From assembly GCA_947259985.1 (NCBI GenBank), contig CAMYOJ010000017.1, positions 1 through 64,000 on the forward strand: a DNA stretch of 64,000 bases. Reading direction: 5' to 3'. The translations under genes were made by a program, and so were the position numbers. Positions within the stretch are counted from its first letter, which is position 1, and every line of letters begins with the position of its first letter. Source of the stretch: an uncultured Woeseiaceae bacterium (lineage in GTDB: Bacteria; Pseudomonadota; Gammaproteobacteria; Steroidobacterales; Woeseiaceae). Below are positions 1 through 64,000 of the stretch, in pieces. The notes under the pieces were generated by a model. The model had not been told where the DNA came from, did no database searches, and worked only from the letters and a program-made list of their open reading frames with translations.

Positions 1-66
1 GGTCGCATCAGCGCGTGACAAACCAGCTGACCCGGCAACCGCGTCTATGAGTTCCCCTTTATTCAT
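1..66 (-). CDS. hupB: DNA-binding protein HU-beta (5' end only)
   Basis: Only the first 22 codons are inside the window. They read MNKGELIDAV and onward, the typical start of the histone-like HU beta subunit. HU is a small dimeric nucleoid protein that bends and compacts DNA. The position directly downstream of lon on the same strand is the usual gammaproteobacterial order clpP-clpX-lon-hupB. A good ribosome site (AGGGTGA) lies a few bases before the ATG. The DNA-binding arm lies outside the window, so the call rests on the N-terminus and synteny. Confidence 0.88.
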   Translation of the reverse strand, partial: MNKGELIDAVAGSAGLSRADAT

Positions 67-193
67 GCTTTCACCCTTGCAGATTGATTAATGAAATGGC
101 TATCAATCCAGCGAGCTCCCCCAAGAGTCGCAATCCGCTGAATCACCGTGCGCGTCTCCGTGCTATCTAAAATGTTCGCGCGCGGCTGCGGTG

Positions 194-222
194 TTTATAC
201 CTACTGGCATATATACCGTCAA
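194..222 (-). promoter_or_regulatory. sigma70 promoter of hupB
   Basis: On the minus strand there is a -35 box TTGACG (222-217), a 17 bp spacer and a -10 box TATAAA (199-194). It lies in the 186 bp gap between lon and hupB and would give a leader of about 120 nt. The remainder of this gap shows nothing further that I can support. Confidence 0.7.
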
Positions 223-252
223 ATATCCTTTAACCACGCGGGTTTCAGCGAT

Positions 253-2697
253 TTAGTGCGGGCGGACGATATCCTCGGATTTTTTGTCGTCCGAAGGCGA
301 TTTGGACTCTGTCTCAGCCTCTGCCGACTTGGCCTCTGGCACCGGCTGGTGAACCAGCGCATGCTGCATGACCTGGTCTATCCATTTCACTGGAACAATC
401 GTCAGCTTGTCCTTGATGTTCTTCGGAATTTCCGCGAGGTCCTTCTCGTTTTCCTCAGGAATCAAGACCTTACCGATGCCGCCCCTGTGAGCCGCCAGGA
501 GCTTCTCCTTGAGGCCGCCGATCGGCAGCACTTCGCCCCTGAGCGTAATCTCGCCGGTCATGGCCACATCGCTCTTTACAGGGATGTCGGTTAATGCCGA
601 CACGAGCGCCGTACACATGCCAACTCCCGCAGATGGTCCGTCCTTCGGAGTGGCCCCTTCGGGCACGTGAATATGTACATCGAGCTTCTGGTAGAACTCC
701 TCGTCGATGCCCAATATCTTCGCGCGACTGCGCACAACGGTCATGGCTGCCTGGATAGATTCGGTCATTACTTCGCCCAGCTGGCCGGTGTGCGTAAGCT
801 TGCCTTTGCCCGGCACGGTGGCGGCTTCGATCGTTAAGAGCTCGCCGCCGACCTCGGTCCAGGCGAGACCTGTAACCTGCCCGACCTGGTCGTTGTCTTC
901 GGCCTTGCCGTAGCGGAAACGGCGCACGCCGAGGTATTTCTCCATGCTCTTCGGCGTGATCATGACGCGACCCTTGCGCGGTTTCAGCAACAGCGACTTC
1001 ACGACCTTGCGGCAGATCTTCGAGATCTCGCGTTCGAGGTTGCGCACACCGGATTCACGCGTGTAATGCTGGATGATGTCGCGCACGGCGCTCTCGGTAA
1101 TCTTGAGCTCCGAGTCCTTGAGACCGTTTTCCTTCAGCTGCTTCGGCACGAGGTACCTGAGAGCGATGTTGGTCTTCTCGTCCTCGGTGTAACCCGGAAT
1201 GCGAATGACCTCCATGCGATCGAGCAGCGGCGCCGGGATATTCAGGCTGTTGGCCGTGCAGACGAACATGACGTCGGACAGGTCGAAATCGACCTCGAGG
1301 TAATGATCGGCGAACGTCGAGTTCTGCTCGGGATCGAGCACCTCGAGCAATGCGGATGACGGGTCGCCACGGAAGTCCATGGCCATCTTGTCGACCTCGT
1401 CGAGCAGGAACAGCGGATTCCTGACACCCGTCTTCGACAGGTTCTGGATGATCTTGCCCGGCATCGAACCAATGTAGGTACGACGGTGGCCGCGGATCTC
1501 GGCTTCGTCACGAACGCCACCCAGTGACATGCGCACGAACTTGCGATTCGTCGAGCGCGCAATGCTCTGTCCCAGTGATGTCTTGCCGACGCCTGGCGGT
1601 CCGACGAGGCACAGGATCGGGCCCTTGAGGCGCTTCACGCGCTGCTGTACCGCGAGGTACTCGAGGATGCGCTCCTTGACCTTCTCGAGCCCGTAGTGAT
1701 CTTCCTCGAGCACTGCCTCGGCTTTCTTGAGGTCCTTGAGCACCTTGCTGCGCTTCTTCCACGGCGCCTTGACGAGCCAGTCCACGTAGTTTCGCACCAC
1801 GGTGGCCTCGGCCGACATCGGCGACATGAGCTTGAGCTTGTTGAGTTCCGACGTCGCCTTTTCCTTGGCCTCTTTCGGCATGCCGGCTTCCTCGATCTTT
1901 TTCTCGAGGTCGGCCAGCTCGTTCGGCGCGTCTTCCATCTCGCCGAGCTCTTTCTGAATCGCCTTCATCTGCTCGTTGAGGTAGTACTCGCGCTGGCTCT
2001 TTTCCATCTGTTGTTTGACGCGGCCACGAATGCGCTTTTCGATCTGCAGAACGTCAATCTCACCCTCGATGATGCCGAGCACCTGCTCGAGGCGGCTCTT
2101 GATGTCCTGGATCTCGAGGATACGCTGCTTCTCCGAGAGCTTGAGCGCCATGTGTGCGGCCACGGTGTCCGCGAGGCGGCCGGGCTCGTCGATGCCCGAC
2201 AGCGAGGTCAGGACCTCGGGCGGCACCTTCTTGTTGAGTTTTACGTAGTGCTCGAACTGCGTGATGACCGAGCGCACGAGCACATCGATCTCGCGCTCGT
2301 CATGGCGGTCATCCTCGCCGAGCAGCGAAATTTCGGCGGAGAAATGATCGCCGACGTTGAAACGGTCGATGAGCGCGCGCTCGCCGCCTTCGACGAGAAC
2401 CTTGACCGTGCCGTCAGGCAGCTTCAGGAGCTGCAGGATGGTCGCCAGCGTGCCGACCTCGTAAAGGTCACCCGGCTGTGGATCGTCGAGGTCAGCGGCC
2501 TGCTGCGCGACGAGCAGAATGCGCTTGCCCGCATCCATGGCCTTGTTGAGCGCGACGATCGAGCGTTCGCGTCCGACGAAGAGCGGAATGACCATATGCG
2601 GATAAACGACGACGTCGCGCAGCGGCAGCACCGGCACACGCGACAGGTCGTCAAGATTGGATTCGTCAATAGATGAAATCAGATCTTCTTCGGACAC
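253..2697 (-). CDS. lon: ATP-dependent protease Lon
   Basis: Lon is a cytosolic AAA+ serine protease that degrades misfolded and regulatory proteins. At 814 aa it has the full family length. The N-terminal substrate-binding domain occupies about residues 20-210, a helical region follows to about 310, the Walker A motif GPPGVGKT is at 366-373, and the protease domain carries the Ser-Lys dyad at S689 (in PKDGPSAG) and K732 (in GGLKEK). The start is GTG at 2697, with a GAGG ribosome site nine bases before it. The last 30 residues are a charged tail rich in Glu, Ser and Lys that is longer than in E. coli Lon. It follows clpX with a 105 bp gap that holds a heat-shock-type promoter. Confidence 0.98.
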
Positions 2698-2731
2698 CAG
2701 GTTGGACCTCGTTTATATAGACTGAATGCGG

Positions 2732-2759
2732 AGATGCGCCCTTTCGGCCGCATTTCAAG
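2732..2759 (-). promoter_or_regulatory. sigma32-type heat-shock promoter of lon
   Basis: The minus strand shows CTTGAAA (2759-2753), a 13 bp spacer and GCGCATCT (2739-2732). The sigma32 consensus is CTTGAAA, 11-16 bp, CCCCATNT; the upstream box is perfect and the downstream box matches five of seven defined positions. It sits 35 bp before the lon start. The match is read by eye, but lon is a classical heat-shock gene, which supports it. Confidence 0.65.
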
Positions 2760-2802
2760 CGGTACCACTACACAAAGTCTATCGGCCGGCAGCCCGTATG
2801 AC

Positions 2803-4119
2803 TTAAGCGCCGTCAGATCCTGTGGGTCTGGGTGGCTGCTCGATGTTGACGGTTGGCGACTCGTCAGACTCGTAAATGACGTACGGCATTGTCTCGCCCG
2901 TGACGACAGCCTCATCGACGACGACCTTCTTCGCACTGGTCGCGGACGGCAAGTCGTACATCGTATCGAGCAACACGTTTTCGAGAATGGTGCGGAGGCC
3001 GCGGGCACCCGTCTTGCGATCCATCGCCTTCTGCGCGACAGCCCGGAGCGCGTCGTCGCGAAATTCGAGTTCGACACCTTCCATCTCGAAGAGCTTGCGA
3101 TATTGCTTGGTCAGCGCGTTCTTAGGCTCGAGCAGGATCTGCACGAGCGCGTCTTCGTCGAGTTCCTCGAGCGTCGCAACGACCGGCAAGCGGCCCACGA
3201 ACTCGGGAATCAGGCCGAAGCGAATCAGGTCCTCGGGCTCGACGTCGTGCAGCAGCTCGCCGATGCTCTGCTCTTCCTCGTCGGTCCTGACGTCGGCGAC
3301 AAAGCCGATGCCGCTCTTCGAGGAACGATTCTGGATAATCTTTTCGAGGCCCGCGAACGCGCCACCGCAAATGAACAGGATGTTGCCGGTATCCACTTGC
3401 AGAAACTCCTGCTGCGGATGCTTGCGGCCACCCTGCGGCGGCACCGAGGCGATGGTGCCTTCGATGAGTTTCAACAGCGCCTGCTGCACGCCCTCACCCG
3501 AGACATCACGCGTAATCGACGGATTGTCCGATTTGCGCGATATCTTGTCGATTTCGTCGATGTAGACGATACCCGTCTGCGCTTTTTCAACGTCGTAATC
3601 GCATTTCTGCAAGAGCTTCTGGATGATGTTCTCGACGTCCTCGCCAACGTAACCGGCTTCGGTCAACGTCGTCGCATCGGCGATCGTGAACGGCACATTC
3701 AGGAGGCGAGCCAGCGTTTCAGCCAGCAGGGTCTTGCCACAGCCGGTAGGGCCGATCAACAGGATGTTCGATTTGGCGAGTTCTATGTCGTCCTTGCTGC
3801 GCTCGTCCAGACGATCATTGAGGCGCTTGTAGTGGTTGTAGACCGCAACGGCAAGGACTTTCTTGGCACGTTTCTGGCCGATGACGTACTCGTCGAGCAC
3901 GTCATTGATTTCCATCGGTTTCGGCAGCTTGTCCTGGCCGGTCTCGCCCGCGTCCTCGAGTTCCTCGCGAATGATGTCGTTGCAGAGCTCGACACATTCG
4001 TCACAGATGAAGACGGAAGGGCCAGCAATCAGCTTGCGTACTTCGTGTTGAGACTTGCCGCAAAAAGAACAATAAAGGAGTTTGCCGTCCTCGTTCTTAC
4101 CGCGGGTTTCGTCGCTCAT
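2803..4119 (-). CDS. clpX: ATP-dependent Clp protease unfoldase ClpX
   Basis: ClpX is the AAA+ hexameric unfoldase that feeds substrates into the ClpP chamber. The chosen start, MSDETRG at 4119, gives 438 aa; the open frame runs 34 codons further upstream but that part has no ClpX similarity and overlaps the promoter and terminator. The N-terminal zinc-binding domain has C17, C20, C39 and C42, Walker A is GPTGCGKT at 123-130, Walker B includes YIDEIDKI, and the ClpP-docking IGF loop appears within SKSGIGF. It sits between clpP and lon, with its own promoter upstream. Confidence 0.98.
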
Positions 4120-4140
4120 ACTGGATCTGGCCTGTGTGAC

Positions 4141-4178
4141 AAAAAAAATCAGTCTGTTACAGCGCTGTGACAAGACTG
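4141..4178 (-). terminator. intrinsic terminator between clpP and clpX
   Basis: On the minus strand an imperfect hairpin with a 12-13 bp stem (arms CAGTC...ACA and TGT...GACTG around GCGC, one bulged base) runs from 4178 to 4150. It is followed by A and then eight T residues (4148-4141). This is a standard Rho-independent terminator for clpP transcripts. Its first bases coincide with the expected start of the clpX promoter at 4185-4213, so clpX mRNA may carry this hairpin at its 5' end. Confidence 0.75.
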
Positions 4179-4184
4179 GGTGTG

Positions 4185-4213
4185 TATATAACATGCACTC
4201 TTTCGACGTGCAA
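4185..4213 (-). promoter_or_regulatory. sigma70 promoter of clpX
   Basis: The minus strand has a -35 box TTGCAC (4213-4208), a 17 bp spacer and a -10 box TATATA (4190-4185). Transcription would begin near 4178, exactly at the start of the terminator hairpin, giving a leader of about 58 nt before the clpX ATG. Confidence 0.65.
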
Positions 4214-4216
4214 AGC

Positions 4217-4240
4217 GGCACGTCTCTTTCGAGACACGCC
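4217..4240 (-). other. GAAA-tetraloop hairpin in the clpP 3' region
   Basis: On the minus strand a 10 bp stem with two G-U pairs closes a GAAA tetraloop, a very stable RNA fold. It is 28 nt after the clpP stop codon and is not followed by a T run, so it is not a conventional terminator. It may protect the clpP 3' end or act as a processing site; that role is inference. Confidence 0.5.
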
Positions 4241-4268
4241 GTATTGTAACTTATTGATATTTAAAGGA

Positions 4269-4892
4269 TCAATCCTCGTCGGGGTCGCTCATTTCCTTGC
4301 GTTCGGCCAGAACCGTGTCAATCAGCCCGTATTCGAGGGCTGCAGCGGCGCTCATGAAGTTGTCGCGCTCCAGATCCTGTTCGATTTGCTCGACCGATTG
4401 CCCCGTGTGCTTGGACATAATCTCATTGAGCCGACGCTTCAGCTCCAGCACTTCCTGTGCGTGAATATGGATGTCTGTGACCTGCCCCTGGTAACCGGCA
4501 CTCGGCTGGTGAACCATGACCCTCGAATGCGGCAGGGCAAAGCGCTTGCCCTTGGCGCCGCCCGCGAGCAGCAGCGCGCCCATGCTGGCGGCCTGGCCCA
4601 CGCAGATCGTCGAGACGTCGCAGTTGATGAATTGCATCGTGTCGTAGATTGAGAGCCCCGACGACACCACGCCGCCCGGCGAGTTGATGTACAGGTGAAT
4701 GTCCTTGTTGGGATTCTCCGACTCCAGGTACAGGAGCTGGGCCACAACGAGATTTGCCATCTGGTCCTCGACCGGCCCGACGATGAAAATCAGCCGGTCC
4801 TTCAGCAGCCTCGAGTAGATATCGTAGGCGCGCTCGCCGCGAGCCGTCTGCTCGACGACCATCGGCACCAGGTTTAGTGAAGTTGCGCTCAT
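4269..4892 (-). CDS. clpP: ATP-dependent Clp protease proteolytic subunit ClpP
   Basis: ClpP forms the tetradecameric serine-protease chamber used by ClpX and ClpA. The 207 aa product has the full catalytic triad with family spacing: S103 in AASMGA, H128 in VMVHQP and D177 in ERDN. The N-terminal peptide before LVPMVVEQT is short, as in other gammaproteobacteria, and is probably removed autocatalytically. It lies 44 bp downstream of tig and is followed by an intrinsic terminator before clpX. Confidence 0.98.
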
Positions 4893-4936
4893 CTTAAGTT
4901 TCCGTCTCCAGCCGTTCTTTATCGAACGTCATTGTC

Positions 4937-6232
4937 TCACGAAGCAGCCGCGTTCATGTAATCCTTGAACGCAACCTTCTTGGTCTTGACCTTGCCATTG
5001 TCGAGAAGCCAGTCAATAGCCAGTTGTTCGACCACCATCGGCTCGACCTGTTGCATGACCTGCGGGTTGCTCATGTACATTTCAACCATATCGCCGGCGT
5101 TTTCGTAGCTGGCGCACATTTCCTCGACGCGCTCGCGCAACATCGCCTCGTCGGCCTTGAGTTGCTGATCTGAGATCACCTGGCCCAGCAGCAGCCCGAG
5201 ACGCACGCGCTTGTCCGCCGCCTCGGAGAAGTTCTCGATTGGCGGTGCCTGGTCGTGATCCTCGATGCCCATGCGCTGCATCGCTTCGTGCTGCATCGAG
5301 TGCGCCTCGCGATGCGCCAACGCCTGCGGGATATCGATCGGGTTGGCCGCCAGCAAGGCCTCCATGACCTGTTCACGCACGTCGCTCTTGATCTTCTGAT
5401 CGGCTTCGCGCTCCATGTTCTCGCGCACATCCGTCATGAATTGCTCGATGCCGCCGTCGGTCACATTGAACATCTCGGCGAGTTCATCGTTGATCTCGGG
5501 AAGTACCTGTTCCTCGACACGGTGCGTCTTGATCGAGAAGTCTGCCTTCTTGCCGGCAAGATCCGGCGCATGGTATTCCTTCGGGAACTTCACCTTGAAG
5601 GTCTTCTCGTCACCGGCCTCGATGCCCATGAGGCCTTTCTCGAAGTCGGGCAGCATCTGGCCCTCGCCGAGAATCACAGGAATCTCGGTGCCCTGCCCGC
5701 CCTGGAACGCCTCGCCGTCGAGCTCGCCATGAAAGTCCACGATGACGCGGTCGCCGTCCTTGCTCTTGCGATCGACAGTCTCCCAGGTCGCCTTCTGCTT
5801 CCTGAGGCTTGTCAGCATGTCATCAAGATCATCGTCGCCGATCGTGACCTCGGATTTCTCGACCTTGATCTTGTCGAGACCCTTGAGTTCGATCTCGGGC
5901 ATAACCTCGAATGTGGCCACGAACGTAAACGTCTTGCCGTCCTCGTCCTCGGTCTCGATCTTCGGGCCGCCAGCCGGATTCAGCTTCTCCTGCACCACGG
6001 CATCCGAATAGCTCTTCTGCAGCACCTCGCTCAGCACTTCCTGGCGGACTTGCTTGCCATAACGCTGCTTTACGACCTTGGCCGGGATCTTGCCGGGCCG
6101 GAATCCCTTGATCTTGGCGGTCCGGCCAACTGACTTCAGGCGCGAATCCACTTGTTGTTCAATTGCTTCGATGGGCAGCTCCACGCGCATGCGACGCTCC
6201 AGAGCACCTGTCGACTCGACAGTGACGTTCAT
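4937..6232 (-). CDS. tig: trigger factor, ribosome-associated chaperone
   Basis: Trigger factor binds at the peptide exit tunnel and shields nascent chains; it also has peptidyl-prolyl isomerase activity. The 431 aa product has the three expected parts: an N-terminal ribosome-binding domain with the GFRPGK signature at residues 43-48, an FKBP-type isomerase domain at about 160-245 (GDRVIVDFHG through ADFSIKTHRVEE), and a long helical C-terminal arm. It heads the clpP-clpX-lon run and lies 45 bp after tRNA-Leu on the same strand, in an AT-rich gap. Confidence 0.97.
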   Translation of the reverse strand: MNVTVESTGALERRMRVELPIEAIEQQVDSRLKSVGRTAKIKGFRPGKIPAKVVKQRYGKQVRQEVLSEVLQKSYSDAVVQEKLNPAGGPKIETEDEDGKTFTFVATFEVMPEIELKGLDKIKVEKSEVTIGDDDLDDMLTSLRKQKATWETVDRKSKDGDRVIVDFHGELDGEAFQGGQGTEIPVILGEGQMLPDFEKGLMGIEAGDEKTFKVKFPKEYHAPDLAGKKADFSIKTHRVEEQVLPEINDELAEMFNVTDGGIEQFMTDVRENMEREADQKIKSDVREQVMEALLAANPIDIPQALAHREAHSMQHEAMQRMGIEDHDQAPPIENFSEAADKRVRLGLLLGQVISDQQLKADEAMLRERVEEMCASYENAGDMVEMYMSNPQVMQQVEPMVVEQLAIDWLLDNGKVKTKKVAFKDYMNAAAS

Positions 6233-6277
6233 TCTATAAATCTCTTTAAATTTAATTAGTTATGATTGATCAGAACA

Positions 6278-6363
<86 letters not shown>

Positions 6364-6407
6364 ACTCGAGCGCGACGATGACAACCGCACTACCTGTCCA
6401 GCCGGGC

Positions 6408-6413
6408 ATTATA
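6408..6413 (-). promoter_or_regulatory. -10 box of the tRNA-Leu/tig transcript
   Basis: A perfect TATAAT on the minus strand (6413-6408), followed by the GC-rich discriminator GCCCGG typical of stringently controlled stable-RNA promoters. The matching -35 region is weak and would overlap the stop of the DoxX gene. Positioned 46 bp before the tRNA 5' end. Confidence 0.5.
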
Positions 6414-6424
6414 ACGTGCTTTTT

Positions 6425-6904
6425 TTACGCCAGAAAGTGGAAGCGGTCGGCCAGGCGCTGATCGAGGCCATGGACGCGACCGGCGTGTACGGCCGCCAGC
6501 ACCACGAAAATCACAAACCAGATAACGTCGTGGTTTTGCGCATCGAGGGGCCCCTGGCCCTTGGCAAACCAGAAGCTCGCTACCATGATCGCACCCGCAA
6601 TCGACGCCCATCGCGTTGCCAGCCCGAGGATCAGCGCGAGGCCGATGGCGAGCTCGCCCCATGCGACGAGGAATGCGAACACGGCTTTATTCGGCAATAC
6701 GACGGATTCGATAAACGACCTGAAGAAACCAAAGGTGTTGTCGAGTTGCATGTTGAGGAAGCCTTCCATGCCGTCGGCGAAATTGCCTCGCTTGATCTTG
6801 CCGAATCCGAAGTACAGGAAGAACACGCCCGTGTAGATCCTGAGCATCGTTATGGGCCAGAGATGCATTGTCTTCTTGTTGCGAAACTCGTCGAGGCTGG
6901 ACAT
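6425..6904 (-). CDS. DoxX family membrane protein
   Basis: A small integral membrane protein of 159 aa from the start MSSLDEFRNKK at 6904; the frame continues upstream but the extra residues show no membrane character. Four hydrophobic helices are visible, with the DoxX-like first helix (LRIYTGVFFLYFGFGKI) and a final basic end after HAGRVHGLD. DoxX relatives include the small subunit of thiosulfate:quinone oxidoreductase and many proteins of unknown role, sometimes tied to redox or sulfur stress. The gene is divergent from pdxH. I would not assign a precise function. Confidence 0.8.
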   Translation of the reverse strand: MSSLDEFRNKKTMHLWPITMLRIYTGVFFLYFGFGKIKRGNFADGMEGFLNMQLDNTFGFFRSFIESVVLPNKAVFAFLVAWGELAIGLALILGLATRWASIAGAIMVASFWFAKGQGPLDAQNHDVIWFVIFVVLAAVHAGRVHGLDQRLADRFHFLA

Positions 6905-6953
6905 CGCTGGTCTCCAAACGTGGCGTGGAAGGTCCCTGATAGTACAACGATTG

Positions 6954-6982
6954 TTGGCTAATCGCGTGCAGATGCTTATATT
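6954..6982 (+). promoter_or_regulatory. sigma70 promoter of pdxH
   Basis: A -35 box TTGGCT (6954-6959), 17 bp spacer and -10 box TATATT (6977-6982). The expected transcription start is about 6989, which is the first possible pdxH ATG, so the message would be leaderless or would use the second ATG at 7022. Confidence 0.55.
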
Positions 6983-6988
6983 GGGTGT

Positions 6989-7660
6989 ATGTCTGACGAA
7001 ATACATTCTGAACACCACGGCATGGACGTATCGAGGCTGCGCCGCTCAGCCACGGGATTCGCACTCGATCGCGAGGACCTCGACGAGGACCCGATTGTGC
7101 AGTTCGAAGACTGGTTTCGTTACGCGTGCGAGACCGTGCCAATGGACCCCAACGCCTTTTCGATTGCGACGGTGGATGAAGACAACCGGCCGTCCAGTCG
7201 CACGGTGCTGCTGAAGTACTTCGACGAGAGGGGTTTCGTCTTCTTCACGAACTTCGAAAGCAAAAAGGCAGAGCACATCGAAAAGAACCCAAGTGTCGCG
7301 ATGCTGTTTTTCTGGTCGGATGCCGCGCGCCAGGTCAAGATACGCGGCAAGGCAGAGAAGATACCCACGAGCGAAACGCTCAAGTATTTCGTGTCGCGGC
7401 CACGCGGCAGCCAGATCGGTGCCTGGGTATCGACTCAAAGCAGCGTCATTTCTTCGCGTTCGCTGCTCGAAAGCAAGTTCCAGGAACTGAAGACGAAGTT
7501 CAGGAAGAAGGAAGTGCCGCTGCCGTCGTTCTGGGGCGGTTACCGCGTGGTCCCCGACCAGATCGAGTTCTGGCAGGGACGCCGTAATCGCCTGCATGAT
7601 CGATTCCAGTACACGCTGCGGGACGACGGCCGCTGGAACATCGAACGCCTGGCCCCTTAG
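6989..7660 (+). CDS. pdxH: pyridoxamine/pyridoxine 5'-phosphate oxidase
   Basis: This FMN enzyme makes pyridoxal 5'-phosphate, the last step of vitamin B6 synthesis and salvage. The 223 aa product has the family signatures: the FMN-binding RTVLLK at 71-76, SRPRGSQIGAW at about 136-146, and the C-terminal FWQGRRNRLHDR and ERLAP blocks. The start is uncertain: ATG 6989 would coincide with the predicted transcription start, while ATG 7022 (residue 12, MDVSRLRR) also gives a complete enzyme. Confidence 0.96.
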   Translation: MSDEIHSEHHGMDVSRLRRSATGFALDREDLDEDPIVQFEDWFRYACETVPMDPNAFSIATVDEDNRPSSRTVLLKYFDERGFVFFTNFESKKAEHIEKNPSVAMLFFWSDAARQVKIRGKAEKIPTSETLKYFVSRPRGSQIGAWVSTQSSVISSRSLLESKFQELKTKFRKKEVPLPSFWGGYRVVPDQIEFWQGRRNRLHDRFQYTLRDDGRWNIERLAP

Positions 7661-7786
7661 CCTCTGGTGCGACTGACATTTGTCAGTTTCAGCTACGTAA
7701 AAACCGAGAGACAAAAGGGAAAATCGCTATCGACCAGGGTGTTACGGTGTGGTTTCATGCCTCCGTCAGGGGGAGCAAAAACAACG

Positions 7787-8482
7787 ATGAGCTGCGAAAA
7801 CTGTCTATGCCCGTTCCACGAGTTGCCCGATGAGAACAACCCGTTCTGTGATCCCGCCGTGCGCTGCATGGTCACCGATGCCGTTAAGGAGATTCGCTTT
7901 GAACAAGGCGAGGTCCTGTTCAGCAAAGGCCAGTCCAGTTCGAGCCTTTATGCGCTGACGACCGGCATCGTCAAGATCTGTTGCGCAACGACCGATGGCC
8001 GCGAGCAGATCATTGGCATCAGCAGCCCCGGCAACCTTCTCGTTGGGCTGCAGTCGATCCACGACGATTGCTACGAGTATTCGGCGATCGCCGCGACGGA
8101 TGGCATCGCTTGCAAGATTTCACATCGCGCAATGCTTGCCGAAATGAAACAAAGACCCGAGCTGTCCATGAGCCTCGTCACCGCGCTGAACGCGCAACTG
8201 GCGCACAGCCGTGAACTCATGCGCGTCATGGGACATAAATGTGCGGCCGCCAAGATCGCGTCTTTCATATCGCTGATCGTACCCAAACCGAATCACCTGA
8301 ACCATCGCTTCAAACTGCCGTTCTCGAGGATGGAGATGGCGAGCCTGCTGGGACTGAGCGAAGAGACCGTATGCCGGCAGATGGCCAAGCTCAAACGCAA
8401 GGGGGTGATCCACGCGCCGCGCGGACGCATCGAGATCCTCGACTGGGACGAGTTGCGCACGGTCGCTGAAGAAGCGGCTTGA
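7787..8482 (+). CDS. CRP/FNR family transcriptional regulator, FNR-like
   Basis: A 231 aa regulator with an N-terminal cyclic-nucleotide-type beta barrel (about residues 30-125), a dimerisation helix and a C-terminal winged helix (about 175-220). ATG 7787 was chosen because GGGGGAG precedes it; the frame continues upstream without a ribosome site. The N-terminus is Cys-rich (C3, C6, C8, C21, C27), and C109 aligns with the fourth iron-sulfur ligand of E. coli FNR, so oxygen or nitric oxide sensing through a cluster is plausible. The recognition helix reads SEETVCR rather than the FNR pattern VETISR or the CRP pattern RETVGR. It follows pdxH by about 125 bp and converges on the tRNA cluster. 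Confidence 0.88.
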   Translation: MSCENCLCPFHELPDENNPFCDPAVRCMVTDAVKEIRFEQGEVLFSKGQSSSSLYALTTGIVKICCATTDGREQIIGISSPGNLLVGLQSIHDDCYEYSAIAATDGIACKISHRAMLAEMKQRPELSMSLVTALNAQLAHSRELMRVMGHKCAAAKIASFISLIVPKPNHLNHRFKLPFSRMEMASLLGLSEETVCRQMAKLKRKGVIHAPRGRIEILDWDELRTVAEEAA

Positions 8483-8505
8483 GCGAAGAGCCGGCCTGGA
8501 AGAAA

Positions 8506-8581
8506 TGGTGGGCCCCCGGGGACTCGAACCCCGGACCAAGAGATTAAGAGTCTCCTGCTCTACCAACTGAGCTAGAGGCCC
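8506..8581 (-). tRNA. tRNA-Lys (anticodon CTT)
   Basis: A 76 nt tRNA with acceptor stem GGGCCTC/GGGGCCC, anticodon loop CTCTTAA (anticodon CTT) and encoded CCA. Last gene of the four-tRNA cluster transcribed on the minus strand. Confidence 0.96.
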
Positions 8582-8593
8582 CACCTGGAAAAT

Positions 8594-8670
8594 TGGGGTG
8601 GACGATGGGACTCGAACCCACGACGACCGGGATCACAACCCGGGGCTCTACCAACTGAGCTACGCCCACC
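8594..8670 (-). tRNA. tRNA-His (anticodon GTG)
   Basis: A 77 nt tRNA including the extra G-1 at 8670 that pairs with discriminator C73, the identity element of bacterial tRNA-His. The anticodon loop TTGTGAT gives GTG, and CCA is encoded. Confidence 0.97.
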
Positions 8671-8704
8671 ACGGTAATTCTATTTTACAAACATTTCGGA
8701 CAAA

Positions 8705-8781
8705 TGGCGCGCCCGGCAGGACTCGAACCTGCAACCCTCGGCTTAGAAGGCCGATGCTCTATCCGGTTGAGCTACGGGCGC
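8705..8781 (-). tRNA. tRNA-Arg (anticodon TCT)
   Basis: A 77 nt tRNA with acceptor stem GCGCCCG, anticodon loop CTTCTAA (anticodon TCT, reading AGA/AGG) and encoded CCA. Second gene of the Pro-Arg-His-Lys cluster. Confidence 0.97.
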
Positions 8782-8809
8782 ATTCGCACTTTCTTGCCGG
8801 ACCGGAATC

Positions 8810-8886
8810 TGGTCGGGGCAGACGGATTCGAACCGCCGACCCTCTGCTCCCAAAGCAGATGCGCTACCAGACTGCGCCATGCCCCG
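8810..8886 (-). tRNA. tRNA-Pro (anticodon TGG)
   Basis: A 77 nt tRNA with acceptor stem CGGGGCA, anticodon loop TTTGGGA (anticodon TGG) and encoded CCA. First gene of the cluster in transcription order. The 175 bp between it and the cyclophilin gene must hold divergent promoters; a TAAAAT with a GC-rich discriminator is visible on the minus strand, but no convincing -35. Confidence 0.97.
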
Positions 8887-9061
8887 AATCAGAATCTCCG
8901 CCGCATTCCATCCTGCCTGGGCGGGATTTTACGCGGGCTGCGATAATACGGGCGCCGGCAGGGGCAATCAAGGGCTCGCGACGCCCTTTCGCAGCCGTAG
9001 CCGGTCCCTGCAGCCTCTGGTATCTTGCCGCTTCCGGCATTTTAGATGGACCGCACTGACC

Positions 9062-9649
9062 ATGAGAAAAATCTTTGTAACGCTGTTGCTTGCCCTGATC
9101 GCCGCCCCGGGATTCGCCGCCGACAAAGTGCCGGCGCACGCCTATATCGAGATGGTGACCTCGCTCGGTACCATCAAGCTCGAGTTGGACGGCAGACAGG
9201 CGCCGATCACCGTGGCCCATGTCCTGAAGCTGGTCGACAGCGGCTTCTACGATGGCACCATCTTTCACCGCGTTATGCCTGGCTTCATGGCCCAGGGCGG
9301 CGGCTACACGCCTGGCCTGGAGCTCAAGGAGACTGACGAATCGATTCCGAACGAGTCAGGCAATGGCATGACAAATGTGCGCGGCACGATCGCAATGGCT
9401 CGCACGGGAGATCCGCACTCGGCCAACTCGCAGTTCTTCATCAACGTGGCGGACAACTCGAGGCTGGACCCGGGGAAAGCACCTTTCAACGGACGCTGGG
9501 GCTATGCCGTGTTCGGCCAGGTGATCGAAGGCATGGATGTCGTCGACGAGATCGTGAACAGCAAGACGGGGCCTGCTGGCGAGTTTTCGAAAGACGTTCC
9601 TGTCGTTCCGGTCATCATCAAGAAAGTCGCGCGAGTCACTTTCGAGTAA
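9062..9649 (+). CDS. periplasmic cyclophilin-type peptidyl-prolyl isomerase
   Basis: A 195 aa cyclophilin that catalyses proline cis-trans isomerisation. The start ATG 9062 gives a clear signal peptide (MRKIFVTLLLALIAAPGFAA), indicating export to the periplasm; the open frame upstream overlaps the tRNA-Pro region and is not coding. The cyclophilin core is intact: IFHRVMPGFMAQGG, a Ser-Gln-Phe-Phe-Ile segment and FGQVIEGMDVVD. It resembles PpiA. lpxH starts 4 bp after its stop, so the two are cotranscribed. Confidence 0.93.
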   Translation: MRKIFVTLLLALIAAPGFAADKVPAHAYIEMVTSLGTIKLELDGRQAPITVAHVLKLVDSGFYDGTIFHRVMPGFMAQGGGYTPGLELKETDESIPNESGNGMTNVRGTIAMARTGDPHSANSQFFINVADNSRLDPGKAPFNGRWGYAVFGQVIEGMDVVDEIVNSKTGPAGEFSKDVPVVPVIIKKVARVTFE

Positions 9650-9653
9650 TGAC

Positions 9654-10376
9654 GTGACCACGCTCTTCATTTCGGATCTGCATCTCGAGGACGACCGGCC
9701 CGAGATCGGCCGGCAGTTCGTGAGCTTCCTCGAAGGCGAGGCCAGGGCCGCCGAAGCGCTTTACATCCTGGGCGATCTGTTCGAGTACTGGGTCGGGGAC
9801 GACGATCCGAATCCACATTACGCGCTCATGAAGAAGGCCATGCGGGAACTGGCGGACACAGGGGTCCCGGTTTTCTTCATGCACGGCAACCGCGACTTCA
9901 TGATCGGCGAGCAGTTTGCCACGGAGACGGGCGCGGTATTACTGCCGGACCCCGAGCCCGTCGAGCTCTACGGAACGAAAGTCCTCTTGAGCCACGGCGA
10001 CGCGCTGTGTACCGACGACACGCACTATCAGCAGATGCGCCAGATGACACGCGATCCCGAGTGGCAGGCCATGATGCGTGCAAAACCGCTCGAGGAACGT
10101 ATCGCGATCGCCGAGCAAGCGAGGCAACAGAGCCAGGAATACAATGCCGCCGTTGACGAGGAAATCATGGATGTGAACGGCGAAGCCGTGGTCGACACGA
10201 TTCGTGAACATGACGTCGAGGTGCTGCTGCATGGGCATACGCATCGCCCGGGCGTGCACGAGATCGACCTCGAGGACAGGATCGCAAAACGCATCGTCCT
10301 CGGCGACTGGTACGAACATGGCAGCGTTGTGCGCTGGGACGGCAACGGCCCACGCCTCGAAGTCATGCCCCGCTAA
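9654..10376 (+). CDS. lpxH: UDP-2,3-diacylglucosamine diphosphatase
   Basis: LpxH hydrolyses UDP-2,3-diacylglucosamine to lipid X and UMP, an early step of lipid A synthesis on the cytosolic face of the inner membrane. The 240 aa calcineurin-like phosphoesterase keeps all metal ligands in the same positions as E. coli: D8, H10, D41, N79, H114, H195 and H197. Initiation is at GTG 9654, four bases after the cyclophilin stop. A palindromic element follows within about ten bases of the stop. Confidence 0.96.
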   Translation: MTTLFISDLHLEDDRPEIGRQFVSFLEGEARAAEALYILGDLFEYWVGDDDPNPHYALMKKAMRELADTGVPVFFMHGNRDFMIGEQFATETGAVLLPDPEPVELYGTKVLLSHGDALCTDDTHYQQMRQMTRDPEWQAMMRAKPLEERIAIAEQARQQSQEYNAAVDEEIMDVNGEAVVDTIREHDVEVLLHGHTHRPGVHEIDLEDRIAKRIVLGDWYEHGSVVRWDGNGPRLEVMPR

Positions 10377-10386
10377 GAGAAGAGGA

Positions 10387-10462
10387 AGAATTAGGGGGAC
10401 AGTGACCTAATCAAGGTTAGGTCACTGTCCCCCTAATTCTAGGTCACTGTCCCCCTAATTCT
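10387..10462. repeat. REP-like palindromic element 1 (inverted repeat plus extra right arm)
   Basis: A perfect 24 bp inverted repeat (10387-10410 and 10417-10440) with a 6 nt loop; the arm reads AGAATTAGGGGGACAGTGAC and continues CTAA. A third copy of the right arm follows directly in tandem (10440-10462). It fills the gap between the convergent genes lpxH and miaE. The arm is shared with element 3 at 40124 and, in its outer part, with element 2 at 32993. The form suits a REP/BIME sequence mobilised by an IS200-like REP-associated tyrosine transposase; no such transposase is in the window. Confidence 0.85.
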
Positions 10463-10467
10463 TTTCC

Positions 10468-11088
10468 TTAATTTAGCGGTAGCCCCGAATGGAAACGGAA
10501 CTCGGGGTCCGGGTCTGCGATCAGCGCAGACTCGATTGCCTTTAGTTCGTCGAGCCGTGCCTCGATTTCCTCGTCGCCGACGCCGCATTCCGATTTCGCG
10601 AACGCGATGTAATGCTCAAAATGGCGTGCCTCCGAGGCCAGCAGTCCACTGTAAAAACGGCCCAGCTTGTCGGGTAATCGCGGCGCGATTCTTGCGAAGC
10701 GCTCACAGGAGCGCGCCTCGATCAGCGCGCCGATCAACAAGAGATCGAGCAACTTCCAGGGCTCCTCGGGACGCACCGCTTCGCGCAGGCGGCCCGCATA
10801 GCGCGACGCGCTCAGGCGCTCGAACGGAATCTCCATATCGTTCATGATCGAACGCACCTGCTCGAAGTGCCGCAATTCCTCACGCGCGAGCCTGGACATG
10901 CGCTGCGCCAGCGCCGCCCTGTCCGGGTAGCGATACAGGAAGCCAAGCGCGGTCGATGCCGCCTTGAGCTCGCAATTGGCATGGTCGAGCAACATCTCCG
11001 GAAGGCGGTCACACGCCGCATCGAGCCACGCCTCGGGCGTCGCCGTCTCGAGAAACGCATCAATAGCCGGAGGTACGGCTACAGCCAT
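10468..11088 (-). CDS. miaE: tRNA-(2-methylthio-N6-isopentenyladenosine37) hydroxylase MiaE
   Basis: MiaE is a di-iron monooxygenase that hydroxylates the isopentenyl group of ms2i6A37 in tRNAs reading UNN codons. At 206 aa it is close to family length, and the carboxylate-bridged di-iron ligands are visible: E40, E71xxH74, E124 and E153xxH156. The start codon overlaps the end of the upstream kinase gene by ten bases, implying translational coupling. Together with the kinase it follows purF on the same strand. Confidence 0.93.
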   Translation of the reverse strand: MAVAVPPAIDAFLETATPEAWLDAACDRLPEMLLDHANCELKAASTALGFLYRYPDRAALAQRMSRLAREELRHFEQVRSIMNDMEIPFERLSASRYAGRLREAVRPEEPWKLLDLLLIGALIEARSCERFARIAPRLPDKLGRFYSGLLASEARHFEHYIAFAKSECGVGDEEIEARLDELKAIESALIADPDPEFRFHSGLPLN

Positions 11089-12287
11089 TCTTCGATCTCC
11101 GCAGCTGTCTGCAGCCGATCGTCGGGATTCTTCGCCAGCATCATGTTGATCAGCACCTGGTATTGCGCGAAGCGCGCCGGCAGCAGTGGAACAGGTGCGT
11201 TGGCGTGCAGGTAGATGATGCCCATGGCCGTGTCGGCTTTGTAAGGTTTCTTGCCCGTCAGCATCTCGTAGAAGATAACGCCCAGGCTGTAGATGTCGCT
11301 GCGTTCGTCGACACCGTTGCCGTGTCCCTGTTCGGGGCTCATGTAATAAGGCGTGCCGAATATCTCGCCCTTGTCGGTGATCTCGCTCTCGAGCCTGGCT
11401 CGCTTCGCAAGCCCGAAGTCGATGAGCGCGATAGAGTTATCCGCGCGCAGCATGATGTTGCCGGGCTTGAGATCGCGATGCAGCACACCTTTCCTGTGCA
11501 CGGCAGACAGTGCGCTGGCAATCTGTCGCAGGTAATCGACGGCGTCTTTTTCGGTGACACCGTGGTCGATCTGGTTGCGCAGGTCGCCGCCGTTCAGGTA
11601 CTCCATTGCGATGTGCGCGTGGTTGTCGGCAACGCCGAGATCGTAGATGCGCACAATATTCGGATGATCCATCTCGGCAATCGTTTCGTACTCCTGCAGG
11701 AAGCGGTCGAACGCGCCGATGCTGTCCTCGTTTGCCGACGATTGTCTCAGCACCTTGAGCACGACCTGCAGGTGAGTCGACTCACGCTCGGCAAGATAAA
11801 CACCCGAGTGCTCCGTCGCACCCAGCCGCCGAATGAAACGATAACCCTTGATCAGCGGGTGTATGCCGGTTCGCATGTCGCCCACGAACAAAGAATTCGT
11901 CGACGCAACGCGGCGCCGCGCGAGCAGCACGTCGCTCAGGCCGACAACCAGTGACTTGTGATTGATGTGATTACGAATGAAATGTGCGTCGGGCGCCAGT
12001 CTACGAGCCGCCGATTCGTCCTCTTCGGTACCGAAATACACGACCGGGGGGAATCCCTCCCTGTTGACGAACTGGCGCAGCACTTCGATGCCATCACGCT
12101 CCTCACCATGCTGGCTGCCCAGCAGGATCAGGTCATTGCCTGCGCCGGAAAACTCCTCGGGCAAATGGCCCGCCTCGGTCGGATCGTAGGCCGAGATAAT
12201 GGCATCGGGCCAGTGCGTGGTTACGTGATGCATGAGCAGGCTGCGAAACTCCGCCTGCTCATCGATGATCATGACCTTGATACTCAT
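11079..12287 (-). CDS. pseudo-receiver / serine-threonine protein kinase
   Basis: A 402 aa protein with a response-regulator fold at residues 1-125 and a eukaryotic-type kinase at about 148-402. The receiver keeps acidic residues D9 and E10, but the phosphoacceptor Asp is replaced by G57 (LILLGS) and the conserved Lys after the fifth strand is absent, so phosphotransfer is unlikely. The kinase has K178, HRDLKPGN (D272) and DFG (D290), so it should be active, although its glycine loop (LGATEHSGV) is atypical. No membrane segment is seen. It starts 38 bp after purF and overlaps miaE. Substrates are unknown. Confidence 0.88.
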   Translation of the reverse strand: MSIKVMIIDEQAEFRSLLMHHVTTHWPDAIISAYDPTEAGHLPEEFSGAGNDLILLGSQHGEERDGIEVLRQFVNREGFPPVVYFGTEEDESAARRLAPDAHFIRNHINHKSLVVGLSDVLLARRRVASTNSLFVGDMRTGIHPLIKGYRFIRRLGATEHSGVYLAERESTHLQVVLKVLRQSSANEDSIGAFDRFLQEYETIAEMDHPNIVRIYDLGVADNHAHIAMEYLNGGDLRNQIDHGVTEKDAVDYLRQIASALSAVHRKGVLHRDLKPGNIMLRADNSIALIDFGLAKRARLESEITDKGEIFGTPYYMSPEQGHGNGVDERSDIYSLGVIFYEMLTGKKPYKADTAMGIIYLHANAPVPLLPARFAQYQVLINMMLAKNPDDRLQTAAEIEEWL

Positions 12288-12325
12288 ACGCTGCCGAAGT
12301 ATGGGATCGCGGACAAAACCCGCGC

Positions 12326-13837
12326 CTACAAGCCGACGACGTTGGCGGCCTGCTTCCGCTTGGATTGACGAGCCTGTTTCGCGGCATCGTTGCGACGCTC
12401 TTCGAGTTCGTGCAGGTACTCCTCGGTGACGTTCCCGGTGACGTATTCGCCCGAGAAGCAGGAGGTGTCGAATTCCGAAATCGCCGAGTTGCCGTGCCGT
12501 ACCGATCGAATCAAACCGTGCAGGTCCTGGTAAATGAGGCGATCGGCCCCGATCAACTGCTGGATCTCGTCGACGGTCCTGCCGTTGGCAATCAACTCGG
12601 ACGCGGCGGGCATATCAATGCCGTAGACGTTGGGGAAACGCACAGGCGGAGCGGCGGACGCGAAGTAGACCTTCTCCGCACCGGCTTCGCGCGCCAGCTT
12701 GATGATCTGGCGTGACGTTGTCCCGCGAACGATCGAGTCGTCCACGAGCAGCACGTTCTTGCCGCGGAACTCAAGGTCGATCGCGTTCAGCTTGCGACGC
12801 ACGGACTGCGCCCGTTCGGCCTGCCCGGGCATGATAAACGTCCGGCCGATATAGCGATTCTTTATGAATCCCTCGCGATACTTGACGCCGAGATGGTAGG
12901 CGACCTGCAGCGCGGCCGTACGACTGGTGTCCGGGATCGGGATGACCACGTCGATATCGTGATCAGGAAATTCCCGCACGATCTTGCCTGCGAGCTGCTC
13001 GCCCATGCGCAGGCGCGCTTTGTAGACCGACAGATCATCGAGGATCGTGTCTGGCCGGGCGAAGTAGACGTATTCGAAAATACAGGGCGTGTGCCGCACT
13101 TCGCCGTCGAAGTCGTGTGCGTGCATCACCCCGTCATTCTCAACGTAGATACATTCGCCGGGCTTCACATCGCGTACCCGCTCGAATTGCAATACGTCCA
13201 GCGCAACGCTTTCCGACGCCACTATGTAATCCTTGCGCCCGTCAACATCGCGCTCGCCGAGTACCAGCGGCCGAATGCCATTGGGGTCACGGAACGCGAC
13301 GATGCCGAAGCCGATAATCATCATGACGACGGCGTAGCCGCCCGTGCAGCGCTTGTGGACGGCGGTGACGGCATCGAAAATATCCTCCGCCGTCGGGCGG
13401 CCGTTCGCACGTATATGCAACTCGTGCGCGAAGACGTTCAGCAATACTTCGGAGTCGGAATTGGTACTCAGATGGCGTCGGTCCTCGCGAATCAGGAGTT
13501 CGGCCAGTTCATCGTAATTGGTCAGGTTGCCGTTGTGCGCAAGGCAGATGCCATACGGTGAATTGACATAGAACGGCTGCGCCTCGGACGACTTGGAACC
13601 ACCGGCCGTCGGGTAGCGTACGTGTGCGATACCGACGGTGCCGGGCAGGCGCATCATGTGACGGTGACGAAACACGTCGCGCACGAGCCCGTTACTCTTG
13701 CGCTGCTTGAGTCCGTTCTCTTCACTCCATGTCACGATGCCGGCCGCATCCTGCCCACGATGTTGCATTACGGTCAATGCGTTGTACAAAGCCTGGTTAA
13801 CCGGCTGAGCACTCACTATTCCGACAACGCCACACAT
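12326..13837 (-). CDS. purF: amidophosphoribosyltransferase
   Basis: PurF makes 5-phosphoribosylamine from PRPP and glutamine, the first committed step of purine synthesis. The 503 aa enzyme begins MCGVVGI, giving the catalytic Cys after Met removal with no propeptide. The glutaminase half has the [11 protein letters not shown] signature; the C-terminal half has the PRPP site [13 protein letters not shown]. It lies last in the conserved accD-folC-dedD-cvpA-purF run, 26 bp after cvpA, with a GGAGAAA ribosome site. Confidence 0.98.
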
Positions 13838-13863
13838 AAATCGATTTCTCCGTGACCAAGCGG

Positions 13864-14409
13864 TCAGGTTTCGGGGTTAATGACGACGTCCGGCAATTCC
13901 ACCGGCAGCGAATCTGCCGGCTCGTCCGGTACCAACAATTCATAGCCCTGCGGGGCCATCAGCTTTATCCAGTCTGCGACGACTTCAAAGTGCGGGATCA
14001 GGCGCGATTGTAACCACCAGTCGTCGTTGTCGAAACCCGCGAACTGACCTCCAATGATGAAAATCGCCAGAAACAGGATGCCGCGCAGGGTGCCAAACAG
14101 GCAGCCGAGCAGGCGATCGATGCCACTCAGGACCGAGAGTCGCACGAGTTTCGAGATGCCCCATCCCAGCAGGCCGCCGATCGACAGGATGATGGCGAAC
14201 ACGAGGACGCGCCCGAACCACATCTGCAGTTCCTCCGATCTCAGCCAGCTTTCGGACACGTCGCCCACAGCAGGCCCGAAGTAAAGCGCTGCCCAGATCG
14301 CGATCAGCAGCGATGCTATCGACATGGCCTCCTTGACGAAGCCGCGGATGAACCCGACCACGATCGAGATGATGACCGCGATGGCAATGAGTATGTCGAT
14401 GACCGGCAT
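13864..14409 (-). CDS. cvpA: CvpA family membrane protein
   Basis: A 181 aa inner-membrane protein with about four transmembrane helices in the first 130 residues (starting [17 protein letters not shown]) and a soluble tail ending in acidic residues. CvpA is needed for colicin V production in E. coli; its broader role, apparently in envelope homeostasis, is unclear. The position directly before purF is nearly universal in Gammaproteobacteria and supports the call. Confidence 0.93.
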
Positions 14410-14469
14410 CGGAGATGTCGTTTCAGTTCGGCACGTAGAGGACAGATCCGGATTCTAGCAGAACCCCGA

Positions 14470-15105
14470 TCATGGATGCGGCACGACCTGGCCTTTGTGC
14501 CCGACCTTGAGCAATCGTCCCGCCATCGCCTCCGCACTCTCGCGGTCCTTCTGCGGCCCGATGCGCACCCGGTGCAATTGACCCTTGTCGGTCTGCAGTT
14601 GACTCAGAAACGCGGCATAACCTTGCTTGCGCAGGTCGGCTGCGAGCTTCTCGGCGTTCTCCTTGTTCGAGAAGCTGCCAAGCTGTACGGCCCACATGCC
14701 CGTTGTCGATGCCACCGCTGGTGATGACGATTTGACGGGAACGGGGACGGGTTCATCCTCGACGGGTTCATCCTCGACAGGCTCATCGCTGGCCACAGCC
14801 TCGACGACCGGTTCTTCTGCGGGCGATGGCGCCGCCTTGGGCGTCGGCTGCGTCTCAGGCGGGCGCTTCTCGGGTGTCGGCTGCGGAGTCTCTTCTGCGG
14901 GCGTGCCGGGCACGGGCTCCGTGCGATCCCTGTCGAGTACGACGGTCTGGGTCTTTTGCTCTTCCTGTCCGGGCAGCAGTACGGGCTCGGATACCATTTC
15001 CGCATCGTTGGGCGGGCCATCGAGGAATATGGGTACGACAAGGACGACGAATAGCACCAGTACGGCGGCGCCGATAATGCGTTCTTTCAAGGCTCGTTCC
15101 ATCAT
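14470..15105 (-). CDS. dedD: SPOR-domain cell-division protein DedD
   Basis: A 211 aa bitopic protein: a short cytoplasmic start (MMERALKERI), one transmembrane helix at about 11-28, a long Pro/Glu-rich periplasmic linker with a repeated EDEPVE segment, and a C-terminal SPOR domain at about 133-209 (from TGMWAVQLGSFSNKENAEKL). SPOR domains bind denuded peptidoglycan at the septum. The ATG overlaps the folC stop by four bases. Context between folC and cvpA matches dedD in Pseudomonas and E. coli. Confidence 0.92.
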   Translation of the reverse strand: MMERALKERIIGAAVLVLFVVLVVPIFLDGPPNDAEMVSEPVLLPGQEEQKTQTVVLDRDRTEPVPGTPAEETPQPTPEKRPPETQPTPKAAPSPAEEPVVEAVASDEPVEDEPVEDEPVPVPVKSSSPAVASTTGMWAVQLGSFSNKENAEKLAADLRKQGYAAFLSQLQTDKGQLHRVRIGPQKDRESAEAMAGRLLKVGHKGQVVPHP

Positions 15106-16385
15106 GATTCGGGTCGCGAGTATAGCTCAAGGATCTGTAGCGCGGGACCCACCAGGTAAAACGAACCTGTGATCAGTATCCTGTTGCTGCCAGCAGCATG
15201 GTGCCTGGCGTAATCCATCGCGTCACGCAGGGACTCGCCGATCATGCAGGGGCGATTGCCGTGGTTCGCGATTCGCCGGGCACACTCCTCCGCCGCAAGC
15301 GCGCGGTGGCTGTCGGCCGTTACCGCGATCCAGTGGCTGACGCGGTCGTTCAGCGGCTCGACGATGCCCTCGACATCCTTGTCATCGAGCAGCCCGATGA
15401 TTCCCCAGGTCACGCCGACGTTGTCCTCGAGGGTCGTGGCAAGCGCGGCGGCAGCGGCCGGATTATGCGCCACGTCCAGCAGCCAGTTTGCGCCGCCCGC
15501 TGTCGCTGATTGCAGGCGGCCGGTTAGCGCCAGGCCCGGCAATACGTCGTTCAGGAGCTCGGCAGTGAGTGCGTCGCCGAGGCCCGTCGAAAACAGCAAC
15601 GCCAGCACGCCCGCTGCATTCTGCAGCTGGAAGTCGCCGTGCAATCCGGGCTCTGGCAGCGACTCGAAACGCTGCCCCATGCCCGTCCAGCTCCAATACC
15701 CCGCCGCCTCGGGTTTGTGGCTGAAATCCCGGCCCGCAAGCAGCAGCCGGGCGCCACTGTCTTGTGCGTGCGTGAGAATCGCATTCGGTACGTCACTGGC
15801 TGCATACACGGTCGGCACGCCGCGGCGCATGACGCCGGCTTTCTCGTACGCGATGGACTCAATGTCCTCACCCAGCCAACCGCAATGATCCAGTGAGACA
15901 TTGGTGATCAACGACGCCGTCGGCTCGATCGCGTTGGTCGCATCCAGCCGGCCACCCATGCCTACTTCGAGTATCCAGACGTCAACGGACGCTCTCTCGA
16001 ATACCCGCATCGCCGCCAGCGTGCCGAACTCGAAATAGGTCAGCGGAACACCATCGCGTACGGCCTCGATCTCCTCGAACGCCGCAATGATGTCCTTGTC
16101 GGGGGCCGGCGAGCCGTCGATCGCAATACGCTCGTTGTAGTGGCTGATATGTGGCGATGTATAGGCCCCGATCGTGCGGCCCGAGGCGCGCAGCAGGGAC
16201 GAAAGCATCGCGACCGACGAACCCTTGCCATTGGTGCCAGCGACGAGCAGCACGTGTTCGGGCTGACGCGGCGAGAGCCGGTCGAGCACTGTCCGGACAC
16301 GATCAAGGCCCAGCTCGATCTCGTTGGGTGACAGCGTTTCCAGCCATGTCAGCCAGTCGGATAGTGACGAACCGGCAGCGATCAT
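15102..16385 (-). CDS. folC: bifunctional folylpolyglutamate/dihydrofolate synthase
   Basis: FolC adds glutamate to dihydropteroate and extends the polyglutamate tail of folates. The 427 aa Mur-ligase-type enzyme has the ATP loop GTNGKGS at about residue 47, the omega-loop segment YTSPHISHYNERI, and the VGMGGRLDATN block. It starts 6 bp after accD and overlaps dedD by four bases, so it is in the middle of a tight operon. Confidence 0.97.
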   Translation of the reverse strand: MIAAGSSLSDWLTWLETLSPNEIELGLDRVRTVLDRLSPRQPEHVLLVAGTNGKGSSVAMLSSLLRASGRTIGAYTSPHISHYNERIAIDGSPAPDKDIIAAFEEIEAVRDGVPLTYFEFGTLAAMRVFERASVDVWILEVGMGGRLDATNAIEPTASLITNVSLDHCGWLGEDIESIAYEKAGVMRRGVPTVYAASDVPNAILTHAQDSGARLLLAGRDFSHKPEAAGYWSWTGMGQRFESLPEPGLHGDFQLQNAAGVLALLFSTGLGDALTAELLNDVLPGLALTGRLQSATAGGANWLLDVAHNPAAAAALATTLEDNVGVTWGIIGLLDDKDVEGIVEPLNDRVSHWIAVTADSHRALAAEECARRIANHGNRPCMIGESLRDAMDYARHHAAGSNRILITGSFYLVGPALQILELYSRPES

Positions 16386-16391
16386 GGTGTA

Positions 16392-17258
16392 TTACTGCGT
16401 GGCTGGTGCGGTGCGATTCTCGAACTTGGCGATCAGATTGGCGATCTCGTCACGCATGGCGCGACGATCCATGATCATATCGATAGCACCGTGCTCGAGC
16501 AGGAACTCGCTGCGCTGAAATCCTTCGGGCAGGCGTTCCCGGACGGTCTGTTCGATCACTCGCGGGCCGGCGAAGCCGATCAGCGCATTGGGTTCGGCAA
16601 TATTGACGTCACCGAGCATGGCAAGGCTTGCAGACACGCCGCCCGTCGTCGGGTCGGTCAACACGGATATGTAAGGAACGCCCTTTGCGCCAAGATTGGC
16701 CAGCGCCGCCGATGTCTTGGCCATTTGTAGCAGCGAAAACAGGGCTTCCTGCATGCGCGCACCGCCGCTGGCAGAAAAACAGATCAGCGGCATGTTGTTG
16801 TCGGCCGCGTGCTGCGCCGCGCGTGCGAAACGCTCGCCGACGACCGAGCCCATCGAACCACCCATGAAACTGAATTCGAACGCGCAGACCACGACAGGGC
16901 GACTGTGCAAGGTGCCCGCCACGCTCACCAGCGCATCTTTTTCGCCGGTCTTCTTCTGCGCCTGGACGAGCCTGTCACGATAACGCTTGCTATCGCGAAA
17001 TTTGAGCGGATCTTCCGGCTCGAGCTGTGCCGACAACTCCTGCGCGGAATCAGGATCGAGAAAAAACTCGAGGCGTTTTCTGGCGCCGATGCGCATGTGA
17101 TGATTGCACTTCGGGCACACCTGCAAATTGCGCTCGACCTCATTGCGATACAGTTGTGCGTCGCAGACCTGGCATTTGATCCACACGCCCTCGGGCACCG
17201 ACTTCGTGCGATTTTCGGTGCTGATGCGCGACGGCATCAATTTCTCGAACCAGCTCAT
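16392..17258 (-). CDS. accD: acetyl-CoA carboxylase carboxyltransferase subunit beta
   Basis: AccD with AccA transfers the carboxyl group from biotin to acetyl-CoA, making malonyl-CoA for fatty acid synthesis. The 288 aa protein has the N-terminal zinc ribbon (C-x2-C-x15-C-x2-C, starting KCQVCDAQL) and the crotonase-fold carboxyltransferase core with GGARMQE and [10 protein letters not shown]. It is preceded by truA with a 32 bp gap; the trpF gene usually found between them in Pseudomonas is absent. Confidence 0.98.
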
Positions 17259-17290
17259 GACGACATGATATCCGTATCGCCAAACAACAG

Positions 17291-18058
17291 CTAGTAAGCG
17301 ACCGCGTCAGGTATGGCGAACGAGGCGGGATACTCGATAGAGACAAGAATCAGTCCATGCGGCGGCGCCGCGATGCCGCCAGCCTTGCGGTCCCTGCTCG
17401 CAAGCACATCACCGACCCATTCGACCGGTTGCTCGCCGAGCCCGATGTCGGCAAGCGTGCCGACGATATTGCGCACCATGTGCTGCAGGAAAGCATTGGC
17501 TGTAACCTCGAGCGTCAGCCAGTCGCCTTGCCGCGAAACAGAAATGTAGTTGATGGTCCGAACGGCCGTTGATGCCTGGCAGCCGGCTGCCCGAAACGCC
17601 GAGAAATCGTGTTCGCCCAACAGGCGCTCCGCCGCCGCCTGCATGCGTTGCGCGTCCAGCGGCTGGTAGACCCACCACGCACGGTTGCGATGCAATGCCG
17701 AGCGCTGCAGGCGATTCAGGATACGGTATCGGTAGCTGCGCGAGATCGCAGAAAAACGGGCATGAAACTCGTCGCTGACAGGCTCCGCCCACGTAACGTT
17801 GATATCGTCCGGGAGATTGCTGTTGGCGCCCAGCAACCAGCCGCGCCGGCTGCGTTCGCTGTGCGTGTCAAAGTGAACGACCTGTCCGGTTGCGTGAACG
17901 CCCGTGTCGGTGCGCCCGGCGCAGACGACTTCGACCGTCTCGTCGGCAACCAGGGAGAGCGCTTCCTCGACGCGCTGTTGCACACCGAGGCCGGTCTTCT
18001 GTCGCTGCCAGCCGTTGTAACCGGTGCCGTCGTATTCGATGCCCAGTGCTATGCGAAT
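17291..18058 (-). CDS. truA: tRNA pseudouridine(38-40) synthase, probable ATT start
   Basis: TruA converts U38, U39 and U40 of many tRNAs to pseudouridine. The catalytic Asp is in [11 protein letters not shown]. The first ATG in frame (17983) would delete the conserved N-terminal block, but the frame upstream encodes exactly that block: [10 protein letters not shown], then GYNGWQRQ. No ATG, GTG or TTG precedes it; the best initiator is ATT at 18058, preceded seven bases earlier by AGCAGG, giving 255 aa and matching family length. CTG at 18046 is the alternative. The proposed start is 11 bp after the fimV stop, so coupling is likely. A base error creating ATT cannot be excluded. Confidence 0.92.
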
Positions 18059-18069
18059 GTGAGGACCTG

Positions 18070-21000
18070 CTAGCTTGGCAGCGTATCCAGCAGTTGCTGT
18101 GCCTGCTGACGCTGGCTCTCGTCACCTTCGTCGAGTACTTCTTCGAGAATGCTGCGTGCGCCCGCCGGGTCACCCATGTCGACATACGCTCGTGCGAGGT
18201 CTAGCTTCGTACCCACTTCAGTCATGGTGCGCGCTTCGTGCAGGTCGTCACTCATGTCATCAGGCGACAGCGACATCGTCGGAACTTCGGTCGTGTCGTC
18301 AGCCAGGGACGGCCGCGGCTGCTCGACCGTCGCGTCGTCACGAATCTGTTCGACCGTGTCGCCTGCGGCGCTCACCTGCAACGCAGCCGTCAAGTCGTCG
18401 AGGTCCAGGTCGACGTCGGTCTCCGCGACCGCCGGCATTTCCCCTGTTTCGTCAAGATCGGTATTGCCCGTGAATGCTTCTGGCGGCAGCGCTTCGGTCT
18501 TGGCGAAATCGAACTCGTCATCATCGTCGTCAACAGCATCATCCAGCGAGGCCAGCATTGTCGCATCGTCATCGCCGAGCATCTCGTCGACGTCGGCGGC
18601 TGTCTCGACGGCCAGGTCGTCGCTGAGCACCTGCGTGAGGCCGGTCGCGTCGAGCAGGCTGTCGTCAATACCGATGTCGGTGTCTTGCTCATCCAAAGAG
18701 AGCGGATCGAGCATCGGGCTTGCGCCCGTCTCGTCGGGCGCCAGTCGCATTTCGCCGGTCGCGTCCAGATCGTCGAGACCGTCAAGGTCGCCCAGATCGA
18801 GGCCTTCGCGAACGCCCGTCTCATTCGGATCGATTTCCGGGTTCTTGCCCGTCACGGCGCCTGTATCCTGGAGCTGTTCGTTGATGCCGGTATCTTCCAG
18901 CGCTTCGTTCAAACTCGTAGAATCGAGGTCCATGTCGAGCGACGCGAGTTCGGTATCGGCCAAGCCATCGACGTCAAGATCGAGATCATCGAGGTTGATT
19001 TCGGCCGTTGCATCCGCATCCTGCCCAATGTCAGAAATAGCCTGACCGAGTGACTCGTCGAGAGACGGTAACTCCGTTGTGCCATCCATCCCCTCGGCCG
19101 GCTGTTCGAGGGTCGGCGGCATCTCCACGGTCGCGGACGTTCCGGGCGACTCGATCGTCGGGCTTTCGGCGGTTGGTTCGAGACTCATGTCGAGTTCGCC
19201 TTCGGCCGCAGGCTCCTCAAACAGGAAGTCGACGCCTTCGTCGTCGTCCCCGGCGCCCAGGTCGATGACGTCGGATGCAGCCTCCGCATCCTCGCCGCCG
19301 AAGTCCATGTCGAGCGCGCCAGCTTCGTCCATCTCCGCTTCGAACGAAAGGTCCATTTCCTTGGTTGCGGCGGCAACACCGGCACCAGCAAACAGCGCGT
19401 GATCGGCGGCGATTTGCTGACCCATGATGACAATCTTGTCCCATTCGGAGCTTTCGCCATCGCCCACGGCCGCCTTCAACTTGCTTGCAGCGTCGATAAA
19501 CGCGTCACGATTACCCCACACGAAGTAGATCTCGCAAAGTTTCGACATGAGCGCCTTGTCGTTGGGCTCCGACTCGAGCGCTCCGTTGATGAGATCGGCG
19601 GCCTGGTCGTAGAGACCGTAAGCCATGTGGAAATCGGCTTCGGCGATGGGATCCGTCTGGTCCAGATTAACCGCGGTATCGCTGCTGAACGTGTCTTCGA
19701 GCGAACCGAATGTGCCGGTATCCTCGGTCTCGATGGTCTCCGGTTCGATGGCCAGCACTTCGGCCGTGTCCTCGTCGACAGGCCGGACGCCCGATTCCTG
19801 CTCGACCACGACAATCGACTCGTCGTCGGTCGAGGGTGCGGGCATGGTCTCGGTCGCCGTCATCGCACCAGTAGCCAGATCGCCGGCATCCAGGGTCTCC
19901 CAGGGACCCGAGTCGTCCATCTCATCACGACCCCGGCGCATGAACCAGACCAGCAGTCCGGCAACGACGACCAGCGCACCAACGATTATCGTCCAGAAGT
20001 TCTTGACGATATCGATGATCTGATCAACGAAGCCGGCTTCCGGTTCGCTGCTGATCGTCGTGGACGGCGTGTCTGCTGCGGGCTCGGCCGCGATATCGTC
20101 CTCGGCAGCCGTGTCGTCCGCGGTCGGCTCATCCAGATCGGGGAACAGCTGGTCCAGATCCGATTCTTCGCCGGCCATCTCGTCGTCGGCGTACTCCTCT
20201 TCGTCCGCATCGACGAAAGGATCTTCTACGGCGTCTTCAACGACGTCCTCGACGGGCGGCTCGTAGACCTCACCACGGATGTTCGCCAGCTCTTCACGCA
20301 GATTGGCAAGCTCGTTGTCACGAATTTCGATCAGCGATGGCTGGTCCGGTACGTCGGCAGCCTCGAGTTCCGCAATACGATTCTCGACTTCCTGTTCACG
20401 CGTCAGCGGCTCGGCCGCATCGAATTCATCGTCGTAGGCAAGTCCCGCAGGCTCCTCATCGGGCGGCACCAGCTGCAGGCTCGGGCGCGTCTCCTGCGTC
20501 GGCGCCGTGTAACCGGCCCCGGTGCCCCACTGCGTATGCTGGCGCTGTACTTCGGCAAGTGCGTCACCGCGGCTGATCTGGAAAATCTCGTCGGCGCTTG
20601 GAATGCGCAGCGCTGCGCCGGCCTTGAGCAGATTGATGTTGCCGCCGAAGGCGTCGCGGTTGGCCTCGTACACAGCCAGCATCGTCTGGTTCATGGTCAG
20701 GCGGCTGTCGGGACGCATGCGGCTCGCGATGCCCCACAGCGTCTCTCCGCGTTGCACGACATAGTCACCGCCGCCGCTCGTATCAAACGGTGTCGTATCG
20801 ACTGGCGCCTGCGGAGTCGGCTGTGGCGCGGGTTGTGGCGCGGGTTGTCTTGGCGGCTCGGACGAACGCGGCGCCTGGACCGCGGGCCGAGGCTCGGCGG
20901 GTGCCGGCGTTGCCCTCGGTGCGGGTTCCGGTTGCCGCTCGATACGACCGCTGTCAGCAGGCGTACTGCGGCGAGGCGCCGTAACAGCAGGGGCCTGCTG

Positions 21001-21411
21001 CACGGCCGGCGGCGCGTACGTCGGCGGGTCGAGTAGCACGGTGTATTCTCGCAACAGTCGGCCACTGGGCCATGAAGCCTCTACGAGGAATGTCAGGAAC
21101 GGCTCCGTGATGGGTGCGCGCGAACGTAGTTGGACAATCGGGCCGTTAGCCCCGTCGCCAACGATGTTGAATTCGACTTCCTGGAGATAAAACGGCCGAT
21201 CGATGCCGTAGCGCTCAAAGGTATCGCTCGATGCCATCGAAACCTGGAGCGATGCCAGTTCGTCGGGTGTCGCGCTCAGAAGTTCGATTTCCGCCTGTAA
21301 GGGTTCGTTGAGGGCGGAGCCCAGTCGGATGTCCCCGAGTCCAATTGCCCAGACCTCGCTCGAGAGTATGAGGACGAGCAAAAGCGAAAAACGAGTAAAA
21401 CGTCGCGACAT
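18070..21411 (-). CDS. fimV: FimV/HubP-type polar organiser with LysM domain
   Basis: A 1113 aa inner-membrane protein that organises the cell pole and supports type IV pilus assembly in Pseudomonas (HubP in Vibrio). Visible parts in order: signal peptide (MSRRFTRFSLLLVLILSS), the FimV N-terminal domain starting IGLGDIRLGSALNEPLQAEI, a Pro/Gln-rich linker, a peptidoglycan-binding LysM domain at about 217-272, a coiled segment, a transmembrane helix at about 465-490, a very acidic cytoplasmic region of about 550 residues, and a C-terminal FimV TPR-like motif ending QQAQQLLDTLPS. It lies between asd and truA as in Pseudomonas. Confidence 0.95.
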   Translation of the reverse strand: MSRRFTRFSLLLVLILSSEVWAIGLGDIRLGSALNEPLQAEIELLSATPDELASLQVSMASSDTFERYGIDRPFYLQEVEFNIVGDGANGPIVQLRSRAPITEPFLTFLVEASWPSGRLLREYTVLLDPPTYAPPAVQQAPAVTAPRRSTPADSGRIERQPEPAPRATPAPAEPRPAVQAPRSSEPPRQPAPQPAPQPTPQAPVDTTPFDTSGGGDYVVQRGETLWGIASRMRPDSRLTMNQTMLAVYEANRDAFGGNINLLKAGAALRIPSADEIFQISRGDALAEVQRQHTQWGTGAGYTAPTQETRPSLQLVPPDEEPAGLAYDDEFDAAEPLTREQEVENRIAELEAADVPDQPSLIEIRDNELANLREELANIRGEVYEPPVEDVVEDAVEDPFVDADEEEYADDEMAGEESDLDQLFPDLDEPTADDTAAEDDIAAEPAADTPSTTISSEPEAGFVDQIIDIVKNFWTIIVGALVVVAGLLVWFMRRGRDEMDDSGPWETLDAGDLATGAMTATETMPAPSTDDESIVVVEQESGVRPVDEDTAEVLAIEPETIETEDTGTFGSLEDTFSSDTAVNLDQTDPIAEADFHMAYGLYDQAADLINGALESEPNDKALMSKLCEIYFVWGNRDAFIDAASKLKAAVGDGESSEWDKIVIMGQQIAADHALFAGAGVAAATKEMDLSFEAEMDEAGALDMDFGGEDAEAASDVIDLGAGDDDEGVDFLFEEPAAEGELDMSLEPTAESPTIESPGTSATVEMPPTLEQPAEGMDGTTELPSLDESLGQAISDIGQDADATAEINLDDLDLDVDGLADTELASLDMDLDSTSLNEALEDTGINEQLQDTGAVTGKNPEIDPNETGVREGLDLGDLDGLDDLDATGEMRLAPDETGASPMLDPLSLDEQDTDIGIDDSLLDATGLTQVLSDDLAVETAADVDEMLGDDDATMLASLDDAVDDDDDEFDFAKTEALPPEAFTGNTDLDETGEMPAVAETDVDLDLDDLTAALQVSAAGDTVEQIRDDATVEQPRPSLADDTTEVPTMSLSPDDMSDDLHEARTMTEVGTKLDLARAYVDMGDPAGARSILEEVLDEGDESQRQQAQQLLDTLPS

Positions 21412-21504
21412 GATATTAATTCTCCAAACCCCAAAAGCCCCTTTCGTGACATCCAGTCAGGGCTGATCCAACGCGGGCAAATTGTCCGCCTGCACGCTTG
21501 CGCA

Positions 21505-21533
21505 ACTATAGCCTAAAGATAGTTTTTTGCCAA
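21505..21533 (-). promoter_or_regulatory. sigma70 promoter of fimV
   Basis: The minus strand has TTGGCA (21533-21528), a 17 bp spacer and TATAGT (21510-21505). The -35 lies inside the last codons of asd. It would give a leader of about 85 nt before the fimV ATG, allowing expression of fimV and the genes below it independently of asd. Confidence 0.65.
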
Positions 21534-22535
21534 TATTTCAGCAATTTGGACGCTATTTAGAGCCGCGCCCTTACGTATGTTATCGGCAACCACCCAAAGG
21601 TCTATACCCCTCGGATGAGAGATGTCCTCGCGGATGCGACCGACAAAAACCGGGTCGGCTCCGGAACTCTCGGTGACCGCCGTCGGATATTGCCCTGTTT
21701 CGGTGCCGTCGAGGACTTCGATTCCGGGCGATTCGGCCAGTAATTCGGCGACGGCCGCAGCCGATATCTTATCGCGCGTTTCAATATGGACCGCCTCGGA
21801 GTGCCCGAAAAATGCCGGAATTCGCACAGCCGTAGGATTCACGAGAATGTCCTTGTCGCCGAGAATCTTCTGCGTCTCCCAGACCATTTTCATCTCTTCC
21901 CTGGTATAGCGATTCTCGAGAAACACATCGATATGCGGTATCGCGTTGAACGCGATCTGCTTGGTATCGCCCTCGATTTCGAGTGGCCGGCCGTTCAATA
22001 ACGTAGTCGTCTGCCGCACGAGTTCCTCGACGGCGCTGCGCCCGGCGCCCGACACGGCCTGGTACGTGCAGACGTTGATTCTCTCGATACCAACCGCGTC
22101 ATAAATGGGTTTCAGCGCGACGACCATCTGGATCGTCGAACAGTTCGGGTTCGCGATGATGCCGCGAGCCTGATAGTCGCCTATCGCACCGGGATTCACT
22201 TCCGGCACTACGAGCGGAATATCGTCGTCGTAGCGAAAGTTCGAGGTGTTATCGACGACCACGCAGCCTGCAGCCGCAGCCTTGGGGGCATACTCGGCCG
22301 ATATCGACGCACCGGCCGAAAACAGGCCGATCTGCACTTTCGAGAAGTCAAATTCGGCGAGGTCTTCGACATTGATTTCACGGTTGCCGTAATTAACGGT
22401 CTTGCCGACCGAACGCTCGCTCGCAAGCGCGTACATCTTGCCGACCGGGAATTTCCGTTCGGCCAGAATCTCCAGCATCGACTCGCCGACGACGCCGGTC
22501 GCGCCGACGACTGCTACGTCAATTTTTTCTGCCAT
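21513..22535 (-). CDS. asd: aspartate-semialdehyde dehydrogenase
   Basis: Asd reduces aspartyl phosphate to the semialdehyde that leads to lysine, diaminopimelate, threonine and methionine. The start MAEKIDVAVVG at 22535 gives 340 aa; the open frame begins ten codons earlier but AGGTAG precedes this ATG. The NADPH loop GATGVVGESM is at about 11-20 and the catalytic Cys is C132 in ANPNCST. It precedes fimV, as in Pseudomonas, and follows aroC. Confidence 0.97.
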   Translation of the reverse strand: MAEKIDVAVVGATGVVGESMLEILAERKFPVGKMYALASERSVGKTVNYGNREINVEDLAEFDFSKVQIGLFSAGASISAEYAPKAAAAGCVVVDNTSNFRYDDDIPLVVPEVNPGAIGDYQARGIIANPNCSTIQMVVALKPIYDAVGIERINVCTYQAVSGAGRSAVEELVRQTTTLLNGRPLEIEGDTKQIAFNAIPHIDVFLENRYTREEMKMVWETQKILGDKDILVNPTAVRIPAFFGHSEAVHIETRDKISAAAVAELLAESPGIEVLDGTETGQYPTAVTESSGADPVFVGRIREDISHPRGIDLWVVADNIRKGAALNSVQIAEILAKNYL

Positions 22536-22576
22536 GGGATTTTCTACCTGGTGACTGCCGCACACGTTGCGCGGTG

Positions 22577-23662
22577 CTACAAAATGGGTGTCTCCGAAAG
22601 GACATCGGCGTTCTGCGCACGATGGCGCAGGTAATGGTCCATGAGCACGAGCGCGACCATCGCTTCGGCGATCGGCGTAGCGCGCAGGCCGACACAGGGA
22701 TCGTGGCGGCCCTTGGTGACGATCTCGGTCTCTTTGCCGGACTTGTCGATGGTCTTGCCGGGCACCGAGATACTCGACGTCGGTTTCAACGCAATGCTCG
22801 CGAGAATGTCCTGCCCGGACGATATACCACCGAGCGTTCCGCCTGCATCGTTCTTGTTGAAGCCATCCGACGACAATTCGTCGCGGTGCTCGCTGCCGTG
22901 CTGTTCCACAGCCGCAAACCCTGCACCCAGCTCGACGCCTTTCACGGCGTTGATGCTCATCAGCCCGTACGCGAGCTCAGCCTCGAGCTTGTCGAAAACA
23001 GGCTCGCCCAGGCCGGGCGGCACGTTGCTCGCAAGCACGCTGATCTTGGCGCCGATCGAGTCGCCTTTCTCCCTGAGGTCATCCATGTAGCGATCGAGCT
23101 CGTCGAGGCGATCAGGATCTGCGCAAAAGAACGGGTTGTCGTTGACGATCGACAGATCCCTGGCGGCAAGTTCGATCGGACCCAGCTGCGCCACGTAACC
23201 GTTGATCTCGACACCGAGCCGCTCGCGAAGATACTTGCGGGCAATGGCACCGGCCGCCACCCGCATGGTCGTTTCGCGCGCCGACGAACGGCCACCGCCG
23301 CGATAGTCGCGGATGCCGTATTTCTGGTGGTAAGTGTAGTCGGCGTGGCCGGGACGGAACTTGTCCTTGATGTCGCCGTAGTCTTTGGAGCGCTGGTCCT
23401 TGTTTTCGACGATGAGGCCTATTGGCGTACCTGTGGTCCTGCCTTCGAACACGCCTGACAGGATCTTCACCTGGTCGGGTTCGTTCCTCTGTGTCGTATG
23501 CCGGCTGCGGCCGGGCCTGCGCCGCTCGAGGTCCGCCTGGATGTCCGCCTCTGCCAGCTCCATGCCCGGCGGACAGCCATCGACAATGCAGCCGATCGCC
23601 GGACCGTGGCTTTCGCCAAAGGTCGTGAGCACAAACAATTTGCCAATGCTGTTGCCGGACAT
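22577..23662 (-). CDS. aroC: chorismate synthase
   Basis: AroC converts EPSP to chorismate with reduced FMN, the last shikimate step. The 361 aa enzyme shows the three family signatures: [18 protein letters not shown] near the N-terminus, the [19 protein letters not shown] region at about 130, and the C-terminal [17 protein letters not shown]. It starts 0 bp after the prmB stop region and lies 41 bp before asd. Confidence 0.97.
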
Positions 23663-24562
23663 TTACCCGTCAGCCCCGAACGCATCGAGGTCCTGTTTCG
23701 TCAGCAGGAACACGCCGCTGCCACCATGCTCGAATTCGAGCCACACAAAGGCAACTTCAGGGAACGCGTCTTCCAGCGCCGCCTGGCTGTTGCCCACTTC
23801 ACAGACGAGTATTCCATTGTCTGCCAAAAATCGCGAGGCATCTTTGAGAATCTTGCGAACTGCGTCAAGGCCATCTACTCCAGCCACCAGCCCGAGCTCG
23901 GGCTCATGTCGGAACTCGGCCGGCATGGCGTCCATGTCTTGCTGGTCGACGTACGGCGGATTGCTGACGATCAAGTCGTAGCGTTTACCGGCAAGTGCGT
24001 CGAAAAAGTCGGATTTCACGGCATGCACACGATCCGCAAGTCCGTGTCGCTCGATGTTGATGGCCGTAACCGCCAGTGCGTCGTCGGACACATCCACGGC
24101 ATCGACGGTCGCTGCCGGGAACGCGTGGGCCAGCGCGATCGCGATACAGCCGCTGCCCGTGCCGAGATCGACCGCGCTGTGCACGGCTGACGCTTCGATC
24201 CACGGAGAGAACCGATTGTGTATGAGTTCGGCAAACGGCGACCTCGGGACCAGCACGCGCTCATCCACGTAGAACTCGTGCCCGGCAAACCAGGCCTGGT
24301 TGACCAGGTAGGCGACAGGCACCCTCTCCCGTATGCGCCGTTCGGCGAGCTCGAGCAGTTCCGCAAGCTCGTCCTCGCCGATTTCCCGCGAGTAAACGCC
24401 GGGCACATCAGCATGCGACAGGCCAAGCTTGGCAAAAACGAGCCAGGCAGCCTCGTCGAGCGCATTATCGGTGCCGTGGCCATAACTCAGCCCGGCCGCG
24501 TCGAAACGGGCCGCGAGCTCGCGGATGAGCTGCTCTACGGTCGGGGCGGAAGGCTTTGTCAT
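23663..24562 (-). CDS. prmB: ribosomal protein uL3 N5-glutamine methyltransferase
   Basis: A SAM-dependent methyltransferase of the HemK family, 299 aa from ATG 24562. The SAM motif VDLGTGSG is at 131-138 and the Gln-binding NPPY motif at 201-204. The motif [10 protein letters not shown] before the SAM domain favours PrmB (uL3 methylation) over PrmC. The next gene upstream is divergent. The open frame continues 351 codons upstream, but that part is antisense to the SCO gene and is not coding. Position just before aroC is typical of prmB. Confidence 0.93.
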
Positions 24563-24676
24563 GCGTGTAGCGGTCGTATTCGATAAAAGCGTCGGCGAAT
24601 CTATCACGCTCGACACCCAACTGCCTGTAGAATTGCCGCCTCCGAGCCGCATTCTCGACCAAAACTCGAATAAATC

Positions 24677-25654
24677 ATGAGACCCAAAAATTTCATCGTC
24701 GCCATCATCCTGGCGAGTGCCCTGTCGGCCGGCATTTTTCTTGCCGTTCGCATGAACCAGCCGGCGGAGGCCACAACGGCGTTCGTACTGCCAGCGCCGA
24801 GCCCGCTGCCCGATTTCTCGCTGCTCGACCAGGCCGGCGCGCCGGTCACAGCAAGTACGTTCAGGGGCCACTGGAACCTCGTGTTCTTCGGCTTCACACA
24901 CTGCCCCGATATTTGTCCTGCGACCATGCAGATCCTCGCGGCAGCCAGGAAGGCCCTGGCCGACGAGGGCCACGAGCCGCTGCCACGAATAGTCCTGGTC
25001 AGCGTCGACCCGCAGCGCGACACGCCCGAACTCATGGGCCGCTACGTCGATTACTTCGGCACCGGCAACCTCGGCGTCACGGGTGACCTCGACGAACTGC
25101 TCACGCTGACGTCCGCACTTGGCATCTACTTCGAGAAACAGGCCGACGATGGCGAAAACTACGCTGTCGATCATTCCGCGGCCGTACTCGTCGTCAATCC
25201 CGATGGCGCATTCCACGCCCTGTTCAGCGGTCCGCACCTCGTCGAGAACTACGTGCACGACCTGCCGATCATCATGGATTCCTTCGTGGCCGAAGCACTG
25301 GCTCCGCTGGTCGCGAAAGACGTCGTAGTGACGCGGCCGATGCCCGGCATGAAAATGAGCGCGGGCTACCTTTCGCTGACCAACAACACCGATACGCCAA
25401 TCCGGGTGACGCGCGTGACCAGTCCCCAGTTCGGCTCGGTCGAGCTGCATGAGTCGACGGTCGAAGACGGCGTCGCCCGCATGCGTGCGATCCCCGAGCT
25501 CGTAGTTCCGGCGTATGGCACGGCGACACTCGAACGTGGCGGCAAGCACCTGATGTTGATGAAGCCAGGTGGCGACTCGAATGATGTTTCTCTCAATTTT
25601 TACGACGGCGACCAATTGCTCCTGAGCATTGCCGCCAACTACAAGGCGAACTGA
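24677..25654 (+). CDS. SCO1/SenC-PCuAC fusion copper chaperone
   Basis: A 325 aa envelope protein combining two copper chaperones of cytochrome oxidase Cu(A) assembly. An N-terminal membrane anchor (residues 7-25) is followed by a thioredoxin-fold SCO domain with C76-x3-C80 (THCPDICP) and H166, all the copper ligands. From about residue 215 a PCuAC domain begins; its ligands H258-x10-M269-x21-H291-x-M293 fit the PCuAC consensus exactly. Usually these are separate neighbouring genes. It overlaps nothing and is followed 2 bp later by psd. A role in oxidase maturation is inferred. Confidence 0.93.
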
Positions 25655-25656
25655 TC

Positions 25657-26514
25657 ATGCTCGCGTACGCATTCGTCGCCTTGCAGTATGTCCTGCCCAA
25701 ACACTGGCTGACTTCGATCACGTTTTCGCTGGCCCGAATCAGGAACCCGCGCATCAAGAACTTCCTGATCGAACAATTTGTGAAGCTCTACAAAGTGGAT
25801 ACGGACGAGATCAGGCACGAGTTGCCCGGTGATTTCGAGACCTTCAACGCGTTCTTCGTGCGCGAACTGAAGGACGGCGCGCGTCGCATCGACGAGGACG
25901 CGGCCTCGATCGTGTCCCCGGTCGATGGCACGGTCAGCGCGACCGGCAATTTGCGCGACAATGTTCTGTTGCAGGCGAAGGGACTCGACTACACGCTCGA
26001 TGACCTGCTTGCCACCGATCTCGATGAAGCCCGCGCTTACGGCAACGGGCGATTCGCGACGATCTACCTGGCACCTTACAACTACCATCGCGTGCATGCG
26101 CCTTTCGATGCCAGGCTGGTCGCCGCACGCTACGTGCCGGGCGACCTGTTCAGCGTGAACGAGGCTACCGTATCGAAGGTCGGCGGGCTGTTTCGCCGTA
26201 ACGAAAGACTCGTCATGCACTTCAACACCGCGCGCGGGCCGGCAGTCCTGGTGTTTGTCGGCGCACTCAACGTTGGCAGCATCTCGACGCCATGGACGGG
26301 CGAGATTCGTCCGCGCAGGGCTGGCGTTGTCGACGTACTGGACCTGTCGTCGCACGACACGCAAGTTGCCAAAGGCGACCTGCTTGGCTGGTTCAACATG
26401 GGATCAACGGTCATTCTCGTGCTGCCCGACGGCGTGGCTGAATGGGACAGCAATCTCGATCCCGGCGACACGCTGCGCATGGGCGAGGCAATCGGCACGC
26501 TGGCGGAGCAATGA
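25657..26514 (+). CDS. psd: phosphatidylserine decarboxylase proenzyme
   Basis: Psd makes phosphatidylethanolamine from phosphatidylserine at the inner membrane. The 285 aa proenzyme is self-cleaved at a Gly-Ser-Thr site to form a pyruvoyl group; here the site reads NMGST with Ser250, so the usual LGST has Met in the first position. The APYNYHRVHAP segment with the active-site His is present. It shares four bases (ATGA) with epmA, indicating coupling. Confidence 0.97.
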   Translation: MLAYAFVALQYVLPKHWLTSITFSLARIRNPRIKNFLIEQFVKLYKVDTDEIRHELPGDFETFNAFFVRELKDGARRIDEDAASIVSPVDGTVSATGNLRDNVLLQAKGLDYTLDDLLATDLDEARAYGNGRFATIYLAPYNYHRVHAPFDARLVAARYVPGDLFSVNEATVSKVGGLFRRNERLVMHFNTARGPAVLVFVGALNVGSISTPWTGEIRPRRAGVVDVLDLSSHDTQVAKGDLLGWFNMGSTVILVLPDGVAEWDSNLDPGDTLRMGEAIGTLAEQ

Positions 26515-27482
26515 ATCGCTGGAGGCCCAGCGCCGGCGCCGAGGTGGCGCGTACGCGCGCACAAATGCTCGAGCGCGTTCGCGGCTACTTCAAGGACTGT
26601 GGCGTCCTCGAGGTCGACACGCCGGCGCTAGGTGTTTTCGCGGCCAGCGACACGCAGATCGAGAGCCTCGAAGTGGCGGACAGCCTCGTGTGCCCGCGCC
26701 CGCTCTACCTGAGTACATCGCCGGAATTCTGCATGAAGCGACTGCTCGCGGACGGCTACCCCGATATCTACTCGATTTGTCGCGTGTTCCGCGATGGCGA
26801 GTCGGGCCGCCGGCATCAACCCGAATTCACCATGTTGGAATGGTATCGGCTGGATTTCGGGCTCGATCAAATCGTCTCGGATACGCTGCAGCTGATTGCC
26901 ACCGTGCTCGACAAGCAATCACTGGCGGAGAATGCGGTGCAATACGACTACCGCAGCGTGTTTCGCTCGTCATTAGAACTGGACCCTTTCACGGCAAGCA
27001 TCGATGAACTGGCGCGGGCGTGCGACGCCGACGATGATCTCTGCCGCGCGATCGGCGATGAACGTGACGACTGGCTCGATCTCGTGTTGTCGACCCGCAT
27101 CGTGCCGGGGTTTGCAGACGACCGTTTGACGGTGTTGCGCCACTATCCGGCCAGCCAGGCTGCGCTCGCGCGACTATGCCCGGCGGATGCCGACGTTGCC
27201 GATCGATTCGAGGTCTTTGCCGGTTCCGTTGAACTGGCCAACGGCTATGTCGAACTGACCGACGCCCGCGAACAGGCGGAACGTATCCGGCGCGACATCG
27301 AGAATCGCAGGCGTCGCGACCGTCCGGTCCGGCCTGTCGACGAAAACCTGCTCGCAGCGCTCAAGTCCGGCCTGCCCCCCTGTGCAGGCGTTGCCATGGG
27401 ATTCGAGCGCCTGCAGATGGTGCATGACAGGACCGACGATATACGCGATGTACTGACCTTCGCATTCGAGACTCACACATGA
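26511..27482 (+). CDS. epmA: elongation factor P--(R)-beta-lysine ligase
   Basis: EpmA (PoxA/GenX) attaches beta-lysine to Lys34 of EF-P. The 323 aa protein is a catalytic-domain-only class II lysyl-tRNA synthetase paralogue, without the anticodon-binding domain. Motif 2 is in FRDGESGRRHQPEFTMLEW and the C-terminal motif 3 in CAGVAMGFERLQM. ATG 26511 overlaps the psd stop. Its target gene efp is 0.5 kb downstream in opposite orientation. The aminomutase epmB is not in this window. Confidence 0.95.
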   Translation: MNRWRPSAGAEVARTRAQMLERVRGYFKDCGVLEVDTPALGVFAASDTQIESLEVADSLVCPRPLYLSTSPEFCMKRLLADGYPDIYSICRVFRDGESGRRHQPEFTMLEWYRLDFGLDQIVSDTLQLIATVLDKQSLAENAVQYDYRSVFRSSLELDPFTASIDELARACDADDDLCRAIGDERDDWLDLVLSTRIVPGFADDRLTVLRHYPASQAALARLCPADADVADRFEVFAGSVELANGYVELTDAREQAERIRRDIENRRRRDRPVRPVDENLLAALKSGLPPCAGVAMGFERLQMVHDRTDDIRDVLTFAFETHT

Positions 27483-27946
27483 CCGACTACGACCTCCTCA
27501 AATCACAGCTCGTTGCTTTGCTCGACGGCGAAACCGACGCCCTGGCTTCGGCAAGCAACTTCGTCGCCCTGCTGTACAACAGCCTCGACGACGTCAACTG
27601 GCTCGGCATTTACGTGTTGCGTGGCGAGGAACTCGTGCTCGGCCCGTTCCAGGGCAAGCCGGCTTGCGTGCACATCGCCATGGGAGACGGCGTCTGCGGC
27701 ACAGCGGCCGGCTCCCTCGAGACCCAGCGCGTCGAGGACGTGCACGCGTTCCCGGGGCACATCGCGTGTGACGCCGATTCGCGTTCTGAACTCGTCGTAC
27801 CGTTGGTAGTAAACAGTGAGCTGGTCGGCGTGCTCGATATCGACAGCCCGTCCCTGGCACGCTTCAGTGAAGCGGACCAGGAAGGCATCGAAGATATTTG
27901 TCGAACGTTCTGCGAATTACAGCGCGCCCGCAAGGGCTTTATTTGA
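27479..27946 (+). CDS. msrC: free methionine-(R)-sulfoxide reductase (GAF domain)
   Basis: fRMsr reduces free methionine-(R)-sulfoxide, a cytosolic antioxidant enzyme. The 155 aa GAF-domain protein has the family signatures [17 protein letters not shown] and [14 protein letters not shown]. Three Cys residues at 63, 73 and 97 have the same 10 and 24 residue spacing as the catalytic cysteines of E. coli. It overlaps the end of epmA by four bases and its 3' end overlaps the convergent efp by eight bases. Confidence 0.95.
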
Positions 27947-28505
27947 CGCGTGAGACATACTCTCTCGAACGTGTGTCGACCTTGATGACCTCGCCCTGAT
28001 CGACAAACAGCGGCACGCGTACGACGGCACCCGTCGACAACGTTGCCGGCTTTACCCCACCGCTGGCCGTATCGCCTTTGACACCCGGGTCGGTTTCGGT
28101 GATTTCGAGTTCGACGAAGTTGGGGGCGGTTATAATCAGGGGTGAATTGTTCCACAACGTGATGCCGCACATGTCGCCGTCAGTGATCCAGTCGCTGGCA
28201 TCGCCCACGGCTTTCGCGTCGGCGGCATACTGCTCGAAGGTATCCGGCACCATGAAGTGCCAGAACTCGCCGTCGCTGTAGAGATACTGCATCTCGGTGT
28301 CCATGACGTCCGCAGCCTCCACCGACTCGCCCGACTTGAAGGTCTTGTCGACCGTCTTGCCGGTTTTCAGATTGCGAATACGCACGCGATTGAACGCCTG
28401 CCCCTTGCCGGGCTTGACGAACTCGTTTTCGACGATGATGCACGGATCGCCATCGATAATGATTCGCAATCCTGACTTGAATTCATTAGTACTGTAATTG
28501 GCCAT
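27939..28505 (-). CDS. efp: elongation factor P
   Basis: EF-P relieves ribosome stalling at consecutive prolines. The start [12 protein letters not shown] at 28505 gives 188 aa; the open frame extends 15 codons upstream without similarity. The three beta-barrel domains are complete and K34 in FVKPGKGQA is exactly where EpmA adds beta-lysine, consistent with the nearby epmA gene. Confidence 0.97.
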
Positions 28506-28525
28506 TCTCGTTGCCCTGTGCACGG

Positions 28526-28541
28526 TCCGCCGGCCGGCGGA
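28526..28541. promoter_or_regulatory. GC-rich 16 bp palindrome upstream of efp
   Basis: A perfect palindrome TCCGCCGGCCGGCGGA lies 21 bp before the efp start, just below a TATCAT (28556-28551, minus) that could be its -10 box. It could be an operator or a leader hairpin. GC-rich palindromes also arise by chance in such DNA, so confidence is low. Confidence 0.3.
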
Positions 28542-28670
28542 GAGGCGCACATGATACCGGACTCGGAGTTTCGCGCCAGCGACATTTTCGGACCATATTC
28601 TGGCGAATTCGGGCCGAAACCCCGTTGAAGTCGCGGATTTGAGAACCGGGTCACGATAAGCGCCGTCGTT

Positions 28671-30842
28671 GTGACTAGACTGCCTTTACAGAATACGGAA
28701 GTTCAGAAAACTCCCGACGTAGCCAAGGATCTGGATTTGAACGGGCGCCACAGCATCTCTATCGCCGTCCTGACGAAGAATCAGGACGATGTCGCATTGA
28801 TCAACAGCACGTTGCGCGATGCGGGCCATGCAGCCCATTGCCACTGGATCTCCAGCCCGAACAAGCTCGAAGAAACGCTGTCCGCCGAGAGCGTTGAACT
28901 TCTGATTCTCAATTGCGACGCCTACAAGGACTCGATCCGCCAGGTCGTCAAGCAAAAAGACCGCTACAACCCTGAAGTACCGGTTATCGCGATGCAGCAG
29001 AAGGCCGAGGAATCGGATATCGAAGCGGCCATGCGCGCCGGCGCCTGCGATCTCGTATCGATAGGGCTCAAGACACGCCTGCAGTCTGTAGTTTCACGCG
29101 AGCTGCGCGCCCTGCGCGTCGAGCGTGCTCTGAATTCGACGCTGCAATCAGCCACCGAATACAAACGCCAGCTCAGGTACCACATGGAGTCGTCGAGCAG
29201 TTCCATCGCGCTCGTCCAGGAAGGCATTTTCATGGACGTCAACGACAGCTGGCTGTCGAAATTCAAGGTCAAGGACAAGGACGAGCTGATCGGTATGCCT
29301 GTCATGGACAATTTCGAGTCCGAAAGCCAGGCCGCGGTCAAAGGCGCACTGATCGCAACGATGGCCGGCAAGTGGCAGCGTGACGAAAAGCTCATCGCCA
29401 AGGCGCATATCGACTCGGGCGACGCCGAGGAATTGCACCTCGAGTTCAACAGGGTCGAGACAGACGAAGGAGCTGCCGTGCAAATCCGCATTGCGCCGCA
29501 GCTCAAGGTTGCCGAGGAACCGACCAAGCTGGTGCACGATGCGCTGCAGCGCGACCCGACAACCCTGTTCTATCACCGCGCGCAGTTCCTGGAACGCATT
29601 ACCAAGCGTCTCAAGCGCAAGCCGGCCTCGGGTACCCACTGCCTCGTGTACATCAGGCCCGACAAGTTCGGCGATCTGTGTAACAAGGTAGGCATCGTGC
29701 AGTCCGAGGAGGTCCTGTCGCAGTTCGCCGAGGAAGTTCGCAAGCGCCTGCACCCGCGCGACGTCGCGGGACGTTTCGAAGGCACGGCCATCATGGCACT
29801 GCTCGAACGCGGCAGCGCACGCGATGCACAGGTGTGGGGCAAGCAACTCGTCGACCACATCAATAAGGCCACATTCGAAATCGACGATAAGTCCACGCAC
29901 CTCACGTGCACGGTCGGCGCCTGCGCTGCCAGCGAAGTATTCGCCAACCTCGAGGAGTTCATCTCGGCGACCGTGGATGCTTACAAGCTCGGTAAGGGTG
30001 CAGGCGGCAATGCGTCTGCGCTCAGCGAAAGTGCGGACGAAGATACCAAGCAGCGCGAATTTGACGCCATCTGGGTCAAGCACCTCAAGTCTGCGTTGAT
30101 GGATGATCGCTTCCGGCTCGCACAACTGCCAATAGCGGGACTGCGCAGCGACTCGGTGCAGATGTACGACCTGCTCGTTCGCATGATCGACGAACAGGGT
30201 AACTCGGTACTGCCCTCCGAGTTCCTGCCTGCCGCCGAACGTAACAACCTCATGAAGAACATCGACCGCTGGATGCTGCAGGCCGCCATGCGCTTTTGCA
30301 GCGAAAACGATGCAGATCGCGTATTCGTGCGGCTGTCGAAGCAGTCGATTACCGACGCGTCGACCGCTCCCTGGATGCAACAGAAGCTCGACGAGGACGG
30401 CTTTGACTGTTCGCGGCTTGTCATCCAGCTCCCTGAGGCCGAGGCTGCCAAGCACATCAAGCAAACGCGTGAACTCGTGCGACACGCCCGCAAGCTTGGC
30501 ATCGGCTTTGCGATACAGCACTACGGCATCGATCAGGAGCGTTTCCAGATACTCGACCTTCTGAAACCGGACTATGTGAAGGTAGACGGCGAGCTGATGC
30601 ACACGCTGATGACGGACAAGGCGATGCAGGACGCGGTCGACAAGATCGTACATGCTGCAAAAGAACGCAATATCAAGACCGTCGCAGAACGTGTCGAGAA
30701 CGCCAACGCCATGGCTGTCCTGTTCCAGCTTGGCCTCGACTACATGCAGGGACATTATGTCCATGAACCCGAGGTCGTTCTGCAGGAACCCAAGGTCAAA
30801 TCAAACACTCTCGCGGGTCTCGCCGCAGCGCGTTCGAACTAG
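28671..30842 (+). CDS. FimX-like protein: REC-PAS-degenerate GGDEF-degenerate EAL
   Basis: A 723 aa multidomain signalling protein laid out like FimX of Pseudomonas, the c-di-GMP receptor that promotes type IV pilus assembly. An N-terminal receiver-like domain (about 29-150), a PAS domain (about 165-275), a GGDEF domain whose signature is lost (RFEGTA near 367) and an EAL domain whose EAL triad reads YDL near 500. Neither cyclase nor phosphodiesterase activity is expected; ligand binding is. The start is GTG 28671 with a poor ribosome site, so the exact N-terminus is uncertain. A FimV-like gene follows in the same direction. Confidence 0.85.
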
Positions 30843-30877
30843 CCCATTACAAGCCTGAATGGCGGCCAAAGCCAAAG

Positions 30878-30893
30878 TGTGATGTGCGTCACA
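30878..30893 (+). promoter_or_regulatory. CRP/Vfr-type binding site
   Basis: The sequence TGTGATGTGCGTCACA is a perfect match to the CRP consensus TGTGA-N6-TCACA. It lies 35 bp after the FimX-like stop and 120 bp before the proposed start of the FimV-like gene. A TAGAAT at 30940-30945 could be the -10 box, placing the site about 66 bp upstream of the start, near the usual class I distance. In Pseudomonas, Vfr controls type IV pilus genes. Confidence 0.7.
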
Positions 30894-31012
30894 CTCCGTT
30901 TGCGGAACCAAGCATTAACGACCGGCGACGCGCAAAACATAGAATTGGTTCATATCTAGGAAAGCAAGCTGATGACGCGCCGCCCAACGCCGCGCCAGTG
31001 GGGTACCTGATC

Positions 31013-32986
31013 GTGAAAAAAGCACCTGCCAAGCAAAACCGATTCGTCCGTATCGCCAGGCACAAACACCTGTTGCCTCTTTTTGCGGCTGGCGGCAGCC
31101 TTGCCGCGGGACCGGTCAACGCCATTGAACTCGGCGACGTCGTGGTGCAATCGCGGCTTGGACAGCCATTGCGCGCGAGTATTGCGTATGCCCTGGCGCC
31201 GAACGAAGAAATCTCGGAGAGCTGCCTGGCGCTCGGTCGCTCGGCGAGCGGACTGCCGGGCATCGGCCGCGCAACCCTCAGGGTCGCCGACGGCAGGATT
31301 CTCCTGAGCAGCCAATCGCCACTGCGTGAGCCAATGGTAGGTGCACGCGTGGTTGTTAATTGCCCCTACACGCCGAACCTGAGCCGCGATTACATGATGT
31401 TCATCGATCCGGCCGAACCCGCATACGAAAGGACGCCAGCTGCCGCGGCCGCGCCCACGGCGCCTGTTGTCGCCGCCGTGACGCCGCGGGCAGCCGCCCC
31501 GGCCGCCAATCGCGAGCCGATTGGCAAGTCGACACGCTACCAAGTGAAGCCCGGAGACTCGCTGTCTGTCATCGCCCAGCGCATCGAGAATCGCCCTGCG
31601 GGACTCTGGCCGGCCGTAAACGCTATTTTCGCGGCTAACCCCGAGGCGTTCATGGACAACGACCCGAACAAGCTCAAAGCGGGCAGCTGGCTGGAAATTC
31701 CGAGTTTCGACGGCAGCGAGCCTGTGGTCACATCGGCCGATCCAATTGCAGAGCCCGCACCGCAAGCGTCGGCGTACAACGGGTTTGAAGAAGAGACCTC
31801 CGATCCGGCCACGCAACAGGTTGTCGATGTCGACAACACGACGTCTTTCGAGACCGAGGCGGCCGTGGCAAGTACCATCGAAGCGCCTGTCGTCGATGAG
31901 ACGACGGACGCAACCAGCGACTTGCGCCCGGGCGACATTATTCTCGACGACGCGACTGTTGAAGCTACCGCCAGGCAGACAATCGTCATTCCCGACACGG
32001 AACTCGACGGCCCTGAGACGACGTCATCCTCCCCCAACGTGCCGACGGCTGTCATCAATACGAGCGGTTCGGCCGAGGCGTCAAAGTCGTCCTGGCTCCT
32101 GTGGTTAGCCGGAGGCGGTCTGGCCATCATCATCGCGCTGCTGCTGTTCGGTAGCCGACTGCGCAGGCGTCCGGCCCCCATGGGGACCGTCGGCATGCCG
32201 GGTGAGCTTGCAGTCGAGGACACCGAGAGCATCGAGCCAATAGTCGATGACGAGTACGACCTCGATGACGACTCCCCGACAGCAGAAAACCTGGCGCTCG
32301 ATGCTGACCTGTTTGTCGGCACGGGCCTCGAGGAAGGGACCGACATGGAGGTCGCTGAAGACTTCGGATTCTCAGGCCCGACAGAAGTCGATATGGAGCT
32401 TCCGCCCGACCCCGAGGCGCCTGCCGCAACGATGGAGACGGATATCATTCCGCCCGTGCATACTGACGGACATTCCATCCTCGAGAGCGAAATTCTGCCT
32501 GACGACGACGACTACGACATGTCGGTCATCGTCGACGCTACCAAGATGCCGCACCCTGAAGACGTGACGGAACGAGACCTCCAGGCGATCGAAGTTGACG
32601 CAGCAGACGATAATGTCAGCACCGACAGCTATACGATCAACCGCGAGGCGGATTTCGACATACTCGAGCAGGACTACGAGGATGAGATGACGGCCACCCA
32701 GGCACTCAATAAGGAAATCGCCCGTGCGGCCGCGGAACTGGCTGAGCTCGTGGCCGACAAGGAGGACGTCACCTCCGAGAAACCGCTCGCGACCGTGACC
32801 GAACTCGATGTGACAGCACAACTGCAGCGTCGCGACGACGAAGCCACCGAATCCGACGATACCGTCGAAAGCGAAGCGCCGACTGTGAACACCTCACGCG
32901 ACGAAGAGACCGCCGAGATGCCGACGGCCGGCGACGAGGATACGGTCGAATTGGACGGCGGCAAGGTCGGCACCAGGAACGCCTGA
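31013..32986 (+). CDS. FimV-like protein with LysM domain (second paralogue)
   Basis: A 657 aa protein sharing the FimV start IELGDVVVQSRLGQPLRASI after a signal sequence, a LysM domain at about 176-232 (YQVKPGDSLSVIAQRIE), one transmembrane helix at about 360-380 and a long acidic cytoplasmic tail. GTG 31013 is preferred: it has GTGGGG upstream and leads straight into MKKAPAKQ and a signal peptide, while the longer frame from GTG 30884 begins inside the CRP site. Unlike the FimV at 18070 it lacks the C-terminal TPR-like motif. It probably works at the pole or in pilus or peptidoglycan organisation with the FimX-like protein; that is inference. Confidence 0.82.
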   Translation: MKKAPAKQNRFVRIARHKHLLPLFAAGGSLAAGPVNAIELGDVVVQSRLGQPLRASIAYALAPNEEISESCLALGRSASGLPGIGRATLRVADGRILLSSQSPLREPMVGARVVVNCPYTPNLSRDYMMFIDPAEPAYERTPAAAAAPTAPVVAAVTPRAAAPAANREPIGKSTRYQVKPGDSLSVIAQRIENRPAGLWPAVNAIFAANPEAFMDNDPNKLKAGSWLEIPSFDGSEPVVTSADPIAEPAPQASAYNGFEEETSDPATQQVVDVDNTTSFETEAAVASTIEAPVVDETTDATSDLRPGDIILDDATVEATARQTIVIPDTELDGPETTSSSPNVPTAVINTSGSAEASKSSWLLWLAGGGLAIIIALLLFGSRLRRRPAPMGTVGMPGELAVEDTESIEPIVDDEYDLDDDSPTAENLALDADLFVGTGLEEGTDMEVAEDFGFSGPTEVDMELPPDPEAPAATMETDIIPPVHTDGHSILESEILPDDDDYDMSVIVDATKMPHPEDVTERDLQAIEVDAADDNVSTDSYTINREADFDILEQDYEDEMTATQALNKEIARAAAELAELVADKEDVTSEKPLATVTELDVTAQLQRRDDEATESDDTVESEAPTVNTSRDEETAEMPTAGDEDTVELDGGKVGTRNA

Positions 32987-32992
32987 TATTTA

Positions 32993-33076
32993 GGGGACAT
33001 TCTACTTTACTCTCACGAGAGTAAAGTAGAATGTCCCCTTTATGCTTTATGAGAGTTAAGTAAACTGTCCCTTAAA
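32993..33076. repeat. REP-like palindromic element 2
   Basis: A perfect 22 bp inverted repeat (32993-33014 and 33017-33038) with a 2 nt loop; the arm begins GGGGACATTCTACTTTACTC. A diverged extra copy of the right arm follows at 33051-33076 (gagagttaagtaaactgtcc). The outer TAGGGGACA matches elements 1 and 3 but the inner arm differs, and the layout inverted repeat plus extra right arm is the same as in element 1. It lies between the convergent FimV-like gene and parC. Confidence 0.82.
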
Positions 33077-33092
33077 TTTGCGATCGGCTTTC

Positions 33093-35348
33093 TTATTCAA
33101 CGCCTTCTAGTCGCTCGACTTTTCGCCAGCCTTTTGGCAGCAAGCTGCCGCGCAGTGCGCGATCACCATAGTAGTCGTCGAGGTCGTCCCACTTGATCGT
33201 CATCATGCGTGTGCCCGTGTAGACCAGCAGGTTCCCGTCTTCGGGAACGACGCAGGCGGCAACCATCTTCTCGTCGCCACTCTTGTACTTCGGTCCCGGA
33301 ATATTGATCAGCTTGTTGCCCTTGCCTTTCGCGAGCTCGGGCAGCTCCTCCATTTCGAACAGCAGCAGGCGACCAATCGAGCTGACAGCCGCGATCAGGC
33401 ACTCCTTATCGCGAGGTACCAGGGACGGCACCACAGGCCTGCCACCGGCCGGCACACGCAAAACGGCCTTGCCGGCCTTGTTGCGCGAGACCAGATCACC
33501 CAGTGAGGTAATAAATCCGTAGCCCGCGTCGCTCGCGAGCAGGTATTTCTGCTCGTTATCGCCAATCATCGCGCCGCAGAACGCTGCGCCATCGGGTGGC
33601 TTGAAGCGGCTCGACAACGGCTCACCCTGCCCCCTGGCGGACGGTAGCGTGCCCGCCATGACGCTGTAGACACGACCCGTGCTGTCGATGAACATCGCCA
33701 GCTGGTTGCTGCGGCCCTGGGCGGACGCCAGGTAGCTGTCACCCGAGCGGTAATTGAGCACAATCGGATCTATCTCATGGCCCTTGGCCGCGCGCGCATA
33801 GCCCGCCTGGGACAGCACGACAGTAACCGGCTCACTCGCGACCAGCTCAGTTTCATCGAACGCCTGCGCGGCATCACGCTCGACAATCTCGGTCCTGCGC
33901 GCATCACCATAGGCTTCGGCATCTTCGAGAATTTCCTTCTTGATCAGCGTCTTCAGCCGTGCGGCACTCTTGAGGATCTTCTCGAGCACGTCGCGCTCTT
34001 GCTGTAGTTCCTCCTGCTCTCCCTTGATCTTGAACTCCTCGAGCTTGGCGAGATTGCGGAGTCGCAGATTGAGAATCGCCTCGGCCTGCACGTCGCTGAG
34101 CTTGAAGCGTTTCATGAGGACCGGTTTCGGTTCGTCTTCCTCGCGGATAATCGCTATGACCTCATCGATGTTGAGATAGGCAACCAGCAATCCGTCGAGG
34201 ATGTGCAGTCTGTCCATGACGATCTGCAGGCGGTGGCCGAGACGGTTCTTCACAGTCTCCTTGCGGAACTTGAGCCACTCCTTGAGCATCTCGACGAGAT
34301 TGAACATGCGCGGCCGGCCGTCGAGCGCGATGACGTTCATGTTTACGCGTAATGTGCGCTCGAGCGAGGTCGTCGAGAACAGGTGCGACATGAGCTGGTC
34401 GACGTCGACGCCACGTTTCTTGCTGATGACCAGCCGCGTCGGGTCCTCGTGATCCGACTCGTCGCGCAGGTCATCGACCTGCGGCAGCTTCTTGTTGCGC
34501 ATTTGAGCCGCGATCTGCTCCTGCACTTTTGCGCCCGAAATTTGATGCGGCAACGATGTAACGACAATGTCGCTGCCCTCCAGCTTGTAAGCGGCGCGCA
34601 GCCGCAGCGTGCCGCTGCCCGTCGTATAGATCTCCTTGATGTCTTCCCGAGGTGAAACGAGCTCGCCGCCGGTCGGGAAATCGGGCCCCTTGACGTGCTT
34701 CATGAGCTGCGCCACGGTCGCCTTCGGATTGTCAATCAGGTGTACGAGGGCGCTGGCGACCTCGTTGAGATTGTGCGGTGGCACATCAGTCGACATACCA
34801 ACCGCAATTCCCGTTGTGCCGTTGAGCAACAGGTTGGGCAGGCGCGCCGGTAAAACGACGGGCTCCTTGAGCGTGCCGTCGAAATTCGGCGTCCAGTCGA
34901 CCGTGCCCTGCCCGAGTTCCTGCAACAGGCTTTTCGCGTACGGCGCAAGACGCGATTCGGTATAGCGCATCGCCGCGAACGATTTCGGGTCGTCCGTTGA
35001 CCCCCAGTTACCCTGCCCGATCACAATCGGGTAGCGATACGAAAAACCCTGCGCCATGAGCACCATGGCTTCGTAACAGGCGGAATCACCGTGAGGGTGG
35101 AACTTGCCGATGACGTCGCCGACGGTGCGCGCCGACTTCTTGGGCTTGGACGTTGACGACAAACCCAGCTCGCTCATCGCGTAGATGATGCGTCGTTGCA
35201 CGGGCTTCAGACCATCACCTACCTGCGGCAGCGCGCGATCGAGAATGACGTACATGGAGTAGTCGAGATACGCCCGCTCGGTGTACTCCTTGAGCGGCTG
35301 TTGTTCGACGCCTTCGAGATTCAGACTGTTCTGCATTTGAGAGCCCAT
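33093..35348 (-). CDS. parC: DNA topoisomerase IV subunit A
   Basis: ParC with ParE decatenates daughter chromosomes. The 751 aa protein has the catalytic tyrosine Y129 in [12 protein letters not shown] and the quinolone-resistance region [10 protein letters not shown] with wild-type S89 and E93, so no resistance substitution at those sites. The C-terminal pinwheel domain follows from about residue 500. It starts 6 bp after parE, in one operon. Confidence 0.97.
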
Positions 35349-35354
35349 AGCTTT

Positions 35355-37241
35355 CTAGACCTCGGCGAGATTGCCCTTGGTTTCGAGCCAGGTCCTGCGA
35401 TCCCTGGAACGTTTCTTTGCGAGCAGCATATCCATGAGCTGGTCGGTCTTGTCGCGGCCGCTGACCGTGAGCTGCACGAGGCGGCGCGTATCGCGATTCA
35501 TCGTGGTCTCGCGAAGCTGCTCGGGGTCCATTTCGCCGAGACCCTTGAATCGCGTAACGGTGACCTTGCCTTTCTTCTTCTCCGCCTCGATGCGGTCGAC
35601 TATGCCCGTGCGCTCACCCTCGTCGAGGGCGTAGAAAACTTCCTTGCCCACGTCGATGCGGTACAGCGGCGGCATGGCAACGTAAACATGTCCTGCAAGT
35701 ATCAGCTCGCGGAAATGCCTGAGGAACAACGCGCACAGCAAGGTCGCGATGTGCAGGCCGTCGGAATCCGCATCCGCGAGAATGCAGATCTTGTGATAGC
35801 GGAGACCGCTGATGTCAGCGCCGCCCGGATCCACACCGATCGCCACCGAAATGTCGTGCACTTCCTGGGAGGCCAAGATCTCCCCTGTCTCGACTTCCCA
35901 GGTATTCAGGATCTTGCCCCTGAGCGGCATAATCGCCTGCGTGTTGCGGTCACGGGCCTGTTTCGCGGAGCCGCCGGCCGAGTCGCCTTCGACAAGGAAC
36001 AGTTCGCAGAGCTCGGGCTCCTGCGACGTGCAGTCGGCCAGCTTGCCGGGCAGTGCGGGCCCGGACACGATCTTCTTGCGAACGACCTTTTTCGCCGACT
36101 TGAGTCGTTTCTGCGCCTTCGTAATTGCAAGCTGCGCAATCTGGTCGCCCGTCTCGGGGTGCTGATTGAGCCACAGCGAGAAATTGTCCTTGATGACGCC
36201 CGCGACGAACGCCGCCGATTCTCTCGACGACAGGCGCTCCTTGGTCTGGCCCGAGAACTGCGGGTCTTCGAGCTTGGTGCTGAGGACGAAACTCAGCCCG
36301 TCCCAAACGTCTTCGGGCGACAGCGAGACGCCGCGTGGCAGCAGGTTGCGGAAATCGCAAAACTCGCGCAGTGAGTTCGTGAGCCCGGTGCGCAGCCCGT
36401 TGACGTGTGTGCCACCTTGTGGCGTCGGAATCAGGTTAACGTAGCTTTCGGTGACGCTCGGACCACCGTCCGCGGTCCAGACCAGCGCCCAGTCGACGGC
36501 TTCGTTGTTTCCGGCCAGACTGCCGGCGAACGGCTCGGCCGGCAGCGTTTCTCCCCCGCCGATCTCCTCGAGCAGGTACTCTTCGAGGCCGCCCGAGTAG
36601 CACCATTCGATCTTCTCCTTGGGCTTTTCGACATTCAGGCGCACCTTGATGCCAGGGCACAGTACGGCCTTGGCGCGCAAAGCATGTTTCAGGCTCTTGA
36701 CCGAGAACTTGGGCGAATCGAAATACTGCGGATCGGGCCAGAAGCGGATCGTCGTGCCTGTATTGGCTTTGCCGACCTTGCCGACTTCCTCGAGCTTGCC
36801 GCGTTTCTTGCCGCCGGCGAAGCTCATGTTGTATTCCTTGCCGCCGCGGCGAATCCAGACCTCGAGGTTTTTCGACAGCGCGTTGACAACCGAGACGCCG
36901 ACGCCATGCAGGCCGCCCGAATACTGGTAGTTCTTGTTGGAAAACTTGCCGCCGGCATGTAGCCGCGTGAGGATCAGCTCGACACCGGGGATCTTTTCCT
37001 TGGGATGCTTGTCGACAGGCATGCCGCGACCGTCGTCGGTCACTTCCAGCGAGCCGTCCTTGTAGATCGTGATCTCGAGTTTCTTGCAGTAGCCTGCCAG
37101 CGCCTCATCGATACTGTTGTCGACCACTTCGTGCGCGAGGTGATTGGGTCGGGTCGTATCGGTGTACATGCCGGGCCGGCGCCGTACAGGCTCCAGCCCG
37201 CTCAGGACTTCAATGTCCGCCGCGTCGTATTTATTCGCCAT
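35355..37241 (-). CDS. parE: DNA topoisomerase IV subunit B
   Basis: ParE is the ATPase subunit of topoisomerase IV. The 628 aa protein has the GHKL ATP site (VDNSIDEALAGYC and DDGRGMPVD), the GGLHGVGVSVVNALS loop and the TOPRIM motif LVEGDSAGGSAKQ. Length just over 620 residues and the adjacent parC distinguish it from GyrB. It follows the DUF3501 gene by 93 bp. Confidence 0.97.
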   Translation of the reverse strand: MANKYDAADIEVLSGLEPVRRRPGMYTDTTRPNHLAHEVVDNSIDEALAGYCKKLEITIYKDGSLEVTDDGRGMPVDKHPKEKIPGVELILTRLHAGGKFSNKNYQYSGGLHGVGVSVVNALSKNLEVWIRRGGKEYNMSFAGGKKRGKLEEVGKVGKANTGTTIRFWPDPQYFDSPKFSVKSLKHALRAKAVLCPGIKVRLNVEKPKEKIEWCYSGGLEEYLLEEIGGGETLPAEPFAGSLAGNNEAVDWALVWTADGGPSVTESYVNLIPTPQGGTHVNGLRTGLTNSLREFCDFRNLLPRGVSLSPEDVWDGLSFVLSTKLEDPQFSGQTKERLSSRESAAFVAGVIKDNFSLWLNQHPETGDQIAQLAITKAQKRLKSAKKVVRKKIVSGPALPGKLADCTSQEPELCELFLVEGDSAGGSAKQARDRNTQAIMPLRGKILNTWEVETGEILASQEVHDISVAIGVDPGGADISGLRYHKICILADADSDGLHIATLLCALFLRHFRELILAGHVYVAMPPLYRIDVGKEVFYALDEGERTGIVDRIEAEKKKGKVTVTRFKGLGEMDPEQLRETTMNRDTRRLVQLTVSGRDKTDQLMDMLLAKKRSRDRRTWLETKGNLAEV

Positions 37242-37334
37242 CTATCCTGTGCCAGAGGTTGCCCAAGCGATGTTCGGCAGGGATTCTAGCCTGAATGCAG
37301 AAGCTCTGCACCCGGATTAGGGGGGCGGAACAAT

Positions 37335-37928
37335 CTAGTCTAGATCGGCGACCAGCGATTCGCGGATATTTTCGGCGACAGGACTGACCTCGACGCGATA
37401 GTTCTCATGATCGATACCGGCGATCAGCGAAGCGCCTTTCTTGAGCGCGGCAACCTGCTCGGCGGGCAACTCGAAGCGCAGAAAATGGACGGCCGAGGTC
37501 TTGTCGTCGTCGGCCCGATCGAGATCCTCGTCGGCGATTGCGTAGACGCGGTCGAAATCGGCGACGTGCACATACACGAGGTCTTCGATGCCCCTGAGCT
37601 GCGTCAGCATGGCACGCCGCTCCTCGACCTCCGGGAATTCGACCATGAAGGTCGCCTTCCAGTTGCTGCCGTCAGGTATAAGCGGGTTATAGGCTTCGAG
37701 CTCCTCGTTAATGCCCTCGGCCTCGAAGATGCGCTCGATGCGCAGCATCTCTTGGATCTGGTACTGCATGGTCAGGCGATCTTCGAAGTACAAAGCGGCA
37801 TTGGTGCCGAGTTCGAGCCGGCGATTGCGCTTGTGTTTCAGTACCTTGTCACGGAAGGCCGGACGCGCTTCCGCATACTGTTCGAGGCTGAAAAGGTCGT
37901 CGCGTGTCAGTTTTTGCATTGTGTTCAT
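37335..37928 (-). CDS. DUF3501 family protein
   Basis: A soluble 197 aa protein beginning MNTMQKLTRDDLFSLEQY, which is the DUF3501 N-terminal signature (LTRxDLxxLExY). Its function is unknown. DUF3501 genes commonly follow a rubrerythrin and a GlpC-like iron-sulfur protein, exactly as here, suggesting a role in peroxide handling. The ATG overlaps the stop of the upstream gene by four bases. Confidence 0.88.
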   Translation of the reverse strand: MNTMQKLTRDDLFSLEQYAEARPAFRDKVLKHKRNRRLELGTNAALYFEDRLTMQYQIQEMLRIERIFEAEGINEELEAYNPLIPDGSNWKATFMVEFPEVEERRAMLTQLRGIEDLVYVHVADFDRVYAIADEDLDRADDDKTSAVHFLRFELPAEQVAALKKGASLIAGIDHENYRVEVSPVAENIRESLVADLD

Positions 37929-39268
37929 ATTCCGTAGGCTTTGCGTAAAAGGCTCATCGGATTGTTGGCCTTGTGATCATCGAGGTCCTGCACGATCTGC
38001 TCGGCTGCCATCGGGCAGTCGCTCGCGAAATGGTCTGCGTTCGCTTTCTTGAGCTTGTTGACCACCGGCCTCGCAATTTTCTTCGACACGTCGTGGAACT
38101 CCTTCTTCACGGCATAGGTACCGTCGTGCCCCGAGCATCGTTCGATCGCTTCGACCGTCGTATCGGGTACGAGTTGCAGCGCGTCACGGGTCTTGAGCCC
38201 GATGTTCTGCACGCGCAGGTGACACGGCACCTGGTAGGTAACCTTGCCGAGGCTGGTCTTGAACTCTGTCTTCAGCAACCCTTCCTTGTGGCGCAGCATC
38301 AGGTACTCGAAGGGATCGAACATGGCGTCCCGGACTTTCAGGACCTCCGCGTCATCCGGAAACATCAGCGGCAGCTCCTGCTTGAACATGAGCGTGCACG
38401 AAGGAATCGGTGTAACGATGTCCCATCCCGCGTCGACCATTGCGGCCAGGACCGGGATGTTCGCTTCCTTTGCCCTGGCGACGGCTTCGAGGTCACCGAG
38501 TTCGAGCTTCGGCATTCCGCAACAAACTTCCTTCTCGGCCAATGACATGGCAATGCCATTGTGTTCGAAGACGGCTACCAGGTCTTCGTCAATGGCAGGA
38601 TGATTGCGATTGCCGTAACAGGTCGTGTACAGCACCACCTTGCCCGTGGTGTTTTCCGTGGCGCGCGCCTCGACGTTTCCGACGTCTTGCAGCCGCGACA
38701 GCCGTTTTCGCGCGGTGTTCGAATGGTAGGGAGGAACCGGCGCGTCGCGATGCACGCCGAGCGTGCTTTCGAGTAGCTTGCGGCCGGTCTTGCTACGGTT
38801 GGTCGCGTTCACCGCGTTAACCACGACGGGAATGCCGGCGAGCTTGCCGACCCGGTCGGTGGCGCTCAGGATCCTGTCGCGCGTCGACGCGCCCTCTTTC
38901 CTGAATCGTGCTGCCTTGGCGCGCAACATCAGGTGCGGGAAGTCAATATTCCATTCGTGCGGCGGGACGTACGGGCACTTGGACATGTAGCACATGTCGC
39001 AGAGGTAACAATGATCAACGACATCCCAGTAAACGGGCTTGGGTACCCCGTCGACTTCCATCGTGTCCGACTCGTCGACAGCATCGAACAGCGTCGGGAA
39101 TGAATTGCAGAGATTGAAACAGCGTCGGCAACCGTGACAAATGTCGAAGACCCTTTCGAGTTCTTCGAACAACGAGCTTTCGTCGTAGAATTCGTCAGAA
39201 CGCCAGTCGAGCGCGTGCCGCGTCGGGGCCTCGAGGCTGCCCTCGCGCCTGCCTTCAGAGTTGCTCAT
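37925..39268 (-). CDS. GlpC/HdrB-like iron-sulfur oxidoreductase
   Basis: A 447 aa protein with two ferredoxin-type 4Fe-4S sites near the N-terminus (CHGCRRCFNLC and CYLCDMCYMSKCP) and two CCG-type domains, the first with VCCGMPKLE and the second degenerate with RCSGHDG. This is the layout of GlpC and heterodisulfide reductase subunits, which pass electrons to or from quinone or disulfides. There is no partner flavoprotein nearby. Being between rubrerythrin and DUF3501, it may supply electrons to rubrerythrin; that is inference from gene order. Confidence 0.88.
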   Translation of the reverse strand: MSNSEGRREGSLEAPTRHALDWRSDEFYDESSLFEELERVFDICHGCRRCFNLCNSFPTLFDAVDESDTMEVDGVPKPVYWDVVDHCYLCDMCYMSKCPYVPPHEWNIDFPHLMLRAKAARFRKEGASTRDRILSATDRVGKLAGIPVVVNAVNATNRSKTGRKLLESTLGVHRDAPVPPYHSNTARKRLSRLQDVGNVEARATENTTGKVVLYTTCYGNRNHPAIDEDLVAVFEHNGIAMSLAEKEVCCGMPKLELGDLEAVARAKEANIPVLAAMVDAGWDIVTPIPSCTLMFKQELPLMFPDDAEVLKVRDAMFDPFEYLMLRHKEGLLKTEFKTSLGKVTYQVPCHLRVQNIGLKTRDALQLVPDTTVEAIERCSGHDGTYAVKKEFHDVSKKIARPVVNKLKKANADHFASDCPMAAEQIVQDLDDHKANNPMSLLRKAYGI

Positions 39269-39306
39269 CGGGAAAGAGCCGGGCCGCGAGGCCCGGCACT
39301 CCTGTT

Positions 39307-39726
39307 CTAGTCGTCGAGTGTGTCGAGTGCTTTCTGGAAGCGGTTTGCGTGCGAACGCTCGGCTTTCGCCAGCGTCTCGAACCAGTCCGCAATCTCGTCG
39401 AAGTCTTCTTCGCGAGCAGTCTTCGCCATGCCCGGATACATGTCCGTGTACTCGTGCGTTTCGCCGGCAATGGCGGCCGCAAGATTGTCAGCAGTCGAGC
39501 CGATCGGCAGACCTGTGGCCGGGTCGCCGGTTTCCTCGAGGTACTCGAGATGACCGTGCGCATGGCCCGTCTCACCTTCCGCTGTCGAGCGGAAAACGGC
39601 AGCTACATCGTTGTAGCCTTCAACGTCAGCTTTCGCTGCGAAATAGAGATAACGACGGTTAGCCTGGGATTCTCCGGCAAATGCGTCTTTTAGATTGCCT
39701 TCTGTTTTGCTGCCTTTTAGTGACAC
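39307..39726 (-). CDS. rubrerythrin family protein without rubredoxin domain
   Basis: A 139 aa four-helix di-iron protein. The ligands expected for rubrerythrin are visible: E19 (ESQANRRY), E52 and H55 (EGETGHAH), E89/E92 (GETHEY), E123 and H126 (ERSHANRF). The C-terminal rubredoxin domain of classical rubrerythrin is missing, so it needs an outside electron donor. It probably reduces hydrogen peroxide. It heads the trio with the iron-sulfur protein and DUF3501. Confidence 0.92.
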
Positions 39727-39752
39727 TTTATTACCCTCTCGAACGGTTATTT

Positions 39753-39767
39753 TTAGAACGAGTCTAA
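39753..39767. promoter_or_regulatory. inverted repeat, candidate operator of the rubrerythrin operon
   Basis: TTAGA-N5-TCTAA lies immediately downstream of the rubrerythrin -10 box, spanning about +3 to +17, a typical repressor position. The controlling protein is not identifiable from sequence; a redox-sensing repressor would fit the genes. Confidence 0.4.
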
Positions 39768-39776
39768 GGACTCCTC

Positions 39777-39805
39777 ACTTTATGCCTCGCCTCCAATCCT
39801 GTCAA
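39777..39805 (-). promoter_or_regulatory. strong sigma70 promoter of the rubrerythrin operon
   Basis: The minus strand has a perfect -35 TTGACA (39805-39800), a 17 bp spacer and -10 TAAAGT (39782-39777). It should give strong expression of rubrerythrin, the iron-sulfur oxidoreductase and DUF3501. Confidence 0.7.
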
Positions 39806-39827
39806 CCGTGGAATACCACGGCAAGGA

Positions 39828-39856
39828 TTGACGCTGCACAGGGCTGCCTGTAGCGT
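39828..39856 (+). promoter_or_regulatory. sigma70 promoter of xseB
   Basis: TTGACG (39828-39833), a 17 bp spacer and TAGCGT (39851-39856), about 30 bp before the xseB ATG. It is arranged back to back with the rubrerythrin promoter. Confidence 0.55.
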
Positions 39857-39885
39857 AACGCCGCATCACAGGCCGGGAACATGCT

Positions 39886-40119
39886 ATGGGTTCTGCCAAA
39901 AAATTCAACCTCGAAAGGTCGCTTTCCGAACTCGAGGAACTCGTCGAGGAACTCGAATCCGGTGACTTGCCGCTCGACAAGGCGATGAAGAAGTTCGAGG
40001 CCGGCATCAAGCTCACGCGCGGCTGCCAGGCCGCACTCAAGGAAGCCGAACAAAAAGTCGAAATTCTCTTGAAGAGCGCCGGCGACGAACAACTCGAGGA
40101 TTTCGAGATCGAAGATTGA
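39886..40119 (+). CDS. xseB: exodeoxyribonuclease VII small subunit
   Basis: XseB is the small coiled-coil subunit of exonuclease VII, a single-strand DNA exonuclease. The 77 aa product has the family pattern FNLERSLSELEELVEELESG followed by LPLDKAMKKFEAGIKL. In most Gammaproteobacteria xseB is followed by ispA and dxs; here it stands alone, followed by a palindromic element and a convergent peptidase. Confidence 0.93.
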   Translation: MGSAKKFNLERSLSELEELVEELESGDLPLDKAMKKFEAGIKLTRGCQAALKEAEQKVEILLKSAGDEQLEDFEIED

Positions 40120-40123
40120 TAAA

Positions 40124-40187
40124 AGGAATTAGGGGGACAGTGACCTAAACTCGGATCCGAGTTTAGGTCACTGTCCCCCTAATTCCT
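40124..40187. repeat. REP-like palindromic element 3 (perfect 64 bp palindrome)
   Basis: A perfect palindrome of 64 bp centred on GGATCC. Its arm reads AGGAATTAGGGGGACAGTGA and continues CCTAAACTCG, sharing GAATTAGGGGGACAGTGACC and the next TAA with element 1. Such a long intact palindrome suggests recent arrival. It lies between the convergent xseB and M20 peptidase genes, four bases after the xseB stop. Confidence 0.85.
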
Positions 40188-40200
40188 GTCTCTATTGTTG

Positions 40201-41514
40201 TTACTCGGCCATCAGGGTCGTCAGCGCAACAACGGTTGATTCAACACCCGAGACAATAGCCGGTTCGGGGGAGATCTTGAATAACGGCGAGTGATGGCTC
40301 GGTACCGGCGTACCGCCGGCCATTTCCGTATCGAAATCTTCCTGCGGCGTACCGCCGATCGCCCAGTAGACACTGCGAATATCGGGGTCCTGGGCAAAGA
40401 ATGGAAAGTCCTCGGCACCCATGCCTTTGGTCGGGATATCGACGACCGCGTCGTCACCCATTGCTTCCGCCCACGCGACCTTCAGGCGGCGCGCGAGCGC
40501 CGCATCGTTGTTCACGGGCGGGACACTCTCGTTCGAGATGATGACCTCGGGCAACCTGTCTTCGGGCAGACCGGCAACGCGACCCATATTCTCGGCGATG
40601 CGCTTGATGCCGTTCAACAGGACGTCGCGTGTCTCGACGCTCGTGTTGCGCACCGTCAGCTGCAGGTGCGCGCGGTCCGAGATGATGTTGTGCTTGGTGC
40701 CCGAATGGAAGGACCCCACAGTCACGACGCCGGGATCGCGCGGCGAAAGTTCCCTCGATACGAGCGTCTGCAGTGCCAGCACGATCTGGCTGCCGAGTAC
40801 GATCGGGTCCTTGCCGCGGTGCGGGCTCGCGCCGTGCGCGCCGACCCCGTGGATGATGATGTCGACCGTATCGGCGCCGGCGTATGGACTGCCCTCCTGG
40901 ACATTGATGACGCCCGCGACGTCGCTCGACGAGACGTGAAAGGCGAGCGCGTAATCGGGTTGCCCGAAGCGCTCCCAGATGCCATCTTCGCGCATCGCCC
41001 GGGCACCCAGCACGCGCTCCTCGGCGGGCTGCACCACGAGCATTAGCGTGCCCTGCCATTCGTCCTTGCGGGCCGCCATCTGCCGGGCCGTGCCTACGAG
41101 GCTCGTGATGTGCACGTCGTGACCGCAGGCATGCATCGTGAATACTTCATTGCCCGTGATCGGATCGATCTGCTTCGCGCGTGATGCGTTGTCGAGGCCC
41201 GATTTCTCTTCGACAGGCAATCCGTCCATATCCGCGCGCATCATGACGAGCGGACCCTCGCCATTCTCGAGCATTGCGACCAGGCCCGTGCCACCGACGT
41301 TCTCGGTCACCTCGAATCCGGCCGCGCGCAGTTCCTCGGCCATGCGCTTCGCGGTCTTGAACTCGATCGTCGAGAGCTCTGGATTGCGATGGAAAAAATC
41401 GAATAGCTGCGCCAGATGGCCATCGTAGTCTTTTTCAATCGCCTGACTGAGATCGTCGGCGAAAGCAGGTACTGCCAGCATCACCAGCGCAATCCAGGTG
41501 TAAGGCTTGATCAT
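40201..41514 (-). CDS. exported M20-family amidohydrolase/peptidase
   Basis: A 437 aa metal-dependent amidohydrolase related to hippurate and N-acyl-amino-acid hydrolases. The start MIKPYTW at 41514 leads into a signal peptide ending at about residue 19 (VPAFA), so the enzyme is periplasmic or secreted. Metal ligands are seen in HACGHDVH, the catalytic PAEE and a late HHSP; the dimerisation lid begins near HGVGAHGASPH. Its substrate is unknown. Confidence 0.9.
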   Translation of the reverse strand: MIKPYTWIALVMLAVPAFADDLSQAIEKDYDGHLAQLFDFFHRNPELSTIEFKTAKRMAEELRAAGFEVTENVGGTGLVAMLENGEGPLVMMRADMDGLPVEEKSGLDNASRAKQIDPITGNEVFTMHACGHDVHITSLVGTARQMAARKDEWQGTLMLVVQPAEERVLGARAMREDGIWERFGQPDYALAFHVSSSDVAGVINVQEGSPYAGADTVDIIIHGVGAHGASPHRGKDPIVLGSQIVLALQTLVSRELSPRDPGVVTVGSFHSGTKHNIISDRAHLQLTVRNTSVETRDVLLNGIKRIAENMGRVAGLPEDRLPEVIISNESVPPVNNDAALARRLKVAWAEAMGDDAVVDIPTKGMGAEDFPFFAQDPDIRSVYWAIGGTPQEDFDTEMAGGTPVPSHHSPLFKISPEPAIVSGVESTVVALTTLMAE

Positions 41515-41618
41515 CGGAGTCTCCACTCGTTCTTGTTATGGACCGAGTGTAGCCGCAAAAAGCGGCGTAAGCACATTGATGAAGTGCTGACTAAATGACC
41601 GTACTCACCCGAGGAAGA

Positions 41619-41909
41619 CTAGGTATTGGCGGCGCCGCTGTTTTGCAGGCGCGTAATCAGTGAGCGCAGGAAGACCTTGTTGAAGCGTAGCTGGCAAGCC
41701 GACGACACCTGCTCCATGAGCGTCGAACTGACGCGCAGGATAGTCACCTGGCCATCGGCCTGGATCGACGCCTGGCGTTTCGCGCCACGAACGTAGCTCG
41801 TCTCACCGAAGCAGTCGCCATTATCGAGCTTGCCAAGGCTGCTGCCATTGGCCATGACCTTTACGGATCCGGCGACGATGATGTAGAAGCGATCGTCGAC
41901 CTCACTCAT
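41619..41909 (-). pseudogene. detached cyclic-nucleotide-binding domain of the upstream kinase
   Basis: A 96 aa frame beginning MSEVDDRFYIIVAGSVKV that encodes the cyclic-nucleotide-binding fold from its third strand on, including DCFGETSYVRG. The missing first part of the fold (FFHEFSHAEIWEVL and onward) is at the end of the kinase gene, in another frame. About 12 residues between the halves are absent. This fits a small deletion with frameshift that split a kinase-CNB gene. The ATG overlaps the kinase stop (ATGAGTGA), so a short product may still be made, but it lacks part of the barrel. Confidence 0.75.
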
Positions 41910-42891
41910 GCCAGTCCGAGGCGCGCAGCACCTCCCAGATTTCGGCGTGCGAAAATTCATGGAAGAACGTAAGCGTACGCAGCAGGTCGAAGTGTTCCTG
42001 GTTATCGAGGCTGTCGTATTTCTGCCTGAGATCCTTGTAGACGCGTGTCAGCTCGGCCGCCATCGCGTTGCCCGTTACAAGACGCTTGCCCTGCTCCTTC
42101 TGCATCGTCGTCATGACGACGTGCTCGAGTTCCTCGGGCAAGTCGTCGCGATAGGTGTGTATCGGCGGCGGCGTTGCGTAGACGATCTGGTGCAACAGCT
42201 TCGACAGGTTGTCGGCGCGGAACGGCCGGAACCCCGTCAACAACTCGTACATGACGGCGCCCAGTGAATACAGGTCCGAACGCGGCGTCAGTTCTTCCGA
42301 CTGCACCTGCTCGGGCGACATGTAGCTCGGCGATCCTGCGATGCCTTCGATGCGCGACACTTCGGAATCACTGACGATGGCGATGCCGAAATCGATGATG
42401 CGCACGTCGTTGTCGATCGTCAGCATCACATTGCTCGGCTTGATGTCGCGATGAATAACGCCACGGCCGTGTGCGTAATGCAGCGCCTTGGCGCACTTGT
42501 AGATAATCTCGACGACGTCGTCGACGCGCAACAGGTTGTCCGGACGGCAATACGCGTTGAGCGTGCGCGCACCCTGGATGTGTTCGGTGACGACGTAGTA
42601 ACTGCCGTCCTCCTCACCCGCATCGTAGATCGGCATGATATTCGGGTGTTGCAACATACCCACCATGTGGGCTTCGTTGAAAAACATCTTGCGAGAAACT
42701 TTGGCGCGCTCTGCGTCGTGGTCTTCCTCGATGTTGTAGACCTTGATCGCGACGTCGCGACGATAATACGGATCGTGAGACAGGTAGACAGTACCGGTAC
42801 TGCCCTTGCCGATCTTGTTGATGATGACGTACTTGCCGATTTTGTCGGGCACGTCGGCGGGGCGCTGTAGTTCCGTTACTTTGGTCGCCAT
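41902..42891 (-). CDS. serine/threonine protein kinase, C-terminally truncated
   Basis: A 329 aa eukaryotic-type kinase with all catalytic parts: glycine loop GKGSTGTV, VAIK Lys, HRDIKPSN and DFG. It has no transmembrane segment. The final 35 residues (from NQEHFDLLRTLTF) are the first helix of a cyclic-nucleotide-binding domain, which then stops abruptly at WHE; the remainder lies in another frame downstream. It follows pgpA by 19 bp at the end of the riboflavin/thiL operon. The kinase itself may be active without its regulatory domain. Confidence 0.9.
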   Translation of the reverse strand: MATKVTELQRPADVPDKIGKYVIINKIGKGSTGTVYLSHDPYYRRDVAIKVYNIEEDHDAERAKVSRKMFFNEAHMVGMLQHPNIMPIYDAGEEDGSYYVVTEHIQGARTLNAYCRPDNLLRVDDVVEIIYKCAKALHYAHGRGVIHRDIKPSNVMLTIDNDVRIIDFGIAIVSDSEVSRIEGIAGSPSYMSPEQVQSEELTPRSDLYSLGAVMYELLTGFRPFRADNLSKLLHQIVYATPPPIHTYRDDLPEELEHVVMTTMQKEQGKRLVTGNAMAAELTRVYKDLRQKYDSLDNQEHFDLLRTLTFFHEFSHAEIWEVLRASDWHE

Positions 42892-42910
42892 TTTGTCTCA
42901 ACTGGTCAGA

Positions 42911-43396
42911 TCACATGAGCCACCTGTACAAACCCAGCAATACTGCGGCATACAGGGCGGCTACGAGGTCGTCCAGCATAATTCCGACCCCTCCTCCCAG
43001 TCTGTGATCCAGGTCCCGAATCGGCCAGGGTTTGACAATATCCATGAAGCGAAAAAACACGAACGCGAGCAGCCAGCCCGTGACCGAAACCGGGGCTACC
43101 ATCAGCGTCAGGTACATGCCTGCAATCTCGTCCCAGACGATACCGCCGTGGTCATGAATGCCCAGGCGGCGCGCGCTCTCGCCGCAAATCCAGATCCCGG
43201 CAGCGATCAACAAGGCGATGACAGTCAATTGAACATAAAGTCCGTAACCCATCGTCAACCAGAACAGCAGCACGCCGGGTAAGGACCCGAAGGTACCCGG
43301 TGCGAACGGCGCGAGTCCGGTGCCGAAACCGAAAGCGAGGAAATGGACCGGGTCGGTCATTACCGTGCGCGGCAGATTTTCGGGTTGATTGTTCAT
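42911..43396 (-). CDS. pgpA: phosphatidylglycerophosphatase A
   Basis: PgpA removes the phosphate from phosphatidylglycerophosphate to make phosphatidylglycerol in the inner membrane. The start MNNQPENLPRT at 43396 gives 161 aa; the longer frame overlaps thiL. The family motifs GTGLAPFAPGTFGS and VWDEIAGM are present along with several hydrophobic helices. The gene follows thiL by 10 bp, the normal order. Confidence 0.95.
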   Translation of the reverse strand: MNNQPENLPRTVMTDPVHFLAFGFGTGLAPFAPGTFGSLPGVLLFWLTMGYGLYVQLTVIALLIAAGIWICGESARRLGIHDHGGIVWDEIAGMYLTLMVAPVSVTGWLLAFVFFRFMDIVKPWPIRDLDHRLGGGVGIMLDDLVAALYAAVLLGLYRWLM

Positions 43397-43406
43397 TTTC
43401 CCAGGT

Positions 43407-44327
43407 TCATGCGAAGTGACGGTACCCGCTGTCGTCGTATTCCACAATCTCGCCATTGCGAAGACAAACCAGGTCCGCGCCAGCGACGACCGTGCCGATT
43501 GCCACAATGCCGTCGATCCCGGCGACGTCATCGTCTGCGGCCGTGAAACACAATTCGTAGTCGTCACCGCCCGTGAGCGCGAATTGCAGCGCCTCGTCCG
43601 AATCGAAATACTCTGTCAGCGCGGTCGACAACGGCACCCGATCGACGTGAATCTCGCCGCCGACACCACTTGCCTCGAGCAACTTCCTCAGATCGCCGAC
43701 GAGGCCGTCGGAAACGTCGATGACCGCGCTGGCCCGGCCGACCAGCTGCGCGCCCAATTCGACGCGCGGGCGCGGACGCAGGAAGCGTTGCGCCAGGAAT
43801 GCGTCACTCATGTCGCGCTGTGAAAGTTCGAGGCCGGCTGCCGCGTCGCCGCAGGTGCCCGAGACGAAGATCGTATCGCCGACCCTGGCCCCGCTGCGCA
43901 GCGACGCACTGCCCGCGGACACCTCGCCCGTCATGTGCACGGTGGCCACGACGATCTCGCCATTTGTTGTGTCACCGCCGACGAGTGCGACATCAAATTC
44001 GGAGGCGGCCTCAAACAGGCCGCTCGCAAAATCCTCGACCCACTGCTCACCTTTCGGCGGCAGTGTAAGAGCGAGAGTCATCCAGCGCGGCCGGGCGCCC
44101 ATCGCCGCGATATCGGACAGGTTTACGGCAACGACGCGATAACCGATATCGGAAGCATCGGTGTCGGCGGGAAAATGCACGCCCTCAACAAGCGTGTCGA
44201 TAACCTGGACTTGCTCCATACCCGGCGACGGATCGAGCACGGCGCCATCGTCGCCAATACCGGTCACGATCCCGGGGGCCGCGTCACCACGGTCGAAGAA
44301 CCGTCGTATCAGCTCGAACTCATCCAC
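43407..44327 (-). CDS. thiL: thiamine-monophosphate kinase
   Basis: ThiL phosphorylates thiamine monophosphate to the active diphosphate. GTG 44327 (MDEFELIRRF) gives 306 aa and matches the family start; the longer frame is antisense-like noise over nusB. The PurM-type ATP motifs are present: GIGDDGAVL, LALTLPP and SDGLVGDL. It overlaps the nusB end by eight bases. Confidence 0.96.
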   Translation of the reverse strand: MDEFELIRRFFDRGDAAPGIVTGIGDDGAVLDPSPGMEQVQVIDTLVEGVHFPADTDASDIGYRVVAVNLSDIAAMGARPRWMTLALTLPPKGEQWVEDFASGLFEAASEFDVALVGGDTTNGEIVVATVHMTGEVSAGSASLRSGARVGDTIFVSGTCGDAAAGLELSQRDMSDAFLAQRFLRPRPRVELGAQLVGRASAVIDVSDGLVGDLRKLLEASGVGGEIHVDRVPLSTALTEYFDSDEALQFALTGGDDYELCFTAADDDVAGIDGIVAIGTVVAGADLVCLRNGEIVEYDDSGYRHFA

Positions 44328-44775
44328 CTGCGTTCGCTTGCACCTCGATTTTGCGCAACGACTGCGCCGCAACATCGAGACAGGCATTAATGTACTTGTG
44401 CCCGTCGATCGCGCCGAAACGCTTCGCAAGATTGACGCACTCGTTGATTACGACCTTGTAGGGAATCTCTACCCGCGATTCGAGTTCATACGTACCGATC
44501 AATAGAATTCCGAGCTCCACGGGATCGAGCTGCTCGAGGGGACGGTCGATCAGCTCGTCGATGGTCTTCTCGAGGACTCCCTGCGCCTCGATGATGGCCG
44601 GCAGCTGCTCGTCGAAGTACTCCTGGTCGACCCGCTCGTACGCAACCTGTTCGTGAAACTGCCTGAGCAGCTCGGTGCTCGAGTGCCCGGCAATCTGCAT
44701 CTGGTACAGCGCCTGCAGCATGAGCTCTCGGGCACGCGTACGTGCGCCCGTTCCTTTTGAACTGGCATTACTCAT
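44320..44775 (-). CDS. nusB: transcription antitermination factor NusB
   Basis: NusB binds boxA RNA with ribosomal protein S10 in rRNA antitermination. The 151 aa all-helical protein shows the start RARELMLQALYQ and the C-terminal VINECVNLAKRFG signature. It sits between ribH and thiL as usual. Confidence 0.96.
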   Translation of the reverse strand: MSNASSKGTGARTRARELMLQALYQMQIAGHSSTELLRQFHEQVAYERVDQEYFDEQLPAIIEAQGVLEKTIDELIDRPLEQLDPVELGILLIGTYELESRVEIPYKVVINECVNLAKRFGAIDGHKYINACLDVAAQSLRKIEVQANAGG

Positions 44776-44788
44776 TGCGCATACCGTA

Positions 44789-45262
44789 TCAGTCGAGGCG
44801 ACGTAAGAGATTGACCATCTCGATGACCGCGAGCGTGGCTTCTTCGCCTTTATTGCCGGCCTTGGTGCCGGCTCGCTCGATCGCCTGTTCGATGGTATCG
44901 ACCGTCAATACGCCGTTGCCGATCGGAACGCCGTGTCGCTGCCCTGCGGCCGTGATGCCCTTGACGCACTCACCCGCCACGTAGTCGAAATGCGGCGTGC
45001 CTCCGCGAATTACAGCGCCCAGCGCAATAACCCCGTCTGCTCGACGCGATGCCGCGACCTTGTCGACGGCGATAGGCATCTCGAACGCGCCCGGAACGCG
45101 AATGATCTCGATATCGGCGTCGTTCGCGCCATGCTGCCTGAGGCAGTGCAACGACGCTTTGATCAACGAATCCACAATGAAATCATTGAAGCGCGACGCC
45201 ACGATCGCAAAACGAGCGTCGCGCACGATGACATCACCTTCTGTTGTCTTGATCCTGTCCAT
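44789..45262 (-). CDS. ribH: 6,7-dimethyl-8-ribityllumazine synthase
   Basis: RibH condenses the dihydroxybutanone phosphate and pyrimidine intermediates, the penultimate riboflavin step, in a 60-mer or smaller capsid-like assembly. The 157 aa enzyme has the family blocks RFNDFI, PGAFEMP and GAVIRGGTPHFDYV. Unusually the N-terminal IKTTEGDVIV part is short but complete. Confidence 0.96.
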   Translation of the reverse strand: MDRIKTTEGDVIVRDARFAIVASRFNDFIVDSLIKASLHCLRQHGANDADIEIIRVPGAFEMPIAVDKVAASRRADGVIALGAVIRGGTPHFDYVAGECVKGITAAGQRHGVPIGNGVLTVDTIEQAIERAGTKAGNKGEEATLAVIEMVNLLRRLD

Positions 45263-45276
45263 GGCCAGCCGCTTGC

Positions 45277-46416
45277 TCAGACGTATTCCGTGATTTCGAG
45301 ATCGAAGCCCGAGATCGCGTACATTTGCTTAGGCGCCGATAATACACGGATTTTGCTGAGGCCGAGGTCGCGCAGGATCTGCGCACCGACGCCGTAGGTG
45401 CGCAGTACCGCGTCACCGCCGCGTCGGCCTTCGAGCTCGTCGCGATGCTCGCCCAGCGTCTCGACGGCATCCATGAAGTCGCGCGACGTTTCCTGGTCTC
45501 GCAGCAGTACGATGACCCCCGTCTCCTCGGCGGCGATGCGTTCGATTGCGGAATGCAACGGCCACCCGAGCGAGCGACTCTTGACACCCATGACGTCACC
45601 CAGAGTGTCCTGAAGGTGAACTCGCACAAGCGGTGCGTCGACCGACGCCAGGTCGCCCTTGACGAGCGCCACGTGCACCGAGCGATTGACGTGATCGTCG
45701 TAGCAGTACATCGTGAATTCTCCCTGCTCCGTCTCGACGACCTGCTCGGCGATTCGTTCGACATTGCGTTCTTTTTCGAGCCGGTAGCGGATCAGGTCGG
45801 CGATTGTCCCGATACGGATGCCGTGCTTCTTTGCAAACCTCTCGAGGTCCGGGCGCCGCGCCATGGTTCCGTCTTCGTTCAGAATCTCGACGATTGCGGC
45901 AGACGGATCGAGGCCGGCCAGCCGTGCGAGATCGCAGCCGGCTTCGGTGTGACCGGCGCGCGTCAGCACGCCGCCTGGCTGCGCCATGACGGGAAAGATG
46001 TGGCCGGGCTGACTCAGGTGCTCGGGCTTCGCGCCGGCCGCCACGGCGGCCTGGATGGTCTTGGCACGGTCGTGCGCCGATATACCGGTCGTAATGCCCT
46101 CGGCGGCCTCGATGGAAATCGTAAAATTGGTGGCGTGATGTTCGTCCGTTTCGCTGACCATGAGCGGCAGGCGCAGCTGCTTGCAGCGCTCGCGCGACAA
46201 GGTCAGGCAGATCAGGCCGCGCCCGTGAGTCGCCATGTAGTTGACGTCCTCGGGGCGCACCTTGGCCGCCGCCATGATCAGGTCGCCTTCGTTTTCGCGA
46301 TTCTCATCGTCGACCATGATGACCATCTTGCCGTCGGCGATGTCGGCGATGATGTCCTCGATGGAACTGACCGTGTCGCTCTGCGCGCTCGGGTGCGTCG
46401 TCGTGTTGTCAGGCAT
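45277..46416 (-). CDS. ribBA: 3,4-dihydroxy-2-butanone-4-phosphate synthase with degenerate RibA domain
   Basis: Residues 1-205 or so form an intact DHBP synthase (DDENRENEGDL and HTEAGCDLARLAG), which makes the four-carbon unit of riboflavin. The C-terminal half has the GTP cyclohydrolase II fold but lacks its zinc cysteines: the family motif with three Cys reads RVHLQDTLGDVMG here. The second activity is therefore probably lost, a type sometimes called RibBX, so GTP cyclohydrolase must be encoded elsewhere. The start at 46416 overlaps the ribE stop by eight bases. Confidence 0.93.
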   Translation of the reverse strand: MPDNTTTHPSAQSDTVSSIEDIIADIADGKMVIMVDDENRENEGDLIMAAAKVRPEDVNYMATHGRGLICLTLSRERCKQLRLPLMVSETDEHHATNFTISIEAAEGITTGISAHDRAKTIQAAVAAGAKPEHLSQPGHIFPVMAQPGGVLTRAGHTEAGCDLARLAGLDPSAAIVEILNEDGTMARRPDLERFAKKHGIRIGTIADLIRYRLEKERNVERIAEQVVETEQGEFTMYCYDDHVNRSVHVALVKGDLASVDAPLVRVHLQDTLGDVMGVKSRSLGWPLHSAIERIAAEETGVIVLLRDQETSRDFMDAVETLGEHRDELEGRRGGDAVLRTYGVGAQILRDLGLSKIRVLSAPKQMYAISGFDLEITEYV

Positions 46417-47047
46417 AACCGTGGGCCTTGAGGAAATCGATGGAAAGACCGTCTTCATCGCCGCCCAGCAAACGCTCGATGTAGCGCGCCAGCAGGTCAA
46501 CCTCGATGTTGACGACGGTGCCGACCGCGTAGTCATCGATGATCGTGACCTCGGCCGTATGCGGAATGATATTCACTTCGAAGTGGTTACCCGATACTTC
46601 GTTGATGGTAAGGCTCACGCCATCGATGCAGATCGAGCCTTTCTTTGCCACATAGCGCGCATATTCCTTCGGGATTTCGAGGGCCAGGCGGATCGAGCGC
46701 GCGTCCTGCTCGCGTGAGCGTACCGTGGCCGTGCAATCGACGTGACCGCTGACGAGGTGTCCGCCGAGGCGCTCACCGAGGCTAATCGAGGGTTCCAGGT
46801 TGACCATCGAGCCAACGTCCAGATCACCCAGCGCGGTAACGTCGAGTGTCTCGACCGAGATATCCGTATCGAAGCCGTCTTCGTACAATGCGACGGCCGT
46901 GAGACAGACGCCGTTCACGGAAATGCTCTCGCCTTGTTCGAATTCGGACCAGGGAAGGCCATCCGAGCGGATCGTCATGCGAACGTCGCCGCCCTTGCTC
47001 TTCGCGGCCGTGATCGTGCCCTTCGTTTTAATTATTCCTGTGAACAT
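46409..47047 (-). CDS. ribE: riboflavin synthase, alpha subunit
   Basis: This enzyme dismutates two lumazines to riboflavin. The 212 aa protein starts MFTGII and has two tandem lumazine-binding repeats, each with a GVCLT or GVSLT segment (ISVNGVCLT and ICIDGVSLT). E. coli names the same gene ribC. It follows ribD by 8 bp. Confidence 0.96.
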   Translation of the reverse strand: MFTGIIKTKGTITAAKSKGGDVRMTIRSDGLPWSEFEQGESISVNGVCLTAVALYEDGFDTDISVETLDVTALGDLDVGSMVNLEPSISLGERLGGHLVSGHVDCTATVRSREQDARSIRLALEIPKEYARYVAKKGSICIDGVSLTINEVSGNHFEVNIIPHTAEVTIIDDYAVGTVVNIEVDLLARYIERLLGGDEDGLSIDFLKAHGYA

Positions 47048-47055
47048 CCGGGTTA

Positions 47056-48156
47056 TCAGTCCCTTATCGTTGCTGTAATACGCGTATCGTCGCCGACCTG
47101 GCTGACGTCACGAATCTCGAGGCCCCTGCGATCGGCGAGCGTCGTCCACGACGGCGTCTCGAACATGGGCCTGGTTTCGCTCCCCATTATGTGGGGTGCC
47201 TGGTAAATCACAAGCTCATCGACGAGGTCTTTTTCGAGCAGGCTTCCGGTAAGGCCCGGACCGGCTTCAACGAGCACGTCGTTGACTTCGCGATTGGCGA
47301 GGTCTTCGAGTACCGTGGCCACGTCGACGCGCTCGCCGTCCGCGCGATAGGCAGCAACTTCGGCGCCGGCTTCGACCAGCCCTGTGTCGTCCTGTCCGCC
47401 CGCACAGCACACGAGGGTCCGGCCCGGCAGCGTCAACATGCGGACCGAGGCGGGCATGCGCAGGCGGCTGTCGAGCACGACGCGGAGTGGTTGCAAGCCG
47501 CGCGTATCGATGTCCTCGCTGCGAACGTTGAGTGACGGGTCATCCGCGAGCACTGTACCGATGCCCGTCATGACGGCACCTGCGCGCGCGCGCAGCCGCT
47601 GCACGTCAGCGCGCGCACCGGGCCCGGTTATCCACTGGCTCTCACCATTCTTCATGGCCGTGGCGCCGTCGATACTGGCCGCGACCTTTACGCGTACGAA
47701 CGGCCGGTTGCGAGTCACACGGCTCACGAAACCGGCGTTGAGCGCCTCGGCGGCCGATCGCATCAGGCCGAGCTCTACGTCGACCCCCGCGTCGCTCAGC
47801 ATCTCGAGGCCCTTACCCGCGACCTTGTCGTGCGGATCCTGCATCGCCGCAACCACGCGGCCGACGCCGGCCTCGATCAACGCCTCGGCGCAGGGCGGCG
47901 TTTTGCCGTGATGGGCGCATGGCTCCAGCGTGACGTAAACAATCGCGCCCGCGGCCCGATCGCCGGCAGCCCGCAGCGCATTGATCTCTGCGTGCTCCGC
48001 GCCCGCCAGTTCGTGCCAGCCCTCGCCGACAACGTCATCGTCATTGACGATGACGCAGCCGACCATCGGATTCGGCCGTGCCGAAAACTGACCACGTTCG
48101 GCCAGTTCCAGCGCGCGCGCCATGTGCGCGCAATCAACGGGAGAAATTTCGGGCAT
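47056..48156 (-). CDS. ribD: bifunctional riboflavin deaminase/reductase RibD
   Basis: RibD carries out the deaminase and reductase steps of riboflavin synthesis. The 366 aa protein has the N-terminal zinc deaminase (HAEINAL and PCAHHGKTPPCAEAL) and the C-terminal NADPH-dependent reductase (KVAASIDGATAM and VEAGPGLTGS). It starts 2 bp after nrdR. Confidence 0.96.
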   Translation of the reverse strand: MPEISPVDCAHMARALELAERGQFSARPNPMVGCVIVNDDDVVGEGWHELAGAEHAEINALRAAGDRAAGAIVYVTLEPCAHHGKTPPCAEALIEAGVGRVVAAMQDPHDKVAGKGLEMLSDAGVDVELGLMRSAAEALNAGFVSRVTRNRPFVRVKVAASIDGATAMKNGESQWITGPGARADVQRLRARAGAVMTGIGTVLADDPSLNVRSEDIDTRGLQPLRVVLDSRLRMPASVRMLTLPGRTLVCCAGGQDDTGLVEAGAEVAAYRADGERVDVATVLEDLANREVNDVLVEAGPGLTGSLLEKDLVDELVIYQAPHIMGSETRPMFETPSWTTLADRRGLEIRDVSQVGDDTRITATIRD

Positions 48157-48158
48157 GG

Positions 48159-48677
48159 TCAGCGCTTCTTCTTGCCCAGCAATTCGGGCAGCAGGGACAT
48201 CTGCTCACGACTGGCTGCCGTCTCGGAGATCTTCTGCAGGCGTTTGATCTCGTCCTCGAATTCATTGACGTCCTGAAAACGCCGATACACCGACGCAAAG
48301 CGCACGTAAGCGACTTCATCGAGCGCGCGCAGCTCCTCCATGACGAGTTCGCCGACCAGGCGCGACGGCACCTCGCGTTCGCCCATCGTGCGCAGTCTGT
48401 GAATCAGGTGACCTATCGCCTGCTCGAGCTTGTCGCTGGGGACCGGACGTTTCTCGAGCGCACGCACCATGCTGTTGCGCAACTTGTTCTCGTCGAACGG
48501 CTGGCGCGAACTGTCGTTCTTGACGAGCCGCGGCATGACGAGCTCGGCCGTCTCGAAGGTTGTGAAACGCTCGTTGCAGGCAAGGCACTGCCGGCGCCGG
48601 CGAATCTGCCGGCCCTCACCCGCGAGCCGCGAGTCTATGACCTTGGTTTCTTCGTGGCCGCAAAACGGACAATGCAT
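48159..48677 (-). CDS. nrdR: transcriptional repressor NrdR
   Basis: NrdR represses ribonucleotide reductase genes in response to ATP/dATP. The 172 aa protein has the N-terminal zinc ribbon C3, C6, C31, C34 and the ATP-cone domain starting [15 protein letters not shown]. The C-terminus KKKR is basic. Placement between glyA and ribD is standard. Confidence 0.97.
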
Positions 48678-48690
48678 CTTGTTTGACTAA

Positions 48691-49944
48691 TCAGGCGTAC
48701 ACCGGGAACCGCTTGCAGAGATCCAGCACCTGGTTCCTGACACGCTCGATCGTTTCCTCATTTTCGATGTCATCGAGTATATCCGCTATCCAGCCCGTTA
48801 GCTGGCGGGTTTCCTCCGTTCCGAAGCCGCGTGTCGTGATCGCAGGTGTGCCAAGGCGCAGACCACTTGTGACGAATGGCGACTGCGGATCGTTCGGCAC
48901 CGAGTTCTTGTTTACCGTGATATAGGCGCGGCCGAGCGCCGCGTCGGCGTCTTTGCCCGTGATGCCCTTCTCGATCAGGCTCACGAGCATGAGATGATTC
49001 TCGGTGCTGCCGGAGACGATCGGGTAGCCCCGTTCGTTGAGCACTTCGGCCATGACCTTGGCATTCGCGCAGACCACTCCCTGGTAGTCCTTGAACGAGG
49101 GCTCCATCGCCTCCTTGAGGGCGATGGCCTTGGCCGCGATCACGTGCATGAGGGGCCCGCCCTGCGTACCCGGAAAAACCAGTGAGTTGAACTTCTTGGT
49201 GATCTCGTCATTCTTGCGGGCCAGGATGAGGCCGCCTCGCGGGCCACGCAGGGTCTTGTGAGTCGTCGTTGTGCAGACATCGGCGTACGGCACCGGGCTG
49301 GGGTAGTGCCCTGTCGCGATGAGTCCTGCGACGTGGGCCATGTCGACGTGCAACCAGGCACCGACACTGTCGGCGATCTGCCTGAATCGAGCCCAGTCGA
49401 CGACCTGGGAATAGGCCGAGAAGCCCGCGATGATCATCTTGGGCTTGTGCTCGAAAGCCAGTTCCTGCACCCGCTCGTAGTCGATCAGGCCCGTCTCAAT
49501 ATCCAGGCCGTACTGCACGGCGTTGAAGATCTTGCCCGAGAAGTTGGGCGCGGCGCCGTGCGTCAGGTGGCCGCCGGCGTCGAGGCTCATGCCCAGGATC
49601 GTGTCGCCCGGGTTGAGCAGGGCATGATAGACCGCGGCATTCGCCTGCGACCCGGAGTGCGGCTGGACGTTGGCGTAGTCGGCGCCGAAGAGCTCTTTGG
49701 CGCGCTCGATCGCGAGGATCTCGACATCATCGACATGCTCGCAGCCGCCGTAGTAGCGCTTCCCCGGATAGCCCTCGGCGTATTTGTTGGTCAGTACCGT
49801 GCCCTGCGCTGCCATAACGCGAGGGCTCGCGTAATTTTCCGACGCGATCAGCTCGACATGTTCCTCCTGGCGGCGATTCTCGAGTTCTATGGCTTTGGCA
49901 ATTTCAGGATCGAAGGACTCGATCGTCGTCGATGTGTCGAACAT
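48691..49944 (-). CDS. glyA: serine hydroxymethyltransferase
   Basis: GlyA converts serine and tetrahydrofolate to glycine and methylene-tetrahydrofolate, the main one-carbon source. The 417 aa enzyme has the PLP lysine in [13 protein letters not shown] and the substrate motif SENYAS. It is the first gene of the glyA-nrdR-rib-nusB-thiL-pgpA run. Confidence 0.98.
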
Positions 49945-50020
49945 TCCGGGGGGTACTCCGTGGGGAGGAAAAGCCGCGATCTTACCTGTTTAGTGACCTG
50001 GATGGCAGCGGCAGAAACCC

Positions 50021-50971
50021 CTATTTTGAAACGGCGAAGGACTGCACCACTCGTGTCCACGCTCGCGCCAGGTTGCGCCGGTTATAGCCACCGCCACCCG
50101 TGCCGATGATCCTGCCCTGGCTGTACTTGTCCGCGAGGCGACACAGCGAGGCGGCCGCCGCGGCATGCGCCTCCTCGGTCCAGCAGAGGTGCGTGATCGG
50201 GTCTCCCGCGAGGCTGTCGGCGCCGCAATTCATGATGACGAACTCGGGCCGCATTGACTCCAGGTAGGCTTCGACGCGTTCCCAGGCGGCGAAGAAATCG
50301 CGATCATCCGCCCCGGGGGCCAGCGGAACGTTGAGTTTGGTCCCGCGCGCGCGCCCGGTGCCCGTTTCTTCGGCGGCACCCGTGCCCGGGTAAAGGAAAC
50401 GGCCATCTTCGTGGATGTCGGCGAAAATAAGGTCGGGATCGTCCTGAAAGCCATAGAAGACGCCATCGCCGTGATGCGCATCGATGTCGACATAGGCGAC
50501 GCGCCTGAGCCCGAACTCCTTGCGCAGGTACTCAACGGCGATGCCGCAGTCATTGAAGACGCAGAAACCGGCTGCGCTCGAGCGCGCGGCGTGGTGGAGT
50601 CCGGCGATGGGACTGAACGCGCGCCTGTAATTGCCGTGCATGATTTCGTCGACGGCGCAGAGCACGGCGCCAACAACAGCCGAGGCCGCGTCGTAGATGC
50701 CGGGCACGGCGGGCGTATCGCCCTCATCGAGCCAGCCCTTGCCAAGCGCCGACATGCGCGACACCTTGTCGATGTACTCAGCCGTGTGGAACAGCGCCAG
50801 CTCATCCACTAGAGCCGGGCGCGGGTGGCCGTATTCGATGGCATCGCCGAGACCCGCCTGGTCGAGCTCGGCGTGGAACACGTCGTGACGATCGGTTCCG
50901 AACGGGTGTGGATCGCCGAAACCGTAGGCTGCGATCGAATCCCCCTTGTAAACGAGCACGGTGTCTTTCAT
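50021..50971 (-). CDS. histone-deacetylase family protein
   Basis: A 316 aa zinc amidohydrolase of the arginase/deacetylase fold. The metal ligands are visible in VDIDAHHGDG and in NCGADSLAGDP, and the active-site tandem His in LHHAARSSAAGFC. Bacterial members deacetylate acetyl-polyamines, acetoin-type products or acetyl-lysine; the substrate cannot be told from sequence. The gene lies 76 bp upstream of glyA and is divergent from ettA. Confidence 0.9.
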   Translation of the reverse strand: MKDTVLVYKGDSIAAYGFGDPHPFGTDRHDVFHAELDQAGLGDAIEYGHPRPALVDELALFHTAEYIDKVSRMSALGKGWLDEGDTPAVPGIYDAASAVVGAVLCAVDEIMHGNYRRAFSPIAGLHHAARSSAAGFCVFNDCGIAVEYLRKEFGLRRVAYVDIDAHHGDGVFYGFQDDPDLIFADIHEDGRFLYPGTGAAEETGTGRARGTKLNVPLAPGADDRDFFAAWERVEAYLESMRPEFVIMNCGADSLAGDPITHLCWTEEAHAAAAASLCRLADKYSQGRIIGTGGGGYNRRNLARAWTRVVQSFAVSK

Positions 50972-51050
50972 GGCACCTTGTAGTAGTTCTTTTCTTGCTC
51001 AGCATACCTGATAATGCGCGCTCCCCGAAAAGCGAAAACCTGAGCAGCCC

Positions 51051-52724
51051 ATGGCCCAGTACATCTACACAATGAACCGCGTCGCCAAGGTGGTCCCGCC
51101 GAAGCGGCACATCATCCGCGATATTTCCCTGTCATTCTTCCCGGGCGCCAAGATTGGCGTGCTGGGGCTCAACGGCTCGGGCAAGTCGACGCTCATGCGC
51201 ATCATGGCGGGACTCGACACCGAGATCGACGGCGAAGCGCGGCCGCAGCCGGGCATCAACATCGGCTACCTGCCGCAGGAACCCGAACTCGATCCCGACA
51301 AGGATGTTCGCGGCAACGTCGAGGAAGGCCTCGGCGAGACGATGCAGCTGCTGGATCGCTTCAACGAGATCAGCATGAAGTTCGCGGAGCCGATGAGCGA
51401 CGACGATATGAATGCGCTGCTCGAGGAACAGGGCAAGCTGCAGGACGCGATCGACTCAGCCGGCGGCTGGGAAGTCGACCGCAAACTCGAGATCGCTGCC
51501 GACGCCCTGCGCCTGCCACCCTGGGACGCTGACGTGACGAAACTATCGGGTGGCGAGCGCCGTCGCGTCGCCTTGTGTCGCCTGTTGCTGTCGCAGCCCG
51601 ACATGCTCCTGCTCGACGAGCCCACCAACCATCTCGATGCCGAATCGGTGGCCTGGCTCGAACGCTTCCTGGATGAATACCCAAGCACCGTCATCGCCGT
51701 TACCCATGACCGTTACTTCCTCGACAACGTTGCCGGCTGGATTCTCGAGCTCGACCGCGGCCACGGCATTCCGTGGGAAGGCAACTACTCTTCCTGGCTC
51801 GAGCAAAAGGAAGCCAGGCTGCAGCACGAGGAGGCGGCCGAGAAAGCACGACGGCGTGCCATGCAGCACGAGCTCGAATGGGTGCGCAGCAATCCGAAGG
51901 GCCGCCAGGCGAAATCGAAGGCGCGCCTCAGGCAGTTCGAGGAAATATCCTCATCCGCCTACCAGAAGCGCAACGAGACCAACGAGATTTACATCCCGCC
52001 CGGCCCGCGCCTCGGCGATGTTGTGCTCGAGGTCGAGAACCTGCGAAAGGGTTTCGGCGACAAGCTGCTTGTCGACGGGCTCAGCTTCCAGTTGCCGCCG
52101 GGCGGCATCGTCGGCGTGATCGGCCCCAACGGCGCTGGCAAGACCACGATGTTCCGTATGATCATGGGCGAAGAGCAGCCCGACGCGGGCACGCTGCGGC
52201 TGGGCGATACCGTGCAGACTGCGAGCGTCGATCAGTCGCGCGACAGCCTTAACGACGACAAGACGGTCTGGGAGGAAATCTCGGACGGCCTCGACTTGAT
52301 CAGGGTCGGCAATTACGAGACCTCGTCGCGCGCGTATGTTGGACGCTTCAACTTTCGTGGTCAGGACCAGCAGAAGAAAATCGGACTGCTCTCCGGTGGT
52401 GAGCGTAATCGCGTGCACCTGGCAAAGACGCTGCGTTCAGGTGGCAACCTGTTGCTGCTCGACGAACCGACCAACGATCTCGACGTGGAAACCTTGCGGG
52501 CGCTCGAGGAAGCGCTGCTGGAATTCCCGGGCTCGGCCATCGTTATCTCTCATGATCGCTGGTTCCTCGACCGGATCGCGACCCACATCCTGGCCTTCGA
52601 GGGCAATAGTGAAGTCGTCTGGTTCTCGGGCAACTACGCGGATTACGAGGATGATCGCAAGCGGCGGCTCGGCGCGGATGCGGCAAACCCGCACCGAATC
52701 AAGTATAAGAAGCTGGATACCTGA
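51051..52724 (+). CDS. ettA: energy-dependent translational throttle protein EttA
   Basis: EttA is an ABC-F protein that binds the ribosomal E site and gates the first elongation cycle according to the ATP/ADP ratio. The 557 aa protein has two ATP-binding cassettes with Walker [10 protein letters not shown] and GPNGAGKTT, two LSGGER signatures and the arm between them. It has no membrane domain. ATG 51051 is 79 bp from the divergent deacetylase-like gene. Confidence 0.96.
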
Positions 52725-52739
52725 AACCCGGGATAGACG

Positions 52740-53396
52740 ATGGACGTTTTGCTGACTGCCAGTGCCATATTCACGCTCATCGCTTTGTATTTCCTGTTCT
52801 CGGTGTTTCGCAATGCGCGCAGGCGCCGGCCGTTGCGTGCGACAGGCTCCCTGGCGGGCGGCGTCGCCTCGGGCGCGGTCGGCGGGGCGAGCATCCTGCT
52901 GGCCTTCAGTTACTACGGCTACGGCCGCCTGGTCGACGAGCAACTCGTCAGCCGCATCGAGTTCTCGCAGGCGTCGGCGGGCGAATACGTTGCTCGTGTG
53001 ATGATCGACGGCCAGACCGATCGACTGTTCACTTTACGCGGCGATGAATGGCAGATGGATGCTCGCGTCGTAAACTGGAAACCACCGGCAACGCTTCTCG
53101 GCCTCGACCCGATCTATCAGCTCGATCGCCTGAGCGGGCGCTATTCCGACATCGATGAAGAGCGCACGTCGATGCGCACCGTGCATGCGCTGTCCGATGA
53201 GCTGGCGCTCGACGTCTGGCACGTGGCGCGGCGATTCCCGGCGCTGATGCCCGGCGTCGATGCCTATTACGGCACGGCGACCTACTTGCCGATGGCGGAC
53301 GGCGCGCGTTTCGAGGTGACGTTGACGCGCACTGCGCTAATCGCACGTCCTGTGAACGATGCGGCGCGCGAAGCTGTCGGAGAATGGGGACAGTAG
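52740..53396 (+). CDS. membrane-anchored protein of unknown function
   Basis: A 218 aa protein with two hydrophobic helices near the N-terminus (about 3-23 and 37-60) and a soluble C-terminal region that ends in VGEWGQ. Relatives in Gammaproteobacteria are often labelled cation or multidrug efflux pump, but the sequence gives no support for transport activity. The C-terminal part is likely periplasmic. It starts 15 bp after ettA and is probably cotranscribed. Confidence 0.75.
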   Translation: MDVLLTASAIFTLIALYFLFSVFRNARRRRPLRATGSLAGGVASGAVGGASILLAFSYYGYGRLVDEQLVSRIEFSQASAGEYVARVMIDGQTDRLFTLRGDEWQMDARVVNWKPPATLLGLDPIYQLDRLSGRYSDIDEERTSMRTVHALSDELALDVWHVARRFPALMPGVDAYYGTATYLPMADGARFEVTLTRTALIARPVNDAAREAVGEWGQ

Positions 53397-53467
53397 CGAT
53401 TTCATGATTATGTCAATCCTTGCTGGCAGTACATAATCTATCGTGCATACTGAAGTCGCTGATTGAA

Positions 53468-53502
53468 ACACATAAGTCTGCGCTATAAGCAGACACATAA
53501 GT
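53468..53502 (+). promoter_or_regulatory. direct repeats with internal hairpin in a leader
   Basis: Two copies of ACACATAAGT (53468-53477 and 53493-53502) flank and partly overlap a 6 bp stem GTCTGC/GCAGAC (53476-53481 and 53489-53494) with a 7 nt loop. The second repeat ends ten bases before the next gene's ATG. It could be an operator or an RNA structure controlling translation. Confidence 0.4.
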
Positions 53503-53511
53503 AAGAGCGAA

Positions 53512-54309
53512 ATGGCGATCGTTATAAGCGAAGATCAGGGGATGGAACACCAGCTCGAGGAGCGTATCGGCCTCGAGTGTCCATACTGCGGCGTGTACGC
53601 GCACATGAGTCCGCAGTCGGTACCGGACGCGGCATCCCTGCTGCGCGATAAACCCAAACACGTAGGCCTTGTCTACAAATGTGACGCCTGCGACGCTCCC
53701 GTTTTCCTGCGCTTCGCGGTGCGCGAATACAAGGAAAATCGCGTTGAGTTGTACCGCAACTTCATCGAGCTGGAGCGACCCAAGGAAAAATTCTCGTTTT
53801 CCTACCTGCCCAGGCACACTGAAGTGCTGTTTCGCGAGGCGCTATCGTGTTACTCGAACAACAACTTCAATGCGTTTGCATCGATGTGCCGCCGCGCATC
53901 GGTCAGTGCGTTTGACGCGCTTGGCGAGGGCGGCAAGCTCAGGGCGTTCGAGGAAGTCATGGTGGCGCAGGATATCGCCGGCATCGACGACGAATCGTTT
54001 GCGCCGATCAAGTCGGTATTATTCGGTTCCGGCCAGCACGAGGACTTGCCGCTCCTGAATCGCGATGCAGTGGATATCATTGAGCGATCGCAGTGCTACC
54101 CGATCGTTACCCGGGCGTTACGGAACATACGCATCCAGGGTCCGTCGTCGCCCCAGTCGTCCGGATGCCACGAGTTTTGCCACGCGAGCGCCACGCGTTC
54201 GGGGTGCGGCATCATGATCGTGACGCGACCGTCTTCGTTGCTGAGGCCGCAGATGCCATCGTGCGAGCCATTGGGGTTGGCCGGATATCGATCCGCGACT
54301 TCGCCGTAG
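53512..54309 (+). CDS. DUF4145-like protein, 3' end running into purL
   Basis: The frame encodes 265 aa. Residues 20-62 have a zinc ribbon (C23, C26, C57, C60), and residues 100-190 a helical region resembling DUF4145, a domain found in some restriction and stress proteins and of unknown role. From about residue 195 the frame runs antisense to the end of purL, and that tail ([12 protein letters not shown] and on) has no domain character. The gene therefore seems to have lost its normal 3' end, or it uses purL DNA for its stop. Treat the last 70 residues as doubtful. Confidence 0.6.
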
Positions 54310-57300
54310 TTGTCGATGTAACGCAGCGCAACCGTGTAGGACGAAGCATAGCGGGCCGTGTCATCCGCAAACTCGGCCCTGCCCTCGCCGTGCGATGTGG
54401 CAATCGGCATGCGCGAACCGGCCATGCCCTGCAGGAACAGCGACGGGCTCTCCACGACCTCGACGAGGCTCAGGCGCGCTTCGAACTGCTCGGACTTGTT
54501 CTTCAGGAACCGCGGCCAGTTCTCGGCACCGGGAATCAGCTCCTTCAGGTGCGACAGCATCTGGCAGCCATTACAGACGCCCAGCGCAAAGCTGTCGTCG
54601 CGGTCGAAAAATTCAGCAAACTGATCGCGTGTCCGTGAATGGTAGAGCACTGACTTGGCCCAGCCTCCGCCGGCGCCGAGAACGTCGCCGAAGGAAAATC
54701 CGCCGCAGGCCACCAGTCCCTGGTAATGCGACAAGCTGTCGCGACCGCTCAGCAAGTCGCTCATGTGCACATCGACGGCGGCAAAACCCGCGCGCAGGAA
54801 CGCTGCTGCCATCTCGTTCTGGCTGTTGACGCCCTGCTCGCGCAGGATCGCGACACGCGGCCGCGCGGATCCACGATACGGCCTCGCAATGTCGTCGTTC
54901 GGATCGAATCTCAGAACAACGTTCAGGCCCGGGTCGTCGTCGTCGAGGATACGGTCGAATTCCTCCCTGGCCGTCGCCGGGTTATCGCGCAGTTCCTGGA
55001 TCCGATAACCGAGTTCCGACCATTGACGCTGCATCGTCGCGCGGTCGAGTTCGAGTACCGTCTGCTCGCCACTGCGCACGACAAGCCGCGGCGTGGCGCC
55101 TACCCGCCCGATTGCCTGCGCGTCGATACCGTGGCGATCGAGCACCATTTGCACTTGGGTGAGTTTGCTTTTCGCAACCTGGACGACCGCGCCGAGTTCC
55201 TCATTGAACAGTGTTCTCAATAACTCGATGTGCGATCCGTCAAGCGCCAGCGTTACACCCAGCCTGCCGGCAAACATCATCTCGGCGACGCACGCAAGCA
55301 AGCCACCGTCGCTGCGATCATGATAGGACAGCAGCATGTCGCGCGTATTGAGTTCCTGGATGGCGGCGAAAAAATTCTTGAGCAAGCGCGGATCATCGAG
55401 ATCCGGCGTGTCGCCGCCCGTGCGACGGTAGGCTTGCGCGAGACACGATGTGCCAAGGCGCTTCTTGCCAGCGCCCAGGTCGAACAGCAGCAGGTAGGTC
55501 TGCTCGTCGCATTCGCGGAGCTGTGGCGTGAGGTGCCGGGTAACGTCAGTGACGGGCGCAAAAGCCGAAACGATCAGAGACACGGGCGCCACGACCTGGT
55601 GTTCGCCCGCGTCGTCCCGCCAGCGCGCACGCATCGACATCGAGTCCTTGCCAACCGGAATCGCAACGCCCAGCTCGCGGCACATTTCTGCGCCTACGGC
55701 TTTCACCGTATCGAACAGGTTCGCGTCCTCGCCAGGATGACCCGCCGCCGCCATCCAGTTCGCAGACAGCCGCACCTTGCTCAGATGCTCGATGGGCGCG
55801 GCCGCAATATTGGTGATCGACTCGGCAACCGCCATGCGCCCCGACGCGGGCGCGTTGGTAACGGCCAGCGGCGTCCTCTCGCCCATTGCCATGGCTTCGC
55901 CTGTTTTCGCGATGAAGCCCGAGGCCGTGATGGCGACATCGCTGACAGGGACCTGCCAGGGACCGACGAGCTGGTCACGAGCACTGAGGCCCCCGACCGT
56001 GCGGTCGCCAATGTGTATCAGGAATGACTTGTCGGCGACGGCCGGGAAGCGCAGCACGCGCAGTGCGGCCTCCTCGAGTTCGATTCCTTCGAGATCCAGT
56101 TTCGTGTCGGGAATCGCGGCGCGCTCGACTTCGCGTTCCATCTTGGGCGGATTGCCGAGCAACATTTGCATCGGCATGTCGACGATGCGATCGTCGAAAT
56201 CCCGGTCGGTAACGACGAGATTACCGTCATCGGTCAGCCTGCCGACCACGGCGACCGGGCAGCGCTCTCTTTCACACAGCGCCCGGAACTCCTCGATGCG
56301 ATCTTCGCCGACGATCAGGACATAACGTTCCTGCGCCTCATTGCACCAGATCCCCATGGGCGACATTCCAGGCTCGGCGTTATCCACCTCACGCAGTTCT
56401 ATAACGGCGCCGTGCCTGCTGTGATCTACGGCCTCGGGAATGGCATTCGACAGCCCGCCCGCGCCGACGTCGTGGATCAACAGGATCGGGCTGTCGCGCC
56501 CCATCTCCCAGCATCGATCGATCACTTCCTGCGCACGCCGCTCCATCTCGGGATTGCCGCGCTGCACCGACGCATAATCGAGGTCTTCACTCGAGCTTCC
56601 GCTCGCAAGTGACGAAGCCGCACCACCACCCAGACCAATCAGCATTGCCGGCCCACCGAGCACGACGACGGCCGCACCAACCGGAACATCGATCTTGGTT
56701 GCGTGTTCGGCGCGCACATTGCCGACACCGCCGGCGATCATGATCGGCTTGTGATAGCCGCGAATCTCGTTCTCCGGCAAGCCCGGGTAGGGACTTTCGA
56801 AAGTTCGGAAATAGCCGGCCAGGTTCGGCCGGCCGAATTCGTTGTTGAAGGCCGCGCCGCCAATTGGGCCTTCGATCATGATTTCGAGCGGCGTGGCCAT
56901 ACGGTCCGGATGGGGAAAATCGTCCTCCCACGGTTGCGCATAGCCCGGGATACGCAGATGCGAAACCGTAAAACCCGTCAGGCCCGCCTTGGGTTTTGCG
57001 CCGAGGCCTGTCGCGCCCTCATCACGGATTTCGCCGCCCGAACCCGTTGCCGCACCCGGAAACGGCGAAATCGCTGTCGGGTGATTGTGCGTCTCCACCT
57101 TCATGAGTATGTGGATGGGCTCGTCCACGTAGGTGTATTCGCGATCCGCTGTTCCCGGCATGAGCCTTGCGCCGTTCCAACCCTCGATAACAGCCGCATT
57201 ATCACTGTACGCGGACAGCACGCCCGCGGGTGTCTTCTCGGTCGTAGACTTGATCATTCCGAACAGGCGCTCTTCCTGCTGTTCGCCGTCGATGGTCCAG

Positions 57301-57974
57301 GTCGCATTGAATATCTTGTGCCGGCAATGCTCGGAGTTAGCTTGCGCGAACATCATGAGTTCCGCATCGGTCGGGTCGCGATCGAGATCGCCGTAGCAGG
57401 TGACGAGGTAATCTATCTCGCCTCCGGACAGCGCGAGGCCAAGATCCCTGTTCGCCGCGACGAGCGCGTCACGCCCCTGTTCCCTGAGTGGTACCGACAC
57501 CACGGGCCGGGGCGCGTGGTGCGCGAACAGCGCGGCTGCTTTTTCGACATCGTCGAAAACCGCCTCGGTCATGCGATCGGACAGCAGGTGGCCCAGCGAC
57601 AGCACCTCCTGCGGCTCGAGTTTTGAGGCAAACTTCAGGCCGTAACAGATGCCGCGCTCGATTCGCAACACCTCGTCCAGGTCACAGGCCTTCGCGATGT
57701 CCGTGGCCTTGCTCGACCACGGCGATATCGTGCCCGGCCGCGGCACAACATAGAGCTTTGTCGCCGATCTTGGGAGCGCGCCGACCTTGTCACCATGCAA
57801 CAGCAAGGCGTCGAGGCGCTTCTTGTGTTCGTTGCCGAGATCGCCGCTGGTGTCGACGAGGTACACGAATCGCGCCTCGACTGCGGTGACACGGTCATCG
57901 GCGCTTTGCAATGAACGCGTCAGCTTGGCCAGGCGGAAATTGGACAGGGCTGACTGTCCCGGCAGTTCCAGCAT
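54096..57974 (-). CDS. purL: phosphoribosylformylglycinamidine synthase
   Basis: PurL makes FGAM from FGAR, glutamine and ATP, the fourth step of purine synthesis. The 1292 aa large-type enzyme has the N-terminal PurS-like domain, two PurM-like halves ([11 protein letters not shown] and [11 protein letters not shown]) and the C-terminal glutaminase with the nucleophile in GVCNGCQML and catalytic HGEGRAEF. It ends RNARVTIG, matching the E. coli terminus, so its 3' end is complete despite the overlap with the opposite gene. Confidence 0.98.
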
Positions 57975-58051
57975 TTTGTTGGGTCAGACCTTATTCGAGG
58001 GTGGTGGGCATGGAATCCGCGATGATACTAGAGCCCCCAGGTCCTAACCAG

Positions 58052-58384
58052 CTACTTGTTGCTGTCCCCGGGCGTGTATACAGGCAGCGGGAACTGCGCG
58101 ACATTGCCACCTTCCAGCTTGCTGATCTTGCTGACGCCCTGCTTTTCAACCTCGTCAATACGGATGATGGAGTGCATTGGCAGGTAGGTTCGCCGCACGT
58201 TCTCGAATTCCGACTTGATCTTCTCTTCGGACGGATCGACAACAAGCGTCGTGCGCTCGCCGAAAACCAGTTCCTCGACCTCGACGAAGCCGAACATCTC
58301 ACCATGGCCGACATGGCGGGCGTAGATCTCGTAGACCTGCCCGTGGCTCATGAAAACGACCTTGAATAGTTGCTTGTCACCCAT
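58052..58384 (-). CDS. DUF1820 family protein
   Basis: A 110 aa soluble protein starting MGDKQLFKVVFMSHGQVYEIYARHV (first 20 residues define the family), typical of DUF1820, which is restricted mostly to Gammaproteobacteria. Function unknown. It lies upstream of purL in the same direction and is divergent from the FHA gene. Confidence 0.85.
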   Translation of the reverse strand: MGDKQLFKVVFMSHGQVYEIYARHVGHGEMFGFVEVEELVFGERTTLVVDPSEEKIKSEFENVRRTYLPMHSIIRIDEVEKQGVSKISKLEGGNVAQFPLPVYTPGDSNK

Positions 58385-58538
58385 TTATGTCGCGCAGTTT
58401 ACCGAAAAGCCCTGGTTTTGGCCCGAATTACCCGAAATCAAGGCTTTGGATGATTCCAGCCAGTGCGATTATGTGAACTGGGTAGCAGTCCATGTCCTTG
58501 ATTCACTGCACAATTAGGCGGAAATCGAGAGGGATGTC

Positions 58539-59972
58539 ATGCCGCTTACCCTGACAATTATCAGCGAACACAGTGACCTTGTCGGCGACGATGCCGAACG
58601 CGAGTTCCGCGAGCAAGGCGGAACCATCGGCCGTGCCCTCGAGAACGACTGGATACTGCCCGATCCCGACCGCTATATCTCGGGGCGTCACGCCACCATC
58701 GATTACAAGGGCGGCATCTATTACCTGCTCGACACGAGCAGCAACGGCGTCTACATGAACGACGAGGCGGAGCCCATCGGCAACGGCAATCCCCGGCGCC
58801 TGTTCGACGGCGACCGCATGCGCATGGGTGACTTCCAGTTCACGATCGCGGTGGATTCGGGCGAGAGCCTCGCGACGCCGCTCGACGACGAACCGCCCTC
58901 CGTAGCACCCGATAACATCGAGCAATTCGTCGACGAGGACGTGCTGCGTACCGGGATGCAGCTGCTCGACGAGGAGGAGCTGACCGGAGACGAGGAATTC
59001 CAGTCGGTGATGTTCGGCGACGAACCGCCGCAGTCCGAAGCTGATTCGTCACAAGATGAGTCTCGAGATCAAATGCAGGTCGCCGCGAACGACGACGCGC
59101 CTGCGGCGAAAAAGAAAAAGAAGACGGTCGATGTCTCGGCCGAGGACCTGTTCGACTCGTTCCTCGACGGCGTCGGTGTCAGCCGTGCCGAGTTGCATGC
59201 TACGGTGAACCGGCCCGAGATGATGCTCATGGCGGGCACCGTTCTGCGTGAGTTCGTCGAAGGAGTCACCGCCCTCCTGTCCAGTCGAGCAAACCTCAAG
59301 AACACATTCCGCCTTGACCAGACAACAGTATTGCCTCGCCATAACAACCCGCTCAAGTTTTCGGAAAACTCGACTGACCTCATCAAGCAACTCCTTGTTG
59401 GCGGCGAAGGCGAGTACCTGGGCGCACGCGACGCGGTGCGCGAAGTTTGCCGCGACCTCCTGAATCACCAGAACGCATTTCTCGACGCCATGAACAGCGC
59501 GTTCATCGAGTTCGCCGATCGATTCGAGCCCGACGAATTGCAGGATGGCTTCAACCGTACGATGAGCGGCAGCAAGCTGCTGTCATTCATGAACAAATCC
59601 AAGTACTGGGATTTGTACCGCGACCTCTACCCGATCATCACCGAGAAAGGCGGTGGTCGGTTCCCGCAGATGTTCGCAGAAGAGTTTGTCCGGGCCTATG
59701 AACGGCAGGTTGCCGACTACCAGCGCCATGACCGAGAGAGCACGCCGGGGGCTGCCGCAACTCCGGCGGCCGACGATGCGGCGTTCATGGAAACGCAGAA
59801 ACTCGACAACCCCGCTGCGCTCGCTCAATCCGCCCCTGAAGAATCGGCGTTCGAGACCGACGACATCATCGACAATCTTCCTGGCGGCGACGATGGCGTC
59901 GATCAGAGCTTCATCGACGAACTCGACAACAGCATGTCCGAGGCAATTCGCAAGGACCAGCTCAAGGCCTGA
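58539..59972 (+). CDS. tagH: type VI secretion-associated FHA protein TagH
   Basis: A 477 aa protein with an N-terminal phosphothreonine-binding FHA domain at about 20-105 (TIGRALENDW and SGRHATI) and a C-terminal TagH/VasC domain at about 200-390 (EDLFDSFLDGVGV through FAEEFVRAYERQV). In type VI secretion loci TagH works with a Ser/Thr kinase (PpkA) in assembly control. No other T6SS gene is in the window. A GAGAGGG ribosome site precedes the ATG. It may have another FHA scaffold role, perhaps with one of the kinases here. Confidence 0.87.
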   Translation: MPLTLTIISEHSDLVGDDAEREFREQGGTIGRALENDWILPDPDRYISGRHATIDYKGGIYYLLDTSSNGVYMNDEAEPIGNGNPRRLFDGDRMRMGDFQFTIAVDSGESLATPLDDEPPSVAPDNIEQFVDEDVLRTGMQLLDEEELTGDEEFQSVMFGDEPPQSEADSSQDESRDQMQVAANDDAPAAKKKKKTVDVSAEDLFDSFLDGVGVSRAELHATVNRPEMMLMAGTVLREFVEGVTALLSSRANLKNTFRLDQTTVLPRHNNPLKFSENSTDLIKQLLVGGEGEYLGARDAVREVCRDLLNHQNAFLDAMNSAFIEFADRFEPDELQDGFNRTMSGSKLLSFMNKSKYWDLYRDLYPIITEKGGGRFPQMFAEEFVRAYERQVADYQRHDRESTPGAAATPAADDAAFMETQKLDNPAALAQSAPEESAFETDDIIDNLPGGDDGVDQSFIDELDNSMSEAIRKDQLKA

Positions 59973-59976
59973 GTTA

Positions 59977-61923
59977 TCAGCTCCTGTTCTGGCGGTTCTC
60001 GATCAGGTCTTCGACGACTGCCGGCTCCGCCAGCGTCGATGTATCGCCCAGGTTACCGAAATCATCGGCCGCAACCTTGCGCAGGATGCGCCGCATGATC
60101 TTGCCCGAACGCGTCTTCGGCAGGCCCGGCGCCCACTGGATCAGGTCCGGCTTCGCTATCGGCCCGATTTCCTTGCGCACCCATTTCTGCAGTTCCGCGC
60201 GTAGTTCGTCACTGGCTTCCACCCCTTCCATCAGCGTCACATAGGCATAAATGCCCTGTCCCTTGATCTCATGCGGATAGCCCACGACGGCTGCCTCGGC
60301 GACATTGGCATGCGCCACGAGCGCGCTTTCGACCTCGGCCGTGCCCATCCGGTGACCGGACACATTGAGCACATCGTCGACCCTGCCCGTGATCCAGTAG
60401 TAACCGTCTTCATCGCGACGTACGCCGTCGCCCGTGAAGTAGCTCCCCTCGAACGTGGCAAAGTAGGTATCGACGAAGCGCTGGTGGTCGCCATAGACCG
60501 TACGCATCTGGCCCGGCCAGCTGTCGGTGATGATCAGGTTGCCCTCCACGGCACCTTCGAGCGTATTGCCTTCGCCATCCACGATTTCGGGCATGATGCC
60601 GAACAGTGGCTTCGTGGCTGAGCCCGGTTTCAGGCCCGTGGCGCCAGGCAGCGGGCTGATCAGGATGCCGCCCGTTTCTGTTTGCCACCAGGTGTCGACG
60701 ATCGGGCAGCGGCCTTCACCGACGACCTGGTGGTACCACTCCCAGGCCTCCGGATTGATCGGCTCGCCAACCGAACCCAGCAAACGCAGGCTCGCGCGCG
60801 AGGTCTTCTTGACGGGTTCGTCGCCTTCGCGCATCAGCGCGCGGATAGCGGTCGGCGCCGTGTAGCAGATGTTGACGTTGTGTTTGTCGCAGACTTCCCA
60901 GAAGCGCGACGAGGTCGGGTAGTTCGGCACGCCCTCGAACATCAGTGTGACGGCGCCGTTGGCAAGCGGCCCATAGACGATGTAGCTGTGCCCGGTCACC
61001 CAGCCAACGTCAGCCGTGCACCAGTAGATATCGCCCGGGTGGTAGTCGAACACGTACTCGTGAGTCATCGCCGCGAATACGAGGTAGCCACCCGTCGTGT
61101 GCAGCACGCCCTTGGGCTTGCCGGTCGAGCCTGACGTGTAGAGGATGAACAACGGATCCTCGGCGCCCATTTCCTCGCAGGGGCAATCGGCATCGACCGT
61201 TTCCTCGACTTCGTGCAGCCAGGCGTCGCGGCCCTCGACCCAGTTGACGTCATTGCCCGTATTGCGGACGACGAGCACTTTCTCGAGTGTCGTAACTTCG
61301 GGGTTGGCCGCCGCCGCATCGACATTGCCTTTCAGAGGAATGCTCTTGCCGCCGCGCAGGCCCTCGTCGGCAGTGACGACGATATTCGACTCGCAGTCGA
61401 TGATGCGCCCGGCAAGCGCGTCCGGAGAGAATCCACCGAATACGACCGAATGCACGGCACCGATACGCGCGCAGGCCAGCATCGCAACAGCGGCCTCGGG
61501 AATCATCGGCATGTAAAGCGTAATGCGGTCGCCTCTCTTCGCACCCAGCGCCTTGAGCGAATTGGCGAATTTGCAGACGCGCTCGTGCAACTCGCGATAC
61601 GTAATCTTGAGATCGCGTGACGGATCGTCGCCCTCCCAAATGATCGCGACGTCATCGCCCTTGGTTTCGAGATGACGGTCGACGCAGTTGTAACAGGCAT
61701 TCAGCGTGCCATCTTCGTACCAGCGAATGTGCAGGTCGTCTTTGGCAAACGAAACGTCCTTGACCTTCGTGAACGGCTTGATCCAATCGACGCGCCGGGC
61801 CTGCTCTTTCCAGTACCCTTCGTTGTCTTCAACAGAACGTTTGTAGACTTCCTCGTAGCCTGCCTCGTCGATGAGTGCTCGTTCCTTAACCGCTTCCGGA
61901 ACCGGATAGAATTGCTCAGTCAT
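59977..61923 (-). CDS. acs: acetate--CoA ligase
   Basis: Acs activates acetate to acetyl-CoA through acetyl-AMP. The 648 aa enzyme has the AMP-binding signature [11 protein letters not shown], the WWQTETGG motif that sets acyl size, and the regulatory Lys in [10 protein letters not shown] that is acetylated in other bacteria. It starts 21 bp after the CitE-like lyase gene on the same strand, so it is likely in one operon with that gene and maoC. Confidence 0.97.
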
Positions 61924-61944
61924 AGTATTTCGCCTTCCTCTTAT

Positions 61945-62808
61945 CTAGCTTTCCTGGCGTTCTGCCAATTTGAGTAGTCTTCGCGCCTGGACGAGGTGCG
62001 GACGGTCAATCATCCTGCCGTCCATGCCGATCGTGCCCGCTCCCGGATTTTCGTCGAACAGTGCAACGATACGTTCGGCATGTTCGATTTCGGCCCTGGA
62101 CGGCACGAATGCAGCATTGATCACATCGACCTGGGCCGGGTGTATGGCGAGCATGCCGCTGAACCCGTCCCGACGCGCATTTTGCGCATAGCGTAGCAGC
62201 CCGTCGAGGTCGCGGAAGTCCGTATAGACCGTATCTATCGCTGCAACTTCCGCAGCCGCCGCGGCCAGCAGGCAGAGCGAGCGCGCCATCTCGTAGGTGG
62301 GCAGCCAGTTGCCGTCTTCATCACGGTTGGCGGCCGCGCCCAGTGCGGCGCTCAGGTCTTCGGCACCCCAGGACAAGGCGCTGAGCCGCGGCGTGGCGCC
62401 GGCATATTCATGCAACGTAAACAAGGCCTCGGGGCGCTCGGTGCAGAGTGCCAGGATCGCGGTTTGACCCGGCCCCAGGCCATGCTTTTGCTCTATCTCG
62501 TCGAGGCGCTCGGACAGGGCGACGGCGTCGACCGGGCTTCTCGGTTTCGGCAGCACGATGCCCGCGGGCGCCGACGGCATGACGGCGGCAAGATCCGCGA
62601 GCGCGTGTTCGCTATCCATCGGATTGATGCGTACCCAGGCGTCGTCCCGGTCTTTCACGTATTCGGCCGCGAGGCGCCTGGCCGCGGGCCTGGCATCCTC
62701 GGCAACAGCGTCCTCGAGGTCGAGAATCAGTGCGTCGGCACCGATATCGCCCGCCTTGGCGAGCTTGCGTTCGCTGTCCGCCGGGACGAAAAGGTAGCTG
62801 CGGTTCAC
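61945..62808 (-). CDS. CitE/HpcH-type CoA ester lyase
   Basis: A 287 aa TIM-barrel lyase of the citrate lyase beta / malyl-CoA lyase family. The motifs ILDLEDAV, the substrate Arg in VRINP and the metal-site WGAEDL are present. Such enzymes split malyl-, beta-methylmalyl- or citramalyl-CoA into acetyl-CoA and a 2-oxoacid. GTG 62808 (MNRSYLFVP) overlaps the maoC stop as GTGA; the twelve extra upstream codons lie inside maoC and were dropped. Confidence 0.88.
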   Translation of the reverse strand: MNRSYLFVPADSERKLAKAGDIGADALILDLEDAVAEDARPAARRLAAEYVKDRDDAWVRINPMDSEHALADLAAVMPSAPAGIVLPKPRSPVDAVALSERLDEIEQKHGLGPGQTAILALCTERPEALFTLHEYAGATPRLSALSWGAEDLSAALGAAANRDEDGNWLPTYEMARSLCLLAAAAAEVAAIDTVYTDFRDLDGLLRYAQNARRDGFSGMLAIHPAQVDVINAAFVPSRAEIEHAERIVALFDENPGAGTIGMDGRMIDRPHLVQARRLLKLAERQES

Positions 62809-63257
62809 TTGGGAATCCGCAGCATCAGGGCCGAGCGTTTGCACTCGCCGACGAGGTCGCCGTTCTGGTTGAACGCCCGATGCGCAAATATGACGATGCC
62901 GTTGTCCGGGCGCGACTTGCTGTCACGCAGCTCGAGCACCTCGGTTTGCACGTGAATCGTGTCACCGCAGAACAGTGGCTTGGGAAACTTCACCTCGTCG
63001 AAGCCGAGATTCGCGACCGTCGTGCCGTTGGTCGTATCGTTGACCGAGATGCCGACCATGAAGCTCAGGGTCAGGCAACTGTTAACGAGCGGCTTGCCAA
63101 ACAGCGTGCCCTTCATGTACTCGGCATCGAGGTGCAGCGCCGCCGGATTGTGCGTCATCGTCGTCAGCAACACGTTGTCTGTTTCGGTAATCGTGCGGTG
63201 GATCGGGTGATCGAAGGTCTGACCGACCCTGAATTCCTCGAAATACAATCCGGGCAT
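62805..63257 (-). CDS. MaoC-like acyl-CoA hydratase
   Basis: A 150 aa single hot-dog-fold hydratase, starting MPGLYFEEFRVGQTFDHPIH at 63257; the longer frame upstream is antisense to the AKR leader. The family catalytic region NPAALHLDAEYMKGTLFG with Asp/His is present. Likely acts on an enoyl-CoA such as mesaconyl- or a related branched CoA, forming a hydroxyacyl-CoA that the overlapping CitE-like lyase could cleave. The substrate is inferred only. Confidence 0.88.
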   Translation of the reverse strand: MPGLYFEEFRVGQTFDHPIHRTITETDNVLLTTMTHNPAALHLDAEYMKGTLFGKPLVNSCLTLSFMVGISVNDTTNGTTVANLGFDEVKFPKPLFCGDTIHVQTEVLELRDSKSRPDNGIVIFAHRAFNQNGDLVGECKRSALMLRIPK

Positions 63258-63340
63258 GGCTGACTCGCAGATGGGTATTGAGGCTGCCAATTGTGCCAGC
63301 GTCGCCGACAGCAATACAGTCGCCAATAGTCTTAGGCGCG

Positions 63341-63368
63341 TTGTATTCCCGGTGATTCCTTGCATAAT
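63341..63368 (+). promoter_or_regulatory. possible sigma70 promoter of the aldo/keto reductase gene
   Basis: TTGTAT (63341-63346), a 16 bp spacer and CATAAT (63363-63368), about 88 bp before the ATG. It is the best match in the 198 bp divergent gap to maoC; nothing else stands out there. Confidence 0.4.
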
Positions 63369-63455
63369 CAGTGAGATAAGCAATAACTGGATGCTCAAGG
63401 GGAACGCCATTGAGCAGCATCGAACTCGAGGACATGCAGGGACAAGAGAGCAGAC

Positions 63456-64000
63456 ATGAAAATCACTCGACGAGAATTCACGAAAGCAGGCCTGGGCGCG
63501 ATGGTGCTGGCAGGCTTCGGCGCTGGCAAAGCAGTGGCAGGCCCCGAACACATGATCAGGAAGGCGATGCCGTCGTCAGGTGAGGAGCTACCGATCGTGG
63601 GGCTCGGGACGAATCGCTACGGTGTCGACACCTCCGCAGAAGCACGCGCACCGCTCAAAGCGGCGTTGAGAAGATTCCATGAACTCGGCGGCACGGTCGT
63701 CGACACGGCACCGATGTACCGAACGTCGGAGTCGGTCCTCGGCGACCTGATCGCAGATCTGGGTATTCGCGACGACCTGTTCCTCGCAACCAAGGCCGAC
63801 AAGCCGGATGGCGGCGCGGCAACGGCGGCGCAGATGGAAGAATCGATGCGCCGGCTGAAGACCGACATGATCGACCTCATGCAGGTGCACAACCTGATCG
63901 GCTGGCGCGAAGCCCTGCCCGTAATGCGTGAGTGGAAACAGGAAGGCCGCGTCCGTTACATCGGCATCACGACCTCGCGTTCCAGCCAGTACGGCGATTT
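63456..64000 (+). CDS. Tat-exported aldo/keto reductase (5' part)
   Basis: The window ends inside this gene after about 181 codons. The N-terminus MKITRREFTKAGLGAMVLAG is a twin-arginine signal (R5, R6, Phe at +2 of the pair) followed by a hydrophobic stretch, so the enzyme is exported folded. The aldo/keto reductase tetrad is visible: Asp and Tyr in DTAPMYRTSE, Lys in LATKADKP and His in MQVHN. NADPH dependence in the periplasm would be unusual; other exported AKRs exist, but their partners are unclear. Confidence 0.88.
   Translation, partial: MKITRREFTKAGLGAMVLAGFGAGKAVAGPEHMIRKAMPSSGEELPIVGLGTNRYGVDTSAEARAPLKAALRRFHELGGTVVDTAPMYRTSESVLGDLIADLGIRDDLFLATKADKPDGGAATAAQMEESMRRLKTDMIDLMQVHNLIGWREALPVMREWKQEGRVRYIGITTSRSSQYGD

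Follow-up and report, generated by a model that had tools for sequence, protein, structure and literature searches.

Palindromes with GGGGACA-type ends in convergent gene gaps of a Woeseiaceae genome, probable non-autonomous units of the TIRYT type

Palindromes between convergent genes of an uncultured Woeseiaceae bacterium are very probably non-autonomous mobile units, each composed of two inverted terminal repeats of the TIRYT type and probably filtered by survival in convergent gaps. They belong to a family present throughout the genome. A transposase with the same arm class is encoded in the same assembly, the units are biased towards convergent gene ends, and the corresponding gaps of related species hold differing families. 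The genome is a 2.50 Mb draft of 60 contigs with a completeness of 82%. The window, i.e. the whole stretch of DNA that was analysed, is a 64 kb part of it.

Palindromes of the window and their genome-wide family

The window contains three palindromes with the following neighbours:

9654..10376, + strand, lpxH-like (Metallophos) gene, ending 10 nt upstream of element 1
10387..10440, element 1, arms 10387-10410 and 10417-10440 (24 nt, 100%), type GGGGACAGTGACC, between the lpxH-like gene and miaE
10440..10462, - strand, third arm of element 1, in tandem on the right
10468..11088, - strand, miaE, stop codon 5 nt past the third arm of element 1
30884..32986, + strand, FimV-like gene, start uncertain (30884 or 30998), ending 5 nt from element 2
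32992..33039, element 2, 23-nt arms (100%), type GGGGACATTCTAC, between the FimV-like gene and parC
33051..33078, - strand, half arm of the resident-transposase type adjoining element 2, outer limits approximate
33093..35348, - strand, parC
39886..40119, + strand, xseB, ending 4 nt from element 3
40124..40187, element 3, 32-nt arms (100%), type GGGGACAGTGACC, between xseB and the M20 peptidase gene
40201..41514, - strand, M20 peptidase gene, stop codon 13 nt past element 3

Pfam supports the neighbours miaE, parC, xseB and M20 peptidase, a FimV_N match and the Metallophos domain of the lpxH-like protein. The preliminary description spoke of three related palindromes. The inverted repeats are real and exact, but element 2 comes from another arm subfamily (TTCTAC). 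Elements 1 and 3 have the arm GAATTAGGGGGACAGTGACCTAA (GTGACC type) in common, while the arm of element 2 is AGGGGACATTCTACTTTACTCTC, followed about 20 nt further by the half arm with GGGACAGTTTACT, whose exact GTTTACT core lies at 33059-33071. The box GGGACA is common to all three. Since element 2 differs in subfamily and is accompanied by a half arm of a third one, the three palindromes are cousins and not copies. The reported triple occurrence of the arm in element 1, once as an added tandem right arm, was seen at 10440-10462. Folded as RNA, the three elements had z values between -7.9 and -12.6 for the + strand and between -8.2 and -12.0 for the - strand, and for each of these six folds none of 200 shuffled sequences folded equally well. 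An Rfam scan of the window detected five tRNAs and nothing else.

The elements had been placed within 4-11 bases of the stop codons, a range that is too narrow: the outermost arms lie 10 and 5, 5 and about 14, and 4 and 13 nt from them. The remaining convergent pairs had been described as gapless. This holds for a GAF-domain protein gene and efp (overlap of 8) and for an FHA protein gene and acs (4 bp), but a DUF4145/purL pair was not confirmed. The + strand ORF 53512-54309, apparently the earlier DUF4145, matched nothing in Pfam at E 0.001, and 214 of its bases overlap purL. The interval 53396/54096 may therefore be a fourth convergent gap, one without an element. The statement that every convergent junction with a gap holds an element does not extend beyond the window: by the gene calls used here, three of four gaps of at least 50 nt are occupied inside it and three of 13 in the 400 kb examined elsewhere. 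The statement describes a local run.

The pattern GGGACAN{20,50}TGTCCC has 44 matches in the whole genome, compared to three for the reversed control (nested matches and one coding-type chance match counted). Arms of the GTTTACT type, searched as GGGACAGTNNACY, gave 58 exact matches on both strands, all of them GTTTACT (control 0). The TTCTRC type, GGGACATTCTRC, gave 15 (control 0), and the GTGACC type, searched as the 16-mer GGGGACAGTGACCTAA with up to two mismatches, 23 (control 2). From stretches fetched around arm matches plus the window, 45 arm clusters with at most one mismatch were obtained. Three one-mismatch clusters lying within genes were discarded. The transposase unit had given two clusters, one per flank, and counting it once reduced the convergent class from 27 to 26. 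The 41 intergenic units that remain, 26 in convergent, 11 in tandem and four in divergent junctions, all carry the box GGGACA and one of three inner sequences, and bear out the expectation of many genome copies. They stem from near-exact arm searches, degenerate copies not being sought; a one-mismatch match in a divergent gap, C14:21308-21417, is outside the 41. The fourth G is absent at 22 of 78 arm ends, some copies reading AGGGACA instead of GGGGACA. The sequence GGGGACAG in GTTTACT and GTGACC arms fits the TIR motif GGGGWSAS; TTCTRC arms, GGGGACAT, depart from it in the final position.

The GGGACA palindrome is plentiful in only nine of 36 genomes of the same genus (at least 12 matches, control 1-5). 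Two relatives in the order, G038 and G053, have their own palindrome families, GGGACATTCCCC and GGGACAGGCACC, and some of their arm ends are themselves short palindromes. An array of truncated arms, tandem CCCCTTAATT units, adjoins an element at L101 ~5046-5090.

Position at gene ends and hairpin pairing

Background junctions were taken from 464 kb, comprising the 64-kb window, chosen for the finding, and 400 kb selected irrespective of elements. Genes were called by a home-made codon model, so that single junction types can be wrong. Among 411 junctions, 68 were convergent, 275 tandem and 68 divergent. The share of convergent junctions among the units (26 of 41) exceeds this background (68/411) with p 2e-11. 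The excess persists per 3' end (26/37 versus 136/411, p 4e-6) and when the 12.6% of intergenic bases that lie in convergent junctions serve as reference (p 4e-14). A shortfall of divergent junctions alone was not significant (4 of 41 units, p 0.17). Facing 3' ends lie within 25 nt of the arm box in 52 of 65 cases, with a median of 17. Of the 11 tandem units, 10 are located within about 35 nt of a facing 3' end, two of these ends belonging to tRNA-Ser genes. The eleventh, the L108 junction, looks misclassified, and L096:12316, when its tRNA is considered, would be a convergent tRNA/protein junction. The location is thus non-random, as the preliminary description had supposed: the units sit at gene 3' ends and prefer convergent ones. 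An element is present in six of the 17 convergent gaps of at least 50 nt in the 464 kb and missing from 11. Outside the window, the 400 kb comprise seven element-bearing junctions, three convergent, two tandem and two divergent, one of the latter via a one-mismatch match. A weak replicate of the convergent bias is provided by relative G024, where 24 TTCTRC units are distributed over 11 convergent, 11 tandem and two divergent junctions (p 8e-4 against the background of that genome); convergent equals tandem there, and two of the tandem units are flanks of its own TIRYT.

Stop codons before the box are slightly in excess, with 63 of 78 versus 56.3 in shuffled sequence (21/1000) and, in G024, 29 of 48 versus 23.3 (19/1000). 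The element as a source of stop codons was rejected on this weak excess.

For 39 palindromes, pairing between the arms of one copy was compared with that between arms of different copies. The outer 8 nt form 228 pairs versus 171 expected, and arm positions 9-16 form 108 versus 80 (0/500 shuffles each); positions 17-40 showed no excess complementarity. In the inner stem, GTTTACT and TTCTRC arms covary (0/500 each), as do GTGACC arms (5/500). Outer symmetry was not significant for TTCTRC in this genome (55/500) and marginal in G024 (77 versus 69.5, 26/500). Nested copies account for part of the arm symmetry, which fits either selection on pairing or one arm being copied from its partner.

A role as shared bidirectional terminators, put forward earlier, is not borne out for intrinsic termination. 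A run of at least five T follows the stem at two of 78 exits, which makes intrinsic termination unlikely; with the U tract missing at the other 76, the elements were rejected as intrinsic terminators. Element 1 has a weak terminator-like tail on the - strand. At L098 5002-5133, two palindromes of a single convergent gap stand on either side of a separate canonical intrinsic terminator, GGGCGGCCGATGGCCGCCC with eight T after it.

Resident transposase and arm types

The sole Y1_Tnp protein found in the genome has 220 aa and belongs to the NCBIfam equivalog REP_Tyr_transpos (83 bits, cut-off 80). With an E limit of 1, Pfam, consulted for the C-terminal helix-turn-helix of TnpAREP subclass 2.1, gave just Y1_Tnp over residues 15-121, and under the same limit TnpArep 4er8 was the single relative with a solved structure. 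The transposase gene is bracketed on both sides by inverted AAGGGGACAGTTTACTTAATTG (GTTTACT arms, GGGGACAGTTTACTTAATTG), and the unit itself occupies a convergent junction. The proposed RAYT flanked by the same arm thus exists as a Y1_Tnp gene with the same arm class, but the window palindromes carry other arm types.

This TIRYT unit lies between two direct copies of 36 bp of the upstream gene's 3' end (L024 1289-1324 and 2179-2214), which differ at one position. A direct duplication is unexpected for an IS200-like element. The flanks of 42 clusters, about nt 9-98 outside the boxes, held no direct repeats of at least 10 nt. At 45 other TIRYT loci, examined incompletely at fixed coordinates with those below 3,000 bases skipped, five loci gave repeats, all resembling TIR or palindrome sequence. 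A target-site duplication was rejected; no counterpart of the 36-bp repeat was seen at the other units.

Homologues of the transposase comprised 16 loci of named genomes and matches in the genus, obtained from 41 of 61 genomes with the own genome counted, many of them weak. Inverted repeats were sought around 45 TIRYT loci by a simple script. Of the 16 named-genome loci, which span several phyla, seven have inverted GGGACA arms flanking the gene on either side; variants such as GGTGACA occur at other loci. A tree was calculated from 39 proteins with labels set by hand, six of the 45 loci being excluded and L128 used neither for arms nor for the tree. Transposases with TTCTGC (three) and TTCTCA (one) arms form one clade (support 100/100). 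GTGACC and GTGACT arms belong to a same-genus clade of 11 members (96/96), in which GGTGACAGTGACC, GGTGGCAGTCACC, GGTACCAGTTACC and similar arms also occur. The fork that holds the own transposase is unresolved; L116, a relative 69% identical to it, has GTTTAC arms as well. In this tree, the inner arm follows the transposase clade. A TIRYT flanked by GTGACC or TTCTGC arms was found solely in other genomes of the genus, and the window palindromes accordingly bear arms of TIRYT clades not found in this assembly. As the assembly is 82% complete, the transposases for GTGACC and TTCTAC arms may be missing through incompleteness alone.

The same gaps in relatives and the origin of the palindromes

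Orthologous gaps were read from the best 30 loci per search among 61 genomes, own genome included; of the 30 loci each, 24 could be used for xseB and 28 for parC. In the parC gap, FimV ends are unreliable in L249 and L250, and the gap of L264, like that of L217 for xseB, is over-long for the palindrome test. TIR-type arms occur in 6 of 29 relatives between lpxH and miaE, in 2 of 23 between xseB and the peptidase gene and in 2 of 27 between FimV and parC, i.e. at ten junctions in eight relatives. Five of the lpxH/miaE cases are palindromes, with TTCTGC arms in G024 and G067, GGGGTCGAACCG in G076, GGTGACAGTCACC in G065 and GTACCGGACACCC in G064. The sixth, G023, has a lone GTTTAC arm, whose outer TTAA gives both stop codons. 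The xseB gap is occupied by TTCTGC in G024 and GTTTAC in G023, the parC gap by TTCTGC in G029 and GGGGTCAGACC in G035. Another palindrome is found between lpxH and miaE in G078 and, decayed, in G066. Gaps without such a palindrome number 21 of 29 for lpxH/miaE, 17 of 23 for xseB/peptidase and 25 of 27 for FimV/parC (a few not testable); in 13 of these 21 lpxH/miaE cases the genes overlap or are at most 15 nt apart.

The arm equals that of a TIRYT in the same genome at four of the ten junctions (G024 twice, G064, G076) and mismatches the TIRYT fetched from that genome at three (G023 twice, G065). None was fetched for G067, one of two for G029 and one of three for G035, without a match. Ten junctions in eight relatives with several TIR families make these convergent gaps look like recurrent landing sites, and different families in one gap argue for independent arrivals. 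The closest relatives share occupied junctions, which may go back to one old insertion later exchanged for another family. Among the loci read, whose flanking proteins are about 65-93% identical, no empty/filled pair at near identity was present.

A different hairpin of 66-78 nt, CTTCTTC...CACAGGCGAA, was observed in the xseB/peptidase gap of five relatives (L199, L200, L205, L211, L222); the count over 23 relatives lists four. Its inner part and loop are partly conserved. The outer stems are complementary at 22 of 22 positions within each genome and match at 3-6 of 22 between genomes (13 in one pair). Rfam yielded 14 matches on the relatives' hairpins, nearly all to microRNA models and all below the gathering score; they were taken as chance. 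The exact core pattern occurs in two of 61 genomes (G060, G080) with one match each, so the hairpin looks vertically inherited and non-mobile.

The palindromes are interpreted as inverted terminal repeats of Y1/HUH, IS200-like transposons in a REPIN-like layout with a GGGGACA terminus. A TIRYT would recognize the GGGGACA end together with the clade-specific inner arm and would move the foldback dimer in trans as single-stranded hairpin DNA. New copies would persist chiefly where nothing is interrupted, downstream of stop codons and most of all within short convergent gaps, where an arm may abut or even provide the stop codons. Such filtering by survival, rather than targeted insertion, probably produced the observed location.

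Insertion preference, with the transposase directed to 3' ends or to existing hairpins such as terminator loops and older palindromes, is possible, if somewhat unlikely. Nested copies whose outer sequence is symmetric (L096:5019, L099:8652, L089:5030, L100:2441) and the complementarity beyond the core at positions 9-16 agree with it. However, the signal ends before positions 17-40, outer symmetry is marginal in G024 and not significant for TTCTRC, and the element-free gaps of relatives mostly lack a hairpin. It is doubtful that the palindromes, once recruited from mobile ones, are now kept by selection as bidirectional 3'-end hairpins of the host, forming transcript ends or blocking 3'-5' exonucleases. 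Long hairpins stable on both strands and adjoining stop codons would suit this role, as would the convergent excess per 3' end, the better pairing of arms within than between copies, and the unrelated hairpins in the same gaps across species, one of them outside the GGGGACA family. The rarity of T runs, the large share of relatives' gaps without such a palindrome, the 11 of 17 own convergent gaps without an element and the four units in divergent junctions all speak against it. A broader form, in which convergent gaps of the genus are slots for interchangeable hairpins because any hairpin benefits both genes, is unlikely. The occupants, repeatedly installed and retained, would be unrelated mobile palindromes and, in one gap, a hairpin that seems not to be mobile, its loop conserved and its stem drifting freely yet perfectly paired; the benefit may lie, for example, in blocking 3' decay or antisense read-through.

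Classic GTAG REP/REPIN elements share the inverted dimers, the intergenic 3' location and the REP-type tyrosine transposase. Such an assignment is highly improbable, and was rejected: GTAG is absent from the 8 nt outside the box at all 78 arm ends, GTAG/CTAC appears inside three of 39 palindromes, all of TTCTAC type, and the arm ends bear the TIRYT motif. Of the earlier proposal of REP-like mobile repeats, the mobile-type family with its transposase stands, but the repeats are TIRYT-type TIRs (GGGGWSAS) and not GTAG REPs.

TIRYT repeats are little studied, and the term is rare in the open-access literature searched. Several TIRYT clades with their own arms, and gaps that are empty or differently filled by species, constitute a natural experiment on why REP-like repeats occupy gene ends, be it targeting, survival or benefit. 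No report of the same convergent gap holding different TIR families across species was found in the open-access literature.

In REPINs and RAYTs, two inverted arms with a variable spacer go together with a Y1 transposase. The palindromes described here are alike in this layout, but lack the GTAG foot, and their two arms jointly form the hairpin. GTAG/CGTC REPs favour unidirectional and convergent junctions, most convergent REPs of two genomes are no more than 20 bp away from either 3' end, and GTAG REPs often provide the stop codon (available parts of PMC3733652). The junction preference is similar, but the terminal motif differs. The accessible text of PMC1525189 describes REPs located between convergent genes as well as insertion of an IS at the axis of symmetry in a REP hairpin; that of PMC8266576 describes a role of GTAG for TnpAREP. 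Closest are TIRtrons and TIRYTs: TIRYT genes, the motif GGGGWSAS and TIR dimers appear in the available parts of PMC3733652, and most TIRYTs were assigned to TnpAREP subclass 2.1 (accessible sections of PMC6006769). As there, a Y1 gene lies between inverted repeats, many of them GGGGWSAS, which GGGGACAG fits, and TIRs have spread also as dimers and clusters. The filling of the same convergent gaps by different families in related species is a difference, being absent from the available parts of both papers. The present case further differs in its genome, where three arm subfamilies coexist with one resident transposase.
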